Shown here: piece after piece, positions 1 through 64,000 of the stretch
How the letters are laid out: the number at the start of each line of letters is the position of its first letter
How positions within the stretch are numbered: position 1 is the first letter of the stretch
NCBI RefSeq assembly: GCF_039536205.1
Contig: NZ_BAAAYL010000001.1
Coordinates: 6,696,001-6,760,000 of the forward strand
Length of the DNA: 64,000 nucleotides
Source: Streptomyces sannanensis
GTDB lineage: Bacteria; Actinomycetota; Actinomycetes; Streptomycetales; Streptomycetaceae
Direction: 5' to 3'
Notes under the pieces: model-generated
The model's input: the letters and a program-made list of their open reading frames with translations, nothing else
Database searches by the model: none
What the model was told of the DNA's origin: nothing
Program-made: the position numbers and the translations under genes

Positions 1-467
1 CGCTCGATCACCAGTGTGCAGTTGTCGGGGTCCGCGGCGATGAGCCGCGGCACCCGCACCGGTGGACGGTGCCGGACGAAGGCGCGATAGGCGGCTATCT
101 CATGACGGAACCGCTCGACCCAGGCGGGGGAGTGGTCCAGTAAGCACTTGGCGACGGCGGTGCTGCGTCCGGTGGATCCGACGAGCAGCACGGAGCGGCC
201 GCTGCGCCGCAGAGCCTGCACCGGGTTGAACTCGGGACAGATCCGGTGGACCGATGCGATCGCCATGCGCAGCTGGGCGCCCTGGGGGCCGGACAGGTCG
301 ATTCTCCCGCTGAGCGGCTGGCCGGCGGCACCCGGCCGGAGCCGGGGCCGTCCGACGGCCGGCGCCGCGGCGGCAGCGTGGGCGGGGTCGAGATACGGCC
401 CGCCGCCCGCCGGGAACTGACGAAGCGGTCGCGGCTGGGCGGACACGGAGGATGATGCTGTGTACAT
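1..467 (-). CDS. Phosphotransferase (APH-like kinase fold), partial
   Basis: The gene runs off the left edge; only the N-terminal 155 codons are present. The start is taken as the ATG at 467 (MYTASSSV), which opens an uninterrupted frame. After a low-complexity leader of about 70 residues comes a kinase N-lobe: a beta hairpin SVLLVGSTGRSTAVAKCLL with a candidate ATP-binding lysine, then an alpha-C-like helix FRHEIAAYRAF, then VRVPRLIAADPDNCTLVIE. This resembles the N-lobe of the aminoglycoside phosphotransferase family. The catalytic HxD and DxD motifs lie outside the window, so substrate and activity cannot be judged. It is divergent from the TPR regulator at 698. Confidence 0.7.
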   Translation of the reverse strand, partial: MYTASSSVSAQPRPLRQFPAGGGPYLDPAHAAAAAPAVGRPRLRPGAAGQPLSGRIDLSGPQGAQLRMAIASVHRICPEFNPVQALRRSGRSVLLVGSTGRSTAVAKCLLDHSPAWVERFRHEIAAYRAFVRHRPPVRVPRLIAADPDNCTLVIE

Positions 468-608
468 GGGCGACAGAACCCTTCGTGCGCCGACGAGTTG
501 AGAGGCGCCGCCCGCTCCGGCTTCCGGCCGCACCCTGGGGAATGCGGAGGGCTGCCGGGGCGGGGCGGCGCGTTCCTACCTGACACCCGTCCGCGGGTGG
601 CACACCAT

Positions 609-638
609 CTGGCGCACCCTGGCGAACCCTGGCGAATA
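609..638. repeat. Three 10-bp-phased CTGGCG repeats
   Basis: CTGGCG occurs at 609, 619 and 629, with CTGGCGAAYM-type extensions in the last two. The spacing is one helical turn, in the divergent intergenic region about 60-90 bp upstream of the regulator start at 698. It could be a regulator-binding array; this is inference only. Confidence 0.35.
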
Positions 639-697
639 GTCCCGCCGCATCTGACACGGGGTTACTGTCAACTCAGCCGAGAACCTGGGGGCTTGAC

Positions 698-2191
698 GTG
701 AGCGGACAACCCAACACCCGCCTGGCGGACCTGTTCGGCCTGGCCGGCTGGTCCAAGGGGGAACTCGCGAGACTGGTGAACCGGCAGGCGGCGGCCATGG
801 GCCATCCGCAGCTGGCCACCGACACTTCGCGGGTCCGGCGCTGGATCGACATGGGCGAGACGCCCCGCGACCCCGTGCCCCGGGTGCTGGCTGCCCTGTT
901 CACCGAGCGACTCGGCCGTGTCGTGACCATCGAGGACCTCGGGTTCGACCGGAACGGGCGCGTGGGGAGACGGCGGAGCGTCGGGAACGTACAGAACCCC
1001 GACGGACTGCCGTGGGCGCCCGAACGGACGGCAGCGGTCCTCACCGAATTCACGGGAATGGACCTCATGCTCAACCGACGCGGCTTGGTGGGCGCGGGTG
1101 CTGCGCTCACCGCAGGCTCCGCACTCAGCAGCGCCATGTACGACTGGCTGCACACCGATCCCGCCCTTGCGGGAGACGCCCCCCGCATCGACGATCCCTT
1201 GTTCGCCGACCCAGCCGGTTTCGACCGCTACGAAGCCGCGCCCGTCGGGTCACAGGAGATCGAGGCCCTGGAACGTTCGGTCGAGGTGTTCCGTGCCTGG
1301 GACGCCTCCCGCGGCGGCGGTCTCCAGCGCAAGGCGGTCGTGGGACAGCTCAACGAGGTGGGCGGCATGCTCGCCTACCGCCACCCGGAGCACCTCCAGC
1401 GCAGACTCTGGGGCGTGGCGGCAAATCTCGCCGTCCTCGCCGGCTGGATGTCCCACGACATCGGCCTGGAACCGACTGCCCAGAAGTACTTCGTCATCGC
1501 CGCGCACGCGGCGCGGGAGGGCGGGGACCGCCCACGGGCCGGCGAGGCCCTGTCCCGGGCGGCCCGCCAGATGGTCCACCTCGGCCGCCCCGACGACGCC
1601 CTGGACCTGATGAAGCTCGCCAAGTCGGGCTCCGGCGCCGAGACCCTGCCGCGCACCCGCGCCATGCTGCACACCATCGAGGCATGGGCGCAGGCGTCCA
1701 TGGGCCGGGGGCAGGCGATGCGCCGTACCCTCGGCGAGGCCGAGGAACTCTTCGTCTCCGACAAGGGCGATGTACCGTCGCCCAGCTGGATGCAGATGTT
1801 CGACGAGGCGGACTTGCACGGCATGCAGGCCCTCGCCTACCGCACTCTCGCCGAACACGAGCCGACCGCAGCCGTCATTGCGCAGCGCCATGCCCGGCAG
1901 GCGCTGGAGCTGCGCGCCAACGGCCGCCAACGGTCCAAGATCTTCGACTATCTCTCCATGGCTTCGGCCTGCTTCATCGCCGACGACCCCGAGCAGGCCG
2001 ACCGTTACGCCCGGCTGGCCCTGGTGTCGATGGGGGAGACCTCCTCGCACCGCACCTGGGACCGGCTGCGCGAGATGTACCGGCTCACCGGTGAGTACGC
2101 CGGCTACGGAAAGATCGAGGACCTCCGTCGGGAGATCCAGCTCGCACTGCCGAACAGGCCGTCCAAGCCCGCCGGGAACGCTGACATCTGA
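698..2191 (+). CDS. NsdA/NsdB-like TPR regulatory protein
   Basis: A 497-residue cytoplasmic protein with a GTG start at 698. The N-terminal segment (about 1-60; LADLFGLAGWSKGELARLVN then RRWIDMGETPRDPVPRVL) looks like the DNA-binding-like head of the Streptomyces NsdA/NsdB family. About residues 170-490 form repeated helical pairs of the tetratricopeptide type (for example RAGEALSRAARQMVHLGRPD and ALAYRTLAEHEP). In S. coelicolor NsdA is known as a negative regulator of sporulation and antibiotic production; whether this paralogue does the same is inference. It is monocistronic, divergent from the phosphotransferase, and convergent with the SpoIIE phosphatase. Confidence 0.75.
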   Translation: MSGQPNTRLADLFGLAGWSKGELARLVNRQAAAMGHPQLATDTSRVRRWIDMGETPRDPVPRVLAALFTERLGRVVTIEDLGFDRNGRVGRRRSVGNVQNPDGLPWAPERTAAVLTEFTGMDLMLNRRGLVGAGAALTAGSALSSAMYDWLHTDPALAGDAPRIDDPLFADPAGFDRYEAAPVGSQEIEALERSVEVFRAWDASRGGGLQRKAVVGQLNEVGGMLAYRHPEHLQRRLWGVAANLAVLAGWMSHDIGLEPTAQKYFVIAAHAAREGGDRPRAGEALSRAARQMVHLGRPDDALDLMKLAKSGSGAETLPRTRAMLHTIEAWAQASMGRGQAMRRTLGEAEELFVSDKGDVPSPSWMQMFDEADLHGMQALAYRTLAEHEPTAAVIAQRHARQALELRANGRQRSKIFDYLSMASACFIADDPEQADRYARLALVSMGETSSHRTWDRLREMYRLTGEYAGYGKIEDLRREIQLALPNRPSKPAGNADI

Positions 2192-2271
2192 GCAGGGGGT
2201 GTACGTGAGTCACATACAACCCCTTCTTTTCCGCTGTCTGTTGTGGAAGCCACCTGTTGGGGTGGCGCCCG

Positions 2272-3708
2272 TCAGTCGCCGATTCGGGCGACCAGGACAC
2301 AGGTGTCGTCCTCCCGTTCGGCCTCGCCGAACTCCTCGACCATCTGACGCAGGCATTCCTGAGCGCTGCGGGCCCCTGCCAGCCGTGGCGCCACACCGAG
2401 CAGCCTGCTCTGCCCTCGTGTGTCGGAGGCGCCGCGCCGGGTGAGCCCGTCGGTGTGCAGCACCAGCAGGTCCCCGGGGAGCAGGCGTTCTTCCGCCTGC
2501 CCGTACACGGCACCGGAGGTGGCGCCGAGCAGCACGCCGTCCGGGGCCGTCAGCTCGCGTCCCGTCCCGCCGCGGAACAGCAGCGGGGCGGGATGGCCCG
2601 CCTGTGCCCAGGACAGGATGCCGGTCCGTGAGTCGAACCGGCAGCACACGGCGCTGCCGAGAGCGGGCTGCACCGATGTCTCCAGCAGATGATTGAGATG
2701 GCCCATCAGGTCTCCGGGCTCGACGCCGGCCACGGCCATGCCGCGCAAGGCTCCCAGCAGCATGGCCATGCCGGAGGTGGCGGTCACTCCATGGCCGGTC
2801 AGGTCTCCGACCGTCAGCAGGGACCGTCCGTCCGGCAGCTCCAGCGCGTCGTACCAGTCCCCTCCGATCAGCGTGCTGGTCGTAGAGGGCAGATAGTGCG
2901 CCGCGAGATCCAGGGAGGCCGGGCCCTGGTGGGAGAGCCGCAGCGGTCCCCGCCACGGTGGGAGCACGGCCTCCTGGAACTCGACCGCGACTCTGTGCTC
3001 GGTCTGTTCGATTCTGCGCTCACGCTGGAGGGAGACGCGGCTCTCCCGCACCACGCGCTGGCTTCTGCGCAGTTCGCTGACATCCCGCAATACCGCCCAC
3101 ATCGACGCGGTGCAGCCGTCGGAGTCGAGCACGGGCTCACCCATCATGTGCAGCGTGCGCACACATCCATCGGTCCGTACGATCCGGAACTCCCCGTCGA
3201 TGGGCCTTGCGTCGACCAGACAGTCCGTCACCATCGCGGTGAGCAGCGGCTGGTCCTCGGCGAACACCATGGAGGGCAACTCGTCCAGTGACATGGGACC
3301 GCTGTCGGGAGACCTGCCGAAGATCCGGAACAGCTCGTCCGACCAGCTCACCTCGTCGGTGAGAAGGTTCCATTCCGCGCTGCCGACCCGGCTGAGCAGG
3401 GAGCTCGGCGGGGGAGCGGAGAGGTCCTCCTCGTACGCCGCCGGCTCCGCTTCGTCGTCCGCCGGTGCGGCCGGCAGACCTTCCTTCAGCTGCCCTAAAT
3501 GAGCCCGGATGTCGTCGAGATGGTGCATCGCGAGGTCGCACAGCGCCCGCTGCCAGCGTCCCTCGGCGTCGTCTTCCAGAACGGCCTCCCGTCTGACCGC
3601 GTCCATGTCACCGCGCAGCCGACGGGTCTGCGTGATGAGCGCGTCCACCGAGCCCCGCTCGGGAGGCTGTGGGGCGGGACGGTCCGCGTCGTACAGATGG
3701 GACGGCAT
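2272..3708 (-). CDS. PAS-SpoIIE (PP2C-type) protein phosphatase
   Basis: A 478-residue cytoplasmic serine/threonine phosphatase of the SpoIIE/RsbU class. Order: N-terminal helical region (1-75), acidic linker, PAS domain (about 110-215; WNLLTDEVSWSDELFRIFGR), short coiled segment, then the PP2C domain from about 250. Metal-binding motifs are visible: GGDWYDA, GDLTGHG, AGHPAP and the terminal EDDTCVLVARI. Such enzymes dephosphorylate STAS anti-anti-sigma factors; the STAS/HATPase/sigma cassette at 13.7-15.4 kb is a plausible but unproven target. No transmembrane segment is seen, so the PAS domain likely senses an intracellular signal. Confidence 0.9.
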   Translation of the reverse strand: MPSHLYDADRPAPQPPERGSVDALITQTRRLRGDMDAVRREAVLEDDAEGRWQRALCDLAMHHLDDIRAHLGQLKEGLPAAPADDEAEPAAYEEDLSAPPPSSLLSRVGSAEWNLLTDEVSWSDELFRIFGRSPDSGPMSLDELPSMVFAEDQPLLTAMVTDCLVDARPIDGEFRIVRTDGCVRTLHMMGEPVLDSDGCTASMWAVLRDVSELRRSQRVVRESRVSLQRERRIEQTEHRVAVEFQEAVLPPWRGPLRLSHQGPASLDLAAHYLPSTTSTLIGGDWYDALELPDGRSLLTVGDLTGHGVTATSGMAMLLGALRGMAVAGVEPGDLMGHLNHLLETSVQPALGSAVCCRFDSRTGILSWAQAGHPAPLLFRGGTGRELTAPDGVLLGATSGAVYGQAEERLLPGDLLVLHTDGLTRRGASDTRGQSRLLGVAPRLAGARSAQECLRQMVEEFGEAEREDDTCVLVARIGD

Positions 3709-3929
3709 GTCGTACTCCGATGCAGGCGCGGCAGGCCAGGTCTGGATGGTGGACCGGGTACGACTGTTGCATAGGCGGAGAGGGCCTGTAAGGGATTCGG
3801 CAACACTCGATACGGTGGTGCTTCCGGCATATGCCGCAGGCCGCCCGAGTGACCATCATCTTCTTGATCCTGCAGCTCGGTTGAGGAAGGCTTATTGCCA
3901 CGGGACCACCGAACGGGGAGGCAAGGAAG

Positions 3930-4337
3930 ATGGAATCCGGCAACAGACGGGACAGCCGGCTCGACTGGCTGCTCGACGACCTCGCGAAGCGGGTCGCCGA
4001 CGTACGGCACGCCATCGTGCTGTCCAGCGACGGGCTCGTGACCAGTGCGAGCGAAGGTCTGGGGCGCGAGGACGCCGAGCATCTGGCCGCTGTCTCCAGC
4101 GGACTGCACAGCCTGGCGAAGGGATCGGGCCAGTACTTCCAGGCGGGCAAGGTACGGCAGACCATGATCGAGTTCGATGACGGAGTCCTCTTCGTCACCG
4201 CGGCCGGCGACAGCAGCTGCCTGTGCGTCCTGAGCACCGCGGGTGCGGACATCGGCCAGATCGCGTACGAGATGACACTCCTGGTGAACCGAGTGGGAGA
4301 GCACCTCGGCGTCTCCGCACGGCAGCGGGAGCTGTGA
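3930..4337 (+). CDS. Roadblock/LC7 domain protein (CvnB-like)
   Basis: A 135-residue protein preceded by a GGGGAGGCAAGGAAG ribosome-binding region just before the ATG. The fold pattern is roadblock/LC7: LDWLLDDLAKRV helix, AIVLSSDGLVTSAS hairpin, LAAVSSGLHSLAKG helix, then FDDGVLFVTAAGDSSCLCVL. These proteins occur as the second gene of Streptomyces conservons (cvnA-cvnB-cvnC-cvnD, with a kinase-like protein and a small GTPase). Here no kinase, DUF742 or GTPase gene flanks it, so it is an orphan. A role as adaptor for a GTPase encoded elsewhere is inference. Confidence 0.85.
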   Translation: MESGNRRDSRLDWLLDDLAKRVADVRHAIVLSSDGLVTSASEGLGREDAEHLAAVSSGLHSLAKGSGQYFQAGKVRQTMIEFDDGVLFVTAAGDSSCLCVLSTAGADIGQIAYEMTLLVNRVGEHLGVSARQREL

Positions 4338-4444
4338 CCTGCGCGTCCCGCCCGGCCGTGGAGTTTTCCACAGGCCCGGGCGGGACGGGGCACACCGGGC
4401 TACGGTCGTCACCGAGAGTATTCAACACTCACGGGGGAGGGCTC

Positions 4445-5323
4445 ATGTCCGTCACCGAAACATCACGCACCGTCGCCAGGTCGCTGCCGGCCGCCCGAGG
4501 CGCGCAGGAACTCGGGCTCAGGCGCGGTGAGTTCGATCTCGCAGTGCAGCTGGGGCACATCCGCACCACGGCCGACGAGGCCGGAGGCAGACAGCGTGTC
4601 CCGCGCGAGGAGATCGACAGACTCCGCGCCGCGGACGGATTCCCGGAGTCCCTGCGCGAGCGACTCCGGGTGGTCGGTACGGCCGAGGGCGCCGCACTGA
4701 TCGGCGTCAGCCGGAACCGCTTCACCACCCTGGCGCGTACCGGCCACCTCACGCCGGTCAGGTGCTGCCTCAACAGGTACCGGGCGGTCGTCTGGCTCTA
4801 TCTCGCCGAGGAACTGCAGATGTTCGCGGATGAACACCCCGAGTTGCTCACCGGCAGGCTGCCGGGCCGGGTACGGGAGGATCTGGAGTCGGGGACGGAC
4901 CGTCGTCCGCGCAACTGGCGCGGACGATGCATCGGCCTCCTGCTGCGCCGGACGGACGACCCCTGGCAGCGGGCCGCCGTGATGGCCTGTGTGCTCGACC
5001 CGGTGCAGCTGGCCGAGGTCGTCGACGATCCGTACGAGCGGGCCCACCTGACCCGGCTCCGCCCGGATCTCTTGCCGGGCCGCAGGGATTCCGCGACGTC
5101 AGGGGAGAACGTGGACCGCCTGTCGCTCGCGGACGACCCGGACGAGATCCTCTGGTACCGCGTGAGCCTGGCGCTCGCCGTCGACGAAGCCCGCGCCGAC
5201 CGGCCCGCGCCGCGCCCCGACCGCCTCCGCACCCTGCCGCACGGGCGCGGGCGGGCGCGGCGCAGAAGCCTGCTGACCCGGCTGCGCCGGGGCGTGCGCC
5301 GACGCGGGGCGGCCGGACCGTAG
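4445..5323 (+). CDS. DUF6397-type protein with two HTH-like segments
   Basis: A 292-residue cytoplasmic protein starting at the ATG at 4445, 4 nt after a GGGGGAGGG site; the longer upstream frame lacks such a site and overlaps the roadblock gene. The N-terminal half contains two helix-turn-helix-like stretches (RRGEFDLAVQLGHIRTT with VPREEIDRL, and GTAEGAALIGVSRNRFTTLA). The C-terminal tail (about 245-292) is strongly arginine-rich. It matches the Streptomyces DUF6397 pattern as I recall it. No function is established. It ends one base before the convergent S4 gene, leaving no room for a separate terminator. Confidence 0.65.
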   Translation: MSVTETSRTVARSLPAARGAQELGLRRGEFDLAVQLGHIRTTADEAGGRQRVPREEIDRLRAADGFPESLRERLRVVGTAEGAALIGVSRNRFTTLARTGHLTPVRCCLNRYRAVVWLYLAEELQMFADEHPELLTGRLPGRVREDLESGTDRRPRNWRGRCIGLLLRRTDDPWQRAAVMACVLDPVQLAEVVDDPYERAHLTRLRPDLLPGRRDSATSGENVDRLSLADDPDEILWYRVSLALAVDEARADRPAPRPDRLRTLPHGRGRARRRSLLTRLRRGVRRRGAAGP

Positions 5324-5698
5324 TCACCGGCCGCGCAGCCGCTCCAGGTCGCGCCGCTCGCGCTTGGTCGGACGCCCCGCGCCACGGTCACGCACGCCGG
5401 CCACGGCGACCTCCTCCCGCGGCGGTGGCGGCGGACTGTTGTCGACCAGGCACTCGGCGGCGACGGATGCCCCGACACGCTTGCGTATCACGCGTGACAC
5501 GACGACGATGCGCTCGCGGCCCAGGTGATGGAGCCGTACCTCGTCGCCTGCCCGCACCGTGTGCGCGGGCTTCACACGCTCACCGTTGACGCGTACGTGC
5601 CCGGCCCGGCAGGCGGTGCCGGCCAGCGAGCGTGTCTTCACGAGCCGGACGGCCCACAGCCAGCTGTCGACGCGGACGGTTTCTTCCTGGGAAGCCAT
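5324..5698 (-). CDS. S4-domain RNA-binding protein (Hsp15/HslR-like)
   Basis: 124 residues. An S4 RNA-binding domain fills the N terminus: VRVDSWLWAVRLVKTRSLAG, then ACRAGHVRVNGERVKPAHTV and GDEVRLHH. The C terminus is basic (GRPTKRERRDLERLRGR), as in the Hsp15 family, which binds free 50S subunits carrying nascent chains and helps recycle stalled ribosomes. The length fits the family. The stop codon abuts that of the convergent DUF6397 gene. Confidence 0.88.
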   Translation of the reverse strand: MASQEETVRVDSWLWAVRLVKTRSLAGTACRAGHVRVNGERVKPAHTVRAGDEVRLHHLGRERIVVVSRVIRKRVGASVAAECLVDNSPPPPPREEVAVAGVRDRGAGRPTKRERRDLERLRGR

Positions 5699-5789
5699 GC
5701 CACGACTCTACGACGACCGATCGCGATGACCGAAGTGTCAGTGGCGGAGCCACCCACACGCCCGGTGAGAGGGCCGGCGGTCTCCGTTG

Positions 5790-6197
5790 TCAGCCAAGAA
5801 GCGCGTACACCGCGGACGCGTGCGCGGCCACCTCGTCGGCCCCCTCCACCGTCATGGTGACGTCGGCGAAGGCCATGCGCTTGCCGAGCTTGGTGATCCT
5901 GGCGTCGACCAGCACATCGGCGCCCACGACGGCCCGCTGGAACGTGGTCGACTGCTGCACCGTCGTCATCGGCCCGTAGGCGCCGCGCGCGGAGGCCACC
6001 GCGATCACGGTCGCGGTGTCCGCGGCCGCCATAAGGGCCTGCCCGGACAGGCCGCCCCCGTCCCGCGCCAGCCGCTCCGACCACGGCAGCCGCAGCACCG
6101 CGTGTCGTTCGCCGGTCTCCACCACGGACAGGCCGAGTTCGAGCACCCAGGGTGCGAAGTTGTCGGCAAGGACTTTGTCGGCTTCAGCGAGGGCCAT
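5790..6197 (-). CDS. Hotdog-fold thioesterase (PaaI/YiiD-like)
   Basis: 135 residues from the ATG at 6197 (MALAEADKVLADNF); an upstream in-frame ATG at 6335 would overlap the neighbouring gene and adds no family-like sequence. The hotdog pattern is clear: GERHAVLRLPW, then GGGLSGQALMAAADTATVIAVASA (central helix), VQQSTTFQRAVVGADVLVDARI and KLGKRMAFADVTMT. Enzymes of this class hydrolyse acyl-CoA thioesters in the cytoplasm. It probably follows the small gene at 6229-6471, 31 bp upstream, in one transcript. Confidence 0.85.
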   Translation of the reverse strand: MALAEADKVLADNFAPWVLELGLSVVETGERHAVLRLPWSERLARDGGGLSGQALMAAADTATVIAVASARGAYGPMTTVQQSTTFQRAVVGADVLVDARITKLGKRMAFADVTMTVEGADEVAAHASAVYALLG

Positions 6198-6228
6198 GGT
6201 CACCCGCCCAGTGTGAGGCCGCGGCACG

Positions 6229-6471
6229 TCATATGTCCATGTCCTGCTGGACTTCGGGACGAAGGCGGGCGACAAGCCGGAAGTATCCCGCCTCGTTGCC
6301 CGCCAGTCCGGCTGCCTGAAGCGCCTCGTCCGCATCGGCCATGGGTGCGGCGAGCAGCGGCACCATCGCCGGGGCGTTCCCCGGGCCCTGGGTGAGCACT
6401 GCCCGTGCCGTCTCCAACAGCCGTACGTACGCCTGCGCCGCGGCGCGTTCGCGGTCGGTCATGCCGGTCAT
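6229..6471 (-). CDS. Small hypothetical protein
   Basis: 80 residues from the ATG at 6471 (MTGMTDRERAAAQAYVR). It is predicted helical, alanine/leucine-rich, soluble, and ends EVQQDMDI. No domain is recognised. It lies directly upstream of the thioesterase on the same strand. An alternative start at 6540 adds 23 residues without homology-like features. Confidence 0.5.
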   Translation of the reverse strand: MTGMTDRERAAAQAYVRLLETARAVLTQGPGNAPAMVPLLAAPMADADEALQAAGLAGNEAGYFRLVARLRPEVQQDMDI

Positions 6472-6589
6472 CTGGTCCTCTCCCGCCGAAGGTGTGGTGC
6501 GGTCCACCCTCTCGCACGGGTCTGACAACGGCCCGCCCACGCGGCGTCAGTCGAACGCGCGACCTGTGGTGTTCGGCCCTCGGCGCCGC

Positions 6590-7300
6590 ACGGGGCGATG
6601 TCCGGAGCCAAGCCTCGCCAACGCCGCGGACGCGATCGCCGCGATGGCCCGGGGCTTCGCAGCCCTCCCGCGCGCACTCAGCCCCGAGGAGCTGGGCTCG
6701 GGTGACCGGCCGGTGGTCGCGGCGACGATGGTGGGTGTGACCACGCCGGAGTGGACGCGGCGCGGGAACGGCTGACGGGACTCGGTTACCAGGTGCTGGT
6801 CTTTCATGTCACCGGAAAGGGAGGCCGGTCACTGGAGGCCCTGGCCGGAGCGCGCCATTTCGCAGGAGCGCTCGACCTGACGCTCAGCGAGCTGGCCGAC
6901 GACCTGGTGGGAGGCATCCTCTCGGCCGGTCCCAACCGGCTGAGTGCCGCCGGACGGGCGGAAGTTCCCCAGGTGGTGAGCCTGGGCGTGCTCGACATGG
7001 TGAAGCTGGGGCCGTTCGCATCCGTCCCCCCGAAGTTCGTCGGCTGCCGGCTCCATCAGTCCTTCTTTCGAGGGGATCACCGGCTTTAGCTACCGGACCG
7101 GCGGCGGTCTTCCTGCCGCTGCGCGGGCTGCCCACCCTGGGCGCCCCCGGGGACCCGTACCACGACCCGGCCACGGACGAGGCGCTCTTCGCGGCGCTGC
7201 GTGTGGCACTCGACGGCAGCCCGGTCGACCTGGTCGAAGTCGACACGCGCATCAACGTTCCGGCCTTCGCCCCGTGCAGCCGCCGACCGGCTGCACGGTC
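6590..7300 (+). pseudogene. Remnant of Tm-1-like ATP-binding (UPF0261) protein
   Basis: Three consecutive pieces of one family lie in three reading frames. About 6610-6760: ANAADAIAAMARGF and PVVAATMVGVTTP. About 6745-7085: YQVLVFHVTGKGGRSLEAL, LADDLVGGILSAGPNRLSA and VSLGVLDMVKLG. About 7098-7290: PAAVFLPLRGLPTLGAPGDP and DEALFAALRVALDG. These match the order of the C-terminal two thirds of UPF0261 proteins. The N-terminal part is missing, and the central segment ends at a stop at 7087-7089. At least two frameshifts separate the parts, so it cannot encode a working protein. Confidence 0.8.
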
Positions 7301-7303
7301 TGA

Positions 7304-8557
7304 TCACGGCGGGCCGCACACGAACCGCAGCGACCTGACCCGGTTGTCGAAGTTCGACGGGACGAGTACCGGTCCGCCCACGGCACGCAGATCCGGCGAC
7401 CGGGTCAGCAGCTCCCGGAACAGCGCCTTCATCTCCAGCCGGGCCAGATGCGCGCCCAGACAGAAGTGCGGGCCGCCCCCGCCGTATCCCAGATGCGGAT
7501 TGGGGCTGCGCGTGATGTCGAAGGCGTCGGGATCGGTGAACACGGCGGCGTCACGGTTGGCCGAGGCGAAGTACAACACGACCTTGTCGCCGGGCCGGAA
7601 GGTCCGGCCGCCCAGTTGGTACTCCGAGGCCACCGTGCGCCGGAACTGGATGATGGGAGTCGAATGCCGCACGATCTCGTCCACCGCTCCCTCCGCATGA
7701 AGGTCGAAGTCCGACAGCAGCAGGGCCCGTTGCCCGGGATGGTCGGTCAGTAGCGCGAGCCCGTGCGCCATCGCGTTACGGGTCGTCTCCACCCCGGCCA
7801 CCAACAGCAGCGAGAAGAACGCGCCGAGTTGCCGGCCCGTCAGCGCATGGCCGTCGATGTCGGCGTTCACCAGCGCCGAGATCAGGTCCCCGGCCGGGCG
7901 TCGGCGGCGCTCCCGTCCGGTCTCCGCCACCATCGCCTGCACCCGTGCCAGCGCACGCAGACCTCTGCCGGGCATGCGCAACCTCGGGAGCGCCCCGCGC
8001 GCGACACCCACGTTCTCGGACACACGGTTCACCTGGTCGAGAATCGGCGGACGTTGACGCTCCGGGATGCCCATCAGATTGCAGATGACCTCGAACGGCA
8101 CGCGCGAGGCGACGGCCGTCACGAAATCGTCCGGCCGCCGCCCGATCACCTCGTCGACGACGCGGGCGGCCACCCGGTGAATGTCCTGCTCCGCCTCCGC
8201 GAGCAGTCGTGGAGTGAAGGCACGGGAGACGATCCGACGCAGCCGGGCGTGCTCGGGCCCGTCCAGATTGACCATGGAGTCGCCGAACAAGGCCCTTACC
8301 CAGCGCGCCGGTTCGGGTGTGGTGACTCCCGGGGCACTGGTGAACACCCGGGGCGTACGGCTCGCCTCAACGACATCGGCGTGTCTGACGAGTGCGTAGA
8401 ACCCTCGTCCGGACCCCCACCGGCCGCGGGGACGCTCGGTGAAGTACGCCGGCGAGTCCAGACCGCGCAGCAGCGCGAAGGCCTTGTGCCTTTCCTCCGG
8501 CGGGAGTTGCCAGAACAGCGGGCCAGCAAGATCGACGGTACCCTGCCGCATCGTCAC
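7304..8557 (-). CDS. Cytochrome P450
   Basis: A 417-residue soluble bacterial P450. Visible landmarks: substrate-region RLRRIVSRAFTP, I-helix LLVAGVETTRNAMAHGLALL, K-helix ExxR (EIVRHSTP), and the haem loop GYGGGGPHFCLGAHLARLE with the cysteine thiolate ligand. FRRTVASEYQLGG and KVVLYFASANRDAAVF are also typical. It would oxidise a small molecule with electrons from a ferredoxin; no ferredoxin gene is adjacent. The pattern resembles steroid/terpene-type P450s, but the substrate cannot be deduced. Its end lies within a few bases of the convergent Tm-1-like remnant. Confidence 0.95.
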   Translation of the reverse strand: MTMRQGTVDLAGPLFWQLPPEERHKAFALLRGLDSPAYFTERPRGRWGSGRGFYALVRHADVVEASRTPRVFTSAPGVTTPEPARWVRALFGDSMVNLDGPEHARLRRIVSRAFTPRLLAEAEQDIHRVAARVVDEVIGRRPDDFVTAVASRVPFEVICNLMGIPERQRPPILDQVNRVSENVGVARGALPRLRMPGRGLRALARVQAMVAETGRERRRRPAGDLISALVNADIDGHALTGRQLGAFFSLLLVAGVETTRNAMAHGLALLTDHPGQRALLLSDFDLHAEGAVDEIVRHSTPIIQFRRTVASEYQLGGRTFRPGDKVVLYFASANRDAAVFTDPDAFDITRSPNPHLGYGGGGPHFCLGAHLARLEMKALFRELLTRSPDLRAVGGPVLVPSNFDNRVRSLRFVCGPP

Positions 8558-8682
8558 GCCTCCTTTTCCGTGCTGTCATCCTTGCGTCGGTGGCAGGAGC
8601 CGCCGGTGTCAGTCACCTGTGCGGGTGGGGAATTTCCTGCGGACGGCCGAATGGCCGTCATCCGGACGAAGGGGGAGAGACC

Positions 8683-9144
8683 TTGGAAGGGTTCGTTGTG
8701 GCGACCGGGGACGGCCCGCTGCCCACGGAGGACACCGCGGCACGTGCGGCCGAGGTCCGCGTGGCGTTCGAGGGACTGCTTCAGGTCCGCCGGATCACGA
8801 ACACCGCACCCCCCGATCCCGCCGCCACTCCCGCGGAATGGGAGCGCCGTCGCATGCCGCGGGCGGTCGCCCTGGCCCTGGAGTCGCACGGCATCCCGCC
8901 GTCCGCCGTCGACGCCGACGGACGGCGGACCGCGACCGGGTACCGCGTGGCGCCGTCGGACGAGCCGGGCTCGGTACGGGTGGAATGGCTGGGCCCTGCC
9001 GGCAGCGGCGCCGCAGCCGACGAAGAGGCCCGCCTGAGCGGGTGCGCCGAGGTCCTGGAACGGCTGGGCTGGGAGGCCCTGCTCTACCGCGGCCCGCGCC
9101 GCCGCCGCTTCCTGCTTGTTTCCGCGCTGCCCGCGGCGCGGTGA
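8683..9144 (+). CDS. Hypothetical protein, probable TTG start
   Basis: A 153-residue product if started at the TTG at 8683, which follows GGGGGAGAG with good spacing; a GTG at 8698 is the alternative. The sequence is soluble with a patterned core (PRAVALALESHGIPPSAVDA, GYRVAPSDEPGSVRVEWLG, CAEVLERLGWEALLYR). It ends just after an arginine run and RFLLVSALPAAR. I do not recognise the family. It is divergent from the P450 gene, with about 125 bp between starts. Confidence 0.65.
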   Translation: MEGFVVATGDGPLPTEDTAARAAEVRVAFEGLLQVRRITNTAPPDPAATPAEWERRRMPRAVALALESHGIPPSAVDADGRRTATGYRVAPSDEPGSVRVEWLGPAGSGAAADEEARLSGCAEVLERLGWEALLYRGPRRRRFLLVSALPAAR

Positions 9145-9267
9145 CCCGGCTCGTCACCGGAGCCCGCGTCCCGCCGTGCGCCCGCTCCTCAGGCAGCTCC
9201 GGCCCGCCAGGGCGCAGGCTGCAGCGGAACCGACGTCTCGTTACGCTGTACGGGGAAGGGAACGTCC

Positions 9268-10098
9268 ATGATCCGTAGCGGGACCGGGGGCGCAGGCAAC
9301 AACGGGGGCAAGACGCGTTTCGAGGACATCTATGACCAGCAGGACCCCAGGGCCTACTTCAGCCGCCTCGCCCCGCTGGTCTATGAGATCCCGCACCACG
9401 CCCAGGCCGTCTTCCGCCGGACGTACGCGGAACGCACCGCCGCCGGAGCCACGGGCGCACCCACCGCCGTCCTCGACCTGTGCTGCTCGTACGGGATCAA
9501 CGCCGCCCTGCTGAACCACGACCTCACCCTGGCCGAGCTGTACGACCACTACACCGGTCCCGAGGCGGCGCGGTGCACCACGGATCAGCTGATCGACTGG
9601 GACAAGGAGTTCTACGCCTCCCGCCGCCGCCCCGGCGCCGCGCCCGTCATCGGCCTCGACATCGCGGGCAACGCCCTGCGCTATGCCCTGGCGGTCGGCC
9701 TGCTCGATGCGGCGTTCGCCGAGAACCTGGAGCAGGACCCGCCCAGCCCCGCTCTCCGGCGTGCGGTGGCCGACGTCGGTCTCATCACTCTCACCGGCGG
9801 CGGGAGCTATGTGACCCACCGGACCTTCGACGCGCTGCTGGGCTGCGCACGGCAACCCATTTGGGTGAGCGCCTTCGTCCTGCGTACCGTCTCCTACGCT
9901 CCCATCGCCGACCGGCTCGCGGGTCACGGGCTGAGGACCGAGGCGGACCTGTCGATCACCTATCCCCAGCGCCTGTTCACCGGACCCGACGAGCAACGCC
10001 ACGCCGTCGAAGCGGTACGGAGCAACGGTGCCGACCCGGCGGGCCGGGAGTGCGCGGGCCGGTACCACACGACGCTGTACGAGTCTCGCCCTCGCTGA
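9268..10098 (+). CDS. SAM-dependent methyltransferase-like protein
   Basis: 276 residues from an ATG preceded by GGGAAGGGA. A Rossmann-type opening motif AVLDLCCSYGINAALL (about 73-88) corresponds to methyltransferase motif I. VIGLDIAGNALRYALAVGLLD follows as the acidic-loop region, then DVGLITLTGGGSYVTHRTF. This is the arrangement of a class I SAM-dependent methyltransferase. The motif I glycines are partly replaced by cysteines, so activity is not certain. No substrate is implied by the neighbours. Confidence 0.72.
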   Translation: MIRSGTGGAGNNGGKTRFEDIYDQQDPRAYFSRLAPLVYEIPHHAQAVFRRTYAERTAAGATGAPTAVLDLCCSYGINAALLNHDLTLAELYDHYTGPEAARCTTDQLIDWDKEFYASRRRPGAAPVIGLDIAGNALRYALAVGLLDAAFAENLEQDPPSPALRRAVADVGLITLTGGGSYVTHRTFDALLGCARQPIWVSAFVLRTVSYAPIADRLAGHGLRTEADLSITYPQRLFTGPDEQRHAVEAVRSNGADPAGRECAGRYHTTLYESRPR

Positions 10099-10170
10099 TG
10101 CCGGGCCTCGGTCCGATGCACCCAGCAGGTGATCGTCGGCGCTGAAGAGCTGGAACCCGTACGAGCCCCG

Positions 10171-11178
10171 TCAGCCGCCGGCCCCGAAGTTCTGCGTCCA
10201 CCAGGGGCCACCGGGGCCGAAGTGGATGCCGATGCCGACGTCCTTGAAGGCGCAGTTGAGGATGTTCGCCCGGTGGCCGGGGCTGTCCATCCACGACTTC
10301 ATCACCTGCTCGGGGCTCTTCTGGCCCACGGCGATGTTCTCGCCATACGTACTCCACTCATAGCCGGTGACGGTGATGCGCCGACCGGGGTCGGTGCCGT
10401 CGGGATTGGTGTGGGAGAAGAAGCCGCGGGCCGCCATGTCGTCGGAGTGCCGCTGGGCCGCGGTGCGCAGGTGACTGTCGGCGCGCAGCGGTCCGCAGCC
10501 ATGCTTCTCCCGCTCGCGGTTGAGCAGGGCGATGACCTGCCGCACGTACGAAGACTGGCCGTTGGCGCGAACCGGCGCCGCGGCGCCCCTGGCCGGGGCG
10601 GGACGGCCCAGAGGTGACGTCGCGGGCGTGGGTGACGCGGACGTCCTCCAGCCGGCTCTGGCCACGGGGCCGCGCGCGGGGGAGGCCGAGGTCGGTGTCA
10701 CCGGCGGGTCCGCATCGGGGGTACGCGGCGCCTCCGCGGAACGCACGACCTCCCGGCTCCTGTCCGGAGCACCCACCGAGAAGGTGACGACACCGGCCCC
10801 GGTGGCCAGTACCGCACCCCCGGCGATCAGCACCATCCTGCGCCGGGGGCGCAGTCGATGGCGACGGGCGGCCCGAGGCGTGGTCCGCGCTGTGAGGCCG
10901 ACGGCGGTCCGGGCCGCGCGATCCGTCCGGTCCGGCGCGATCGGGAGAGCCGCCGGCGGCACCAGAGCCAGCCCGATGAGCAACTCCTCGGCCGGTATCA
11001 GGCCGGAAGAGTGCCCGGAACACGCCGTGCACCCGCGGCCGACGATGTTGTACACCAGCGGCAGGTACTCGGCGACGAGTTCGTCCTGGACCCACTGGTC
11101 GCCGGCCTGCGCCGCCGTGATCATCGAGGCGCCGCTTTCACTGCTCACGGTCTGTCCACTCTCTCCGTCGGCCTGCAT
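10171..11178 (-). CDS. CAP-domain protein with sigma-factor-like N-terminal remnant
   Basis: 335 residues from the ATG at 11178 (AGGA 7 nt upstream). Residues about 20-45 (ITAAQAGDQWVQDELVAEYL then PLVYNIVGR) look like the first helices of an ECF-type sigma factor. They jump directly to CTACSGHSSGLIPAEELLIG, a CxxC segment I associate with the region after sigma domain 4. One TM helix follows (MVLIAGGAVLATGAGVVTF), then a proline/threonine-rich spacer, then a CAP/SCP domain (about 215-335; HSDDMAARGFFSHTN, YGENIAVG, HRANILN, PWWTQNFG). Seen: the fusion frame is continuous. Inferred: an in-frame deletion removed sigma domains 2-4, leaving a membrane-anchored CAP protein. Confidence 0.75.
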   Translation of the reverse strand: MQADGESGQTVSSESGASMITAAQAGDQWVQDELVAEYLPLVYNIVGRGCTACSGHSSGLIPAEELLIGLALVPPAALPIAPDRTDRAARTAVGLTARTTPRAARRHRLRPRRRMVLIAGGAVLATGAGVVTFSVGAPDRSREVVRSAEAPRTPDADPPVTPTSASPARGPVARAGWRTSASPTPATSPLGRPAPARGAAAPVRANGQSSYVRQVIALLNREREKHGCGPLRADSHLRTAAQRHSDDMAARGFFSHTNPDGTDPGRRITVTGYEWSTYGENIAVGQKSPEQVMKSWMDSPGHRANILNCAFKDVGIGIHFGPGGPWWTQNFGAGG

Positions 11179-11423
11179 GTCGTTCCTGCACCGCTTGGGA
11201 GATCGTGCGACGCGGCCGCGACGACAGGAACCGCAGTACGGGTGATCTGATGGGCCGAAAGCCTGGTGATCCGGCGTCGGCGCTGGTCAGCCCGGGGGGC
11301 GCTGGGAAAGGATGCATGCGGCGGACGGCCCCCGTGCCCCCATCCGGAGGCATCGCCGCCGATGCCCGGGCGTCGTTCCGCGTACTCGCGGACGACCGAC
11401 GGGGCCACAGCCAGAGCGGACCG

Positions 11424-11850
11424 GCGCCCGGCCACCGCAAGACCGCGCTCGCACACTTCCTCGCCGGTTACGGCGATCTCGAGAATCCCGTCGACACCGT
11501 CCTCCAGCGCTACTACGCTCCCTGTTCGATCTCCGCGAGCTGCCGCGACCTCGCCCTCTCGGATGGCTTCCTGGCCTGCCACGGACTGTGCGCCGACGGC
11601 TCCCGGCCGCTGTCCCGCAGCGAGGTCAAGCGGGTCAACGCCGTGCTGCTCACCTGCGGCACCTATGACGCCGCCTGCGACTTCGCCCACCGCGTGGGCC
11701 TGCCCGGCAAGAGCGGGGTGGGTGGCGGCATCCTGGCCGTGGTGCCCGGCAAGGGCGCCCGGTGCGCTTTGAGCCCCGCCCTGGACCCCGCGGGCAACTC
11801 CGTCGCGGCCGTCCAGGCCCTGGACGCGTTCACGACGATGGGGGTGGTCC
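11424..11850 (+). pseudogene. C-terminal fragment of glutaminase
   Basis: A frame with no start carries the serine-dependent glutaminase C-terminal signature: HFLAGYGDLENPVD, RYYAPCSISASCRDLAL, VNAVLLTCGTYDAACDFAHR, VGLPGKSGVGGGILAVVPGK and SPALDPAGNSVAAVQALDAF. The first half of the enzyme, including the catalytic SxxK region, is absent, and the frame continues into unrelated sequence. It abuts a second truncated gene at 11969. Confidence 0.82.
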
Positions 11851-11968
11851 GTCTTCTGACCGGTCGTGCCGGAGCCGGATTGAGCCGGGCGGCTCCGGGT
11901 AGCCGCAGCGGAGGTCCGGGGGAACCGGAATCCGGGGTTATCCCGAGCGAGCGGGGTGCACGCCGGGC

Positions 11969-12268
11969 CTGCAGCTCATCGGCTACCAGATCGAGGCGAC
12001 CGACGGTTCCGTCGGAAGGATCGGCAAGCATTCCGAGGACGTGGACCGGTCCTGCATCGTCGTGGACACCGGCCCCTGGATCTTCGGCAGGCAGGTGCTG
12101 CTCCCCGCGGGCGTCGTGTCGCGCATCGACTCCGAGAGTCGCACGGTGTACGTGAACTGCACAAAGGACGAGGTGAAGGCAGCGCCCGGTCACCGGGGCG
12201 GTCAGCACGACAGCGATGTGGCGTCCATCCGGCTCGCCGAGCAGTACTACGCGAACCGTCACATGTGA
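11969..12268 (+). pseudogene. 5'-truncated PRC-barrel domain protein
   Basis: The frame has no plausible upstream start but encodes a good PRC-barrel core: LQLIGYQIEATDGSVGRIGK, SCIVVDTGPWIFGRQVLLPA and RIDSESRTVYVNCTKDEVK, then a normal-looking end (LAEQYYANRHM). The usual N-terminal 15-25 residues are missing. An internal ATG at 12041 would give only 75 residues and cut the barrel. Best read as a fragment joined to the glutaminase fragment at a deletion scar. Confidence 0.75.
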
Positions 12269-12278
12269 GGCGCCCTGT

Positions 12279-12740
12279 TCAGTCCCAGGCCTTCGCGATC
12301 TCGAAGCTGTGGGTCTCACGGCCCAGCACATGGCCGTCGGTGTCGACGAATGTCCCCGTCACCTGATAGGTGTCACGCGCGAGATGGCCGGTCGGGAGGT
12401 GCTCGGCGGGAAGCACCACTTCGTACGGGCCGCCGGGTCGATAACTCCCCAACAGCACCTCACTTGTGGCGATGCCCGAGCCGTGCCGCTTTCGCTCCTC
12501 CACGAACTTGAGGCCTTCGACGGGCCTCTTCCCGATGCGGAAGATCAGCGTGACCCGGATTTCCGCGCCCTCCTTCAGGACGAAAGGAGCGGTCTGCGGC
12601 GCGGATTCGGCCTCTCCCGGAACAGGCAGCCGGACAGCCATCTCAACGTGGCCCTCGGCGTGCAGGGACACGCTCAGAAGCTCGAATTGAGGGGTGTCGC
12701 CGGCCGGAACTTCGTGGGAGGTTTTCATCAGACGAGCCAT
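12279..12740 (-). CDS. RhoGDI-like (Rho GDP-dissociation inhibitor fold) protein
   Basis: 153 residues from the ATG at 12740. Most of the protein resembles the immunoglobulin-like domain of eukaryotic RhoGDI: FVLKEGAEIRVTLIFRIG, then PVEGLKFVEERKRHG, EVLLGSYRPGGPYEVVLP, EHLPTGHLARDTYQVTGTF and SFEIAKAWD. The eukaryotic counterparts read FVLKEGVEYRIKISFRVN, SGMKYIQ, VGSYGP, PKGMLARGSY and IKKDW (from memory). The N-terminal arm that clamps Rho switch regions in eukaryotes is lacking; about 25 different residues are there instead. It could bind a lipid, a lipidated partner or a small GTPase; none is shown here. It is followed on the opposite strand by the PRC-barrel fragment. Confidence 0.78.
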   Translation of the reverse strand: MARLMKTSHEVPAGDTPQFELLSVSLHAEGHVEMAVRLPVPGEAESAPQTAPFVLKEGAEIRVTLIFRIGKRPVEGLKFVEERKRHGSGIATSEVLLGSYRPGGPYEVVLPAEHLPTGHLARDTYQVTGTFVDTDGHVLGRETHSFEIAKAWD

Positions 12741-12817
12741 CTTTCGCCGCTGGACCGACACACCTGAAACCAAAGCATAGCCAGGGGAATGCGTGCTCCC
12801 GGCAATGAAACCCGGAG

Positions 12818-13144
12818 TCAGGTGCCCCTGTCCCCGGTCCGCTTCATCCAACAGCACACCAGTTGAAACGCTCCCAGCACGGTCACGGCCCAGACCACCG
12901 CGAATGCCCAGATCAGGGCCTGGGCCGTGGTGACCACCGCCGCTATGAGCAGCGTCAGCGACAGCGCCCCCAGCAGCGAGACGGTGAGGCCACTGGGTTT
13001 CGGCATCCTCGTCGGCAGATGTGGCACCGGGTGCCCCCAGCGCATCGTCCGCATTCTTCGGTCCAGGGTCTCGTCACCCTGCAAATCTGATTCGATCTCG
13101 GAAAGAATCCGCTGTTCGTGATCGGAAAGTCCGGCTCCGTCCAT
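12818..13144 (-). CDS. DUF3040 membrane protein
   Basis: 108 residues. It opens with LSDHEQRILSEIESDL, the DUF3040 hallmark, followed by a basic stretch. Two adjacent transmembrane helices come next (VSLLGALSLTLLIAAVVTTA and LIWAFAVVWAVTVLGAFQL) and a short basic tail. DUF3040 proteins are small actinobacterial membrane proteins of unknown role. It lies upstream of the RhoGDI-like gene on the same strand (about 77 bp), so the two may share a transcript. Confidence 0.85.
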   Translation of the reverse strand: MDGAGLSDHEQRILSEIESDLQGDETLDRRMRTMRWGHPVPHLPTRMPKPSGLTVSLLGALSLTLLIAAVVTTAQALIWAFAVVWAVTVLGAFQLVCCWMKRTGDRGT

Positions 13145-13295
13145 GGCTGAAGCCTCCAGATCCCGGCCAGGTCAGCCGTCGGCCGGTGATTCTTGATGGT
13201 TCTCCTTCCGATTCTCGATCCTTTCGGGGCAGGATTCGCGTCGGGGCTGGATTCGCGCCGAAGGTGCCCCGATGCGCGGGCAGCGGCGCCTGGCG

Positions 13296-13619
13296 TCAGT
13301 GGCGCAGCGCCCGCTCGAGCTCCTTCTTGTTCATCCTGGAACGACCCTCGATGTTCCGGCGCTTGGCCTCCGCGTAGAGCTGGTCGTACGTCGGGCCCTG
13401 GGCGCCCTTGTGGGAGCGCTGTCCGCCGCGCCGCCCGGAGGACATGTCCTCGAGCGAGGTGCGGCTCGTGCTCTTCGACTCGCCGGCCCGCGCCCGCTCC
13501 TTGTTGACCGTGCGGGCGGCTATCTCCTTGGCGCGGTCGAGGCTCTCGCCGCGCTCGAGCGCGCTCTCCTTGATGTGTTCGTACTGCCGTTCACGCTTGG
13601 GGCTGGATCCGCGGGGCAT
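13296..13619 (-). CDS. Small basic protein with Rho-N-like (SAP-like) C terminus
   Basis: 107 residues, start preceded by AAGGAGGAGCC. The N-terminal part is highly charged (PKRERQYEHIKESALERGES, AKEIAARTVNKERARAGESK). The C-terminal 35 residues (TYDQLYAEAKRRNIEGRSRM then NKKELERAL) form the helix-extended-helix pattern of the Rho termination factor N-terminal domain. Similar Streptomyces proteins are often labelled plasmid stabilisation protein without evidence; nucleic-acid binding is the reasonable expectation. Confidence 0.78.
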   Translation of the reverse strand: MPRGSSPKRERQYEHIKESALERGESLDRAKEIAARTVNKERARAGESKSTSRTSLEDMSSGRRGGQRSHKGAQGPTYDQLYAEAKRRNIEGRSRMNKKELERALRH

Positions 13620-13733
13620 GGCTCCTCCTTCTCCGGCTTCAGCGTCTACCCCGGTGGCGACTGGCTATGACTGCATAAACACGTAATAGTCGTAGTAACT
13701 CTATGTATGTCCTTCAATTCAGGAGAACTCTGC

Positions 13734-14129
13734 ATGGCGCCGGGAGTTACCGGGAAGCCGGACGGTGAGGACACCCGTGGCCCGCGGTTCACGGTCGATG
13801 TGCGGTCCGGCCCCGGCACGGTCGTGCTGGCACTCGGCGGTGAACTCGACCACGACACGGCCGGGGCGCTGCGCGACGCGCTGACGCGGGGCATCACGGC
13901 CGGAGCCGACCGGATCCTGGTCGATTGCTCGGACCTGCGATTCTGCGACTCCACCGGGCTGAACGCCCTGCTCCGGGGCAGGCTGGCCGCACAGAACGCG
14001 GGCATCCGGCTGGAACTCGTCGCGCTGCAGCCGCCCGTGGCCCGCATGTTCGGGATCACCGGGGCGGACACCGTGTTCCGGGTGCATGCGAGTCTCGAGG
14101 AGGCTCTGGGGGACCGGCGGCAGAGATGA
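13734..14129 (+). CDS. STAS-domain anti-sigma factor antagonist
   Basis: 131 residues from the ATG at 13734, which has AGGAGA 7 nt upstream; an ATG at 13707 has none. STAS core: VVLALGGELDHDTAGALRDA, RILVDCSDLRFCDSTGLNAL and ALQPPVARMFGITG. The serine in CDSTGLN is the expected phosphorylation site. The stop overlaps the start of the HATPase gene (ATGA), so the two are translationally coupled. Role: unphosphorylated form binds the anti-sigma kinase and frees sigma. Confidence 0.92.
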   Translation: MAPGVTGKPDGEDTRGPRFTVDVRSGPGTVVLALGGELDHDTAGALRDALTRGITAGADRILVDCSDLRFCDSTGLNALLRGRLAAQNAGIRLELVALQPPVARMFGITGADTVFRVHASLEEALGDRRQR

Positions 14130-14599
14130 CGGAGGGCGTCATGGATGAGGGCCTCCGGGCGCAGGGGCGGACCCGCCGCCTCGCGCTGTCCGGTACGAAG
14201 GGTGTGGTCGGCCGGTGCCGTGACTTCAGCCGGGACGCCCTGACGGACTGGAAGTGGATCCCCGCCGCGGACGACGAGCAGCAAGCGGTTGTCGAGGATG
14301 TGCTGCTGCTCGTGTCCGAGGTGGTCACCAATGCCTGTCTGCACGCCGGAGGCCCCAGGGAACTGATGCTGAACTGCACCGATGAACGTCTGCGCATCGA
14401 GGTCACCGACGACAGCCCGGTGCACCCGCGGCCCCGCCCGTCCTGTGACGCCTCACTGCCGGGCGGCCACGGTCTGATCGTGCTCGCGCGGCTCGCGCGG
14501 AGCTGGGGATCGACACCTCGGGGGCGCGGCAAGACGGTCTGGTTGGAGGTGGCCTCTCCGCTCAGTGGAGTGCCGGCTCGCGGGCGTCCTCGCCCGTAG
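14126..14599 (+). CDS. ATP-binding anti-sigma factor (RsbW/SpoIIAB-like kinase)
   Basis: 157 residues, ATG at 14126 overlapping the STAS stop. HATPase_c features: LLLVSEVVTNACLHAGGP (N box), LRIEVTDDSPVHP (G1-type box) and LPGGHGLIVLARLARSWG. This family binds sigma factors and phosphorylates STAS partners. Its 3' end overlaps by 38 bp the 3' end of the convergent sigma-factor gene, so the antagonist, the anti-sigma factor and the likely target sigma factor are physically linked. Confidence 0.9.
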   Translation: MTEGVMDEGLRAQGRTRRLALSGTKGVVGRCRDFSRDALTDWKWIPAADDEQQAVVEDVLLLVSEVVTNACLHAGGPRELMLNCTDERLRIEVTDDSPVHPRPRPSCDASLPGGHGLIVLARLARSWGSTPRGRGKTVWLEVASPLSGVPARGRPRP

Positions 14600-15449
14600 A
14601 CGGCGCGTCGTCGTCCAGCAGGCCGGACCGCAGTTTCGCCAGGGTTCGGGCCAGCAGCCGTGAGACGTGCATCTGGGAGATGCCCAGACGTGTGCCGATC
14701 TCCGACTGGGTGAGGTCCTCGCAGAACCGCAGCGACAGAATGATCCGGTCCCGCTCCGGCAGAGCGGCGATCAGTGGTTTGAGGGACTCGACGGACTCGA
14801 TCGTGTCGAGCGTCGGCTCCTCCCGGCCGAGGCGGCAGGTCATCGAACTCAGCGCCTCGTCGTCGTTGACGGGTGCGTCCAGCGAACGGGCGACATAGCC
14901 GTTGGCGGCCTGCTCACCCTCCGCCACCTCCGCCTCGCTGATGCCGAGCCGACGGGCCAGCTCGGCCGTGGTCGGAGTGCGGTCCAGCTGCTGCTCCAGT
15001 GCGTCGAAGGCTTTCGCCAGATCGAGCCGGAGCTCCTGGAGTCGACGTGGCACCCGGACGGCCCAGCTGGTGTCCCGGAAGAAGCGCTTGATCTCGCCTT
15101 CGATGGTGGGCAGCGCGAAGGAGGTGAACTCCACCTCACGGTCGATGTCGAACCGGTTGATGGCCTTGATCAGTCCGATCGTCCCGACCTGGATGATGTC
15201 CTCCATGGGCTCGCTGCGGCTGCGGAACTTCGTGGCCGCGTACTTCACCAGGCTGAGATTGAGCTCGACCAAGGTGTTACGGACGTACGAATACTCCGGT
15301 GTGCCCTCCTCCAGCGCCCTCAGACGCTCGAACAGGGACGTCGACAGCGCCCTGGCATCCATCGTGCTGACGGACAGCGGATCGGGAATCTCCGGGAGCC
15401 CGGCGAGTGCTTCACGGGCTGCCCGGCCGGTTTGCGGGTGGCTGGACAT
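14562..15449 (-). CDS. SigB/SigF/SigG-family RNA polymerase sigma factor
   Basis: 295 residues from the ATG at 15449 (MSSHPQTGRA). Region 2: LVELNLSLVKYAATKFRSRS, DIIQVGTIGLIKAINRFD, EVEFTSFALPTIEGEIKRFF and SWAVRVPRRLQEL. Region 3: TPTTAELARRLGISEAEV. Region 4: LPERDRIILSLRFCEDLTQS and IGTRLGISQMHVSRLL. This is the general-stress/sporulation group of sigma factors. Regulation by the adjacent convergent STAS/HATPase pair is the likely mechanism (inferred from family and linkage). Confidence 0.93.
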   Translation of the reverse strand: MSSHPQTGRAAREALAGLPEIPDPLSVSTMDARALSTSLFERLRALEEGTPEYSYVRNTLVELNLSLVKYAATKFRSRSEPMEDIIQVGTIGLIKAINRFDIDREVEFTSFALPTIEGEIKRFFRDTSWAVRVPRRLQELRLDLAKAFDALEQQLDRTPTTAELARRLGISEAEVAEGEQAANGYVARSLDAPVNDDEALSSMTCRLGREEPTLDTIESVESLKPLIAALPERDRIILSLRFCEDLTQSEIGTRLGISQMHVSRLLARTLAKLRSGLLDDDAPSTGEDAREPALH

Positions 15450-15646
15450 GAGGTTCCTTCGACGAGACCGCCGTACGAGCACCCCCGACTACAGCTTTCT
15501 TACCCATATCACCCGCTTTGATGTACAAGGGTGCGTTTCGGCGTCCGGTGCGCACCGGAACCGTCCCGGAGTCAAGGATTCATGTGTCCGTCGCGTCCCC
15601 ACGTGCCACAGTGGACTGTGGCGCCGACGACAGCGCGAGGTCAGCC

Positions 15647-16110
15647 ATGGCAGAAGCCGCCCGCACTCCACGGGACGGGCCCGCCCGGCCCACGGCAGAG
15701 CTGAGTGAGGAAGGGCTCGGGAAGCAGCCGGCCGGGCTGACCGCGGTACGCGACGGAGATTTCTCCATCCGCCTGCCCATCGAGGCCGAAGGCCTCCTCG
15801 GCGAGATAGCGGCCGTCTACAACGGCATGGCCGACCAGTTGTCGCTGGACACCTCCGAGGTCACCCGCGCTCCGCCGGATCCGACCTGCTCCAGCTGATC
15901 AACGACATCCTCGATCTTTCGAAGGTCGAGGCCGGGAAGATGGATGTCCACCCCGAGCCGTTCCCTCTGCGCCAGTTCGCAGAGCATGTCGGGGCGACCT
16001 TCCAGCCCGTGGCGCGCGAGCGGGAGCTGGAGTTCCGGGTGGTCACGGCGCCCGATATCCTGGAGCGGATCACCACCGACGAGTCCCGGCTCCGGCAGGT
16101 GCTGCGCAAT
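15647..16110 (+). pseudogene. Internally deleted hybrid histidine kinase
   Basis: The first part (15647-15870) reads LTAVRDGDFSIRLPIEAEGL then AAVYNGMADQLSL, a HAMP-repeat region typical of long Streptomyces hybrid kinases. After a frame change near 15870 the sequence becomes DLLQLINDILDLSKVEAGKM and later TTDESRLRQVLRN, the end of a HisKA domain and the start of the ATPase domain. The region between (several HAMP repeats, GAF, first HisKA helix) and everything after the N box are missing. It is the scar of two deletions. Confidence 0.82.
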
Positions 16111-16172
16111 CGGAGCGCCGCGAGGTGCCCGGCGCCGAGGACGGGCCACTACGTTCGGGTAGCGTGGGCTGT

Positions 16173-16706
16173 ATGCGAGTGGCGTTCCTCATGGCGCCCA
16201 AGGGCGTCGAACAGGCCGAGCTGACCGAGCCCTGGCGGGCCGTGACCGCCGCCGGGGGAACGCCGCAACTGCTTTCCACCCGGCCCGGCCACATCTTGGC
16301 GTTCCACCACCTGGAGAAGGCCGACACCTTCCCTGTGGACGGGACCGTCGCCGAGAGCACGGTCGACGACTTCGACGCCCTGGTGCTGCCCGGAGGGCTC
16401 GCCAATCCGGACGCGCTGCGCCAGGATTCCCGGGCCGTCGCCTTCGTACGGGACTTCGTCGCCGCGGGCAAGCCCGTCGCGTCGATCTGCCACGGCCCTT
16501 GGATGCTGGTCGAGGCCGATGCGGTGCGCGGACGGACGCTGACATCATATCCCAGCCTGCGCACCGACATCCGCAACGCAGGTGGCACCTGGGTCGACGA
16601 GCAGGTGGCGGTGGACGACTCGGCCCCCGGCACGCTGATCACGAGCCGGAGGCCGGCCGATGTGAAGGCCTTCTGCGAGGCGCTCGTCCACGCGCTCCTC
16701 GCCTGA
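16173..16706 (+). CDS. DJ-1/PfpI-family protein
   Basis: 177 residues from the ATG at 16173. The glutamine-amidotransferase-like fold of PfpI proteins is clear: VAFLMAPKGVEQAELTEPW, FDALVLPGGLANPDALRQD and GKPVASICHGPWMLVEA. The nucleophile elbow cysteine-histidine (ICHGPW) and the glutamate in GVEQAEL form the expected catalytic set. Members act as deglycases, peptidases or stress chaperones; which applies is unknown. It starts about 60 bp after the kinase remnant with no clear Shine-Dalgarno site. Confidence 0.9.
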   Translation: MRVAFLMAPKGVEQAELTEPWRAVTAAGGTPQLLSTRPGHILAFHHLEKADTFPVDGTVAESTVDDFDALVLPGGLANPDALRQDSRAVAFVRDFVAAGKPVASICHGPWMLVEADAVRGRTLTSYPSLRTDIRNAGGTWVDEQVAVDDSAPGTLITSRRPADVKAFCEALVHALLA

Positions 16707-16709
16707 CAG

Positions 16710-16937
16710 CTACGGGGCGTCAGCCCTCCGCCGCGCGCGGCGGCGCAAGACGTACCGCTCCGCCTCCTGGACGGCCTCCCGTGCGGTGCGCTGCCCCATC
16801 AGCACGCAAAGGGTGTAGGCCGTGTCCTCGAACCGCCTGCGGACGGTCGGATCACCCGGATCGGCGAGTACCTGGCTCTCCAGCGTCCGGTACCGGGAGA
16901 GAAGCGCACCGACCAGGCCTTTGTCCGGCAGCAGCAT
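16710..16937 (-). CDS. DUF5133 small protein
   Basis: 75 residues. LPDKGLVGALLSRYRTLESQ, RRRFEDTAYTLCVLMGQRTA and EAVQEAERYVL form an all-helical protein. It has the opening and length of the Streptomyces DUF5133 family, which often sits near stress or secondary-metabolite genes and has no known function. It converges on the DJ-1 gene with a 3-bp gap. Confidence 0.8.
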   Translation of the reverse strand: MLLPDKGLVGALLSRYRTLESQVLADPGDPTVRRRFEDTAYTLCVLMGQRTAREAVQEAERYVLRRRARRRADAP

Positions 16938-17351
16938 GCCCGTATCTCCTTGTGTCGGGCCGGCTCCGTTCCGCGTCCCTGTCTCGGCACGCCCGGGGCG
17001 GCAGGGAAGGAGGACGGAGGCGGCGCGGCAGGGGCCTGCCCAGACACATCAGGGGATCAGGCCAGCGACCTCCATTGTGCTTCCGCCGCCCCCCGGGCGC
17101 AGGTCGATCCAGTAGTCGCCGTACGCCAGCGGCTCCGCCGCCTGGTTCCCCTCCGGCCGGGGACCGGACCGGCCGAGAAGGAGCAGGAGGGAGATTCGGG
17201 CCGCAACCGGCACTTGTCCGGACGCCGCGCCCGGACGCGAGAGCCGTGTGGGCCGTGCTGATCGACTGGTCGCGGCCCGAGGCCGGGCATAGGGTCGAAG
17301 GATGGGGTGGGCGGAAGCGCTCACCGACCCTCCACGAGGGCACGATGCGCC
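16938..17351. other. Intergenic stretch with a possible gene tail
   Basis: No complete gene is supported. On the minus strand a frame ending near 17049 carries EPLAYGDYWIDLRPGGGG followed by STMEVAGLIP. It looks like a natural protein C terminus, but nothing upstream in the frame resembles a protein. It may be a relic of an unrecognised gene. Confidence 0.3.
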
Positions 17352-19001
17352 ATGACGAGCTCACAGCCCGCGTCGGCGAACGGCCCGAAGCGGCCCGAGA
17401 CAGCGGCCGGGGAGCGTGGCGGCGGAAGCGGGATCGCACTCCTCGTCATCGCCTCTTGCCAGTTGATGGTGGTACTGGACATCACTATCGTGAACGTCGC
17501 GCTCCCACACATCCAGAGGGCTCTGAGCTTCTCCACCGCCGGCCTCTCCTGGGTCGTGAACGCCTATGCGCTCACCTTCGGTGGTCTGCTGCTCCTCGGT
17601 GGGCGGGCCGGCGACATTCTCGGACGGCGTCGCGTTTTCGTCTTCGGTGTGCTGTTGTTCGCTGTCGCATCGTTGCTCGGTGGTCTGGCGCAGAACTCCG
17701 GCCAGCTCCTTGCCGCTCGTGCCCTGCAGGGCAGCGGCGCGGCTGTCGCCTCACCGACCGCACTCGCGCTGATCACCACGAACTTCGCCGAAGGCCCAGC
17801 TCGCAACCGGGCCTTCGGCGCCTTCGCCGCGGTTTCCGCCGGGGGAGGAGCGATCGGGCTGCTGGTGGGCGGCGTTCTGGTCGAGTGGCTGAACTGGCGC
17901 TGGATCTTCTTCGTCAATGTGCCGATCGGTGTGCTCATCGCCCTCGCAACGCCCCGCCGCATCAAGGAGTCCGCGCACCAGCCGGGACACTTCGACCTCA
18001 CCGGGGCGCTGACCTCCACCGCCGGAATGGCTTTGCTCGTCTACGGGTTCATCCGGGCCGCGCAGACCGGCTGGCGTGACGGGCTCACGCTCGCGGCGTT
18101 CGCCGCCGCGGTGGTGCTCCTCGGGGCGTTCATCGTGACGGAGCGACGCTCGACCCGGCCGATTACGCCGCTGCACATGTTCGCGGATCGCAATCGCGCC
18201 AGTACCTACGCCATCATGCTGAGTCACGCGGCCGCGATCTTCGGCATGTTCTTCTTCCTGACGCTGTTCGTGCAGAACGTCCTCGACTTCAGCCCCCTGC
18301 GGGCCGGTCTTGCGTTCCTGCCGGTCAGTGCCACCATCGCAGTGAGCGCCGCGCTGGCCTCCCGGCTCTTGCCGAGATTCGGGCCGAAGCCCTTCATGGT
18401 GGCCGGCGGCACTCTGGGCTCGGCCGGGCTGTCCTGGCTCACCCTGGTCGAGGTCCATTCCACCTACCTGGGCAGCCTCCTCGGGCCGATGCTTCTGTTC
18501 GGTCTCGGCATGGGCATGGAATTCGTGTCCCTGACGCTGACAGCCCTCTCCGGAGTTTCCCCGCGGGAGTCGGGTGCCGCCGCCGGCCTGCTGAACGCCC
18601 ACCGGCAGGTCGGTGGAGTGCTCGGACTCTCCATTCTTGTCACGGTCTTCGGCATGGCCGGCCGCAACGAGGTGCAAGACCTGATATCGCACTTTCTCGC
18701 TCGGGCCGCACCGGCGGAGCGCATCGCATTCCTGCGGACCGGCCGGCTGCCCGGCACCTGGGCCGACCAGGTGCTCACCTCGGGAGTGTCTGCGGTCTTC
18801 ATCATCGGGGCCACGTTCACCGTCGTCGCCACGCTCATCGCTCTCGTGGCCATCCAGGTGCGGCCCTCCGACCTGGCCCGCCTGCGGGGTGCGATTCCGG
18901 CCGTTCCCACGGAGTCGGCGGCGCCGGGCGCGGCCGGCGAATCCGGCAGCGGCCCGGCCGCGCGCGAACCGGGCACGGACCGGAGCGGCCGCGGCCCCTG
19001 A
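17352..19001 (+). CDS. MFS drug exporter, DHA2 (14-TM) family
   Basis: 549 residues from the ATG at 17352 (MTSSQPASANG). Family landmarks: VVLDITIVNVALPHIQ at the first helix, WVVNAYALTFGGLLLLGGRA, DILGRRRVFVFGVLL (motif A), ALQGSGAAVASPTALALI (motif C-like) and a long C-terminal half with about seven further helices. The length and helix count fit the proton-driven 14-TM EmrB/QacA exporters. The C-terminal 45 residues are Ala/Gly/Pro-rich and cytoplasmic. There is no adjacent TetR-type regulator, so its control and substrate are open. Confidence 0.93.
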   Translation: MTSSQPASANGPKRPETAAGERGGGSGIALLVIASCQLMVVLDITIVNVALPHIQRALSFSTAGLSWVVNAYALTFGGLLLLGGRAGDILGRRRVFVFGVLLFAVASLLGGLAQNSGQLLAARALQGSGAAVASPTALALITTNFAEGPARNRAFGAFAAVSAGGGAIGLLVGGVLVEWLNWRWIFFVNVPIGVLIALATPRRIKESAHQPGHFDLTGALTSTAGMALLVYGFIRAAQTGWRDGLTLAAFAAAVVLLGAFIVTERRSTRPITPLHMFADRNRASTYAIMLSHAAAIFGMFFFLTLFVQNVLDFSPLRAGLAFLPVSATIAVSAALASRLLPRFGPKPFMVAGGTLGSAGLSWLTLVEVHSTYLGSLLGPMLLFGLGMGMEFVSLTLTALSGVSPRESGAAAGLLNAHRQVGGVLGLSILVTVFGMAGRNEVQDLISHFLARAAPAERIAFLRTGRLPGTWADQVLTSGVSAVFIIGATFTVVATLIALVAIQVRPSDLARLRGAIPAVPTESAAPGAAGESGSGPAAREPGTDRSGRGP

Positions 19002-19008
19002 CGGCCGC

Positions 19009-19329
19009 TCACCCCGAGTCCGCGAGCGGCCACCCGGCACGTACGTTCCACCGGCCCCCGCGGCCGCTGAACTCGATGGCGGTCAGCGGCGGCACATCGA
19101 TCCGCCAGAACGTGCACTCAGGCGCTCCCAGTGCTCGTACGACCGCCGCGCGGACCACCTCGGGCTCGACCACGGCGAGCACCCTCCCCGGCTCGCCGGC
19201 CAGCGTGCCGAGCCAGTCGCCGACCCGCTCGCACACCGCCGGCAGCGACTCTCCACCGTGCGGCGCGCAGCCCGGGTCCGTCATCCAGGCAGAGACCGCC
19301 TTCGGCTCCGCGGCCGTGACGCCTTGCGG
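19009..19329 (-). pseudogene. C-terminal half of a histidine phosphatase
   Basis: VTAAEPKAVSAWMTDPG, then APHGGESLPAVCERVGDWLG, VLAVVEPEVVRAAVVRALGA and DVPPLTAIEFSGRGG match the second half of the histidine phosphatase (phosphoglycerate mutase-like) family. The N-terminal catalytic RHG region is absent: beyond about 19329 the minus-strand frame reads unrelated proline/arginine-rich sequence. The second catalytic histidine, expected where VVEPEVV stands, is also replaced. Judged a non-functional 5'-truncated gene. Confidence 0.75.
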
Positions 19330-19470
19330 CACTCGCCGTCCAGGTGACCCTGTGGACCGCTTACGGCCTGGTCTTCGGCCACCTCGCGGAACGCGTGCTG
19401 GAGCCCCACAGGGCCTGGGGCGCGGGCCGTGGCCGCGGGGACGGCGGCCACACCTCGCTGAAGAAGCACG

Positions 19471-19508
19471 CGAAAGGGTCCGCCGGGACGTCCCGGCGGA
19501 CCCTTTCG
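19471..19508. terminator. Strong hairpin terminator after trxB
   Basis: A perfect 18-bp inverted repeat (CGAAAGGGTCCGCCGGGA with its complement) with a 2-nt CG loop. It lies 3 bp beyond the trxB stop. The AAAGGG/CCCTTT base gives U-rich ends in both directions, so it could work for either strand. Confidence 0.9.
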
Positions 19509-19511
19509 CCT

Positions 19512-20462
19512 TCACTCTCCGTCGGCGAGGGCGGCGAGATAGCGCTCGGCGTCGAGCGCGGCCGCGCAGCCGGTGCCGGCCGCGGTGACGGCCTGCCGGT
19601 AGAGGTGGTCGACCACGTCGCCCGCGGCGAAGACGCCGGGGAGGTTCGTGCGGGTGGACGGCGGGTCGACCTTGAGATGGCCGCCCTCGCCCAGATCGAG
19701 CTGGTCCGTGAACAACTGCGTGCGCGGGTCGTAACCGATGGCCACGAACAGCCCGGTGACCGGGAGTTCGGACGTTCGACCGGTCCTTGTGTCGCGCAGG
19801 GTCAGCCCGGCGAGTGTCTGCTCGCCGTGGATCGCGGCGACCTCGCTGTTCCAGGCGAACTTGATCTTCGGGTCTGTGAAGGCCCTCTCCTGCATGGCCC
19901 GGGACGCGCGCAGGGTGTCACGGCGGTGTACGACGGTGATGGACGTGGCGAAGCGCGAGAGGAAGGTGGCCTCCTCCATCGCGGTGTCGCCACCGCCGAC
20001 CACGGCGATGTCCTGGTCCCGGAAGAAATACCCGTCGCAGGTCGCGCAGTAGGACACTCCGTGACCCGAAAGTGCCTCCTCGCCCGCCAGATTCAGTGTG
20101 CGGTGCTGTGAACCGGTGGCGATGATCACGGCCTTGGCGCGGTGGACCGCGCCCTCGGCGTCCGTGACGGTCTTGATGTCACCGGTGAGTTCGACGGCGA
20201 CCACGTCGGCCCGGACCATCTCGGCACCGAAGCGCTCGGCCTGAGCCCGCATGCCGTCCATCAGCTCCGGACCCATGACGCCGTCACGGAAGCCCGGATA
20301 GTTCTCCACCGTGGTCGTCAGCATCAGCGCACCACCGGCGGTCACCGAGCCCTCGAACACCAGTGGCCTCAGCGCGGCCCGGGCTGCGTACAGCGCGGCC
20401 GTGTACCCGGCCGGCCCGGAGCCGATGACGACGACTTGGCGGATCTCGTTCTCGGCGGTCAT
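19512..20462 (-). CDS. trxB: Thioredoxin-disulfide reductase
   Basis: 316 residues. FAD site GSGPAG (14-19), redox-active CATC (C139, C142 in [11 protein letters not shown]), NADPH site [19 protein letters not shown], and C-terminal FAD motif [20 protein letters not shown]. It reduces thioredoxin with NADPH in the cytoplasm. No thioredoxin gene is adjacent, so this is probably a paralogue separate from the usual trxB-trxA locus. GGAGG precedes the ATG and a strong terminator follows. It is divergent from the HxlR regulator. Confidence 0.95.
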
Positions 20463-20554
20463 GTGCGCTGCCTCCGGTACGGTGACGTCAGCCTACGCTG
20501 ATCCGGTGCCGTGCTCCGCGGGAAGCGGGCCCGCACTGATCTACTGTGGACGTC

Positions 20555-21013
20555 ATGGCGTCATCCGGCATTCCACGGCCCTGTTCCATCGCCGACACAC
20601 TCGGCGTCATCGGGGAGAAGTACTCGCTGCTCGTTTTGCGCGAGGTCCTTTTCGGCGTCAACCGCTTCGACTCGATCGTGCGCAACATCGGCGCGCCCCG
20701 CGATGTGCTCGCCGCACGGCTGCGCAGGCTCGCGGACGCGGGCGTCCTGGAGAAGAAGCTCTACAACGAGCGCCCGGCCCGGTACGAGTACCACGCCACC
20801 GCGGTCGGCCGGGAGCTGCGGCCCGTACTTCTCATGCTGAAGGAGTGGGGCGACCGCCACCTCGCGGACGTCCCGCCGCTCGTCTGGGAACACTCCTGCG
20901 GTGCCGACCTCGACCCGGCGATCATGTGCCGGGCCTGCGGAGAGCAGGTCCGTACCGCCGACCTCACGCCTCGTTTCCAGGTCCCCGGCTGGACGGCACA
21001 AGGGGCTTCCTGA
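20555..21013 (+). CDS. HxlR-family transcriptional regulator
   Basis: 152 residues from the ATG at 20555; a GTG at 20546 would add three residues. Winged-helix HxlR core: SIADTLGVIGEKYSLLVLRE, FDSIVRNIGAPRDVLAARLR, LADAGVLEKKLYNERPARYE and RELRPVLLMLKEWGDRH. The C terminus adds a cysteine-containing segment (HSCGADL and IMCRACGEQV) that could bind zinc. TACTGT lies 6 nt before the ATG, compatible with a leaderless transcript. Regulation of the dehydrogenase gene just downstream is possible but unproven. Confidence 0.88.
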   Translation: MASSGIPRPCSIADTLGVIGEKYSLLVLREVLFGVNRFDSIVRNIGAPRDVLAARLRRLADAGVLEKKLYNERPARYEYHATAVGRELRPVLLMLKEWGDRHLADVPPLVWEHSCGADLDPAIMCRACGEQVRTADLTPRFQVPGWTAQGAS

Positions 21014-21121
21014 CGCGCGTCCGGACCGGGGGCTCACTACGGGCTCGGTTCGCCTCCCCGCGTTGCGCTGCCGGGCCCGGCGCGGCAGGGTCGAAGCATC
21101 GAGGCCGAGGAGGATGCAGTC

Positions 21122-22525
21122 ATGCCCATCGCGACGGTGAATCCCGCGAACGGTGAGACGCTCAAGACGTTCGATCCACTGGGGGCCGAGGAGATCGAAC
21201 GGCGCCTGGCGACCGCCGAAGCGGCGTTCAGGACATACCGCACCACCGACTTCGCCGAACGCGCACGGCTCCTCAACCGCGCCGCCGACCTCCTGGAACA
21301 GGATCAGCAGGACATCGCCCGGACCATGACCACCGAGATGGGCAAGCCCATCGCGGCCGCCCGGGCGGAGGCGGCCAAGTGCGTCAAGGCGATGCGCTGG
21401 TACGCGCGGAACGCGGAGGAACTCCTGGCGGACGAGCACCCCTCACCCGCCGATGTGAAGGACGCGGGCGCGTCCCGCGCCACCGTCCACTACCGGCCGC
21501 TCGGCGTGATCCTGGCCGTGATGCCCTGGAACTTCCCCCTCTGGCAGGTCGTACGCTTCATGGCCCCCGCTCTGATGGCGGGCAACGTCGGACTGCTCAA
21601 GCACGCCTCGAACGTGCCGCAGACCGCGCTGTACCTGGAGGACCTCATCCGCCGGGCCGGTTACCCGGAAGGGTGCTTCCAGACACTGCTGGTGGGCGCG
21701 GGCGCCGTCGAGGGCATCCTGCGCGACCCACGCGTGGCCGCGGCGACACTGACCGGGAGCGAGCCGGCCGGGCGGTCGGTCGCGGCGATCGCCGGTGACG
21801 AGGTCAAGAAGACGGTCCTGGAACTGGGCGGCAGCGACCCCTTCGTGGTGATGCCGTCCGCCGACATCGATCAGGCCGCCCGGACCGCGGTCACCGCCAG
21901 GGTGCAGAACAACGGGCAGTCCTGCATCGCGGCCAAGCGGTTCATCGTTCATACGGACGTCTATGACGCGTTCACGGAACGCTTCACCGCACGGATGCAG
22001 GAGCTGACCGTGGGTGACCCGATGCACGACGCCACGGACGTCGGCCCCTTGGCCACCGAGCAGGGCCGCGCCGATGTGGAGGCCCTCGTGGACGACGCAC
22101 TGAGCCACGGCGCGAGGGTCCTGTGCGGCGCGCAGCGCCCCGAGGGACTGGAACAGGGCTGGTACTACGCCCCGACGGTCCTCGCCGGCATCACCGACAG
22201 CATGCGGATCCACAGGGAGGAGGCGTTCGGGCCGGTGGCCACGCTCTACCGGGTAACGGACGTCGACGAGGCCGTGGCGCTGGCCAACGACTCGCCCTTC
22301 GGGCTGAGCTCCAACGTATGGACCCGGGACGAGGCCGAGGTACGCCGCTTCGTACGCGACCTGGAGGCGGGCGGCGTGTTCTTCAACGGCATGACCGCTT
22401 CCCACCCTGCGCTGCCCTTCGGCGGAGTGAAGCGCTCCGGGTACGGCCGGGAGCTCTCGGGCCACGGCATCCGGGAATTCTGCAACACGACCACGGTCTG
22501 GCACGGACCCGAGAAGGCCGGGTGA
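21122..22525 (+). CDS. Succinate-semialdehyde dehydrogenase-like ALDH
   Basis: 467 residues, strong GAGGAGG site before the ATG. Aldehyde dehydrogenase superfamily: VILAVMPWNFPLWQVVRF (cofactor), TVLELGGSDPFVVMPSADID (catalytic Glu), NNGQSCIAAKRFIVHTD (catalytic Cys), EEAFGPVATLYRV and PFGGVKRSGYGRELS. The short form and NNGQSCIAAKRF match GabD1-type succinate-semialdehyde dehydrogenases, which make succinate from the semialdehyde in the GABA shunt. Cofactor preference cannot be assigned. It is followed by a terminator hairpin. Confidence 0.9.
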   Translation: MPIATVNPANGETLKTFDPLGAEEIERRLATAEAAFRTYRTTDFAERARLLNRAADLLEQDQQDIARTMTTEMGKPIAAARAEAAKCVKAMRWYARNAEELLADEHPSPADVKDAGASRATVHYRPLGVILAVMPWNFPLWQVVRFMAPALMAGNVGLLKHASNVPQTALYLEDLIRRAGYPEGCFQTLLVGAGAVEGILRDPRVAAATLTGSEPAGRSVAAIAGDEVKKTVLELGGSDPFVVMPSADIDQAARTAVTARVQNNGQSCIAAKRFIVHTDVYDAFTERFTARMQELTVGDPMHDATDVGPLATEQGRADVEALVDDALSHGARVLCGAQRPEGLEQGWYYAPTVLAGITDSMRIHREEAFGPVATLYRVTDVDEAVALANDSPFGLSSNVWTRDEAEVRRFVRDLEAGGVFFNGMTASHPALPFGGVKRSGYGRELSGHGIREFCNTTTVWHGPEKAG

Positions 22526-22620
22526 GCGGCCCCGCGTCTCAGTCATTCCGGCTGGCCAGCACCACCGCCAAGCGCAAGGCCGCTGCCGCCTGACCCACCA
22601 ACTGCAACACCAACCGCCGC

Positions 22621-22648
22621 GGGCGGGCGCCGAACAAGGCGCCCGCCC
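22621..22648. terminator. Hairpin terminator after the dehydrogenase
   Basis: An 11-bp GC stem (GGGCGGGCGCC with its complement) with a GAACAA loop, about 95 bp after the dehydrogenase stop. The frame between (ending SFRLASTTAKRKAAAA at 22593) may be the tail of another lost gene. Confidence 0.7.
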
Positions 22649-22652
22649 CGTT

Positions 22653-22877
22653 CGCATCGGGTGCGCCGAACTGCACGGCCGGGACGCGCTGTACGAGACG
22701 TACGCCCCACAGTTCGCCGAGGACCGCTGCCGGGCGGAGATCGCCGGACGGCTCACCGAGGGCGACTGGGCGGTCGACCACGAGATCGCCCATGGCGTCG
22801 ACGACACACCGGTCCGGGTCCTGGCCGCCTACCGGGTGCGCGGCGGGCTGATCGACCGTGTCGACTTCCTGGGCTGA
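22653..22877 (+). pseudogene. C-terminal fragment of an NTF2/SnoaL-like protein
   Basis: A frame without a start reads RIGCAELHGRDALYETYAPQ, then CRAEIAGRLTEGDWAVDHEI, then VLAAYRVRGGLIDRVDFLG and a stop. This is the second half of a nuclear-transport-factor-2-like (steroid isomerase/SnoaL type) domain. The N-terminal helices are lost, and the terminator hairpin at 22621 lies across the break. Confidence 0.7.
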
Positions 22878-22887
22878 GCCCACGCCC

Positions 22888-23733
22888 TCAGGGCTCGTCG
22901 TACTTCCGGCGAAGCCGTCGCTGGGTGAGCAGTTCATGGATGAGACGCCCGACGAGCGCACCTCCGTAGACCACCACGCCGATCCCCACGAGCCAGGACT
23001 GCAGGACCAGGACCGTTCCGAACGGTCCGTACATCACCGCGTTGGAGGCGATCTGCGGCGAGAAGACGAGCTGGGAGAAGATCCTCAGGCCGAGCAGGGC
23101 CACCGCGGTCACCACGGCCCCGGGCAGCAGGGCCCGCCAGCGGATCCGGGCACAGAGCAGGATCCACTGGGACCACCAGAAGAACAGGCACGTGCCGACC
23201 AGATCGCTCAGCCCGATGAGCATCGCCCGGAGCGGATTCTCCCTGGGCGGGGGAATGTTGACGAAGAGCACCAGGGAGAAGACGAGCACGGCCAGCCAGA
23301 CGACATGCCGCCACATGGTGTGCCAGCGGGCCGCCGGCAGGTCCCAGACCTTTTCGTAACCGGTCTGCACGACGGATCCGAAGGTCACCCCGAACACCGC
23401 GAGCGCGGCGAGACCGAACGACGTCGTCTGCTTCCATGTTCTTTCCGGCACGTTGAACAGACGCGCGATCTCGTCCTGGGACGACGCCGACACCCCCAGA
23501 CCCTGCCCCAGCCACCGGGCGAACCCCTTTCCGCTCGCGGGGTCGGCCGCTGCCACGACGATCAGCAACGGCACCAGGGTCAGGAACCCGAGCGCGGCGA
23601 AGCCCATGGCGCGATGCATCAGCTCCATCTCACGGCCGCGGTAATAAGCGAGGCCGATCGGAGAGGCAAGGATCCTGCGATGCAGGTACCGGAACCCGTG
23701 CACGTGGTGCGTCCCGAAACGCTTCAGGGGCAT
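22888..23733 (-). CDS. YihY/virulence factor BrkB family membrane protein
   Basis: 281 residues with about six transmembrane helices. Family landmarks: YYRGREMELMHRAMGFAALG then FLTLVPLLIVVAA, GSVVQTGYEKVWDLPAARWH, VVWLAVLVFSLVLFVNIPPP and IFSQLVFSPQIASNAVMYGP followed by FGTVLVLQSWL. Members were once called ribonuclease BN and have no agreed function. The start overlaps by 10 bp the end of the broken NmrA-like gene upstream. Confidence 0.88.
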   Translation of the reverse strand: MPLKRFGTHHVHGFRYLHRRILASPIGLAYYRGREMELMHRAMGFAALGFLTLVPLLIVVAAADPASGKGFARWLGQGLGVSASSQDEIARLFNVPERTWKQTTSFGLAALAVFGVTFGSVVQTGYEKVWDLPAARWHTMWRHVVWLAVLVFSLVLFVNIPPPRENPLRAMLIGLSDLVGTCLFFWWSQWILLCARIRWRALLPGAVVTAVALLGLRIFSQLVFSPQIASNAVMYGPFGTVLVLQSWLVGIGVVVYGGALVGRLIHELLTQRRLRRKYDEP

Positions 23734-24671
23734 GTGTCGTCGACTACCCGGAAGAGAGCCGCGACTCGTCCGGCGTACGTCCGGATGGACGACCCGGCTT
23801 GTTCAGCCACCGGGCAGCAGATGACGTAGCTGCTGGGATGCTCCGTCAGATACTCGCCGAAGGACCGCGCCGGACGGTCCGTCAGATGAGACACCACATC
23901 GGAGACGGCACTCATCTCGCCGACGGCCACAGCCTCGTAGGAGGTCACCCAGCCGGTCACCTCCCAGTCCTCGGCCCCGTACCCCGCCCGTGAGGCACAG
24001 GACTCCTCGCGTGTCTCGGGAACGTACCGCAGGGTGCGCCCGGCGAACCGGCTCAGCTCCTCCGCAGCCTCGGCCGGCGTCAGCGCCTCCGGCCCGGTGA
24101 CGTCGTACACGGCACCGTCATGCCCCTCGCCCGACAGCACGGCTACGGCCACATCGGCGATGTCCTCGTGTGCCACCGCCGACACTCGTCCGTCGCCGGC
24201 CGGGCCGCGGATCACACCGTCGCTGCCGGCCATGGCCGGCAGCCCCCAGGTACCAGCTGTCCCGCAGAAACGTATGGCGCAGCCCCGTGGAGCGGAGGTA
24301 CTCCTCGGTGTACCAGTGGTCGCGGGCGAAGGTGACGGTCGCGTCCGGCGCCGCGCCGAGGAACGACACGTACACGATCCGCCCGACTCCCGCCGCGACC
24401 GCGGCGTCGACGGCGCTGCCATGGTCCCGCACCCGCTCGGTCCCTCGTACGCCGAGACGAGGAACAAGGTGTGCACACCTTCCAGGGCGCGCCGCATGGA
24501 CGCCCCGTCGCCGTATACGGCGGACGGCGCCGCCGCCGCCCCGGGAAGTAGCGGCAGCCTGGACGGCACACGGCCGAGCAGCCGCATGGTGAGGTCCGCC
24601 TCGCAGCGGCCTCGCGCGACCAGGCCGCCGCGGCGGCCGCCCGCTCCGGCGACGGCGACCGATGGGCGCAC
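23724..24671 (-). pseudogene. NmrA-like NAD(P)-binding oxidoreductase with two frameshifts
   Basis: The N terminus (GTG at 24671) has a Rossmann opening VAVAGAGGRRGGLVAR and MRRALEGVHTLFLVSAYEG. Near 24445 the family sequence moves to another frame (VDAAVAAGVGRIVYVSFLGA, DHWYTEEYLRSTGLRHTFLR). Near 24245 it returns (LPAMAGSDGVIRGPAGDGRV, AHEDIADVAVAVLSG, YDVTGPEALTPAEAAEELSR). The two shifts restore the frame but garble about 65 residues including the NAD-domain core. Either a decayed gene or two sequencing errors; the first is favoured by the many other remnants nearby. Confidence 0.8.
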
Positions 24672-24713
24672 GGTCTGCCCTTTCCCCGCGACGGCGGTAC
24701 GCGAACCTCGGCC

Positions 24714-25814
24714 CTACGGATGGGCCCGTTGTCCCCCGGTCGAGTCGAGGAGGATCTGCGCGATGTCGGAGGTGAACACGGCAGCCCCGGCCGTGATCTG
24801 CCGCTCGCGGGCCGGGCCGGGGTGAACGAGAGCGGTGAGCCGGTCGCGCAGCGCGCCGGCATCAGGCGCGTACGCGGACACTCCGGCCGCCGCCATGGCG
24901 CGAACGCCCTCCGCCCCATGACCCGGGATGGGCCGGTATCCGACGACCGGGAGACCGGCGGCGAGTGCCTGGACCGCGGTCTGGCCGGCCGCGTTGTCCA
25001 CCAGTGCGCCTGCGGCACCCATCAGATCGGCCAGATCAGTCACCCAGCTCAGCGCCAGCACGTCCGGCGTCTTCGACATGCGCAGCCGCAGCCGATCGTC
25101 GCGGCCGCACAGGATCACCGGGAGACAGCCCGTGTCCGCGATCAGCCGCGCCGTCGCCGCGAGGTCCGAGGCCACTCCCCAGGCTCCGGTGCTCACCAGC
25201 ACGGGCGTGCGCCCCGGAGCGTACGAATCCAGGACCCTCGGCCAGTGCACGGGTTCCCTGCCACGGAGCCGGAACTCCGACGGCACCACCGGCCCCGTGG
25301 CAAACGCCGAGCGGCCCCCGTGCTCGCGCACCCGGGCCGCCGCCGTCCCGGTCACGCACAGGTGCAGATCGTTGCCGGGGTGCACCCACTGCCGGTGTGC
25401 CGCGAAGTCGGTGACGAAGACCGCACTGGGCACCGTCAGCGTGCCGCTCGCCCTGAGTCTTCCCGTGACCTGCGCCGCCAGATGGAAGGTCGCGACCACG
25501 GCGTCGGCTCGGCATTCGGCGACGGTGTCCAGCAGCCGGCGCTCCGCCGTCACCGCCAGGGGCGCTGTGCCCGGCCGGACCGGCCCGTCGCGGAAGAACG
25601 CCGCATAGACGGCGCCGTACAGCCAGGGAAAGTGGCGCACCGTCAGCCGGTACGACTCGCGCAGGGCCGGCCCGGCACCGCGCGGCAGCAGCTCGAGTAC
25701 GTCGCAACGGGCCACGCGGTGACCGCGGGACCGCAGCCGCCGGGCCAGTTCACCGGCCACGGTGTCATGACCCGCACCCATGCTCGCGCTGACGATCAGA
25801 AGGCGTCGCTCCAT
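24714..25814 (-). CDS. MGDG-synthase-like glycosyltransferase
   Basis: 366 residues from the ATG at 25814 (MERRLLIVSASMGAGHDTVA). The N-terminal domain has the MGDG_synth opening SMGAGHDTVAGELARRL and AVVATFHLAAQVTGRL. The C-terminal nucleotide-sugar domain shows VLVSTGAWGVASDLAATARL, LALSWVTDLADLMGAAGALV and AAGQTAVQALAAGLPVVGYR, a GT28-like arrangement. Such enzymes move a sugar from a UDP-sugar to diacylglycerol at the membrane surface. It is divergent from the SDR-DMT-deacetylase operon, suggesting a joint role in making or remodelling a glycolipid (inferred). Confidence 0.85.
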   Translation of the reverse strand: MERRLLIVSASMGAGHDTVAGELARRLRSRGHRVARCDVLELLPRGAGPALRESYRLTVRHFPWLYGAVYAAFFRDGPVRPGTAPLAVTAERRLLDTVAECRADAVVATFHLAAQVTGRLRASGTLTVPSAVFVTDFAAHRQWVHPGNDLHLCVTGTAAARVREHGGRSAFATGPVVPSEFRLRGREPVHWPRVLDSYAPGRTPVLVSTGAWGVASDLAATARLIADTGCLPVILCGRDDRLRLRMSKTPDVLALSWVTDLADLMGAAGALVDNAAGQTAVQALAAGLPVVGYRPIPGHGAEGVRAMAAAGVSAYAPDAGALRDRLTALVHPGPARERQITAGAAVFTSDIAQILLDSTGGQRAHP

Positions 25815-25999
25815 GAGGCTCCAAGGACGGGGTGCCCACAAGCCAACAGCCGGCGCCCGGCCCCCGCACCCCGGGCACACCCGCACCGCGCCTGTTCGGG
25901 TGGAAAACGGGCGGCTGCGCCGTACCCCTGCCACACGCGCCGCACGCTCCGGCGGAGTATCGGCACGACGGCAGCCTCGGCGGATCCGAAGGACGGCAG

Positions 26000-26806
26000 A
26001 TGCTCGACAGGCACGACACCAGCTCCTCGCGCCGGAAGGCCACCCCCCGCGCATCCCATGCCCGGCGGGTGGTGCTGATCACCGGGGCATCCTCCGGAAT
26101 CGGGGCCGCGACCGCGGAACGGCTGGCCGCCGAGGGCCGCTGGGAGCTGCTGCTGAACGGGCGCGACGAGACGCGTCTGGCCCGTGTCGCGGCGGACACG
26201 GCAGGCACCGCGATTCCTGGGGACCTGACGGAGGAAGGCGGTTGCGCGCGGCTGGCGGAGGAGGCGGTGAGACACTCGGGCCGGGTGGATGTGCTGATCA
26301 CTGCGGCGGGCATCGGCTGGGCAGGCCCGTTTGCCACCATGCCCCCGGACAGCATCGACCCCGTGCTCGACACCAACCTCAGGGCGGTACTGCGGCTGGT
26401 GCGGGAGGTACTGCCCGGGATGGTGACCCGCCGCCGCGGCCATGTGGTGCTGATCGGCTCGCTCGTGGCACGCCTCGGGGTGCGGGGGGAAGCCGTGTAC
26501 TCGGCGTCGAAGGGCGCCCTGGTGCCGTTCGCGGACAGTCTGCGCTACGAACTCGCGGGCAGCGGGGTGCACGTGTCGATGGTGCTGCCAGGAGTGGTGG
26601 ACACGCCGTTCTTCACCACCCGAGGGGTGCCGTACCACCGCGACTGGCCCCGTCCGGTGGCGCCGCAGCGCGTGGCCGACGCGGTCTGCGGGGTTCTGCG
26701 GCACCACCGGGACGAGGTGTACGTGCCGACCTGGCTGAACCTGCCCGTACGCGTGTCGGGGACGGTCCCGAGCCTGTTCAGGAGACTGGCCACGCGGTTC
26801 GGCTGA
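26000..26806 (+). CDS. Short-chain dehydrogenase/reductase
   Basis: 268 residues from the ATG at 26000. Classical SDR features: VVLITGASSGIGAATAERL (cofactor binding), ITAAGIGWAGPFATMP, HVVLIGSLVARLGVRGEAVY with YSASKGALVPFADSLRYEL (catalytic Ser, Tyr, Lys) and VSMVLPGVVDTPFF. First gene of a tight operon: 15 bp to the transporter gene, which overlaps the deacetylase gene. The substrate is unknown; the context suggests lipid or sugar modification. Confidence 0.9.
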   Translation: MLDRHDTSSSRRKATPRASHARRVVLITGASSGIGAATAERLAAEGRWELLLNGRDETRLARVAADTAGTAIPGDLTEEGGCARLAEEAVRHSGRVDVLITAAGIGWAGPFATMPPDSIDPVLDTNLRAVLRLVREVLPGMVTRRRGHVVLIGSLVARLGVRGEAVYSASKGALVPFADSLRYELAGSGVHVSMVLPGVVDTPFFTTRGVPYHRDWPRPVAPQRVADAVCGVLRHHRDEVYVPTWLNLPVRVSGTVPSLFRRLATRFG

Positions 26807-26821
26807 CGGACGGGCAGGGTC

Positions 26822-27688
26822 ATGCTCTCGGTTGCGCTGGCCGTGCTGGCCGCTTTCCTGAACGCGGTCGCCTCGGTGCTGCAGCGGCGTGCGGCAGCCG
26901 TGGAACCCGCCACCGTGACGGCGAATGGACGGCTGTCCTGGCTGGTGAGGCTGGTGCGGCGGCCGGTATGGCTGGCCGGAGCCGCGGCCATGGCCATGGC
27001 GGGGGCGTCGCAGGCGGGTGCCCTGGCCACAGGGCCCCTGGCGGTGGTGCAGCCGATCATGACGACGGAACTGCTGTTCACGCTGGCCGTGGGCAGCCTG
27101 GTGTTCCGGACCAGGCCCGGACCGGGCACCTGGTGGGCGTTCGCGGCGATGGCACTCGGGCTGGCGGCGTTCCTGGTGCTCACCGATCCGGGCGAGGGCC
27201 TGACGACCGTCCCGCCCGACCGCTGGCACCGGATCACCGTGCCGACGGTGGCAACGGTCGCCGCGCTGCTCGCGCTGTCCGTGCGGCTGCGCCCGGCAGC
27301 GCGCGCCGCGGTGCTCGGTTGCGCGACGGCCATCGGTTTCGCGGTCACGGCGGTCCTGGTCAAGGACACGCTGGGCCGGCTGCCGGAGGGGGTGGGTGCG
27401 GTATGGACGTCCTGGCAGCTGTACGCCGTTCTGATCATCGGCCTGGCGAGCTTTCTGCTGCTCCAGGTCACCCTGCGGGCAGGCACCCTGGTCGCTTCGC
27501 AGCCCGCCCTGACCCTCGGCGACGCGCTGCTGAGCGTCGTGTTCGGAGCGGTGCTCTTCGACGAGAGCATCGCCCTCGGCCCCCGTGTCGTGCCCGAAGT
27601 CGCGGCCTTGGCCCTGCTGGTCGCCGGCAGCGTACAGCTGGCCAGATCGCCGCTGATGGCAGGACCGGAGAAGGAGCAGATCTGGTGA
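26822..27688 (+). CDS. DMT-superfamily (EamA-like) membrane transporter
   Basis: 288 residues, about nine to ten transmembrane helices, starting VALAVLAAFLNAVASVLQRR. ALATGPLAVVQPIMTTELLF and LRAGTLVASQPALTLGDALL are the paired internal repeats of DMT proteins. VFGAVLFDESIALGPRVVPE resembles the second EamA half. Similar proteins export metabolites or flip lipid precursors. Its stop codon overlaps the GTG of the deacetylase (GTGA), so translation is coupled. Confidence 0.85.
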   Translation: MLSVALAVLAAFLNAVASVLQRRAAAVEPATVTANGRLSWLVRLVRRPVWLAGAAAMAMAGASQAGALATGPLAVVQPIMTTELLFTLAVGSLVFRTRPGPGTWWAFAAMALGLAAFLVLTDPGEGLTTVPPDRWHRITVPTVATVAALLALSVRLRPAARAAVLGCATAIGFAVTAVLVKDTLGRLPEGVGAVWTSWQLYAVLIIGLASFLLLQVTLRAGTLVASQPALTLGDALLSVVFGAVLFDESIALGPRVVPEVAALALLVAGSVQLARSPLMAGPEKEQIW

Positions 27689-28413
27689 ACACCCCCTCCC
27701 TGCCGGCCTCCGCGGCGATCGGCGTCCTCGGCGCCGCGACCGCCTGGCACATCGGCCCCGCCGCCACCTGGCTGCCCCCCGTACGCAGGCTGCTCCCGTC
27801 CCTCGAGGGCCGGGGCACTCGGGACCATGTGGCCCTCACCTTCGACGACGGCCCCGATCCCGCCTCCACACCGCACTTCCTCCGCGCCCTTGACCGGCTC
27901 TCCGTCCGGGCCACCTTCTTCGTTCTCGGCAACGCCCTCGCCGACCATCCGGACCTCGGCCGCCTCGTCGTGGCGGAAGGCCACGAACTCGCCGTACACG
28001 GCTGGCGGCACGATCGCCCATGGCTGCCCGCACCCCGGCGTGACGCCCGCGAGGTGGCCCGCACCGCGGACCTGATCCACCACATCAGCGGTACCCGGCC
28101 CCTCTGGTACCGGCCGCCGTACGGCATCCTGACCGGCGGCCGCTGGGCCGCCGCCCGACGGGCCGGCCTGCGCCCGGTGCTGTGGTCGGCCTGGGGCCGC
28201 GACTGGACCTCGTACGCCAACCCCGACTCCGTACTCGTGGAGCTTCTGACGACCCTGCGCGGCGGCGGGACCGTCCTGCTCCACGACAGCGACCGCACCA
28301 GCGCCCCCGGTTCCTGGCAGGCCGCCCTCGAAGCACTGCCCGGCCTGGTCACCGCCTGTCGTCGGTCCGGCCTCACCGTAGGGCCGCTGGCCGATCACGG
28401 CGTGGGCGCGTAG
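27685..28413 (+). CDS. Polysaccharide deacetylase (NodB homology domain)
   Basis: 242 residues, GTG start at 27685 inside the transporter stop. An N-terminal hydrophobic segment (AAIGVLGAATAWHIG) may anchor it. NodB motifs: HVALTFDDGPDPAST (catalytic base and metal Asp), VHGWRHDRPWL (HxxxH metal ligands), LWYRPPYGIL and TVLLHDSDRT. It would remove N-acetyl groups from a glycan or glycolipid. Position in the SDR-DMT operon opposite the MGDG-type glycosyltransferase suggests it acts on the product of that enzyme (inferred). Confidence 0.92.
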   Translation: MNTPSLPASAAIGVLGAATAWHIGPAATWLPPVRRLLPSLEGRGTRDHVALTFDDGPDPASTPHFLRALDRLSVRATFFVLGNALADHPDLGRLVVAEGHELAVHGWRHDRPWLPAPRRDAREVARTADLIHHISGTRPLWYRPPYGILTGGRWAAARRAGLRPVLWSAWGRDWTSYANPDSVLVELLTTLRGGGTVLLHDSDRTSAPGSWQAALEALPGLVTACRRSGLTVGPLADHGVGA

Positions 28414-28566
28414 CGGCGGGCACGGACCCGGCGACGAGAACCGCCACATGATTGCCGCTTACCGGCAGCCGAAGCGCCGCGCGACGTCGGAGCGCGGGCG
28501 GAAGGCGCTCGCGGCGCGGGAGCTGCCATGCCTCAGTCGTCGGGCTCCCGCCGACGACACGCGGAG

Positions 28567-28842
28567 TCAGTTCTCCATGGCGAGGGCGCAGGCGTCGCAG
28601 ACGCGATCCGCGTACTCCGGTGGGTACCACGTCGAACCGGGATGCTCAGCGGGTTTCCACACGGCCACTTCCATGGCGAAGGTGTCCTTGCCGCAGAAGG
28701 TCCGCGGGCCGGGGGAGGAAGGATCCCCCGCGTCGGCCGGCGCCGCGTGCACCCGGCGGACGGGCCGCTCCGCGGCCGGTCGCGCGGGGGAGAGCCCCGG
28801 CACAGGTCTGTCGACCTCGTGCACCACGATGATCGCGCTCAT
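28567..28842 (-). CDS. Hypothetical protein with spaced cysteines
   Basis: 91 residues. The C-terminal half reads RTFCGKDTFAMEVAVW and WYPPEYADRVCDACALAMEN: a C-x(n)-C-x2-C pattern that could bind a metal. I have seen similar small Streptomyces proteins but know no function. The N terminus (MSAIIVVHEVD) is probably correct. Confidence 0.55.
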   Translation of the reverse strand: MSAIIVVHEVDRPVPGLSPARPAAERPVRRVHAAPADAGDPSSPGPRTFCGKDTFAMEVAVWKPAEHPGSTWYPPEYADRVCDACALAMEN

Positions 28843-28929
28843 ATGTCGACGGTAGGCCTCAGGGCGGGAACGCGCTGGCCCACTGCTGCGTACCCCGGGT
28901 ACACCCCCGAGCTGCCCCGCCTCTGATGA

Positions 28930-29095
28930 GCACGGCGGAGCAGCTCAGCCCCCTGGCACACCCATGCCATCGGGCAGATGCTGTATGCGACCGAGGGGAT
29001 CGGACCGGTGCAGTCCACGGCGGCGAGACCGTCATGCGCCCGGCCGACACGATCCACACCCCACCCGGCGAGTGGCACCGGCACGGCGCCGTCCG
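28930..29095 (+). pseudogene. Frameshifted cupin fragment
   Basis: Frame one (from 28954) reads WHTHAIGQMLYATEGIGPVQ, the first cupin motif with its HxH metal ligands. About 3 bp later the family sequence continues in another frame as GGETVMRPADTIHTPPGEWH, the second motif. A one-base loss near 29018 explains the break. The protein N terminus is also missing. Confidence 0.75.
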
Positions 29096-29139
29096 AGAGG
29101 GGCGAGCACGTCGGCCCGCAACGGCTGCTTCTGGGGCGT

Positions 29140-29346
29140 AGTCGGCATCTGTTCGGCCCGAACATCACCCTCACGGGCGGCCCCGCCCCGGTGCGCACCT
29201 ACATCGACGAACTCCTGCCCGACGTCCTCGACCGCAAGGTCGAGCCGGGTCGCGTGTTCGACCGCACCATCGGTCTCGAGGAAGTCCCGGACGGCTACCG
29301 GGCGATGGACCAGCGCGAAGCACTGAAGGTCCTGGTCCGGTCCTGA
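29140..29346 (+). pseudogene. C-terminal fragment of a zinc-type alcohol dehydrogenase
   Basis: The frame reads LFGPNITLTGGPAPVRTYID, ELLPDVLDRKVEPGRVFDRT, IGLEEVPDGYRAMDQREALK and VLVRS with a natural stop. This is the end of a medium-chain zinc-dependent dehydrogenase. The catalytic and Rossmann domains are gone. It sits directly behind the cupin fragment, so one deletion probably damaged both. Confidence 0.8.
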
Positions 29347-29438
29347 GCTGGAACGGCCCTGCGGAATGACGCCACCTGTACCCGCAGGGCTGCACCCGCG
29401 CACATCGGAGCGCTCCCGAGACCCAGGGTGCTGAACAC

Positions 29439-29906
29439 TCAAGCCCAGACGACCTTGATCACGGCGTGGCCGGCTGAGGCCGCGCGCTGGTAGAAGGCCC
29501 GCAGGCCGAAGTGGAAGTGCTTCATCTCCGCCTCGTTCCATCCGTACAGCTGGGCTCCGTCAACCTTCCAGAGCGTGTCGAACGGCGTCTGCAGGAACTC
29601 CGCCGCCACGCGCACCTGGTCCGGGTCGAGGATCAGGAAACCGAGATCGATGTGAGCGGGGTCCTCTATGTGGCGTCCGCCGTAAACGGGCAGGAGGCTC
29701 GGCCCGCTCGGGCCGCTGCCACGGTCGGATCCCTTGGTGAAGAAGTCGTTGACGTGGCTGAAAGCCTTGCTGATGGAGGTGCTGACACCGGATGCATACT
29801 CTTCGCTGTGCTTGTCCCATGCGGCGAGCATGAACTCCGTCAGTCGGTTGAAATCCTCCTGGATCTCCTCGGCCGGAACGGCGCGAAAGTGCATGTCGAT
29901 GCTCAC
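29439..29906 (-). CDS. DUF1877 (YfbM-like) protein
   Basis: 155 residues from the GTG at 29906 (VSIDMHFRAVPAEEI). DUF1877 features: an early helix with FNRLTEFMLAAWDKH, the central LLPVYGGRHIEDPAHIDLGF, then LDPDQVRVAAEFLQ, and the end FHFGLRAFYQRAASAGHAVI followed by KVVWA. The family is cytoplasmic, small and functionally unassigned. It appears monocistronic. Confidence 0.75.
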   Translation of the reverse strand: MSIDMHFRAVPAEEIQEDFNRLTEFMLAAWDKHSEEYASGVSTSISKAFSHVNDFFTKGSDRGSGPSGPSLLPVYGGRHIEDPAHIDLGFLILDPDQVRVAAEFLQTPFDTLWKVDGAQLYGWNEAEMKHFHFGLRAFYQRAASAGHAVIKVVWA

Positions 29907-30057
29907 GGGATGTGCCCTTGCTGCCGATGGTCGCTTCTTCGTGCGACAGAACCTATCCCGCGCCACTGACAGGGAGTGTTCCGGCGGCGGCATGCCACCA
30001 GCCGGGTGGGGAAGAAGGCGTCGCCTTCGCAACCGGTTCGGGTCGCCCAGCCAAGCT

Positions 30058-30366
30058 TTACGGCTGTGCGGATTGTGGCGTCGGTTTCTGTGCCGGCCGC
30101 GCGAGCTGAGTGGCCGCGCTGTCCAGGAGCATGTCCAGGGCTGCCGGGTAGGCGCTGTGGTTCATCCGTGCGGCCATCAGGCCGGCGGTGGCGGCGATGT
30201 GCGGGTGTGAGGTGGCCGGCAGCCGTGCGTAGGCCGTTTCCCACATGTGCCCGGCCTGTCCGACGTCTTCGCCCGCTACGCCGCGGACGAACTCTTCGAC
30301 GAGATCGAGGAGATCGGCATCCGCGACGGAGCCAACCTCACCGTCGAAGGCTACGAGTTCGCCGCT
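30058..30366 (-). pseudogene. C-terminal fragment of a TetR-family regulator
   Basis: The minus frame is open from about 30366 and reads ELVAFDGEVGSVADADLLDL, VEEFVRGVAGEDVGQAGHMW, then ETAYARLPATSHPHIAATAG and YPAALDMLLDSAATQLA. This is like the ligand-binding end of a TetR protein. No DNA-binding helix-turn-helix precedes it; upstream the sequence becomes part of an ABC-ATPase remnant on the other strand. An ATG at 30246 could start a 62-residue peptide but is unlikely to be meaningful. Confidence 0.65.
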
Positions 30367-30369
30367 GCG

Positions 30370-30560
30370 CCGGCCGCCGAGCCCAAGCTCCTGCTGGCCG
30401 ACGAATCGACCACCGCCCTGGACGTGCCACCCAGGCCGAGGTCATGGCCATCATCGACGAGGCCCGCGCCGAACGTGGCCTGGCGATGGTCTTCATCACC
30501 CACGACCTGGAACTGGCCTCCGCCGTCTGCGACCGCATCGCCGCCGGCATCCTGCCGGGC
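30370..30560 (+). pseudogene. Fragment of an Opp/Dpp-type ABC transporter ATPase
   Basis: PKLLLADESTTALDV (Walker B and D-loop; the usual Pro is Ser) is followed after a frameshift near 30428 by TQAEVMAIIDEARAERGLAM, VFITHDLELASAVCDRI (H-loop). Walker A, Q-loop and the C-loop are absent. It abuts the TetR fragment tail-to-tail. Confidence 0.8.
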
Positions 30561-30777
30561 CGTCACAGCCTGCCGTCGCACAGGTTGCGGCCCCCCGCAG
30601 CCGGCCCTAGCGTCGAAGCTGGGACAGTTCGTAAAGACTCCGCTCTCGGAGACATGGTCCGGCTGCCACTTCCCCCGCCGCCGGGGGCCTTACAAGCCCC
30701 GTGGCTCCTGGCAACCTCCGAAACCCGGTGCCGAAGGTCCGCCGCCCCGCCCCGGCCGGCACGGACAAGGAGCCACC

Positions 30778-31200
30778 ATGAACATCAGGAGAAGCGCAGC
30801 GGCGGCCGCCGCCCTCATCGCTGCGAGCATCGCCCTCGCCCCCACGGCACAGGCCGACTCCACCGGCGCATCCACCTCGTCCGGACACTGTACGTCCGGA
30901 TGGGTGTGCGGCTGGACCGACCCCGACTACACGGGCGTGGTGAGCCTCGTCGCGCAGGATTTCCCGTGGTACCCGGAGACGACGGCCTACGTCGGTTTCA
31001 ACGGCGGCCTCTCGGTGTGGAACAGCGCCGCCACGTGGCACACGGGCGGCCATCTCTGGGGCCGGTGCGTCACCGTGTACAACACTGTCAACTACAAGGG
31101 CCAGAGCCTGACCGTCCGACCGAATCAAGGCATCTCGCGCCTCCCGGCGTCGTTCGGGAACATCCACTCCAACCGATTCCACCCGTGCCGCTTGTCCTGA
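30778..31200 (+). CDS. Secreted peptidase inhibitor family I36 protein
   Basis: 140 residues with an AAGGAGCC site before the ATG. A Sec signal peptide is clear (MNIRRSAAAAAALIAASIAL with cleavage near TAQADS). The mature part carries CTSGWVCGWTDPDYTG, AYVGFNGGLSVWNSA, RCVTVYNTVNYKGQSLTV and FGNIHSNRFHPC: the SMI/beta-gamma-crystallin-like fold of I36 inhibitors, with two likely disulphides. Members inhibit metalloproteases outside the cell. The 217 bp upstream hold no gene and must contain its promoter. Confidence 0.85.
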   Translation: MNIRRSAAAAAALIAASIALAPTAQADSTGASTSSGHCTSGWVCGWTDPDYTGVVSLVAQDFPWYPETTAYVGFNGGLSVWNSAATWHTGGHLWGRCVTVYNTVNYKGQSLTVRPNQGISRLPASFGNIHSNRFHPCRLS

Positions 31201-31462
31201 CTCGGCAACGTCGTGCTGGGCAGCCTTCGCTCGGCCGTAGAACCAGCCCCGCCTGGGGCGCCGTGGTGGTCCTATCGGGCCGATGTACCTGCTGCTGGGA
31301 GTGCAAGGCGTCGGCCTCGGAGGCCGGCTCAAGTTCCCCGGGGGCTGCGCCCACTCCCGCCGACCCTGGCCGGCCGGCTGGCGGGAGAGCATCTCGCATA
31401 CCCCTGGATCAGGTGGAACCGGCACACCACCTCGACGGACGCAGCCCCACCGGGCCGAATTC

Positions 31463-31942
31463 CTACCAGTTGCAGGGGGCTTGCAGGTCGTGGATACCAT
31501 CGGCGATCTCGGCCGGCCGAATAGGCCAGCCCGCCCTGTGCCAGTGAGCGATGCGCCAGGCCAGCCGCCGCGGCCAGACCGGTGTGGCAGGCAGTTCATT
31601 CAGTGGAACCCACGTCGGCCTACCGCCGTGGTTGTCGAGTTCTTCCCGAGCGCCGAGTTCCCCTTCGGTATTCAGCAGGAAGCAGTGCTCACGTCGATTG
31701 TCCTTCCAGACGCGTGCCACCTCGCTGACCACGCTTCCGGCCAAGCCCGACTCTTCTCTCTGCTCGCGGATCACCGCTGCGTGCAGCGTCTCTCCGTGCT
31801 CGACTCCGCCGCTCGGGATCTCGTAAAACTGCTCGCCGTCTTCTTCGAAGCCGATGAGCACCATCCGCTCGTCACGGATGACGATTGCGCCGGCCCTGAT
31901 CCGTATCGGATCAGCTGCTTCCGGTTCATCCCACAGGGCCAC
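31463..31942 (-). CDS. NUDIX hydrolase
   Basis: 159 residues from the GTG at 31942 (VALWDEPEAADPIRI); the start is uncertain since the frame is open further upstream. The Nudix box is GGVEHGETLHAAVI then REQREESGL, matching G-x5-E-x7-RE-U-x-EE-x-G-U except that a Gln stands at the first hydrophobic position. IRAGAIVIRDERMVLIGFEE precedes it and WVPLNELP follows. It would hydrolyse a nucleoside-diphosphate derivative in the cytoplasm; substrate unknown. Confidence 0.85.
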   Translation of the reverse strand: MALWDEPEAADPIRIRAGAIVIRDERMVLIGFEEDGEQFYEIPSGGVEHGETLHAAVIREQREESGLAGSVVSEVARVWKDNRREHCFLLNTEGELGAREELDNHGGRPTWVPLNELPATPVWPRRLAWRIAHWHRAGWPIRPAEIADGIHDLQAPCNW

Positions 31943-32407
31943 GCTGGGCGCCCGGGCGGACCGCGAAGCATCACCGGGGCCTGGTCCGCAAGCGGGTCGG
32001 CGGGAAGTACGACCAGACTGAGGCTCGGCGGATCGCCGAGCAGGCGATCCGCAAGGAGGCCGCGGCAAAGAACCATCCGCGGCCAGCGATGCCCCACGCG
32101 CAAGGCTGCGGCCGTCGACCTCGCCGGGAGCTGGGTCCGCGCCGTCACTGCCACACCCCGGCGAACCATCACTGGTGACTGAACCCGAGGCCGCCATCTG
32201 TACCGGGGACGGCTGACAGTGGGGATGTGTGATGGCTTCTCCGCCGGGTTTTGTCTGACTCACGGGCCGACCGACACCCTGGACGCTACGGCCGCGAACC
32301 GTGCGTCTGGGCTTGATTAAAAAGTCAGGAGCATCCAACTCCGTGACGATCTACCTCAGCGGCTGGCTAGGATCACAGTCCACACGCTCCTGGGGAGGAA
32401 CAACGCA
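31943..32407. other. Intergenic region with a short plus-strand relic
   Basis: No complete gene. About 31966-32110 on the plus strand reads KHHRGLVRKRVGGKYDQTEA followed by RRIAEQAIRKEAAAKNHPRP. It looks like real protein sequence (basic, helical), but it has no start and changes character soon after. Origin unknown. Confidence 0.3.
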
Positions 32408-32626
32408 ATGGAACTGGCACCCGGCGAGTACGAGTTCACCTGCTACGAATGCGACGGCGACGGGTCTCTGCAAGTCATAAGGGGCACCGACGACGATGAA
32501 CCCGAGCTCGTCGGGGACAAGTGCGACGAGTGCGGCGGCGAAGGAACCGTCAGCTACGACGAGGAGGAGGCGGCAGAAGCCATCGAGGTTGGCCGTACAC
32601 CGCTGCGCACGCCTTCCGCTACGTAA
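32408..32626 (+). CDS. Mini-protein with two DnaJ-like CxxCxGxG motifs
   Basis: 72 residues from an ATG with GGGAGGAA 8 nt upstream. Two motifs of the DnaJ zinc-centre type, CYECDGDG (about 13-20) and CDECGGEG (about 38-45), could together bind one zinc ion. The linker is acidic (IRGTDDDEPELVGD). There is no J domain. Two of the four motifs of a DnaJ zinc-finger are present, enough for one Zn centre. Function unknown. Confidence 0.7.
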   Translation: MELAPGEYEFTCYECDGDGSLQVIRGTDDDEPELVGDKCDECGGEGTVSYDEEEAAEAIEVGRTPLRTPSAT

Positions 32627-32669
32627 CGCCTGGTGCACGTGTAGCAGCGCGGCGAGCCGGCTGACTGTT

Positions 32670-32765
32670 TACCGCAGATTTTGCCCTGATATCTGCGGTA
32701 CGACGGCTCTCGACCTCTCGGAACGTAGTCCGATCGGGGCGTGAAGCGACCTTGTTATCTGCGGC
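32670..32765. repeat. Long dyad plus third copy of the same element
   Basis: TACCGCAGAT (32670-32679) and its exact complement ATCTGCGGTA (32691-32700) are separated by 11 bp. TATCTGCGGC recurs at 32756-32765. The 395-bp gap 32627-33021 holds no other gene. It looks like a set of protein-binding sites (regulator or replication/recombination protein); the binder is unknown. Confidence 0.5.
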
Positions 32766-33021
32766 ATCGCGCCGACCTACCGCTGCCGCACGATCCGACG
32801 CCGATGTTCCTCAACCCCCGCACCGCCGCAGCGCCTCGGCCGACCTGAGTTTCTGGACTTTCTGGCCCCCCCCAACGCGCGCACGCGCGTGGAACCCGTG
32901 AGACCGTCCAACCCGCGCACGCACGGCCCGGGGAGAGCCCCCCGGCCCCACCTCGAGCCGAACCACCCGTCGGGTCCGCCTGCACGAAGTGCCGGCGGAC
33001 CCACCACCGGAAGGACCGACC

Positions 33022-33162
33022 ATGACCGACAACCCGGAGACCTGCCCTGAGTGCGGCAGCGAGGACCTGTGCGGGGACCTGACCGCCTACTCCTACGACG
33101 GCGGCAAGACCGTCGTCACCGGCTACGAGTGCCGCGACTGCGGCCACAACTGGCGCGCCTGA
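33022..33162 (+). CDS. 46-residue zinc-ribbon protein
   Basis: A short frame with start ATG at 33022 after GGAAGGACC. It encodes ETCPECGSEDL early and YECRDCGHNWRA at the end: two CxxC knuckles of a zinc ribbon about 27 residues apart. A terminator follows 19 bp after the stop, supporting it as a real gene. Such mini-ribbons are common in actinophages and integrative elements. Confidence 0.7.
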   Translation: MTDNPETCPECGSEDLCGDLTAYSYDGGKTVVTGYECRDCGHNWRA

Positions 33163-33180
33163 CAAACATCGCCGCATCGG

Positions 33181-33200
33181 CCCGCCGGACACCCGGCGGG
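33181..33200 (+). terminator. Rho-independent terminator
   Basis: CCCGCCGG stem, ACAC loop, CCGGCGGG, followed by GCTTCTTTC. Typical Streptomyces terminator directly after the zinc-ribbon gene. Confidence 0.85.
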
Positions 33201-33302
33201 GCTTCTTTCGGACCGTCAAACCACACCAGCACCTAACGCGTTCACGCGTGCCGGGGGGGAGGGGGAGGTGGGTCGATTCTTTGAGCGAGCAGGCGAGCGA
33301 CC

Positions 33303-33923
33303 CTAACGCCTTGTCCCCCGGATTTTTGCGCGACCAAAAACCAAGAGCGGCCCAACGAGGAGGCGCCGGGTCTGGCTGATGACCCGGTTGAGGCTCTGGG
33401 GAACCACCCCGAAGAGCGGGGCGATGGTCACCTGCGGGAGCCGGTGACGCTGGTAGAGGAGGGCGGCCAGGAGCCGGTCGACGAAGGTGAGGCCGGGGCA
33501 TCGGCCGGTGTAGAGGCCGGCTGCGGGCACTTTCTGCCGGTTTCTGCCGCGTCGTTGATGAAGCTCTGCTTCCCGCTGAATTTCACGTGCCGCTGCCGGC
33601 CTGGCGATCAGCTGGTTCCACTGCTCGTCCGGCATTCCGGTCGTCCATTCCCGCAGCACCGCCTCAGCTGTTCCGGTGGGCCGGATGCGTGCGTGCAGCG
33701 CCTCGGCCAGGGACAGAGGACGTCGCGCGTTCTCCGCTGCCTGGCTACGAGGAAAACAGTAGGGCGCATCTTCATCAGGGCCCTGCGCCAGGACGAGGCC
33801 GGTCCTGTCAAGCTGCACGCTCACAGCCAAAGGTTGGGCGGCCATCGGCGAAGAGTAACCTGAGTATCCGTACTCAGGCCGTGGCGTCCCGTCAAAGAGA
33901 CGCTTGTGCCATGACAACGACAC
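33303..33923 (-). pseudogene. N-terminal part of an ISAzo13-like transposase
   Basis: A 206-codon frame. AGLYTGRCPGLTFVDRLLAA followed by LLYQRHRLPQVTIAPLFGVV and NRVISQTRRLL is the helix-turn-helix region I associate with ISAzo13-type transposases. WNQLIARPAAAREIQREAEL is an upstream helix. After RRLL the sequence is unlike the family and stops; no DDE catalytic domain follows. The true start could be the ATG at 33846. Treated as a truncated transposase gene. Confidence 0.6.
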
Positions 33924-34348
33924 TTCCGCGGCCTGTGGAAGATCGACGCCGCCTGCATCTGGCAGCGGACATCGTCCTCGCGATCGTCCTGTTCGCCGTC
34001 GACGCCATCGTGTCCCTCATCGCGTTGTACCGCGGCATGGACGCGGCCGGGTATGCGTTCTTCGACACCGGCGCCGACCACACGCACGTCAGCATGACCA
34101 AGCCGGCCGTCCACGTCGTTGTCGCGGGTCTTGTCGTGCTGGTCACGGCGCTGTTCGCCTACAAGGGTCGCGCGTTCGTCACTGCCTGTGTCCAGGCCCT
34201 CGTCGGACTTCTTCTCATCCTCGGCGCGGCGGTCGGCCTGGTCGGCCAGTATCGCGAGGACCACCCTCCCGCACCGGAACCCGGCTACAGCGGACCGCAG
34301 TCGCAGTGCCTGTCCGGCGGCGACGACAGCGAGTGCCACGGTTCCTGA
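33911..34348 (+). CDS. Small membrane protein, three TM helices
   Basis: 145 residues from the ATG at 33911 (MTTTLPRPVEDRRRL). Helices: VLAIVLFAVDAIVSLIALY, AVHVVVAGLVVLVTALFAY and VQALVGLLLILGAAVGLVG. The C-terminal tail is proline/serine-rich with two cysteines (SQCLSGGDDSECHGS). It resembles small Streptomyces membrane proteins of unknown function. Its 5' end overlaps the start of the transposase remnant on the other strand by 13 bp. A G/C-rich hairpin around 34360-34385 may terminate it. Confidence 0.7.
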   Translation: MTTTLPRPVEDRRRLHLAADIVLAIVLFAVDAIVSLIALYRGMDAAGYAFFDTGADHTHVSMTKPAVHVVVAGLVVLVTALFAYKGRAFVTACVQALVGLLLILGAAVGLVGQYREDHPPAPEPGYSGPQSQCLSGGDDSECHGS

Positions 34349-34484
34349 GCCGTCGGCGAAGGGCCCCGGCCACAGACGGCCGGGGGTCCTCATCGAGGCG
34401 GAACCACCGAGGCCGGCAGGAGCCATCGCCCAGGTGGCGGTCAGGGGCTGTCGGCGTCAGGCGTGAGGGCGAGGATGGCGACGG

Positions 34485-34702
34485 GCCTGCCGCGGCCATG
34501 ACGGCCTGCCAGGGAGCGGCGTCGAAGATGAGCAGGATGGAAGTGATCCGGCTGTTGGTGAGGCGGAAGTGCTGACCGGTGAGGCGGTATGCACGTCGTG
34601 GACCAGGGTGGCCTCGGCGTCGCCGTACAGCTCGCTGATGGGGTGGACGCCGGTGGCGATGCCGAGGAGTCCGTCGAGGTCGCCGGTATGCACATGGTTC
34701 AT
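34485..34702 (-). pseudogene. Frameshifted NTF2-like protein remnant
   Basis: From an ATG at 34702 the frame reads MNHVHTGDLDGLLGIATG, then HPISELYGDAEATLVHDVHT. The family sequence then shifts frame and continues AYRLTGQHFRLTNSRITSIL and LIFDAAPWQAVMAA. These are the start and end of an NTF2/SnoaL-like domain with the middle deleted. Non-functional. Confidence 0.7.
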
Positions 34703-35161
34703 AATGAAGTTGCACCCCCCACTCTTGTAGGGGGCGGTTCCACCAGAGGGCGGGGCAGGACTCGGCGGGCACGCTCGGCTTCCGGGCCGGCAAGGGCTGC
34801 CTATACCGAACTCGCCGCCCATAACAGCGCGTTGGTGGACGCAGCGAAAGCCTGGCATCTCGGCCTTGCGCGGTTGTGTTCGGCGATGACGGCCGGTACT
34901 CTATCGAGCCGTCTTCGTCCACTCGCCGCGCGTGGCCGCGTTCAGGACTCGACCGTCGGGGTGCCGCGCCGGCGCAGAGGCAGGTCGGGCTGCTCAGCGT
35001 TCCGGTTGAACCAGCTCGTACTCCCGTGAAGGAGCCGGCGCGTCGGGGAAGGCGTCAACAGGGGCCGCCCGGATGGCCACCAGGGCCGACCGGCCCTATG
35101 CGGCGCGTGACCTGCCCGGGCACAGTGGACAGCACACAGTGACCGTACCGAAGGAGGCGCG
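34703..35161. other. Intergenic region upstream of the universal stress gene
   Basis: I see no supported gene or recognisable fragment in this 459-bp stretch. Its right end contains the promoter region and the GAAGGAGGCGCG ribosome-binding site of the gene at 35162. Confidence 0.4.
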
Positions 35162-36031
35162 ATGACACAGAGTGTGACAGCGGGAGTCGACGGATCGCGC
35201 GAGAGCCTGACCGCCGCCGCGTGGGCTGCGGGAGAGGCACGCAGGCGCGAACTGCCGCTGCGCCTGGTGTACGCCTGGGACTGGCAGCCGCAGGTGTACG
35301 GGGTGCTGGCCGACCCCGCGACGCACCGCGCCTGCGCGGATGAGGTGCTCGCCAAGACGGCGGCCCTGGTGCGGAAGCAGAATCCCGACGTCGAGGTGAC
35401 CGCTGAACGCGCCGACGGGCCTCCTGCGGCGGTGCTGTCCGCGGAAGCGGGGCGCTCGGCCGTCCTGGCGCTCGGCTCGCGTGGCCTCGGCGGCCTCGCC
35501 GGATTCCTCGTCGGGTCCGTGTCCCAGGCGACACTGGCCCGCGCCGAGCGGCCCGTCGTGGTGGTTCGAGGGGACGACGAGGACACTTCGCTTCCCGCGC
35601 CGGAGGCCGACGTCGTGCTCGGCCTGGACCTCCAGGAACCCCACGACGACGTGATCGCCTACGCTTTCGAGTCCGCCGAACGGCAACACGCGCGGCTGAG
35701 GATCGTCCACGGCGTCACTCCGCCCGCTGTCTTCGGGGACTACTCGGCCGTGCGTGACCCCGGCGTGCGCGAGCGGCTCCTCGCGGTCGCCGGCGAGACC
35801 CTGACCTCGTACCTTGCGCCCTGGAAGGACAAGTTCCCCCGCCAGCCTGTCGTCCAGCAGGTCGAGATGGGCCGCCCGGCCGGAGTGCTCCTCGACGCGT
35901 CGTCGGGCGCCTCCCTCGTCGTCGTGGGGCGGAGGATCTCCCGCATCCCGCTCGGGCCGCGCATCGGTGCGGTCACCCACGCGGCCCTGCACCATTGCCG
36001 GGGCCCCGTCGCAGTGGTACCGCACGCCTAG
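35162..36031 (+). CDS. Tandem universal stress protein
   Basis: 289 residues with two UspA domains. Domain 1: VTAGVDGSRESLTAAAWAAG and the ATP-binding-type motif LGSRGLGGLAGFLVGSVSQ. Domain 2: DVVLGLDLQEPHDDVIAYAF and VVVGRRISRIPLGPRIGAV, where the G-x2-G-x9-G motif is eroded. So probably only the first domain binds nucleotide. Such proteins are induced by stress or hypoxia in actinobacteria. Strong GAAGGAGG site. Confidence 0.93.
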   Translation: MTQSVTAGVDGSRESLTAAAWAAGEARRRELPLRLVYAWDWQPQVYGVLADPATHRACADEVLAKTAALVRKQNPDVEVTAERADGPPAAVLSAEAGRSAVLALGSRGLGGLAGFLVGSVSQATLARAERPVVVVRGDDEDTSLPAPEADVVLGLDLQEPHDDVIAYAFESAERQHARLRIVHGVTPPAVFGDYSAVRDPGVRERLLAVAGETLTSYLAPWKDKFPRQPVVQQVEMGRPAGVLLDASSGASLVVVGRRISRIPLGPRIGAVTHAALHHCRGPVAVVPHA

Positions 36032-36509
36032 GGCATGCCCGCACCCGATGGGTCGGCTTGGTGCTCCAGTCTGACTTCGCGATCTTGTGGCGGATGCCAA
36101 ATGGATAGATCACGAAACTGCACGGGCCTCCGCCGACTTGAAGTCACAGGTCAAGGGGCTGGTGTGACCGGTGCTCAGGGTGCTCACGCTGGTCATGGGC
36201 GGCTGTCTGCGTAGTAGATCGTCCGTCAGCGGTTGATTGCCGGTTTTTCGGTGCTCGAATCGGTGGCGGACGTGCGCTTCCCGACCAGTGACAGGCGTGA
36301 CTCCGACGCCGTGGTGTTCGGCCACGGAGCCTCCGCAAAAACCCGTTGGCGGAACCATGGCGGCCACTGCTACGTTTCCGGAGGCCGTGCAAGAGAGCGA
36401 GGAGGTGGTATCCGTGAACGTATCGACATGGGTGCTCCCCTCCGGGGTCACGGTCGGGCGATAGGTCGTCCGGGAGCGCCGTTCAATGGCACTCCCGAAA
36501 GGCACGACC
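36032..36509. other. Intergenic region, no gene seen
   Basis: 478 bp without a supported coding region or clear gene fragment on either strand. The last 20 bases contain the AAAGG ribosome-binding site of the hydrolase gene. Confidence 0.4.
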
Positions 36510-37250
36510 ATGCAGTTCACTTCTGAACAGCGTCTCGACGACGCTGTCCTCGAGCGCGAATTCACCCTCGGTGAGATCCCCGGCATCCTGTGGACGCCCG
36601 GATCCGCATCCACATCCGCACCGGCGCCGCTGATCCTGCTCAGCCCCCCTCCTCTCGGGCTGCGCAAGACGTACCCCCGACTGGTGGCCCGAGCCCGGCA
36701 CTCCGCGGCGGACGGCTTCGCCACGGCCACCATCGAACTCCCCGGAAGCGGCGACCGGCCCCGTTGGCCCGCCGCCGAGCAGGCCCGCGCCGACCTGCGC
36801 CGGGCACTGGAGGCCGGCGAACCGGTCACCGCCGAGATCATCGACGCCCTCATCCTCCCCCTGGTCGACAAGGCGGTCCCGGAATGGCAGGCCGCCCTTG
36901 ACGCCCTCCTGTCGCTGCCCGAGATCGGCGGCCCGGTCGGGTACTCGGGGGGAGTGATCTCCATCGGGACCCGGCTGGCGGTGGTCGAGCCGCGCATCTC
37001 GGCCGCCGTTCTGTTCGCCGGGAGTTTCGTCCCTCGCGCCATGTTCGAGGAGGCCCGCCAGGTCACCATTCCGCTGCACGTCCTGCTGCAGTGGGACGAC
37101 GAAGGCAACGACCGACAGGCGGCCCTGGACCTGTTCGACGCCTTCGGCTCCAAGGAGAAGACCCTGCACGCCAACATGGGCGGGCACACCGGCGTCCCGC
37201 AGTTCGCGGGGGACGCCGCGGCCCAGTTCTTCACCCGACACCTGAAGTGA
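36510..37250 (+). CDS. Dienelactone hydrolase-like alpha/beta hydrolase
   Basis: 246 residues from the ATG at 36510 (MQFTSEQRLDDAVLEREF). Alpha/beta-hydrolase features: LILLSPPPLGLRKTYPRLVA, nucleophile elbow VGYSGGVISIGTRLA (Ser), IPLHVLLQWDDEG (acid) and MGGHTGVPQF (His). The substrate is unknown. It is followed within 70 bp by transposase relics. Confidence 0.85.
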   Translation: MQFTSEQRLDDAVLEREFTLGEIPGILWTPGSASTSAPAPLILLSPPPLGLRKTYPRLVARARHSAADGFATATIELPGSGDRPRWPAAEQARADLRRALEAGEPVTAEIIDALILPLVDKAVPEWQAALDALLSLPEIGGPVGYSGGVISIGTRLAVVEPRISAAVLFAGSFVPRAMFEEARQVTIPLHVLLQWDDEGNDRQAALDLFDAFGSKEKTLHANMGGHTGVPQFAGDAAAQFFTRHLK

Positions 37251-37313
37251 CGCCGGGCCGTCAGGCCACCAGCAGACGGTGAGCCGTGTCGGCCAGGATG
37301 CTTCGCCGCGCGG

Positions 37314-37545
37314 GGCGGGGAGGTCATCCTGATCGACGGCACCTTCATTCCCACCCAGCGCCGCACGGGAAGGGCCAACCGTCGGAACTATTCCGGCAAA
37401 CACCGCCGTCGCGGCCTGCACTTCCTCGCTCTGACCGACGAGAGGGGCCGCCTGATCTGGATATCCGCCGCCCGGCCCGGCAGCACCCACGACATCACCG
37501 CCGCCCGCCACGACCACGTCCTGGCTCACCTACGCGCCGCCGGCC
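37314..37545 (+). mobile_element. IS5-family (DDE_Tnp_4) transposase fragment
   Basis: GGEVILIDGTFIPTQRRTGR carries the first catalytic Asp, followed by RNYSGKHRRRGLHFLALTDE and RLIWISAARPGSTHDITAAR with a second Asp. The N-terminal HTH and the last third are missing. It runs without a stop into a TnpB fragment near 37550. Confidence 0.8.
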
Positions 37546-37549
37546 ACGA

Positions 37550-37825
37550 CTGTCCTCCTGGCCGTTCCACCAGCTCGGCGCGTTCATCGCCTACAAGGCG
37601 AAGCGTGCCGGGGTCCCGTTCATCGAGGTGGACCCGGCCTACACCTCGCAGCGCTGCCCGCGCTGCGGCCACACCGAGCGCGGCAACCGCCCGACTCGAG
37701 ACACTTTCCGCTGCCCGCGCTGCGGCCTCGCTGGGTCGGCCGACCACGTCGCCGGGGTCAACGTGCGCCAACGCGCACGCTCGGCGTGGGTATTCGTCAA
37801 CATGCCCGATCCGGTCCCCGCATAG
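37550..37825 (+). mobile_element. C-terminal fragment of TnpB (IS200/IS605-IS607 group)
   Basis: SWPFHQLGAFIAYKAKRAGV, PFIEVDPAYTSQRCPRCGHT, FRCPRCGLAGSADHVAGVNV. The two CxxC pairs form the TnpB zinc ribbon, and ADHVAGVNV supplies the last RuvC aspartate. All earlier domains, including the first two RuvC residues, are absent. It ends at a natural stop. It is a relic of an RNA-guided nuclease gene joined to the IS5 relic. Confidence 0.85.
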
Positions 37826-38055
37826 CGGACGTGACCGTCCTGTCGTAGGGGGCAGGAGCAGTGGCACCAGTTGTGCCGCTGCTCGGAGTGTTGCCGGCGC
37901 GGCTGGTGCCCGGCCGATGCCTGGTCCGGGGGCGGGTGGCGCCTGTGGCCGGCGGCGGGCGGCCATCGGCAGGCCGCCTGTCTTCGGCGTGGGGGTGCGC
38001 AGACCGTCCATCCCGATGGGCGGCGGCCGGGCGGGCGCTGGACCTGGCGGGGGAG

Positions 38056-38196
38056 TCAGGTCTCGTCGTCGGGGGTGCGCTCTCCCTCGGCCTGTGACGG
38101 AGTGGTCCGGGGGGTGTCGGGGTGCCGTTCCTCGACGGGTTCGGGATCTTCTCCCTCGGCCTGGGAGGGGGTGGGGTACTCGTCGTACTCGCTCAT
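38056..38196 (-). CDS. 46-residue acidic protein
   Basis: From the ATG at 38196, preceded by GGGGAGGTCCCC. MSEYDEYPTPSQAEGEDPEP and later TPRTTPSQAEGERTPDDET contain an internal repeat (TPSQAEGE twice). Very acidic and probably unstructured. The strong ribosome-binding site supports expression; function unknown. Confidence 0.6.
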   Translation of the reverse strand: MSEYDEYPTPSQAEGEDPEPVEERHPDTPRTTPSQAEGERTPDDET

Positions 38197-38333
38197 GGGG
38201 ACCTCCCCACGCTCGGGCGTGTATGTACGGAGAGTAACGCACAGAAGGGACGGCGGCCTCCTGGCGCGGGTCACGTTGGGCCTTGGCGGTTGCGTGGTGC
38301 GGTCGGCACGTCTCTCTGGCGCTCATGCGGAAG

Positions 38334-38377
38334 GGGCCCAGGTGTCGGCCCCGGGGTCGGGGCCGACACCTGGGCCC
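38334..38377. terminator. 19-bp perfect hairpin after hydrolase gene
   Basis: GGGCCCAGGTGTCGGCCCC and its complement with a 6-nt GGGGTC loop, 18 bp beyond the stop of the minus-strand hydrolase at 38395. Without a U-tract, but typical of Streptomyces terminators. Confidence 0.85.
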
Positions 38378-38394
38378 GTCGGTGTCGGCAGTTG

Positions 38395-39306
38395 TCAGCC
38401 GATGGAGTCCATGAAGCTCAGCATCCGAGCATTGATCTGCTCCGCGTGGTCGATCTGGGGTCCGTGACCGGTGTTTTCGACGATCTCGGCGCGGGCGTCC
38501 GGTATCAGGCGCGGGACACGCTCGACCTGGCGATGCGGGTGCACGAGGAGGCTTCGCTTGCCGAGCACCAGGTAGAGCGGGGTGCGGATGGTGTGCAGCT
38601 CGTCCTCGCCGAGGGGCAGGGGAACTGGGCGCCGGATGCGGTAGGCACGGACGCCCGCCCTGATCATCGTGCGCAGCTCGGGCACGATGAGGACCGGCTG
38701 TTCCAGCCAGGCCGCCAGGCGGGGGCGTAGCGCTTTGGGTGCGAAGGTCGCGAAGAGGCTGGCGAAGATCCAGGCGAAGAAGCGCAGGCCGACCTTCTCC
38801 AGTCCGCCGGGGTCGAGCAGGGTCACCGAGGCGAGGCGGCCGGGCCTGCGGTGCGCCTGGTTCAGCACGAGCCAGCCGCCGTAGGAGGAGCCGACGAGGT
38901 GGACGCGGTCGAGGCCGAGGCCGGCGAGCGCCTCGTCCAGCCACTGGGCAGCGCGCTCGGGCTGGTGAATGGGCTCGCGCTGGATGCTGCGGCCCGGGTC
39001 GCCGGGAGTGTCGAGCGTGTAGACCGGGCGGTCGGCACTGAGGGCTGCGGTGTTCGGGTACCACATGGCGGAGCAGGTTCCCGCGCCATGCACCAGCACG
39101 ACCGGGGTGCGGGATTCGGCGGCAGGGTCCGTGGGGCCGTACCGGTAGACGTGCGTTGTGCCGAAGCTGGTCTCCACGTCGAGTTCGGCGCGGATGGGCG
39201 CCCCCATCGCGTAGACGGCGTCGCAGGCCGCGAAGTACCGGTCGCGCAAGGCATCGTTCACATAGCGGCCGACATCGGCGCGGGCGCGGGTCGTGGATTC
39301 GGTCAC
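38395..39306 (-). CDS. Alpha/beta-fold hydrolase
   Basis: 303 residues from the GTG at 39306, which has CAGGAGG 6 nt upstream; an ATG at 39324 is less likely. PVVLVHGAGTCSAMWYPNTA (oxyanion region), HLVGSSYGGWLVLNQAHR (nucleophile Ser), and IVENTGHGPQIDHAEQ (His). Cytoplasmic, substrate unknown. It is divergent from a TetR regulator and the shared 120-bp gap carries two palindromes, so the regulator very probably controls this gene. Confidence 0.9.
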   Translation of the reverse strand: MTESTTRARADVGRYVNDALRDRYFAACDAVYAMGAPIRAELDVETSFGTTHVYRYGPTDPAAESRTPVVLVHGAGTCSAMWYPNTAALSADRPVYTLDTPGDPGRSIQREPIHQPERAAQWLDEALAGLGLDRVHLVGSSYGGWLVLNQAHRRPGRLASVTLLDPGGLEKVGLRFFAWIFASLFATFAPKALRPRLAAWLEQPVLIVPELRTMIRAGVRAYRIRRPVPLPLGEDELHTIRTPLYLVLGKRSLLVHPHRQVERVPRLIPDARAEIVENTGHGPQIDHAEQINARMLSFMDSIG

Positions 39307-39330
39307 GGCCACCTCCTGGAGCATTCGCTT

Positions 39331-39352
39331 TCGTGATACGACCGTATCACGA
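39331..39352. promoter_or_regulatory. 22-bp palindrome, likely TetR operator 1
   Basis: TCGTGATACG-AC-CGTATCACGA, perfect 10-bp arms. It lies 25 bp upstream of the hydrolase GTG in the divergent hydrolase/TetR region. Confidence 0.75.
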
Positions 39353-39354
39353 TG

Positions 39355-39372
39355 ATGGTACGGCTGTACCAT
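39355..39372. promoter_or_regulatory. 18-bp palindrome, likely TetR operator 2
   Basis: ATGGTAC-GGCT-GTACCAT, perfect 7-bp arms, 2 bp from the first palindrome. A different sequence from the first, so a second protein or a second mode of binding is possible. Confidence 0.65.
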
Positions 39373-39426
39373 GAAGAGGGCCTGGGCGGGTCCACAGGTA
39401 GGAACCGACGAGGGGAGATGCGGCCG

Positions 39427-40065
39427 ATGCCCAAGCGCGTGGATCACGAGGAACGGCGCACCGAGATCGCCGAGGCGCTCGTCCGGGTCGCCGGACGGCG
39501 TGGCCTGCATGCGGTGGGGATGCGGGATGTGGCGGCAGAGGCAGGGGTGTCACTACGGCTGGTGCAGTACTACTTCCAGACCAAAGAGAAGTTGCTGCTC
39601 TACGGACTGCAACACCTGGCCGTCGGCTTCGGTGAGCGGGTCGCCGCCCGGGTCAGGGCTGCCGGGGAGAACCCCGGGCCGCGCGCGATGATCGAGGCCA
39701 TGCTCATGGCGTCGTTGCCGACCGATGAGGAGAGCCGCACCTTCCACCTCGTCTACACCTCGTACGCCGTTCTGTCCGTGACCGACGGCGCGCTCGCCGC
39801 CCAGCCGTTCATGAAGAACCCCGACGCTGCGGAGGAGGCCGTGACCGGCCTGCTCCAGCAGGCGCGGGACGCGCGTCTCACGCGGCCTGATCTGGACGCA
39901 CGACTGGAGGCGATCAGCCTGCTCGCCATGTCCGCGGGACTCGGCACCAGCATCCTCGTCGGCCAGCGCAGTCCACAGTCCGCCACCGCTGTCCTGGGGC
40001 ATCACCTGGACCGGATCTTCCAGGGCGATGGGCGTCGCTCACCGAGCGCGGCGGACGCAGAGTGA
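39427..40065 (+). CDS. TetR-family transcriptional regulator
   Basis: 212 residues from the ATG at 39427 with GGGGAG 9 nt upstream. HTH: MRDVAAEAGVSLRLVQYYFQ then TKEKLLLYGL (about 40-68). The C-terminal ligand-binding domain includes LMASLPTDEESRTFHLVYTS. It is divergent from the hydrolase gene; the two palindromes at 39331-39372 are its likely operators, giving autoregulation and repression of the hydrolase. Confidence 0.92.
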   Translation: MPKRVDHEERRTEIAEALVRVAGRRGLHAVGMRDVAAEAGVSLRLVQYYFQTKEKLLLYGLQHLAVGFGERVAARVRAAGENPGPRAMIEAMLMASLPTDEESRTFHLVYTSYAVLSVTDGALAAQPFMKNPDAAEEAVTGLLQQARDARLTRPDLDARLEAISLLAMSAGLGTSILVGQRSPQSATAVLGHHLDRIFQGDGRRSPSAADAE

Positions 40066-40528
40066 CGTCTCTTCTCGTCGGCGCCGAAAGCAAGCCACGG
40101 CGGCGCCCCCGAACCGGCCGGGCTCCAGCGCCCGGCTGCATTCCTCGGTGATTCTCGCCGTACCGGAACGGGAACCGTCCGGCGCAGGGGAACGGCCGGA
40201 CAGAGGTCAGGGGGAGGATGTGAACGGACCGGCCTCGTCGAAGCGCTCGGCGTCGAGGGGAGATGCATGGTGACGACCGAGCCCGCTGGTGACACGACGA
40301 TTCCACCTCCATGCCGGTGCGCCTGGCTCGGGGAGTGCTGGGAGCGCTGCTGCTGATCTGGGGCCGGCACGGACAACCGCGCGGGTGGCCGTCTGTCCCC
40401 CGCGGTGGTCGGCGGTGCCGACGGTCTCCTGCCTGCTGCCGAGGGTCCCTCGGCCGCCCTGGACGGCGGCGGCGTCGTCCGTGGTGGCCTTGGCGGTACC
40501 AGCCATCTTGTTTCACGCTACATCTAAA
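40066..40528. other. Intergenic region, no gene seen
   Basis: 463 bp between the TetR and MarR genes. Several open frames exist on both strands, but none has family-like sequence. A minus-strand frame starting MAGTAKATTDDAAAV near 40506 could be the start of a lost gene; nothing supports it further. Confidence 0.35.
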
Positions 40529-40547
40529 TGCATAATGCACTTATGCA
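40529..40547. promoter_or_regulatory. MarR-type operator overlapping the MarR start region
   Basis: TGCATAA-TGCAC-TTATGCA, perfect 7-bp arms; ATGCATAA also occurs as a direct repeat at 40528 and 40543. AT-rich in a GC-rich context. Expected binding site of the MarR protein. Confidence 0.75.
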
Positions 40548-40557
40548 TAAGCGGGTT

Positions 40558-40989
40558 ATGGATCCAGAGGTCCCGGAGGACCTGATCATCGTTATGGAGC
40601 GGATGATCCGTTACGTGCGCCGCAGCGCCACCGCCGGCGGCCTGAGCAGCGCGGCCTCCTTCGTGCTGGCTCGCCTGAGCAGCGAAGGCCCGCAGCGGCT
40701 GACCGAACTGGCCCGGGCCGAAGGCGTCTCTCAGCCGAACATGACCCAGCTCGTCACCCGCCTGGAACGTGCGGGCCTGGTACGGCGCATCGCCGACCGC
40801 AGCGACGGACGGGGTGTGCTGGTGGAAGTCACCGACACCGGCCTGGAGATCTTCCGGCAGCGACGCGCCGAGCGCGCCCAGGCCCTGCACCAGCTCATCG
40901 AGGAGCTGACCGAGCCGGAACAGCACGCGGTGAAGGTCGCGCTTCCGGCCCTGGCCCGCGCGATCCAGGACCGCCAGCCGCGATCCTGA
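40558..40989 (+). CDS. MarR-family transcriptional regulator
   Basis: 143 residues from the ATG at 40558 (MDPEVPEDLIIVMERMIRYV). In-frame ATGs at 40528 and 40543 lie inside the putative operator and are less likely starts. Winged-helix core: SAASFVLARLSSEGPQRLTE, LARAEGVSQPNMTQLVTRLE, RAGLVRRIADRSDGRGVLVE. It lies 59 bp upstream of the MFS-USP gene on the same strand and probably represses both. Confidence 0.92.
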   Translation: MDPEVPEDLIIVMERMIRYVRRSATAGGLSSAASFVLARLSSEGPQRLTELARAEGVSQPNMTQLVTRLERAGLVRRIADRSDGRGVLVEVTDTGLEIFRQRRAERAQALHQLIEELTEPEQHAVKVALPALARAIQDRQPRS

Positions 40990-41048
40990 CCCCCTTTGCA
41001 CCCCACATTGCTCCCCATTCACAACAACCGCTCGAAAGAGAACCGCAT

Positions 41049-42770
41049 ATGAGTGCACCGCACGGAAAGGCTGCCAGCCCGTTCAAGCAGCCGAAGGCCG
41101 TCTGGGCCGTCGCGTTCGCCTGCGTCATCTCGTTCATGGGCATCGGTCTGGTCGACCCGATCCTGCCCGCGCTGGCCGAGAGTCTTCACGCCTCGCCCAG
41201 CCAGGTCTCCCTGCTGTTCAGCAGCTACCTGATCGTCACCGCCGTCGCCATGCTGATCGTCGGCTGGGTATCCAGCCACCTCGGCGCCAAGCGCACCCTG
41301 GTCCTAGGCCTGGCCATCATCGTCGTCTTCGCCGCCCTCGCCGGCACCACCGACTCCATCAGCGGCATCGTCGGCTTCCGCGCCGGCTGGGGACTGGGCA
41401 ACGCCCTGTTCATCGCCACCTCCTTGGCGGTCATCGTCGCCTCCGCCAGCGGCGGCTTCGGCGGCGCGATCATCCTGTACGAGACGGCCCTCGGTCTCGG
41501 TATCGCTGTCGGCCCGTTGCTCGGCGGCGAGTTGGGAGCCATCAGCTGGCGCGGCCCCTTCTTCGGTGTCGCCGTCCTCATGGCCATCGCCCTGGCCGCG
41601 ACCCTCGCTTTCGTCCCTGACCTGCCCAAGCCGAAGAGGCCCACCTCGCCGCTCGCCCCGCTCAAGGCGCTGCGCCATCGCGGCCTGCTGACCATGGGCA
41701 TTATGGCCCTGCTGTACAACTGGGGCTTCTTCACCATGCTCGGCTACGCGCCCTATCCCATGGAGCTGAGCGCCCACCAGCTCGGGCTGGTGTTCACCGG
41801 CTGGGGGCTGCTGGTGGCGGCCTTCAGCGTCTTCTTCGCGCCACGCCTGCAGGCCCGCTACGGCACTGCCCCGGTCCTGTACGCCAACTTGCTCTGCCTC
41901 GGCATCGTGATGGCCGTCATCGCCGTCGGCGTCGACACTCCCGTCGTGGTCATCGTGGCGGTCATCGTCAGCGGTGCCTTCATCGGCATCAACAACACCC
42001 TCACCACACAGGCAGTCATGCTCGTCTCCCCGGTCGAGCGCCCCGTGGCATCCTCCGCCTATGGCTTCCTCCGCTTCATCGGCGGCGGCCTGGCCCCCTT
42101 CGTCGCCGGCAAGCTCGCCGACGCCACCGACCTCAGCGTCCCCTTCTACCTCGGTGCTGCCACCTTCGTCCTCGCGATACCCATCCTGGCCAGCGGCCAC
42201 CGCCTGCTCCGGCAGGCCGAGCAGCACACCGGCGAAGGCGAGCCCGTCACTCTCACCCTCACCCCCGTCGGTGCCCCGGCCGCCACTGACCGGCCGCCGC
42301 TCATCGTCGCCGTCGGCGCCCACGACAAGGCCGCCGCCATCGTCGACGCCGCAGCACAACTCGCCCTCGACACCGGCAGCCCTCTGGAGATCGTCCACGT
42401 CCAGCAGACCGCTGTCGTCGAGGAACAGGCCGTCGACACCGAGACCACCGACCAGGCCCGCGCTGCCGTCACCGCTCACCTCGACCGGCTCACTACCCGA
42501 GGCATCCCCGCCACCGGCCAGATCCTCACCAGCGTCGGCGACCACGCCGCCGCCGGCCGCGCCCTGGCCCAGCACGCCGCCGACATCCACGCGGGCACCG
42601 TCGCTGTCGGCCGCTCGCCGCGCGGCCCCCTCGCCCAGTTCGCCGACGGAAGCTTCACCACCGCCCTCACCCACGCCGCCGCCTGCAGCGTCGTTCTCAT
42701 CGACCCCGACAGCACTCCCCGGCCCTTGACCGCGGCCACCCTGGCGAAGCTGCGCAGCAGTGCAACCTGA
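41049..42770 (+). CDS. MFS transporter fused to a C-terminal USP-like domain
   Basis: 573 residues. Residues about 15-395 form a 12-helix MFS exporter: FACVISFMGIGLVDPILPAL, SQVSLLFSSYLIVTAVAMLI, GLGIAVGPLLGGELGAISWR, AYGFLRFIGGGLAPFVAGKL. After a linker, residues about 420-560 resemble a universal stress protein domain: LIVAVGAHDKAAAIVDAAAQ, PLEIVHVQQTA and AGTVAVGRSPRGPLAQFADG. The USP domain is cytoplasmic and could sense nucleotide or stress. Probably a drug exporter controlled by the MarR protein encoded just upstream. Confidence 0.92.
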   Translation: MSAPHGKAASPFKQPKAVWAVAFACVISFMGIGLVDPILPALAESLHASPSQVSLLFSSYLIVTAVAMLIVGWVSSHLGAKRTLVLGLAIIVVFAALAGTTDSISGIVGFRAGWGLGNALFIATSLAVIVASASGGFGGAIILYETALGLGIAVGPLLGGELGAISWRGPFFGVAVLMAIALAATLAFVPDLPKPKRPTSPLAPLKALRHRGLLTMGIMALLYNWGFFTMLGYAPYPMELSAHQLGLVFTGWGLLVAAFSVFFAPRLQARYGTAPVLYANLLCLGIVMAVIAVGVDTPVVVIVAVIVSGAFIGINNTLTTQAVMLVSPVERPVASSAYGFLRFIGGGLAPFVAGKLADATDLSVPFYLGAATFVLAIPILASGHRLLRQAEQHTGEGEPVTLTLTPVGAPAATDRPPLIVAVGAHDKAAAIVDAAAQLALDTGSPLEIVHVQQTAVVEEQAVDTETTDQARAAVTAHLDRLTTRGIPATGQILTSVGDHAAAGRALAQHAADIHAGTVAVGRSPRGPLAQFADGSFTTALTHAAACSVVLIDPDSTPRPLTAATLAKLRSSAT

Positions 42771-42798
42771 TCCCGACGGCCCGGCATAGGCATCTCGT

Positions 42799-42828
42799 GG
42801 CGGGGCGCTCCACAAGGAGCGTCCCGCC
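42799..42828 (+). terminator. Hairpin terminator after MFS-USP gene
   Basis: GGCGGGGCGCTCC and GGAGCGTCCCGCC (13-bp stem, one G-U pair) with an ACAA loop, followed by ATTTTC. Located 28 bp after the stop. Confidence 0.85.
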
Positions 42829-43244
42829 ATTTTCGGGCATGGAAGACGGCCGGCGCGAACCCCTCTCCGCGACTTCGGTCTTGCCGCGCAGCACCCGCTG
42901 GTCGCCGACCATTGCGAGGGGCCGGTCGGAGGAAGGTGGTCTGCAGGCCCTGGGGCCGGCTGCCGCTGAGAACCCGAAGGAAATCGCCAGCTCAAGCGGG
43001 TCGCCGCGCGATGGCCGGCCGACTGTGCCAGCGATGCCCAGCAGCCCGGCGAACGCCGCGAACTCTTCAGTGAGTTGCGGCCGCCCACCCCGCCAGGAAC
43101 CGCCGGTGCCTGCGTAGGCCCTACCGGCCTCAGCTCACGCACGCGCCTCTTGGCGTGCGTCCGCGATCGGCGTTGTCAGTGGTCGCAAGTATGTTCAGCC
43201 GTGTCCCGCCGTTGTGGCGCGGACGTCCCCTTGGTGCATAGGAG
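42829..43244. other. Intergenic region upstream of the SWIM-VWA-AAA operon
   Basis: No supported gene. A minus-strand frame reads PQLTEEFAAFAGLLGIAGTV, which looks protein-like but has no start and no recognised family. The promoter of the four-gene operon must lie here; AT-richer sequence (GTTGTCAGTGGTCGCAAGTA) is present at about 43174-43193. Confidence 0.35.
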
Positions 43245-45182
43245 ATGGTTGCGTTGCCAGATTGGGAGAGGTCGAGTACGGCACGGGTGATACCACCCGC
43301 ACGGCTGCGCAAGCTCGCCAAGGTCCCGTTCGTCGAGTTGGCCGACGGACGCTTGCAGGGCGTGGTGTCCAGTGGCTCCGACATCGAGCGGGTCTATGTC
43401 TCGTCGGTCGCGGCCGGCACCTACGCGTTCGCTTGCAGCACCAACAACAACCGGCCCTGCGGTGGCGCGCGGGGCTCTTTCTGCAATCACATCCGGGCCC
43501 TGATCAACGAGGCTGTGCTGCAGTACGGCGCCGAGCGCGTCGCCCGCTACCTGAGGGTCGAGGTCGTGGACGGGGAGCCGAGCGCGCAGACCATCGCTGC
43601 CGGCATGAGCGACACACGTCCACCACAGGGGGACACCAAGGCCGCCGCCCCGGTCTTCAGCCGGTTCCTGCGCCACCTGGCCTACCTGGAACTCGCCGCG
43701 ACCACAGCGCCGTTGCCGGAGATGCAGTGGTTCCCGCCCACCAGGGCGGTGGCGATGGGGGTGCCCCCGCGCGAGCTCGGTTCGAGCGTGGGGGAGCGTG
43801 CCGACCTGCTCGCCGAAACCATCGACGGGCTCGACGAAGCCCTGGCGGCAGTCGATGCCTTTGACCGGACTCTTGTCGCCGGCCTGCTCCGTCCTCAATC
43901 CGCCCCGGCCGCCGGCCTGACAGAGCTTGCCCACGCCGTCGCGGGGACGCCGCTGGCCGCCAGGGTCGCCGAGGCGGCCGAGAAGGCGGCGGTCGGAGCC
44001 GCGAGCGAAGACCATTTCGTCGCCCTCGCCGCCGCCCGCACCGCACTGCTGGGCTCCGTCCATGATGCGCTGATGACCCTTGTCGAGCAGGTGGCCGGTC
44101 GGCCCCGCAGCGAGGAGATCCTCCCGGCGCCCGGCGGGCAGCAAACGGCGAACCTGCTCGCCGCTGCCCGCTCCTGGCTGTCCGATCTGGCGCGCTCCGG
44201 GTGGCAGGGCATCGATCACGACGTGGTCTCCGGGGCTGCGCACGTCGTCTCAGCGATGCTTCCGGACCCGGCCATGCGTCGCCTGGCGACGCTCCTCGAC
44301 GGTTTCGCCGCCGAACTCGCCGCCTCCTGCCCCGGCGCGGCCCAAGAACGCATCCCGGCACGCCGCTGGGCCGACCTGTGGTCGCGCGCGATGCTGCTGA
44401 CGCTGCCCGGTGCGGCCGACGTGCCCATCACCGGTACGGCCACCGGGCGCCTCCTGCCCCTCGGCGTCGACGTGCATGAACACGCGACCGCCGCACAGGC
44501 CCAGGTCCACGCGGTGTTCGAACCCGCGGACGGCGCCGCGCCCCGCCTGGTACGTGCCGGCGTGTCCGTGCCGAAGCCTGACACGATCGTCGGAGCCGGC
44601 CTCTGGCAACTGCTCCGCCCGCACATGTCGCTCCTGACAGCCGTCAGCGAAGGCCGTTCGATGGACCTCGTCGACATGCCCGTCACCGCCGAGGGCGACC
44701 TGGTCTGGAGCGACGAGCACGCACGCCCGAGCGAGCCCGCCGATGCCTTCGCCACCGCCCGCGTGGCCCTGCCCACGGCGACCTCTCCGGCGACGGCACC
44801 CCTGGATCGGCACCCGGCGCGCATCGCCGTACCCGTCTTCCTGGAGGGCTACGCCGCCCAGAGGGAAGACGACGAACTGACGTTCACCGTCGCCGGACAC
44901 CCTCTCGCCGTCGACACCGACCGTATTCCGACTGCCGGACCGCTCACCCCCGAAGCGGTTGCGGCGTCGACCGCGTGCATCGGCCTGCTCCGCTGGGACG
45001 CCGGGAAGTTCAGCGTCCAGCCGCTCGCCGTCGAAACCACCGTGCGGAAGAAGACCGTCGCGATCCACGCCGGGGGATGGGCCGGGGGCACGGCCGACAA
45101 GGCCGGCGTCAAGGCCGAGAAGGCCGCCACCGACGCCGTGGCCGTGCTGCGGGAGCGTGCCGGGAGGCTGCTGCGGAAATGA
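43245..45182 (+). CDS. SWIM zinc-finger protein (YehQ-like)
   Basis: 645 residues. The metal-binding cluster is C64-x7-C72-x7-C80-x-H82 in FACSTNNNRPCGGARGSFCN, a variant of the SWIM pattern CxCx(n)CxH. The remainder is mixed helix/strand and includes LLDGFAAELAASCPGAAQ and PVFLEGYAAQREDDELTFTV. SWIM fingers bind nucleic acid or protein. The gene is first in a four-gene operon and overlaps the VWA gene by ATGA. The combination SWIM-VWA-MoxR ATPase-DUF5682 equals that of E. coli yehQ, yehP, yehL and yehM (known gene set, function not established), so I name it by analogy. Confidence 0.82.
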   Translation: MVALPDWERSSTARVIPPARLRKLAKVPFVELADGRLQGVVSSGSDIERVYVSSVAAGTYAFACSTNNNRPCGGARGSFCNHIRALINEAVLQYGAERVARYLRVEVVDGEPSAQTIAAGMSDTRPPQGDTKAAAPVFSRFLRHLAYLELAATTAPLPEMQWFPPTRAVAMGVPPRELGSSVGERADLLAETIDGLDEALAAVDAFDRTLVAGLLRPQSAPAAGLTELAHAVAGTPLAARVAEAAEKAAVGAASEDHFVALAAARTALLGSVHDALMTLVEQVAGRPRSEEILPAPGGQQTANLLAAARSWLSDLARSGWQGIDHDVVSGAAHVVSAMLPDPAMRRLATLLDGFAAELAASCPGAAQERIPARRWADLWSRAMLLTLPGAADVPITGTATGRLLPLGVDVHEHATAAQAQVHAVFEPADGAAPRLVRAGVSVPKPDTIVGAGLWQLLRPHMSLLTAVSEGRSMDLVDMPVTAEGDLVWSDEHARPSEPADAFATARVALPTATSPATAPLDRHPARIAVPVFLEGYAAQREDDELTFTVAGHPLAVDTDRIPTAGPLTPEAVAASTACIGLLRWDAGKFSVQPLAVETTVRKKTVAIHAGGWAGGTADKAGVKAEKAATDAVAVLRERAGRLLRK

Positions 45183-46639
45183 CCGAGCACACGACGGGGC
45201 AAGCAGCTGAAACCGGGCAATCGGCTGCTTACTCGACCCCGCAGAACCCCGAGGCGGACCCCCACGACAACCGTCGTCAGGTGCTGTACTGGAGGCTCCT
45301 CGCCCGCCTCTTCGACCACGAGGAGCAGGCCACGCTGGAATCGGCGAGCCTCGCCGTCGTCGAGGACATCGGTCTGCCGCCTGCTCTGCTGGACCCGCAG
45401 GCCTCCGTCGACTCGATCGTGCAGCGCCACCCGGAGCTCGCCGCCGAGTTCGACGGACTGATGGCGCCCGAGCCCGACGACGGTGCACGCGACCGGGCCG
45501 CCGAAGTACGGCGCGCGGCGCTGGTGTCGAAGGTGCTGCTGGGCGTCTTCGCCTCCGGCTCCGGCACGGTCACCGCCGGGCAACTGGCACGCTGGCAGTC
45601 CGACGCGGGCTGGCTGGAGCGTGCGCTCGGCTGCAAGCCCGGCGAGCTGCGCAGCGGCCGCGCCGGCGGAGGGACCGGGGCAGGCGCCGCAGGACCGGGT
45701 GTCAGCCCGACCGGCACCGGCGGTCGCGGTACGACACCCGACCTCAGCCGGCTGATTCCGGCGGAGCTCGGCGCCATCGAGGCCGACCTCGTCAAGCGGA
45801 TGCACCTCCGCGAGGTGCTCGCCGACCCCAAGCTCGCCGCGCAGCTGACCCCGAGCATGTCGCTGATCGAGCAACTGCTGCGGGACAAGAACAACCTCTC
45901 GGGTGTGGCCCTGGCCAACGCCAAGGCGCTGATCCGCCGTTTCGTCGACGAAGTCGCCGAGGTGCTGCGCACCCAGGTGGAGAAGGCCACGGTAGGCGCC
46001 CTGGACCGCTCGGTTCCGCCCAAACGGGTGTTCCGTAACCTGGACCTCGACCGCACGATCTGGAAGAACCTCACCAACTGGAGCCCGGAGGAAGAACGGC
46101 TGTATGTCGACCGCCTCTACTACCGGCACACCGCGCGCAAGACGACCCCTCAGCGGCTGATCGTCGTTGTGGACCAGTCGGGCTCGATGGTCGACTCGAT
46201 GGTGAACTGCACCATCCTGGCGTCGATCTTCGCCGGGCTGCCGAAGGTGGACGTCCACCTGATCGCGTACGACACGCAGGCGCTCGACCTCACGCCGTGG
46301 GTGCACGACCCCTTCGAGACCCTGCTGCGCACCAATCTCGGTGGCGGTACCGACGGCACAGTCGCCATGGCACTGGCCCAGCCGAAGATCGCTGAGCCCC
46401 GCAACACCGTCGTGGTGTGGATCTCCGACTTCTACGAATGGCATAGCGAGCAACTGTTCGAAAGTATGGCCGCCATTCACCGCTCCGGGGCCAAGTTCAT
46501 CCCGGTCGGCTCGGTGACCAGCTCCGGGCGCGGCAGCGTCAACCCATGGTTCCGGGAGCGCTTCAAAGACCTCGGCACGCCGGTGATCTCCGGCCACATC
46601 CGCAAGCTCGTCCACGAACTCAAGACGTTTCTCGCTTAG
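45179..46639 (+). CDS. VWA-domain protein (YehP-like)
   Basis: 486 residues, ATG at 45179 inside the SWIM gene stop. N-terminal 320 residues are helical with a glycine-rich linker (161-185). The von Willebrand A domain occupies about 325-486 with a complete MIDAS: D332-x-S334-x-S336 (VVDQSGSMVDS), T391-D392 (GGGTDGT) and D417 (WISDFYEW). Thus it should bind a divalent metal and a protein ligand. In MoxR-VWA systems the ATPase acts on or through the VWA partner; the ATPase gene follows 12 bp downstream. Confidence 0.92.
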   Translation: MTEHTTGQAAETGQSAAYSTPQNPEADPHDNRRQVLYWRLLARLFDHEEQATLESASLAVVEDIGLPPALLDPQASVDSIVQRHPELAAEFDGLMAPEPDDGARDRAAEVRRAALVSKVLLGVFASGSGTVTAGQLARWQSDAGWLERALGCKPGELRSGRAGGGTGAGAAGPGVSPTGTGGRGTTPDLSRLIPAELGAIEADLVKRMHLREVLADPKLAAQLTPSMSLIEQLLRDKNNLSGVALANAKALIRRFVDEVAEVLRTQVEKATVGALDRSVPPKRVFRNLDLDRTIWKNLTNWSPEEERLYVDRLYYRHTARKTTPQRLIVVVDQSGSMVDSMVNCTILASIFAGLPKVDVHLIAYDTQALDLTPWVHDPFETLLRTNLGGGTDGTVAMALAQPKIAEPRNTVVVWISDFYEWHSEQLFESMAAIHRSGAKFIPVGSVTSSGRGSVNPWFRERFKDLGTPVISGHIRKLVHELKTFLA

Positions 46640-46651
46640 AAAGGCCCTGAT

Positions 46652-47764
46652 ATGTCCGACCTGTTGCGCGCCCCTGCCGAGATCAAGTACGCCGAGGAAC
46701 TGGACTGGCTGGAGTCCATCGACACCAACCCCAAGCCCTTCTCCTGGCGCCTGTCCCCGAAGATGGTCCGTCTGTTCATCCTGGGCTCCGAGCGATCCGA
46801 CGGTCTCGACCGGGAGATCTCGCAGAAGTGGTTCGGCGACCGCAGTTTCGTCGAGCGCTCCATCGTCACGCTGGCCTCCGACCGCGGCCTGCTGCTCATC
46901 GGCGACCCCGGCACCGGCAAGAGCTGGCTGGCCGAGCTGCTGTCCGCCGCGATCTGCCGCAACTCCACGCTGGTCGTGCAGGGCACGGCCGGCACCACCG
47001 AGGACCACATCAAGTACTCCTGGAACGTCTCCATGGTCATCGCCAAGGGCCAGTCGCGGGAGTCGATGATCCCCTCGCCGATCATGACCGCGATGGAGGC
47101 CGGCACGATCGGCCGGTTCGAGGAACTCACCCGCTCCACCAGCGACGTCCAGGACGCGCTGATCTCGATCCTGTCCGAGAAGTACATTTCGGTTCCCGAG
47201 CTGGACAGCGACAACATCGTCTTCGCCAAGCCCGGCTTCTCGATCATCGCCACCGCCAACAGCCGCGACCGGGGCGTCAACGACTTGTCCTCGGCGCTCA
47301 AGCGCCGCTTCAACTTCGTACGCATCCCGGTCGTGACGAACAAGAAGAGCGAAGCGGAGATCGTCCGCTTCCGCACCGAGGAACTGCTGCGCCGCCATCA
47401 GATCGAGCTGGACGTGCCGCCGACGTTGCTGGACGTGCTGCTGCAGAGCTTCGCCGACCTGCGTGCCTCGGCGGCCGCGGCCGGCAGCGATGACGAGAAG
47501 CTGGAGTCCGCACTGTCCACCGCCGAACAGATCGGCGTGCTCGAGGACGCGATCCTGCACAGCAACTTCTTCGGCGAGCGCACCCTGACCGCCCACACAC
47601 TCGCCTCCTCGCTCGTCGGGTCACTGGCGCGGCGCGAGCCGGAGGACCTGGCCATCCTCAACAAGTACCTGCACGGCATCGTCGAGCCGCGCAGCAAGGA
47701 AGAGGGCGGATCCTGGCCGGATTTCCTGGAGGGCGGCCGCGACGCGATCGCCACCCTGTCATGA
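46652..47764 (+). CDS. MoxR-type AAA+ ATPase (YehL-like)
   Basis: 370 residues. Walker A GDPGTGKS (84-91), a divergent Walker B RFEEL (155-159; Glu-Glu instead of Asp-Glu), sensor 1 IIATANSRDRG (N203) and arginine-finger region SALKRRFNF (218-219). EVQDALISILSEK-like text (DVQDALISILSEKYISVPEL) after Walker B is typical of MoxR proteins. MoxR ATPases remodel or activate protein complexes with VWA partners. The stop overlaps the start of the DUF5682 gene, so all four operon members are translationally coupled or nearly so. Confidence 0.9.
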   Translation: MSDLLRAPAEIKYAEELDWLESIDTNPKPFSWRLSPKMVRLFILGSERSDGLDREISQKWFGDRSFVERSIVTLASDRGLLLIGDPGTGKSWLAELLSAAICRNSTLVVQGTAGTTEDHIKYSWNVSMVIAKGQSRESMIPSPIMTAMEAGTIGRFEELTRSTSDVQDALISILSEKYISVPELDSDNIVFAKPGFSIIATANSRDRGVNDLSSALKRRFNFVRIPVVTNKKSEAEIVRFRTEELLRRHQIELDVPPTLLDVLLQSFADLRASAAAAGSDDEKLESALSTAEQIGVLEDAILHSNFFGERTLTAHTLASSLVGSLARREPEDLAILNKYLHGIVEPRSKEEGGSWPDFLEGGRDAIATLS

Positions 47765-50574
47765 GCAGCACGCAGGAAGGGACCTTCGAAGCACTGCGCG
47801 CGCAGCTGCAGGAAGCCGCCGCGACGTTCGCCGACGGGCCCGATGCCCTGGAGGGCATCCTCCTCGGCCTCGTGGACGACGTGGACCGCGCGGTGCGCGA
47901 GCCACTGGAGATCTTCCCCGTCTGCCACCACTCGCCCGCCTCGGCGATAGCGATGGCACGCCGCCTGCGGGAGAAGCAGCCGAAAGTCGTGTACTTGGAA
48001 CTGTGCGAGGACATGGCCCCACTGCTGACCGAACTGCGCAACTGCAAGCTCCCGGTGGCGGTCCAGGCGTTCGCGACCGAGGTCGACGGCTTCCCGGCCG
48101 AGTGGTCCCCACTGTCGGTGGTCGCACCGATCACCGAGGCATCGGCCGAGTACCAGGCGATCGCCTACGCACTGGACACACCGGGCGTCGAACTGGTCCT
48201 CGTCGACCGCTCCTCCGACCACGTCTTCCAGTGGGAGGCGCGCGGGACGAACTCCACCGAACTCGGCGCTGATCCAGGGGCGTCGGATGCGTCACCCGCC
48301 GAGGAGGAGGCCGCGCTGCACGGCGACGCGATCGGCGTGAAGATCGGCGATCTGCGGCCGCGCTTCGCCGAACTGGAGGAACACCTGCTGCGCCACGGCC
48401 GGGTGCGGCACTGGTCGGAGTGGTGGCACCAGTATGTCGAACTGCCACTCGGCGACAGCGACCATGACACCTACCGGCAGGTCATGCTCCTGATCGGCAG
48501 CCTCTTCAGGCGCCTCGCCCCCGGGGATCCGCAGCGGGTGCGTGTGGACGAGGACCGGGAGCGTTACATGTGGACCAGGATGCGCGAGCACCTGGCCGCG
48601 AGCGGCACCGATCCTGCGGACTGCCTCTACGTCTGCGGCGCCTTCCACGCGGCCGGCCGCGTCGCGGAGTTCGGCGTCCACGGTACCGACACCTTCGAGA
48701 TCAGCCCGCGCAGTGCCACCAAGTGGCAGCACGGCCTGATCCCGTCCAGCCACGCGGCGATCGAGGCGCAGTTCGGCCTCGCCGCCGGCTCGGTGTCGAT
48801 CGCCGCGACGGTCTGGGCGAAGAACGTCAAGCGCACACGCGTGGAGCCCTACCGCCTGGCGGGACAGGCGGGCGCGAAGAAACCGAAGGCCAAGAAGACC
48901 ACGTCCGCGGCGGCTCCGGAATCGGCGCCCCCGCCCTCGGACAGGCTGACCGGCTTCCTGCAGCAACCACCCGTTCTGGACCGCCTGGACGAGGACGAAC
49001 TGCTCGGCTGGTCGGTGGAGATCGTGCGCGCCGCGCGCCGCAACGGCTACCTCGCCTCCACCGCCGACGCCATCGCGGTGTTCGAGACGTCGATCCTGCT
49101 GGCCGGGATGCGCGACCGGGCCAAGCCGACGCCGTACGACTTCCAGGACGCGGCCGTCACCTGTATCGAGAAGGACATCGTGCCCGGCCGGCGCGACGTG
49201 CGCCGCCTTGTGGAGATCATGATGGGCGGCGACCGGACCGGCCAGGTCGGCTACGACGCGCTGCCACCCCTGGCCCGCGACGTGCACGACCGGCTGGTGC
49301 CCCTGAACCTCAAGCTCCAGCAGCGCGGCGTACAGCGGGCCCTGCTGAACATCGCCTCCCAGCCGGAACTGGAGCGATGCTCCGACGTGCTGTGGATGCT
49401 GCGCTACCTGATGCCGCAGGGTGCCGCACGGCCGATCATGGGCGAGCGGAGGCTGGGGGAGCGGCCGATCCAGGAGTCGTGGGACCTGGCGCTGGGCACC
49501 CATCAGCGGGCGCTCATCGAGCTCGGCTACGAGGGCGTCAGCATCGAGCAGGTCCTGGAACAGCGCCTGCGCCGTGCGGCATACGGCCCGCACGCCACCG
49601 CGGCGACCGTCCTGGAAGCCGTCGAGGACGCGACCCTGTACCTGCGCAGCCGCCGCCTCGCCGACGAGTTGGGCACACGCGCCCTGGAGGTGCTCTCGGC
49701 CGAACGCAGCGTCGACGGCGCACCGGAAGTGCTGCGCAGGGTGCGCAGGCTGTTGGCGTACTACCGCACCAGCGAGCCGGTGCTGCCGTCGTGGATCGAG
49801 TCCTTCGCCAAGACCGGATACGCGCATTACTGCACCCTGCTGCCGACGGCGTTCACCGACGAAGGGGCCACCGTCCGTCAAGTGGCGGCGATGCTGGGCT
49901 TCCTGTTCAGCATGGAGAGCCTGGCGCTGTCGCTGGGCTGCGACCGGACCCAACTGGAGCTGGCGGTAGCCCAGTCGCATCCGCAGGACCCGTCGAAGAC
50001 GGTGCTGCTGTGGGCGGCCTGGACGCACCTGGGGCATCTGTCCCGTAAGGACCTGCGGACGAGGTGCGACGAACTGCTCGGCAACCCCTTGGTGGTGCCC
50101 GCCTATCCGCGCTACCTCAGCGGATTCCTCCATGCCTTGGAGCCCGTTCCGAGCCTCACCGACTTCGTCGTGGAAGCGGTGTCGAACGCCTTCGGACGGC
50201 TGCCGGACGCGGTGCTCTTGCCATGGCTGCCGACCCTGATCACCACCCTGCGGTCGGGCGGCGCCGAGCCGGCCCCGCTGCTGATCCGTGAGGCCGGACG
50301 GATCTTCCCCGGCCGGCTGGCAGCGCTGGACGAGTGGGTGCCGCCGTGGCGGGCGAAGCCGGAGCCGGAAGCCATGCCGCCGGCGCGGCGCGCGGACGGC
50401 AGCCGCGGTGGTGCACTGCTCGCTGCCCACCCCGCGACGTGCGATGCGGTGGCGAGTCTGCTGGGCTGCGAAGGGACGTGGGAGGCGGCGGATCCGGACT
50501 CCCCGGGCGTGGCACTGACCGGTCGCTACCCGGATACGGCGGTGGCGCTGGAGGTGCTGCTGGCCGGCCCATGA
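47761..50574 (+). CDS. DUF5682-like large protein (YehM-like)
   Basis: 937 residues, the largest gene in the window. The N-terminal third has FPVCHHSPASAIAMARRLRE (C55, H56, H57), KVVYLELCEDM, DRERYMWTRMREHL and LYVCGAFHAAGRVAEFG. This order recalls the TraB/ChaN/EreA hydrolase-like fold (His pair, acidic residue, RExxM, GxxH). A basic low-complexity linker (GAKKPKAKKTTSAAAPESAP) at about 365-390 separates it from a C-terminal all-helical region of about 540 residues. Together this suggests a possible catalytic head plus a scaffold. Last gene of the SWIM-VWA-AAA operon. Enzymatic activity is inferred only. Confidence 0.82.
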   Translation: MSSTQEGTFEALRAQLQEAAATFADGPDALEGILLGLVDDVDRAVREPLEIFPVCHHSPASAIAMARRLREKQPKVVYLELCEDMAPLLTELRNCKLPVAVQAFATEVDGFPAEWSPLSVVAPITEASAEYQAIAYALDTPGVELVLVDRSSDHVFQWEARGTNSTELGADPGASDASPAEEEAALHGDAIGVKIGDLRPRFAELEEHLLRHGRVRHWSEWWHQYVELPLGDSDHDTYRQVMLLIGSLFRRLAPGDPQRVRVDEDRERYMWTRMREHLAASGTDPADCLYVCGAFHAAGRVAEFGVHGTDTFEISPRSATKWQHGLIPSSHAAIEAQFGLAAGSVSIAATVWAKNVKRTRVEPYRLAGQAGAKKPKAKKTTSAAAPESAPPPSDRLTGFLQQPPVLDRLDEDELLGWSVEIVRAARRNGYLASTADAIAVFETSILLAGMRDRAKPTPYDFQDAAVTCIEKDIVPGRRDVRRLVEIMMGGDRTGQVGYDALPPLARDVHDRLVPLNLKLQQRGVQRALLNIASQPELERCSDVLWMLRYLMPQGAARPIMGERRLGERPIQESWDLALGTHQRALIELGYEGVSIEQVLEQRLRRAAYGPHATAATVLEAVEDATLYLRSRRLADELGTRALEVLSAERSVDGAPEVLRRVRRLLAYYRTSEPVLPSWIESFAKTGYAHYCTLLPTAFTDEGATVRQVAAMLGFLFSMESLALSLGCDRTQLELAVAQSHPQDPSKTVLLWAAWTHLGHLSRKDLRTRCDELLGNPLVVPAYPRYLSGFLHALEPVPSLTDFVVEAVSNAFGRLPDAVLLPWLPTLITTLRSGGAEPAPLLIREAGRIFPGRLAALDEWVPPWRAKPEPEAMPPARRADGSRGGALLAAHPATCDAVASLLGCEGTWEAADPDSPGVALTGRYPDTAVALEVLLAGP

Positions 50575-50676
50575 TTTCGGGGGCCCGGCAAACGGGCCCG
50601 GGCCCCGTCTCAGCCCGGCGAAGTCCGCGGTCGGCCGCCCGGCGGCGACCTGCGCGTTCCGCCGTGCGGCGTCGCC

Positions 50677-50755
50677 GCCGGGTAAGCCGCCAGGTGCCGC
50701 CACGTGCCTCGGGCTTCAGCCCGACGGAGAATTCTCGCCCTTCAGGGCGATGGAG
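50677..50755 (+). repeat. Structured repeat, copy A
   Basis: GGGTAAGCCGCCAGGTGCC followed by the hairpin CGGGCTTCAGCCCG and a second TTCA-loop hairpin TCGCCCTTCAGGGCGA. Shares its core with copies at 53361, 54171 (inverted) and 55581. It lies in the 418-bp gap after the DUF5682 gene; the rest of that gap holds no gene. Resembles the right end of IS200/IS605-type elements (inference). Confidence 0.7.
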
Positions 50756-50992
50756 AAGGTCAAAGCCCATCACCGAGCGGTCACCGCCGCAGAGCTCGAC
50801 CCCGGCCCGTATCACGCCTTGTGCCGACAGGCCGCGCACGCCGATGACCCGGCCTCGGCCGGGTCATCTCCCCCGTCGCGGACCGCTGCCCGACCTGCCA
50901 GGCTGGTCACCGTGCAGACCGAGCGGCCCGACCCCGCATCTCCACTGCCCCGGCTTCCCAAATAGGGTGAACGTGGAACGAAAGGAAGTCCC

Positions 50993-51319
50993 ATGATCTT
51001 CATTACGGTCAAGTTCACGGTTCGCCCCGAGCGCGCTGACGACTGGCTCAACCTTGTCGACGACTTCACTCAGGCCACTCGCCGCGAGCCCGGCAACCTC
51101 TTCTTCGAGTGGTCCCGCAGTGTCGACACCCCTCACGAGTTCGTTCTGGTCGAGGCCTTCCGCGACAGTGCCGCGGGCAAGGAGCATGTGGAGTCCGCGC
51201 ACTTCGCCGAGGCCATGGAGGCCATGTCCTACGCGGTGGCCACCAAGCCGCGGATCGTTTCCACCGAGATTCCCGGCATGGACGGTTGGGCAGAGATGAG
51301 TGAGGTCTCTCCTCGGTGA
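50993..51319 (+). CDS. Antibiotic biosynthesis monooxygenase (ABM/YgiN-like)
   Basis: 108 residues, AAAGGAAG site before the ATG. ABM ferredoxin-like fold: MIFITVKFTVRPERADDWLN, PGNLFFEWSRSVDTPHEFVL and VEAFRDSAAGKEHVESAHFA. Family members are cofactor-free quinol monooxygenases or related enzymes, usually dimeric. Monocistronic; substrate unknown. Confidence 0.9.
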   Translation: MIFITVKFTVRPERADDWLNLVDDFTQATRREPGNLFFEWSRSVDTPHEFVLVEAFRDSAAGKEHVESAHFAEAMEAMSYAVATKPRIVSTEIPGMDGWAEMSEVSPR

Positions 51320-51717
51320 CGTCTGCCGGGCCACCGGTGCACAGCAGCTGATCGACGCGGTCACCGAGCCCGGCATGCTGCTGTGGCTGCTCGGTGACGG
51401 AGGGCAGACCGCCCGGGGCCGCCGACTCCTCGGCGGCCCCGGGCCTTTTCGCGCCCCCCACGCTCTGTGCCGGCGAGGTGCCCGCTGCTGGGCACGTCCC
51501 AGGGGGACGGAAACTCCACCGTGGCGCCTCGTCCCCCAGCGCCCCCTCCGTCTCGATCTGCACCCCGCACGCCGGGCGGGAGTACCGCCGGTAGTACAGG
51601 TAGTCCCGTTCCCGGATCGGTGTCTGCACCCGACTGCTCGCTCACCGGGGCCTGCGCGGGCCCGTACGGGCAGCGGCGACCCATGTGAGACGTCGCCCGC
51701 GCCGAGCCGGGTCATCC
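51320..51717. other. Intergenic region, no gene seen
   Basis: 398 bp. Open frames exist on both strands; a minus-strand one reads RERDYLYYRRYSRPACGVQI, which looks protein-like, but it has no ribosome-binding site and no recognised family. A GC-rich imperfect hairpin (CCCCGGGCCTTTTCGCGCCC region, about 51420-51460) may terminate the ABM gene. Confidence 0.35.
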
Positions 51718-52359
51718 CTACTGCCGTGCTTCCTCCCTGCGGCAGTGGAGGAACAGGTGAGGCTCGGGTACGGCGTCGGGGTGGGCCGGAGTGAACAGGA
51801 GGCTGTTTTCCGACACGACCGTCAGACCCGCCCCGGTCACCATGGCGGTGAAGTCCTCGGCGGCGAAGCTGGTCACCCGCACTTTCTGGCCCATGAAGAC
51901 GCCCTCGACGTCCTCCACATCCACAGGCACGGTGGCGAGGGCGAGCCGACCGCCGGGTCTCAGCGCCCGCGCCAGCCGCTTCACGAGCTCGGCCTGCTCC
52001 TTGCGGGACATCTGCAGCAGCGCGAAGTACACGCAGATCGCGTCGAACGAGCCCTCGTCGAGGGGGGCTTCGCGGATGTCGGCACATGTGAAGGAGGCGG
52101 TAGGCACCTGCCGGGTGGCGAGTTCCACCATGACGGGGGAGACATCGATCCCCAGCACCTCGTGGCCCGCCCCGGCGAGGGTCTCCGCCGTGGGCCGCCC
52201 CGTCCCACTGCCCACATCCAGCACCCGGCTGCCGGGGCCGAGCTGCCCCAGCAGCCACCGGAGCGAATCCCGGTGTGCCTGGGACCCGGCGAATGCCTTC
52301 TCGTATTCGGCGCCCAGCGCATCGAACACCGCCGCGGCACGCGCCCCGCGATGATCCAT
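51718..52359 (-). CDS. Class I SAM-dependent methyltransferase
   Basis: 213 residues from the ATG at 52359 (MDHRGARAAAVFDAL), with AGGGGG upstream. Motif I VLDVGSGTGRPTAETLAG, motif II VLGIDVSPVMVELA, TCADIREAPLDEGSFDAICV (motif IV) and LARALRPGGRLALATVP (motif VI). A complete small-molecule-type methyltransferase. Target unknown. The hairpin at 52522 isolates it from upstream minus-strand transcription. Confidence 0.93.
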   Translation of the reverse strand: MDHRGARAAAVFDALGAEYEKAFAGSQAHRDSLRWLLGQLGPGSRVLDVGSGTGRPTAETLAGAGHEVLGIDVSPVMVELATRQVPTASFTCADIREAPLDEGSFDAICVYFALLQMSRKEQAELVKRLARALRPGGRLALATVPVDVEDVEGVFMGQKVRVTSFAAEDFTAMVTGAGLTVVSENSLLFTPAHPDAVPEPHLFLHCRREEARQ

Positions 52360-52712
52360 CAAGGTACCCCCTGTTGTGTGTGTGACGCAGGCATCGTTCC
52401 ACCTTTGTCGCAGTGGGGTGCGGCGTTTGCCAACGCCCGCACCGAAGCCGGCTTCCCCGCCGAGGCGGTTGAGCGCTCGAAGGCCGAGCCCGGACAGCCT
52501 GCGAACAGGCCCCGGAAACACCGAGATCCCGTCCGATCGATCAGATCGGACGGGATCTCGTGAACGTTCGACAGCGGTCTGTCCAACCAGGTCGGTGCCG
52601 CGATGGGATCCCTCGCTTTCCCCGTGCTCGGACCCGTCGGCGTCGTCGCCGTACGCCAGGTACGTCGCCGCGATCGCCCTGATGGCCGTCGGCCGGCCCC
52701 GTCTGTGGTCTT
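52360..52712. other. Intergenic region with hairpin and possible gene tail
   Basis: Apart from the hairpin at 52522-52560, the minus strand carries HRRGRPTAIRAIAATYLAYG near 52690-52640. This may be the end of a lost gene. No complete gene. Confidence 0.35.
52522..52560. terminator. 17-bp perfect hairpin
   Basis: CGAGATCCCGTCCGATC, loop GATCA, and the exact complement. Strong bidirectional terminator-like structure upstream of the methyltransferase. Confidence 0.8.
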
Positions 52713-52982
52713 TCACCTGTGACCGCCATGACGGCAAACGGGAGCCAGACCCGGCGCGAGCCTGGCCAGGAAGGGGACGAGGAGCCCGATCATGGCGAAC
52801 GCGATGGTGAGGCCCGTGTGCCTTACCGCCTCGAACACCGTCCAGGCGGGCAGGAGAAGGCCGAACACACCCCAGGCGATGCGTGCGATCCATGACGCCG
52901 GACTCGTTGCGGCACTGCGGTCCTCCGGACGGCGGCCGCCCTGACCGGCAGAGCGGGTGCTGTGCCAGAAGCAGGGGAGCAC
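52713..52982 (-). CDS. Small membrane protein, probably 3'-truncated
   Basis: 89 residues from a GTG at 52982. Two hydrophobic helices: WIARIAWGVFGLLLPAWTVF and TGLTIAFAMIGLLVPFLARL, linked by EAVRH. The end (APVCRHGGHR) looks unlike a natural continuation and the protein may be cut by a rearrangement. Its first 28 codons overlap an opposite-strand gene relic. Possibly a damaged gene. Confidence 0.45.
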   Translation of the reverse strand: MLPCFWHSTRSAGQGGRRPEDRSAATSPASWIARIAWGVFGLLLPAWTVFEAVRHTGLTIAFAMIGLLVPFLARLAPGLAPVCRHGGHR

Positions 52983-53102
52983 CGTGACCGCCGAGGGCTA
53001 CACCAAACAACTGGTGGAGCAAGCTCCGCGACCAGGGTGGCTTCATCTCCAACATCTACATCGACAACCCCGCCGCCCAGTTGCCGGGCGTTCCCGTCTG
53101 CT
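52950..53102 (+). pseudogene. Frameshifted tail of a secreted SH3-like protein
   Basis: ERVLCQKQGSTVTAEGYT is followed in another frame by NNWWSKLRDQGGFISNIYID and NPAAQLPGVPVC then a stop. The CQxxG...W.KL..GG.IS..Y pattern and terminal Cys match small secreted SH3-like domains of Streptomyces. No signal peptide or start remains. Confidence 0.6.
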
Positions 53103-53360
53103 GAGTCGAGGCTTTCCGGTAGGGCAACCCAGTGTGCGTCCTACCGGGGAAGCCGCCGTTGTGTCGAGTCTGCCGTCGACGACGACGATCGGCACCGCAT
53201 GGCCCGCTTGAGCAGCAGACCGGAGCACTCCCGGTCGCTCACCGCGAACTGTTGACAACCCCCTTGAGGCTGCGTCGCAGTCATCCGCGGAGCCCCTCCC
53301 GGTGTCCGGGGTGACAGCCGACCCTCGACAGCGACGCCACCAAGACCCAGAAACTGCGGC

Positions 53361-53462
53361 CACCAGGTAATCGGCCGGGCACCGGGCTTCAGCCCGGTGG
53401 TGAAGGCCGTCTCCTGCGGAGCAGGGCAGGGAAAGCCGTTCCGCCGTCTGGGCGGAACGGCG
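53361..53462 (+). repeat. Structured repeat, copy B
   Basis: CACCAGGTAATCGGCCGGGC, hairpin CCGGGCTTCAGCCCGG, GCGGAGCAGGGCAGGGAAAG and terminal hairpin GCCGTTCCGCC / GGCGGAACGGC. It lies in the gene-free gap 53103-53631, which otherwise shows only a minus-strand protein-like scrap (SFDGAPISALRQYTEQQNRP) of unknown origin just after the repeat. Confidence 0.75.
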
Positions 53463-53631
53463 TCCACCACCTGCAACGGTCGGTTCTGCTGCTCGGTGTA
53501 CTGGCGCAGCGCGCTGATCGGTGCCCCGTCGAATGAACCGAGCCGTGGCCGTGCACTTCGACGAGCACTCTTACATCTTCCACGGTACGGTCACCGTCTC
53601 CGCAATCCGGCTCTGTCCCGCTCACGGCTCC

Positions 53632-54039
53632 TCAGATGGAGCCGACAACCTTGAGGGGAGTGACGCGAACAACCAACCGCTCCGCGTCTGCGCTCGCCGC
53701 CGGATTGAAATCCGCGTAGTTCTTGCCCGTGTACTTGCGGGACAGCTCGTCGATCAGCTGCGTCCCACCGTCAGTGGTCAAGGTGGCTGTGCCGCGGATC
53801 TCGGCGTAGGTGTACGGCGCGTCAGGCGGGTTGATCAGAATGTTCACGCGCGGGTCACGGCGGAGGTTCTGCTCCTTGCGGCGGCCGATGGTCGTGGAGA
53901 ACAGCAGGTCGTTACCGTCACGAGTGATCCAGACGATCGACTGCTGAATGCTTCCGTCGGGCTGGATGGTGGCTACGGACGCGAAGATCGGAGTGGTGTC
54001 GATGAGCTTCTTCAGGTCATCCGAGAGTTCGGCCGGCAC
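53632..54039 (-). CDS. PPOX-class F420-dependent oxidoreductase
   Basis: 135 residues from the GTG at 54039, which has AAGGAAAGG 9 nt upstream; a TTG at 54066 is the alternative. Split-barrel flavin-binding fold: TPIFASVATIQPDGSIQQSI, VWITRDGNDLLFSTTIGRRK, EQNLRRDPRVNILINPPDAP and YAEIRGTATLTTDGG. Members reduce substrates with coenzyme F420H2 or bind FMN. Substrate unknown. Confidence 0.88.
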   Translation of the reverse strand: MPAELSDDLKKLIDTTPIFASVATIQPDGSIQQSIVWITRDGNDLLFSTTIGRRKEQNLRRDPRVNILINPPDAPYTYAEIRGTATLTTDGGTQLIDELSRKYTGKNYADFNPAASADAERLVVRVTPLKVVGSI

Positions 54040-54170
54040 AAGCTGGGTCCTTTCCTTGAGTGACAACTGCCGCAGACGGCCTGTTCACCGTAGGTGGTCA
54101 AGGCCGAACAAGGGGCGATTGCCGGCCTAACACGCCAAAGCGAGAAGCGGTTGCACGACCTGACGGACCG

Positions 54171-54272
54171 GCTCGGCGGCGGAGCGGCTATTCCTGCCCC
54201 GCCACGCGGGAAACCCCCTTCCCCCCTCGCGGTGAAGCCCGAGGCACTCGGCGGCTTACCCGGCGGCGGACC
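54171..54272 (-). repeat. Structured repeat, copy C (inverted)
   Basis: Read on the minus strand: CCGCCGGGTAAGCCGCCGAG, TGCCTCGGGCTTCACCGCGA, a GCGTGGCGGGGCAGGAATAG segment, then GCCGCTCCGCCGCCGAGC. Opposite in orientation to the other three copies; both hairpins carry changes. The gap 54040-54550 holds no other feature. Confidence 0.7.
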
Positions 54273-54550
54273 AAGGCCTCCAGGAAGCACGGACGATGAC
54301 CCTGTACGGCAGCTCTCCTGCAGAGCGGAAGCGGTCAAGGCAGGGTCGCGCTGCGCGCCGCCGAGGAGCTCGCACAGGGGGTCACTCACTGGATATGAAC
54401 GATCAAAATCCTCGCATCATACAGCATCTCGGAGCTCTCCCTGGCAGTCTCGGAAGAACTCGGCTGCGCACCGCACACAGTACGTAAGGTCCGGGTCACC
54501 AACTGGGCAGGAGACGCCCGTTCACGCAGTGACCAGAAGGAGACATCGGT

Positions 54551-54925
54551 ATGGCCAATGTGGAGATCTCCCTCAAGGAGACAATGACATCGATCGAGGG
54601 CGCGCTAGGAGCTGCTCTGGTCGACTACACCAGCGGTATGGCGCTGGGCACCCTGGGGGGAGGCAAGGACCTCGACCTGACCGTCGCTGCAGCGGGTAAC
54701 ACGGACGTGATCCGCGCCAAGATGCGCACCATGGAGCACCTCGGCATCGAGGGTGAAATCGAAGACTTGTTGATCACGCTCGGGAGCCAATACCACTTGC
54801 TTCGGCTGATCAAGGGCCGCAGCGGCAATGGGTTGTTCCTCTACCTCGTTCTCGACAGGGCGAAGTCCAACCTGGCCATGGCCCGTCACCAGCTCAAGCG
54901 CATCGAGGCCGAACTGGAGGTGTAG
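54551..54925 (+). CDS. Roadblock/LC7-like protein
   Basis: 124 residues, AGAAGGAGACATC site. TMTSIEGALGAALVDYTSGM, ALGTLGGGKDLDLTVAAAGN, EIEDLLITLGSQYHLLRLIK and GLFLYLVLDRAKSNLAMARH. The arrangement resembles stand-alone roadblock/LC7 modules of Streptomyces. An interaction partner (GTPase or kinase) is not encoded nearby. The second orphan of this type in the window; the two are not close in sequence. Confidence 0.75.
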   Translation: MANVEISLKETMTSIEGALGAALVDYTSGMALGTLGGGKDLDLTVAAAGNTDVIRAKMRTMEHLGIEGEIEDLLITLGSQYHLLRLIKGRSGNGLFLYLVLDRAKSNLAMARHQLKRIEAELEV

Positions 54926-55125
54926 GCAGCCGCTTCCTCCGTACCTCCGCACACCCACAACTTGAAGATTTCTTCATCTGGGCACATCCAGATCAGGCCA
55001 ATCTCATGGGCGTGCGGGGCCGGAGTCGCGAGGATCGGTCCGCAACACTGCCCGCGGCGGCACGAACTGGGTCGTCGCGTCCGGAAAACAACCCGTCAAA
55101 CGCGGCAGGGAGCGAGCGATTCACC

Positions 55126-55497
55126 ATGCAGGTCCCCCTCTATCAGGCCAAGGCCGAGTTCTTCCGCATGCTCGGACACCCGGTGCGCATCCGGGTCCTG
55201 GAACTGCTGCAGAGTGGCCCCGTCCCCGTACGCGACCTGCTCAGCGAGATCGAGATCGAACCGTCCAGCCTCTCGCAGCAACTGGCCGTACTGCGCCGCT
55301 CGGGGATCGTGGTGTCCATTCGGGAAGGCTCCACCGTCAGCTACGCGCTCGCTGGCGGCGACGTCGCCGAACTCCTGCGCGCAGCTCGCCGAATCCTGAC
55401 CGAACTGCTCGCCGGCCAAAGCGAGTTGCTGGCCGAACTTCGGCAGGCCGACCATCAGCCGGCCCTGGCCCGGGGCAGCGCGGGCCGATCCTCATGA
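55126..55497 (+). CDS. ArsR-family winged-helix regulator without cysteines
   Basis: 123 residues from the ATG at 55126 with GGGAG upstream. LYQAKAEFFRMLGHPVRIRV, PVRDLLSEIEIEPSSLSQQL, AVLRRSGIVVSIREGSTVSY. The ArsR/SmtB fold is clear, but there is no cysteine, so the usual metal sites (ELCVCD type) are absent; it is probably not a metal sensor by that mechanism. No target gene is obvious downstream, where only remnants follow. Confidence 0.9.
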   Translation: MQVPLYQAKAEFFRMLGHPVRIRVLELLQSGPVPVRDLLSEIEIEPSSLSQQLAVLRRSGIVVSIREGSTVSYALAGGDVAELLRAARRILTELLAGQSELLAELRQADHQPALARGSAGRSS

Positions 55498-55580
55498 CTC
55501 CTCGGCCATGGCAGTCTTCGTCGACCGCCCGAGAGCGCCGGAGGGGACGCGGGCTCGGTGGGACTCGGCCTCGGGCAACC

Positions 55581-55689
55581 TGCCACCGGGCAAGCCGCCA
55601 GGTGCCTCGGGCTTCAGCCCGGGGGTGTAGGCGGTTGCCCGCGTAGCGGGGCAGGGACGGCCGTTCCGCCGCAGGGGGCGGAACGGCCA
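55581..55689 (+). repeat. Structured repeat, copy D
   Basis: The best-preserved copy: CCACCGGGCAAGCCGCCAGG, hairpin CGGGCTTCAGCCCG, GGCGGTTGCCCGCGTAGCGG, GGCAGGGAC and a perfect 12-bp terminal hairpin GGCCGTTCCGCC / GGCGGAACGGCC. It abuts (about 20 bp) the 5' end of a truncated VWA gene. Confidence 0.75.
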
Positions 55690-55711
55690 GCGGTGGGCGG
55701 AGGGGGGCGTT

Positions 55712-56015
55712 CCACCCGCCGCAGCCGTGGCGGGAGTTGCTGGGAGCGGCGGTCCGATCGGCAGCCGCCGGCGCCGGCGCGGGCGAGGACTACACCTACG
55801 GCCGGCCGTCGCGGCGCTCGGCCGGGGTGCCCGGCGCTGTTCTGCCGAGCCTGAGACGCAGACCGCCTCGGGTCTCCGTGGTCATCGACACATCCGGCTC
55901 CGTCAGTGAGGCCGAACTGGGCAGCGTGTTCCTGGAGGTCGCCGCGATCTCCCGTGCCGTGGGCGGCCGTCGCGACCTGGTCACCGTGGTGCCGTGCGAC
56001 GCGGCGGCCTCGCGC
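55712..56015 (+). pseudogene. Internal fragment of a DUF2201-type VWA protein
   Basis: PQPWRELLGAAVRSAAAGAG, GEDYTYGRPSRRSAGVPGAV, PRVSVVIDTSGSVSEAELGS, AISRAVGGRRDLVTVVPCDA. A VWA-like domain with the DTSGS metal site, as in DUF2201 predicted metallopeptidases, whose N-terminal domain is missing. The frame derails at about 56015 (ASRTRCAAPRRR). It starts right after repeat copy D. Confidence 0.78.
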
Positions 56016-56584
56016 ACCCGCTGTGCCGCGCCGAGGCGCCGATGGCTGCTCCGGCACCACGGTGACCTAGGAACAGGCCCGTTCCGCTTGGCCCGGGGCC
56101 GGCCTGAAAGGCCTCACCACAAGACGAGGAGCCCCCACCGTTGTGCGCCGGCCTCGGGCCTGCGGCGTCCGCTGCCCGGTTGCTGGGGCCCGAGAGGTAC
56201 TGCCGCCTGACCCGGTTCTTGGGCGTCGGCATGGTTGGCCCGGCTCCTCTTGAGGGGCACGGATGGAGCAGCCGGGCACGCAAGTGATCACGTCCGAGCC
56301 CGGCAGGAGACGCATGGGCATGCACCGGGCTGGTGGGCGTTGCGCCGCGTGAAGGGTGATCGATGCACGGCCCGTGCTGCATCGGCAGCGTCGCCTCGCC
56401 AGGTGTCGCGGGTCGAGGAGCGTGCACACCAGGTGTGCGGGCGGCGCCCGCATGGACGCCGCCCCTGGCGAGCGGCAGTCTGCCCCAGCCGTAGGCCGGT
56501 GTGCCGGATACCGCGGCGGTGGTAGCCGGGAATCGCTGCGCGGGGACGACGCGCTGGGGGCCGTTCCCGGGAGATGGTGAGACC
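56016..56584. other. Intergenic region, no gene seen
   Basis: 569 bp with no supported coding region, RNA or repeat. The final bases (GGGAGATGGTGAGACC) contain the ribosome-binding site of the next gene. Confidence 0.35.
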
Positions 56585-56980
56585 ATGAACGGAGGTTTCG
56601 CCATGATCGAAGCCCAGTGCCCGACCGCGAAGTACGGCGACAGGACAGACGTCGGGGAATGCCGCACGATCTGTGAACTGCTGGCCGGATACGCGCTCAA
56701 GACTCTCGCACCCGATGAGGCGAGCGTGGTGGGGGCTCACCTGGCAACCTGCGACGCGTGCCGGGACGAGCATGACTGCCTCGCGGCCGTGGCGGCGCAT
56801 CTGTCGCTTCTCCGCGACGCCCTGGCCCCCGACACAGGCCGAAACCGGTCGATGTGCGCGGTCCCCCAGGCCGAACACGGTCACGCGTTGCCCCACCGCC
56901 GCAGGCCGGACCGAGCGGCCCTGACCAGGCAGATCACACTGTCCCAATGGGTCAGCAAGACCACGACGTACTTCGGGTGA
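56585..56980 (+). CDS. zf-HC2 (anti-sigma-type zinc finger) protein
   Basis: 131 residues from the ATG at 56585; an ATG at 56603 is possible. CRTICELLAGYALKTLAPDE then ASVVGAHLATCDACRDEHDC contains the H-x3-C-x2-C zinc site of ZAS/zf-HC2 anti-sigma factors. After about residue 80 the sequence has no TM helix and is basic, ending SQWVSKTTTYFG. No sigma gene is adjacent, so it may be a truncated anti-sigma factor or an orphan. Confidence 0.7.
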   Translation: MNGGFAMIEAQCPTAKYGDRTDVGECRTICELLAGYALKTLAPDEASVVGAHLATCDACRDEHDCLAAVAAHLSLLRDALAPDTGRNRSMCAVPQAEHGHALPHRRRPDRAALTRQITLSQWVSKTTTYFG

Positions 56981-57129
56981 GCGCATCTCGTGGAAGCGAC
57001 GACGTGCCCGGGCCGGAAGCACTCCGGCCCTCAGGCCGGCGGCTTCACAAGAAGATCGGCGCGATGGGCTTCACCGCCACCGGCCGCACGGCCCGCCGGG
57101 CATCGAGCAGTGGCTGCGCGGCCGGCGCG

Positions 57130-57460
57130 AGCCGTCGGTCTGTGCTTCGTCAACCTCGACACCCTCTACGGCGTCACCGGCGTCTCCGTCACCGGCATGT
57201 ACCTGCTGGTCGCCATCGCGGCGCTGCGCTCCCGCCAGGTGTCGCACAAGGACACGCCCGCGTGGCGGATGCCCCTGTGGCCGGCGATGCCGGTGCTGCT
57301 GATCGTGGTGCTGCGGTACATCCTGAGCCGGCAGGACATGGCGTACCTGATGTGGACGGGCGGCATCACGGCGGTGGCGACGCTGTACTGGGCCCTGTAC
57401 CTCCGCCCGCGCCAGGACACGCGCTGGCTGGTGACCCTGCCGGAGGACGCACGGGACTGA
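57130..57460 (+). pseudogene. C-terminal fragment of an APC-family amino acid permease
   Basis: LCFVNLDTLYGVTGVSVTGM, YLLVAIAALRSRQVSHKDTP, WRMPLWPAMPVLLIVVLRYI and YLMWTGGITAVATLYWALYL are the last three to four helices of an amino acid/polyamine permease. The first eight or so helices are gone, and no start is present. Followed by a terminator that may belong to the original gene. Confidence 0.8.
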
Positions 57461-57768
57461 TATCCCGCGAACCCGACGGTACGGCCCGGTGGGGGTCCGA
57501 GATCCTCTCGGACCCCCACCGGGCTCTGTGCGCGTCCGTGACCCGCGCAGCGCTATGACCTTCCGCAACGCAGAAGCGACGGCTCTCAGCACTGGGTGTG
57601 AAGCCCACCGGCTGTTCGTGTGACCGTCGATGAGGAAGGTGGAGCACCGTCCGCCGACAGCGCAATGGTCGGGATCTGCGGACTGGGCCGGTCCCCCTGG
57701 CCAATTGATGGCTGAGCGGGCCCACGTCCGGCCCGTTCTGGTCCTCGTGGGCCAACCCATCGATGTGG
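57461..57768. other. Intergenic region with terminator only
   Basis: Beyond the hairpin at 57484-57524, no gene or fragment is recognised in these 308 bp. Confidence 0.4.
57484..57524. terminator. 19-bp perfect hairpin
   Basis: GCCCGGTGGGGGTCCGAGA, loop TCC, exact complement. Ends 24 bp after the permease fragment stop onward; functional for the plus strand. Confidence 0.85.
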
Positions 57769-58587
57769 CTAAACCCGCCGTGTGCCGGCAGTCGATGACC
57801 GGTTGGGCCCGTACTGGGCCAGTGCCGCCAGGGCCTCCGGAGCGCCGGACTGCCCCCGGACTCCCGGGAAGGCGTTGATGTCCACGATCAGCGGGGCGCC
57901 GTCGCCCGTGTCGATGATGTCCACGCCGTAGACGTCCAGTGCGAATACCTCGCCGACCTGGCGCACCACGGCGGGCCAGCCGGGCGGCAGGCTGCCAGGG
58001 GTGAGCGGCAGTGTGGGGCCCCGACCCTCGGGCGAGAGTTCGGAACGGCGCAGGGCGGCGAAGAGCTGGTCGCCGATCGCCCACAGTTTGTGGTCCCAGC
58101 CGCTGTTCGGTGCGAACTCCTGGACCACGACCGGCTCCTGTGGGCATGTGGCGGCGAGCTCCCGCAGTTGTATGTCGCTGTCGAGGCGGGCCACCAGGTC
58201 GTGCCTTCGGCTGTGGCGGCTCTTGACCACCACTGGGCCGGGGAGCCGCGGGCCGGACGCCAGTTGAGCGAGCGTGGTGTAGGTGCGGGTGGCCGCGAAC
58301 GGGAGGCCGGCCCGCAGGGCATGTTCCGCCATCGCCGTGCGGTCCTGGCACAGCGCGGTCGCCGCAGCCGAGTTCACCACGGAGGCGCCGCGCTGCTCCA
58401 GGGCGTGGGCGAGGGCCAGGGCACGTGGCGTACGCGACTTCAGCAGGTAGACGTTGGCGAGCGGCTCGGGGACTTCTGCCACCGTTCTCGGGTCCAGCGT
58501 CTCCACTTGATGCTCGGGGGTGAGCAGGGCGATGGTGGCGGCCAGCAGCGGATGACCGGGATCGGGCGTGATCAGGCCGATTCTCAT
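57769..58587 (-). CDS. RimK-like ATP-grasp ligase, second of a pair
   Basis: 272 residues. N-terminal domain MRIGLITPDPGHPLLAATIA; ATP-grasp core with LPGPVVVKSRHSRRHDLVA (Lys), EPVVVQEFAPNSGWDHKLWA, and the metal-binding VDIIDTGDGAPLIVDINAFP. ATP-grasp enzymes of this group join a carboxylate to an amine via acylphosphate. The start overlaps the stop of the upstream ATP-grasp gene (ATGA). No carrier protein, precursor peptide or transporter adjoins, so the substrate is open. Confidence 0.88.
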   Translation of the reverse strand: MRIGLITPDPGHPLLAATIALLTPEHQVETLDPRTVAEVPEPLANVYLLKSRTPRALALAHALEQRGASVVNSAAATALCQDRTAMAEHALRAGLPFAATRTYTTLAQLASGPRLPGPVVVKSRHSRRHDLVARLDSDIQLRELAATCPQEPVVVQEFAPNSGWDHKLWAIGDQLFAALRRSELSPEGRGPTLPLTPGSLPPGWPAVVRQVGEVFALDVYGVDIIDTGDGAPLIVDINAFPGVRGQSGAPEALAALAQYGPNRSSTAGTRRV

Positions 58588-59522
58588 ATGTTCTTGCCCG
58601 TCGCCACGGGGACCTGCACAGGGTGCGGGAGGAGTGTCAACGGCGTCCCGCCGACCGCGTCGTGCTGTTCCGGCGGACGGACAGAGGCCGGCTCGGGCGC
58701 GCCGACCGTCTGGCCGGTGCGGGCCAGCCCGAGCACGGCTCGTGCCACCCGCGCCGCCGCGTCAGGGACCTGACGGAAGCTGGGGAAGTCGTTCACATCG
58801 ACGACCACGGGGCCGTCCGGCCCCAGCACTACGTCCACACCGTACAGATCGAGGCCGTAGACCACCCCGACCTGGGCAACTATCGCGGCCACCTCGGCCG
58901 ACAGCGGCACGCGGCGTTCCCTCACCGAGTGGTCCGGGTGGAGCGGGGAGCGGCGCTCGGTCGCGTACAGTTCGCCGCCGACGCTGTACACCTTGACGTC
59001 GATGCCCGAGTTGGCCACATACGGCTGGGCGATGAGCATTCCCTCTCCCACCAGTTCGGGGACCAACGTGGCGAGCCGGTCCGGCGACGACACCAGGTGC
59101 ACGGCCCGCCCCGAACTGCCGTCGGCGGGCTTGACCACCAGCGGGTATTCCGACGCCGGGATCTCGGCCAGCAGCTCAGGCCGCGCCGCCGCGTAGGTCG
59201 GCGGCAGAGGAAGCCCACGGCTGCGACCAATGGCTGCGGCCAGCGCCTTGTCCCGTACACCTCGTATCGACCGGGCGTCGTTGATCGTTGTTATCCCGGC
59301 TGAGGCCGCGGCTTCGAGCAAGGTGAGCCCCGGGCCGCCGGAGACCGTCTTGAGAACCCACGCGTCATGGGTGCTCGCCTGCACCACCTCAGTCATGCGC
59401 AGCAGGCAACCGCCCGGCCGCAGCACGTCCACCTGGTGCCCCCAAGAAATCAGTTGACGGATCACCTCAACCGGCATGCCGTCGTGGCGGTATTGCTCCT
59501 CCACCAGAAAGCAGAGCTTCAT
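58584..59522 (-). CDS. RimK-like ATP-grasp ligase, first of a pair
   Basis: 312 residues. MKLCFLVEEQYRHDGMPVEV, VLKTVSGGPGLTLLEAAASA, then YPLVVKPADGSSGRAVHLVS (ATP Lys), LIAQPYVANSGIDVKVYSVG, GLDLYGVDVVLGPDGPVVVD with VNDFPSF (metal ligands). The C-terminal 45 residues are a proline-rich tail. It resembles its partner in organisation but not closely in sequence, suggesting two successive ligations. A dyad at 59568-59599, about 50-75 bp upstream of the start, may be its operator. Confidence 0.88.
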   Translation of the reverse strand: MKLCFLVEEQYRHDGMPVEVIRQLISWGHQVDVLRPGGCLLRMTEVVQASTHDAWVLKTVSGGPGLTLLEAAASAGITTINDARSIRGVRDKALAAAIGRSRGLPLPPTYAAARPELLAEIPASEYPLVVKPADGSSGRAVHLVSSPDRLATLVPELVGEGMLIAQPYVANSGIDVKVYSVGGELYATERRSPLHPDHSVRERRVPLSAEVAAIVAQVGVVYGLDLYGVDVVLGPDGPVVVDVNDFPSFRQVPDAAARVARAVLGLARTGQTVGAPEPASVRPPEQHDAVGGTPLTLLPHPVQVPVATGKNI

Positions 59523-60451
59523 CGATCCATCTTCCCGCTACCTCCGGACGTCCGCCCTTACCATCGGCATCCTGTGACGCCCTGTGACATCACAGGATGT
59601 CATGAACCGTCCTGCGGCCAGGGAGGCCGGACTCTTGATCATTAGGGCTTCCATCACGCAGCGAAGGCCATTTGAGGACAGACCTCAGGTCTCAAGAACA
59701 GCCGGCCCGCCCCACGAGGCATACACACGCAAACCGATGCCACGAAGCCTCGGGCGATGAAGTAGACCAGCCGTTCCTGAAGACTGAGCGGGGGTGAGTC
59801 CTGTTGCCAGGACATGTGCTCAGCCGCGTGCCCCGGACGGTGTTGGGCATGCTGGTCGCCCGCGTTCGCTCCGTGTCCCGGCGGCACGGATCGTGTCCGT
59901 GGTCCGGGAATGCGGGGGGCGTTTCCTCACGCCCAGGTGTGCGCCCACCAGCCGCAGCACCTTCTCATCCTGGGGCATCAGCCCCTTGAGCCGGTCTCGT
60001 ACCGCTACACCGACGGACCGGGAGCGACGAACGGCGCCTCGATCGGACGGAGTTCACGGTCGGCCATGCGCGGCAGCCTGAAGCGCCTTGCCTGCGCGGT
60101 TCGTCGCCGACCGGCGCCCGTACAGGCGGAGCGGTTTTCGGCGTCGTCCCTCCGAGCTACCGGCCCGCCTCTACGACCCCGCCGGCAGGGGGGACCCGAC
60201 CACGCCGAAGCCGCCCGCTTGCTCCTCACGTTCACGCAGCGGCGCGGCCTGGTCGGGATGCATGCCGCCGATGCCGGACTCGCCCCGGTGGCGAGCAGGT
60301 AGGCGACGGCCTTGCACGCTTCGGCGGACGTGCTCCGGTTACGTTCTGATCAAGCACTCGCGCACCCCTTGTGCGCCAGATCACCTCAGCATACGTTTCG
60401 TGCCACACCAGCGAACAAAGTGTTTGCTGACGGCGCATCGGGTGTTTACTC
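59523..60451. other. Long low-information region with relics
   Basis: 929 bp with no secure gene. A minus-strand frame at about 60030-59935 reads SVGVAVRDRLKGLMPQDEKV followed by LRLVGAHLG. It resembles the start of TnpB-related proteins of Streptomyces (weak). A 53-codon minus frame, 59815-59654, starting MSWQQDSPPLSLQERLVYF and containing VCVCMPRGAG, has no clear ribosome-binding site. The promoter of the HTH-cupin gene lies at the right end, which is locally AT-richer. Confidence 0.35.
59568..59599. promoter_or_regulatory. Dyad upstream of the ATP-grasp pair
   Basis: CATCCTGTGA and TCACAGGATG (perfect 10-bp arms) flank a 12-bp spacer that contains a second CCTGTGAC, so there is a direct repeat as well as a palindrome. 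Likely regulator site; the regulator is unknown. Confidence 0.6.
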
Positions 60452-61054
60452 ATGGCGGAGCCACCACTTCCCAACCCCTCGAAGGACGACTCCGACGCGC
60501 TCGCCGACGCGGCGCTGGGCGCCCGCATCCGGGAGTACCGCATGAAGCGGCGCATGTCGCTGCGTGCCCTGGGGGCGGCTGCCCAGGCCAGCCCGGGCTT
60601 CCTCAGCCAGTTGGAGCGCGGGCAGGCGAACGCCTCCATCGGCATGCTGCGGCGCATCGCAGCGGCGCTCGGCCTCACCGTGGCCGACGTCTTCGACCAG
60701 AGCGGTCCCACCGGTCCGCGAGTCGTACGGCGCGCCGACCGGCCGATGCTGCAGACCGCCCCAGGGAGCCGGAAGTTCCTGATCTCCCAGCGGCCGCTCG
60801 GTCATCTGGAGGTGTACGCGGGTGAGTTCGAACCAGGAGCCTCCACCGGCGACGACGCCTACACCCACGGGGACTCGCAGGAGATCCTCCTGGTGGTCAG
60901 CGGCAGCGTCCGGGTCGAACTGGACGGCCACCCCCACATTCTGGACGCCGGCGACAGCATCGAATACCAGTCCTCCACCCCGCACCGGGTGGTCAACGAC
61001 CGTGAGACGCCCGCCGAGATCCTCTGGATCATCAGTCCGCCGACACCGGACTGA
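60452..61054 (+). CDS. XRE-type HTH regulator with C-terminal cupin
   Basis: 200 residues. HTH at about 22-78: LGARIREYRMKRRMSLRALG, ASPGFLSQLERGQANASIGM, LRRIAAALGLTVADVF. Cupin at about 115-195: YTHGDSQEILLVVSGSVRVE, ILDAGDSIEYQSSTPHRVVN. PuuR-like regulators of this build sense polyamines or related small molecules. It lies 63 bp upstream of a polyamine-type ABC operon on the same strand and probably regulates it. Confidence 0.92.
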   Translation: MAEPPLPNPSKDDSDALADAALGARIREYRMKRRMSLRALGAAAQASPGFLSQLERGQANASIGMLRRIAAALGLTVADVFDQSGPTGPRVVRRADRPMLQTAPGSRKFLISQRPLGHLEVYAGEFEPGASTGDDAYTHGDSQEILLVVSGSVRVELDGHPHILDAGDSIEYQSSTPHRVVNDRETPAEILWIISPPTPD

Positions 61055-61117
61055 TCCCCGTTCTCCCCTTCTTTTTCCTCGCCTCCCCGCCTTCATCCCT
61101 CGCTCTGGAGCACGACC

Positions 61118-62239
61118 ATGCCCAAAAAAACCGGACGAACCGTCGTAAACGTTGCAGCCTGCGGCGCACTGCTGCTGGCCCTCACCGCCTGCTCCGGCGG
61201 TGCCCCCGCCGCCCGTGACATCGACCTCGGCCCCGGCCCGGCCGCCGCGGGCACCGTGAAGAAGGGCGCCCTCGACGGCGTCACCCTCACGTTCGCCTCC
61301 TACGGCGGCATCTACCAGGACGGTCAGGAGACCGCCGCGGTGAAGCCGTTCGCCACCGAATCCGGCGCGCAGGTGCTCTCCGACGGCCCCACCGACTACA
61401 CCAAGCTCAAGGCACAGGTCGACTCGGGAAATGTCACCTGGGACGTGGTGGACACCGACGCCATCTGGGCCGAGCGCCAGTGCGGCAAGCTCCTCATGCC
61501 GCTCGACACCACCATCGTCGACACCTCGAAGCTGCCCAAGGACATGGTGGGCAAGTGCTCGGTGCCGGCCATGACGTACGGCATGGTGCTGATGTACGAC
61601 AAGTCCAAGTTCGGCGCCAACCCGCCCAAGGACTGGGCGGACTTCTTCGACACCGCCAAGTACCCCGGCAAGCGCGCCATACCCGGTGTGGCGTCGGACG
61701 CGGCCCCCGGCCCGCTGGAGGCGGCACTGATCGCGGACGGAATCGCCCCCGACAAGCTCTTCCCGCTCGACGTCGACCGCGGTCTGAAGAAGCTCACCAG
61801 CGTCCGCTCCTCCCTGGTCTTCTGGGACACCGGTGCGCGATCCCAGCAACTGCTGGAGTCGGGCGAGGTGTCGATGGCGATGGTGTGGACCGGCCGTGCC
61901 TACTCGGCCGTGAAGAACGGTGCGAAGTTCGCCCCGCAATGGAACCAGTTCATGCCGGTCTCCGACTCCCTCGCCGTGCCCAAGAACACCAAGAACCCCA
62001 AGGCATCCATGGCCCTGATCAACTACTACCTGGGCGCCGACCAGCAGGCCAAGCTCACCGAGCTGACCTCCTACTCGCCGATCAACTCCGAGGCCGAGCC
62101 GAAGCTCGATGCACTCGCCTCCGAGTACGTGACCTCCGCCCCGGAGCGACAGGCGCAGGCCATCAAGCTGGACAACACTTGGTGGGCGCAGAACCAGGAG
62201 CAGATCATCCAGAAGTGGTCCGACTGGCTGGCGAACTGA
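61118..62239 (+). CDS. Polyamine-type ABC transporter substrate-binding lipoprotein
   Basis: 373 residues with a lipoprotein signal: MPKKTGRTVVN, hydrophobic AACGALLLALTAC and lipobox LTAC (C25). The mature protein has the PotD/PotF pattern: GVTLTFASYGGIYQDGQETA, VTWDVVDTDAIWAERQCGKL, VPAMTYGMVLMYDKSKFGAN, PPKDWADFFDTAKYPGKRAI and LAVPKNTKNPKASMALINYY. It would bind a polyamine or related cation outside the membrane and deliver it to the permeases encoded 3 bp downstream. Confidence 0.92.
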   Translation: MPKKTGRTVVNVAACGALLLALTACSGGAPAARDIDLGPGPAAAGTVKKGALDGVTLTFASYGGIYQDGQETAAVKPFATESGAQVLSDGPTDYTKLKAQVDSGNVTWDVVDTDAIWAERQCGKLLMPLDTTIVDTSKLPKDMVGKCSVPAMTYGMVLMYDKSKFGANPPKDWADFFDTAKYPGKRAIPGVASDAAPGPLEAALIADGIAPDKLFPLDVDRGLKKLTSVRSSLVFWDTGARSQQLLESGEVSMAMVWTGRAYSAVKNGAKFAPQWNQFMPVSDSLAVPKNTKNPKASMALINYYLGADQQAKLTELTSYSPINSEAEPKLDALASEYVTSAPERQAQAIKLDNTWWAQNQEQIIQKWSDWLAN

Positions 62240-62242
62240 CCC

Positions 62243-63118
62243 ATGACCGCCTTGATCGAGATCGCCGCCCCGGCCTCCGGCCGGCGCCCCAAGGGCGTCG
62301 GCGGCCGGTGGGGCTTGCTGCTGCTGCCGGCGCTGGCGCTGCTGGCTGTGCTGTTCCTCGTGCCGCTGGGCCTGATGGCCTGGCGCAGCGTCACCGATCC
62401 GGCACCCGGCCTGGGCAACTACTCCTGGTTCTTCACCAGCGATGTCGCCCTCGCCACCCTGGTGCGCACGCTGGCCGTCGGCGCCGTCGTCACGCTGGTG
62501 ACGCTGTTGCTCTCCTACCCGTACGCCTACCTGATGACCGTGGTCAGCACCCGCGCGCGGATCTGGCTCACCCTGCTGGTGCTGCTGCCGTTCTGGACCA
62601 GCCTGATGGTGCGCACCTTCGCATGGGTGGTGCTGCTACAGGACAGCGGTGTCGTCAACCAGTTGCTCGGCACCGTGGGGATGGGGCCGCTGCAGCTGAT
62701 CCGCACCCAGGCCGGGGTGGTGATCGGCATGACCCAGGTGCTGATGCCGTTCATGGTGCTGCCGCTGTACGCGGTGATGAGCGGTATCGACCGGCGCCTG
62801 CTCGACGCCGCGCAGGGCATGGGGGCGCGTCCTGTCACCGCGTTCCTGCGGGTCTTCGTGCCGCTGTCGCTGCCCGGGGTGGGCGCCGGCGCGCTGACGG
62901 TGTTCATTACCTCGCTCGGCTTCTACGTGACACCGGCCCTGTTGGGCTCGCCCGACCAGGCGCTGATATCACAGCAGATCTTCACCCAGGTCAACGGGCT
63001 GCTCGCATGGGGCCGGGGCGGAGCGATGGGTGTGGTGCTGCTGGCAGTCACGCTGGTCCTGCTGGGGCTGGTCGGATTCGTCCTGCGATTCACCCGTACC
63101 CGAGGAGGTGTTCGATGA
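62243..63118 (+). CDS. ABC transporter permease (PotB-like)
   Basis: 291 residues, six transmembrane helices. LLLLPALALLAVLFLVPLGL first helix; VSTRARIWLTLLVLLPFWTS; EAA-loop RRLLDAAQGMGARPVTAFLR then VFVPLSLPGVG, which contacts the ATPase. YVTPALLGSPDQALISQQIF is typical of PotB/PotH permeases. The stop overlaps the start of the second permease (ATGA). Confidence 0.93.
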   Translation: MTALIEIAAPASGRRPKGVGGRWGLLLLPALALLAVLFLVPLGLMAWRSVTDPAPGLGNYSWFFTSDVALATLVRTLAVGAVVTLVTLLLSYPYAYLMTVVSTRARIWLTLLVLLPFWTSLMVRTFAWVVLLQDSGVVNQLLGTVGMGPLQLIRTQAGVVIGMTQVLMPFMVLPLYAVMSGIDRRLLDAAQGMGARPVTAFLRVFVPLSLPGVGAGALTVFITSLGFYVTPALLGSPDQALISQQIFTQVNGLLAWGRGGAMGVVLLAVTLVLLGLVGFVLRFTRTRGGVR

Positions 63119-63906
63119 GGGCCGGACCCGCGCGGATCGCGCTCTGGGCGTTCAGCGTGCTGGTGGGCTTCTGGCTCATCGCGCCGACGCTGGTGGTGAT
63201 CCCGCTCAGCTTTACCGACAAGGCGTCCCTGGTGTTCCCGCCGACCGGCTGGTCCGGCCGCTGGTACACCAACTTCTTCACCGACCCCCGGTGGAGCGAG
63301 GCGCTGCTCTCCTCGCTGCAGGTGGGCGCACTGGTCGCGGTGGTGGCCACCGTGCTGGGCACCGCCGCCGCGATCGCGCTCACCCGGTCCGGCTCGCGCT
63401 GGGCGAAGTCGTCTTACGGGCTGCTGCTTGCCCCGATGATCGTGCCCACCGTGGTCGTGGCCATCGGCGTGTACGCGCTGTTCCTCCAGTACGGCCTGCT
63501 GGGCACGCTCCTCGGTTTCGTCACCGCCCACACCGTGCTCGCCCTGCCGTTCGTGATCATCCCGGTGACGGCGAGCCTGCGCGGGTTCGACCGGCGGCTC
63601 GAGGACGCCGCACTGATCTGCGGCGCCAGCCGATGGGGCGCGATCCGGCAGGTGACGCTTCCTCAGATCGCCCCCGGAGTCGTCTCCGGCGCCCTGTTCG
63701 CCTTCGTCACCAGCTTCGACGAGGTGGTGGTCTCACTGTTCATCCAGAGCCCCTACCTGCAGACCCTGCCGGTGATGATGTTCGCCAGCGTGACCCGGGA
63801 CACCGATCCCACCATCGCCGCGGCCGCCACCCTGATCATCGTCCTCACCACGGTGCTCGTACTGGCCGCCACCTTCGCCACCTCCAGGAGGAACCGTGTC
63901 CGCTGA
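63115..63906 (+). CDS. ABC transporter permease (PotC-like)
   Basis: 263 residues from the ATG at 63115. LWAFSVLVGFWLIAPTLVVI, PLSFTDKASLVFPPTGWSGR, RLEDAALICGASRWGAIRQV (EAA loop), and FAFVTSFDEVVVSLFIQSPY. It pairs with the PotB-like permease to form the channel. It overlaps by 11 bp the GTG-started ATPase gene, whose AGGAGG site lies within its last codons. Confidence 0.93.
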   Translation: MRAGPARIALWAFSVLVGFWLIAPTLVVIPLSFTDKASLVFPPTGWSGRWYTNFFTDPRWSEALLSSLQVGALVAVVATVLGTAAAIALTRSGSRWAKSSYGLLLAPMIVPTVVVAIGVYALFLQYGLLGTLLGFVTAHTVLALPFVIIPVTASLRGFDRRLEDAALICGASRWGAIRQVTLPQIAPGVVSGALFAFVTSFDEVVVSLFIQSPYLQTLPVMMFASVTRDTDPTIAAAATLIIVLTTVLVLAATFATSRRNRVR

Positions 63907-64000
63907 GACCAGCCTCATCAAGGCGCGTGGAGCCCGCATCGAACTGGCGCAGGTGCGCAAGGAGTACGCGGACTCCGTCGCCGTCGACGACGTCTCCCTG
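63896..64000 (+). CDS. ABC transporter ATPase (PotA-like), 5' end only
   Basis: The window ends after 35 codons. GTG start at 63896 preceded by AGGAGG. The visible N terminus (ARIELAQVRKEYADSVAVDD, VSL) is the opening strand of an ABC ATPase; Walker A lies beyond the window. By position it energises the two permeases. Confidence 0.85.
   Translation, partial: MSAETSLIKARGARIELAQVRKEYADSVAVDDVSL

Follow-up and report, generated by a model that had tools for sequence, protein, structure and literature searches.

A putative DNA-damage-regulated operon of Streptomyces sannanensis encoding MoxR, VWA, DUF5682 and SWIM-like proteins

Described relatives and organization of the operon

An AAA+ ring protein of the MoxR class together with a VWA partner is found in the RavA-ViaA, NorQ-NorD and CoxD-CoxE systems. 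These resemble the operon described here in that pair, but the available text of PMC7159879 and PMC3893208 does not describe a DUF5682 or SWIM partner for them, nor membership in a DNA-damage regulon. The MoxR-vWA ternary conflict systems (VMAP, iSTAND; PMC7159879) also combine MoxR and vWA with a third component; this component is however a different one, and YehL, YehM, SWIM, TraB and EreA are absent from that source as far as its available text goes. Pfam and PADLOC scans of the proteins of our operon gave no match to a VMAP, iSTAND or effector-fused vWA family beyond a sub-threshold one to bpMoxR (13.1 bits, cut-off 27). YehL, which names one of seven MoxR subfamilies (PMC3893208), belongs to an E. 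coli locus with the order yehF (WGR)-yehH (pseudogene)-yehI (DUF4132)-yehK-yehL-yehM-yehP-yehQ, and yehLM are present in 5285 of 5426 E. coli genomes. The literature covered, which included no bioRxiv texts and few subscription journals, yielded, among the matches listed, no account of the function of YehL, YehM, YehP, YehQ or DUF5682 and no report linking a yehL-type system to DNA damage.

The window, i.e., the whole 64-kb stretch of S. sannanensis DNA that was analyzed, includes the following genes, taken from the open reading frame list and, for genes 2 to 4, from Pfam matches:

43245..45182, plus strand: gene 1, 645-aa SWIM-like protein
45179..46639, plus strand: gene 2, 486-aa VWA_CoxE-type protein
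46652..47764, plus strand: gene 3, 370-aa MoxR-class AAA+ ATPase of the YehL kind
47761..50574, plus strand: gene 4, 937-aa DUF5682 protein

Genes 2 and 4 start within ATGA overlaps (45179 and 47761) and a gap of 12 bp (46640-46651) separates genes 2 and 3. Reading the DNA at both overlapping starts showed that the coupling reported in the preliminary description is real; the existence of the operon is confirmed, and the interpretation given there is partly supported. Of the four families named there, Pfam recovered VWA_CoxE (gene 2, E 8e-30), AAA_5 (gene 3, E 2e-36) and DUF5682 (gene 4, E 2e-27, residues 67-662 of 937), but the gene 1 protein had no Pfam match to a SWIM domain.

The same set had been said to occur in E. 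coli, which is correct for the MoxR, DUF5682 and VWA families, encoded there by yehL, yehM and yehP together with the SWIM protein gene yehQ. The two loci differ in gene order, that of the window being a permutation of yehL-M-P-Q, and in their regulatory association, LexA in E. coli and PafBC in the window. YehM belongs to the DUF5682 family (331 bits) and has remote similarity to the member in the window (profile comparison 99.4%, residues 61-657 aligned with 4-518). Between the gene 1 protein and YehQ the profile comparison detected no relation (2%).

To follow the operon through its family, the gene 4 protein (P0004) was searched against 200 genomes at E<=1e-30, and relatives were found in 55 of them, the own genome included, and in 8 of 17 genera. 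Forty of these 55 loci were fetched, leaving aside the own genome, G079, G082 and G147 (where the match was in two pieces) and 11 others. The order SWIM-VWA-MoxR-DUF5682 was kept in all 40, so that the four families do co-occur. MoxR was the best-conserved member in each locus (80-97% identity), and identity of the SWIM-like protein dropped to 49%. The surroundings are different: 167 flanking ORFs from 41 loci fell into 133 clusters, the biggest of which was common to 6 loci. The operon with its promoter is thus the unit that is retained as the neighborhood varies, and its presence in 55 of 200 genomes with unrelated flanks makes horizontal spread plausible. As to the earlier placement of the operon among mobile relics, a domain scan found no transposase or integrase domain among the 10 ORFs flanking it in the window. 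Just 5' of the operon (41049-42770) there is a universal-stress-protein domain fused to an MFS transporter.

The PafBC-type promoter at the operon and its sister systems

A promoter overlooked in the preliminary description precedes gene 1:

43173..43195, plus strand: PafBC/RecA-NDp-type promoter, TTGTCAGTG-gtcgcaag-TATGTT, exact match, ending 49 bp 5' of the gene 1 start

It is the sole exact match in the 64-kb window to TTGTCRGTG-N8-TANNNT, which we take to be the RecA-NDp/PafBC consensus. The best match within the 300 bp 5' of gene 1 in the 40 orthologs was exact in 26, had one mismatch in 8 and two mismatches in 6, and was located at -46 to -92; none of 2000 shuffled upstream sequences had a match with <=1 mismatch. 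The 1,102,052 positions of the 40 loci contain 26 exact and 9 one-mismatch matches in total, with no further exact match elsewhere in them. Where the operon is carried by a plasmid of Streptomyces cadmiisoli, a site with one mismatch lies roughly 60 bp 5' of it, and one locus of the window class (L101) has no motif within two mismatches. The RecA-NDp promoter has been described (PMC8223512, PMC6789036, PMC5087735) and ssDNA is reported to activate PafBC (PMC11804915). Predicted regulation of the operon by DNA damage through a PafBC-type promoter is well supported at the sequence level, and is a more specific lead than the chaperone or conflict models proposed earlier.

The host genome includes 22 exact sites, compared to 1 for a reversed-pattern control, and 4 of the 22 are found at MoxR/DUF5682 systems. 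Pfam analysis of the genes directly 3' of exact sites identified uracil-DNA glycosylase, RarA/MgsA, RuvC, RpsF, RecA and a RecD2-type HHH protein, as well as peptidase A24 and an OrfB_IS605 protein. No Pfam match was obtained for two of the 10 downstream proteins scanned, one of them being macrodomain-like by eye; in S. coelicolor, the macrodomain gene SCO6735 is preceded by a RecA-NDp promoter and reported to be UV-inducible (PMC5087735). The same analysis across the genus gave 11 to 44 exact sites per genome in 61 of 61 genomes, with each control column at <=1. Two WYL-domain genes located 2-3 kb beyond the Pup-ligase gene likely mark the pafBC locus of the host. The count of 22 includes one repeated site, L008 and L029 (G000:C1:224919 and 7184412), which recurs, together with the ORF that follows it, close to either end of contig C1 and in opposite orientation, as would fit a linear chromosome with terminal inverted repeats. 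Another exact site (L028, G000:C1:6801397-6801419) lies 48 bp 5' of the OrfB_IS605 gene, and this mobile-element protein may be damage-induced.

Four DUF5682 genes are present in the host genome, and besides the window operon they define three sister systems:

L005, core class: SWIM and DUF5691 genes divergent from MoxR-DUF5682-VWA; exact motif
L006, fusion class: DUF4132, a 1728-aa protein without Pfam match, MoxR and a 1318-aa DUF5682-VWA fusion (8976-12932); one-mismatch motif
L007, WGR class: DUF4132, WGR-DUF4132, MoxR, DUF5682, VWA and a SWIM-type protein; two exact motifs

Three of the four systems (window, L005 and L007) thus have an exact motif and L006 has one with a single mismatch. 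In own-genus relatives all 3 loci of the WGR class had an exact site, and the 3 loci of the fusion class had one exact and two one-mismatch sites; another fusion locus, L096, has no motif. The core class was present in 12 of 12 own-genus genomes scored, at what looks like a fixed position. Across the phylum DUF5682 was found in at least 24 of 396 genomes, among them these 12; these counts are lower bounds, because no more than two candidates were scored in each genome.

In 24 of 25 Streptomyces core loci (18 named and 7 own-genus) two sites, each with <=1 mismatch, are located back to back between the SWIM and MoxR genes. The site-to-site distances, which were measured directly, are 25-86 bp and follow mostly steps of about 12 bp, a hint of helical phasing; the 25th locus has one site per direction, wider apart. 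The site facing MoxR always has CA for TA at -10. This arrangement, found at 8690-8762 of L005 and in the Streptomyces core loci, is a candidate for a coupled bidirectional damage promoter.

Outside Streptomyces our view comes from the named loci, which are the best 80 of 581 and as a sample lean to the core class. The 80 loci come from Chloroflexi, Cyanobacteria, Bacteroidota, Proteobacteria, Actinobacteria, Acidobacteria and others, and all five genes of the core operon SWIM-DUF5691-MoxR-DUF5682-VWA were present in 61 of them. The core operon shares with that of the window MoxR, DUF5682, VWA, a SWIM protein and, in Streptomyces, PafBC-type promoters, but it carries DUF5691, which is absent from the window operon, and its arrangement in Streptomyces is divergent. 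Among the same best 80 of 581, the 62 non-Streptomyces loci (1.07 Mb) had 8 sites with <=1 mismatch and no exact one, and a motif with <=1 mismatch near the SWIM start was found in 3 of the 22 non-Streptomyces actinobacterial loci. None of six core loci of other families (L088-L093) had the motif at the operon start. A damage box shared by the core operon in other phyla was not found when LexA and other box types were sought from -300 bp to +120 in the SWIM gene, which gave scattered single matches, and the alphaproteobacterial and E. coli plasmid loci had no convincing damage box. A plasmid locus (L182, 5489-18984), on pAtS4e of Allorhizobium ampelinum, has MoxR-DUF5682-DUF4132-VWA-SWIM behind two hypothetical genes and an adenylosuccinate-synthetase-like gene, and is perhaps a nucleotide-linked variant.

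The links to damage in E. coli and Deinococcus rest mainly on the literature. There is no exact LexA box in the E. coli yeh stretch; a one-mismatch box lies 10 bp 5' of yehF, such boxes being at chance level (8 compared to 5.5 expected), and the stricter 20-bp E. coli LexA consensus did not pick up the site. One paper counts molR, i.e., the yehF that precedes the E. coli system, among the genes known to be regulated by LexA (PMC11039860), a statement that concerns molR itself. In D. radiodurans, depletion of DdrO raises the expression of DR2173 (WGR) and DRA0165-0166 (DUF4132) (PMC8533742), genes that are comparable to the system by family. The RDRM-like site found 5' of the D. taeanensis operon is a weak one (2 mismatches, 0.44 expected by chance).

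Features of the four proteins

The sequence features on which a functional reading can be built are the following:

43434..43490, plus strand: putative metal-binding cluster C-x7-C-x7-C-x-H of gene 1 (residues 64-82), a pattern also present in the 10 full-length homologs displayed
46172..46429, plus strand: complete MIDAS of gene 2 (DxSxS 332, Thr 391, Asp 417)
46901..46924, plus strand: Walker A GDPGTGKS of gene 3 (residues 84-91), the Walker A pattern being present in 40 of 40 orthologs
47908..48750, plus strand: N-terminal enzyme-like domain of gene 4 (about residues 50-330) with H56, H57, E80, S128, E130, D149, R266, E267, G293 and H296

The Walker A motif and the AAA_5 match bear out the description of gene 3 as a MoxR-class AAA+ ATPase, whose closest solved relatives in a profile search are the midasins. 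An intact MIDAS, as had been described, is indeed read in the window VWA protein. In 16 of 40 orthologs Asn is found in place of the MIDAS Thr, with the Asp and Ser positions intact in the one printed example.

The naming of the gene 1 product as a SWIM-type metal protein needs correction. Besides the lack of a Pfam SWIM match, its Cys pattern differs from the CxCxnCxH of canonical SWIM, and profile comparison relates it to the core-class SWIM family (1%) as little as to YehQ; "SWIM-like" is the furthest assignment that its sequence warrants. Its counterpart in 38 of 40 orthologs consists of two genes (about 173 and 472 aa) overlapping as TGATG, the fused form being that of the window and of 2 of 40 orthologs; the full-length form was found in 47 of 120 listed homologs of the gene 1 protein (P0001). 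No relation of the C-terminal 472-aa part of the window protein to DUF5691 could be detected (profile 0.7%).

In the N-terminal domain of DUF5682, H56, E80, S128, E130, D149, R266, E267, G293 and H296 are present in 78 of 78 aligned proteins and H57 in 77 of 78. The TraB/EreA-like head attributed to gene 4 is backed by a fold match, as the rank-1 match of a relative's model in BFVD was a TraB-family protein (probability 1.00, E 0.027), but not by profile comparison, where hhalign gave 1% against a narrow YbaP set of 15 and 0.2% against 15 EreA-family proteins. The GAxH signature was paired in the best local alignments, and PF01963 had no match in 41 relatives. A search of the PDB by structure gave no match at E<=0.001 for the N-domain, the VIA rows corresponding to the C-terminal half; the PDB search by sequence gave 1x42 alone (E 1.5), and Foldseek with the gene 4 model (mean pLDDT 65.7) gave nothing but helical repeats. 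On the basis of the modeled fold the N-domain is probably TraB-like, and for the C-terminal half we infer an ARM/HEAT-like scaffold. The 1318-aa DUF5682-VWA fusion protein encoded in the same genome next to MoxR (L006; also G000:C1:609769-612663) supports contact between VWA and DUF5682.

Possible mechanism and alternatives

We consider it reasonably probable that the operon encodes a MoxR-VWA machine, induced by DNA damage, whose task is to remodel or activate DUF5682, and that it is part of a widespread MoxR-VWA-DUF5682-SWIM family; its predicted regulation is well supported and its biochemistry is inferred. Points that speak against this reading are the scarcity of the motif outside Streptomyces, the weak sites in E. 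coli and Deinococcus, the failure of the TraB/EreA profile comparison, the non-canonical Cys pattern of the SWIM-like protein and its lack of a detectable relation to YehQ, and the Asn that takes the place of the MIDAS Thr in 16 of 40 orthologs. Upon DNA damage, ssDNA would activate PafBC, which would direct RNA polymerase to the operon promoter. MoxR would assemble as an AAA+ ring, with the VWA protein as the adaptor that holds DUF5682, and ATP-driven remodeling would activate or feed DUF5682, whose N-domain carries the invariant His-His...Glu...His set, probably on a TraB-like fold. Recruitment of the machine to nucleic acid or damaged nucleoprotein would most likely be the role of the SWIM-like protein, or of the WGR protein where sister systems have one. 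The most likely output would be that, upon damage, a protein or ligand located on DNA is remodeled or hydrolyzed as part of recovery from genotoxic stress.

The VWA_CoxE match of gene 2 fits another role as well, maturation of a metal center, in which DUF5682 or some other enzyme would have its metal or cofactor inserted by MoxR-VWA, in the manner of CoxDE or NorQD, and the promoter would mirror enzyme demand under genotoxic or oxidative stress. The invariant His/Glu set could bind a metal, and molR was reportedly essential for molybdate use by E. coli, according to a 1990 report. A function of MoxR-VWA pairs in metal insertion is documented (PMC9976466, PMC13036017; CoxD-CoxE, PMC7159879). 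However, molybdenum, NO-reductase or CO-dehydrogenase genes were not noticed beside the loci examined, and in D. radiodurans moeA/moeB are not co-regulated with the WGR/DUF4132 genes in the available part of PMC8533742; we regard this role as unlikely. A machine for proteostasis under general stress, with the PafBC site as one of several inputs and no specificity for DNA, would suit the presence of the core class in several phyla without a recognized damage box, but WGR and SWIM are domains linked to nucleic acids and the same damage promoter is found at all four classes in the genus, which makes such a machine an improbable alternative.

A function in anti-phage or inter-bacterial conflict, where damage or phage DNA would trigger a SWIM/WGR sensor and MoxR-VWA would release DUF5682 as a toxic hydrolase, is slightly less probable still. 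The description of MoxR-vWA ternary conflict systems (PMC7159879), the patchy presence (55 of 200 genomes) with unrelated flanks and the existence of plasmid copies (40 of 72,556 records, one of which adjoins type I restriction genes) speak for it. On the other hand, PADLOC had no match for window genes 1 and 4 and only weak AAA/VWA matches for genes 2 and 3, and 10 proteins of the sister systems and of E. coli likewise lacked a match; there is no PADLOC family for DUF5682 or the SWIM-like protein. Viral contigs held no close relative of the gene 3 protein (P0003), and YehL was found in 1 of 50,697 phage records. The near-universal yehLM of E. coli and the fixed-looking position of the core class in the genus also count against it, and co-regulation with repair genes needs no defense role. 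Anti-phage defense as a first choice was rejected on the PADLOC results and on the rarity in phage, viral and plasmid collections; such a role, and the earlier link to conflict systems, has no direct support here.

Beyond the damage-induced remodeling machine that we favor for the operon, we advance as a tentative and rather doubtful extension that the family is an unrecognized ATP-driven effector arm of DNA-damage responses that came independently under the control of PafBC in Streptomyces, of LexA in E. coli and of DdrO in Deinococcus, and in which a split midasin-like ring would strip or cleave proteins on damaged DNA by means of a TraB-like catalytic domain. The damage promoter at all four classes in one genus turns what was an unknown MoxR chaperone into a testable hypothesis, and confirmation would add a protein-remodeling branch to a response known chiefly for repair enzymes.
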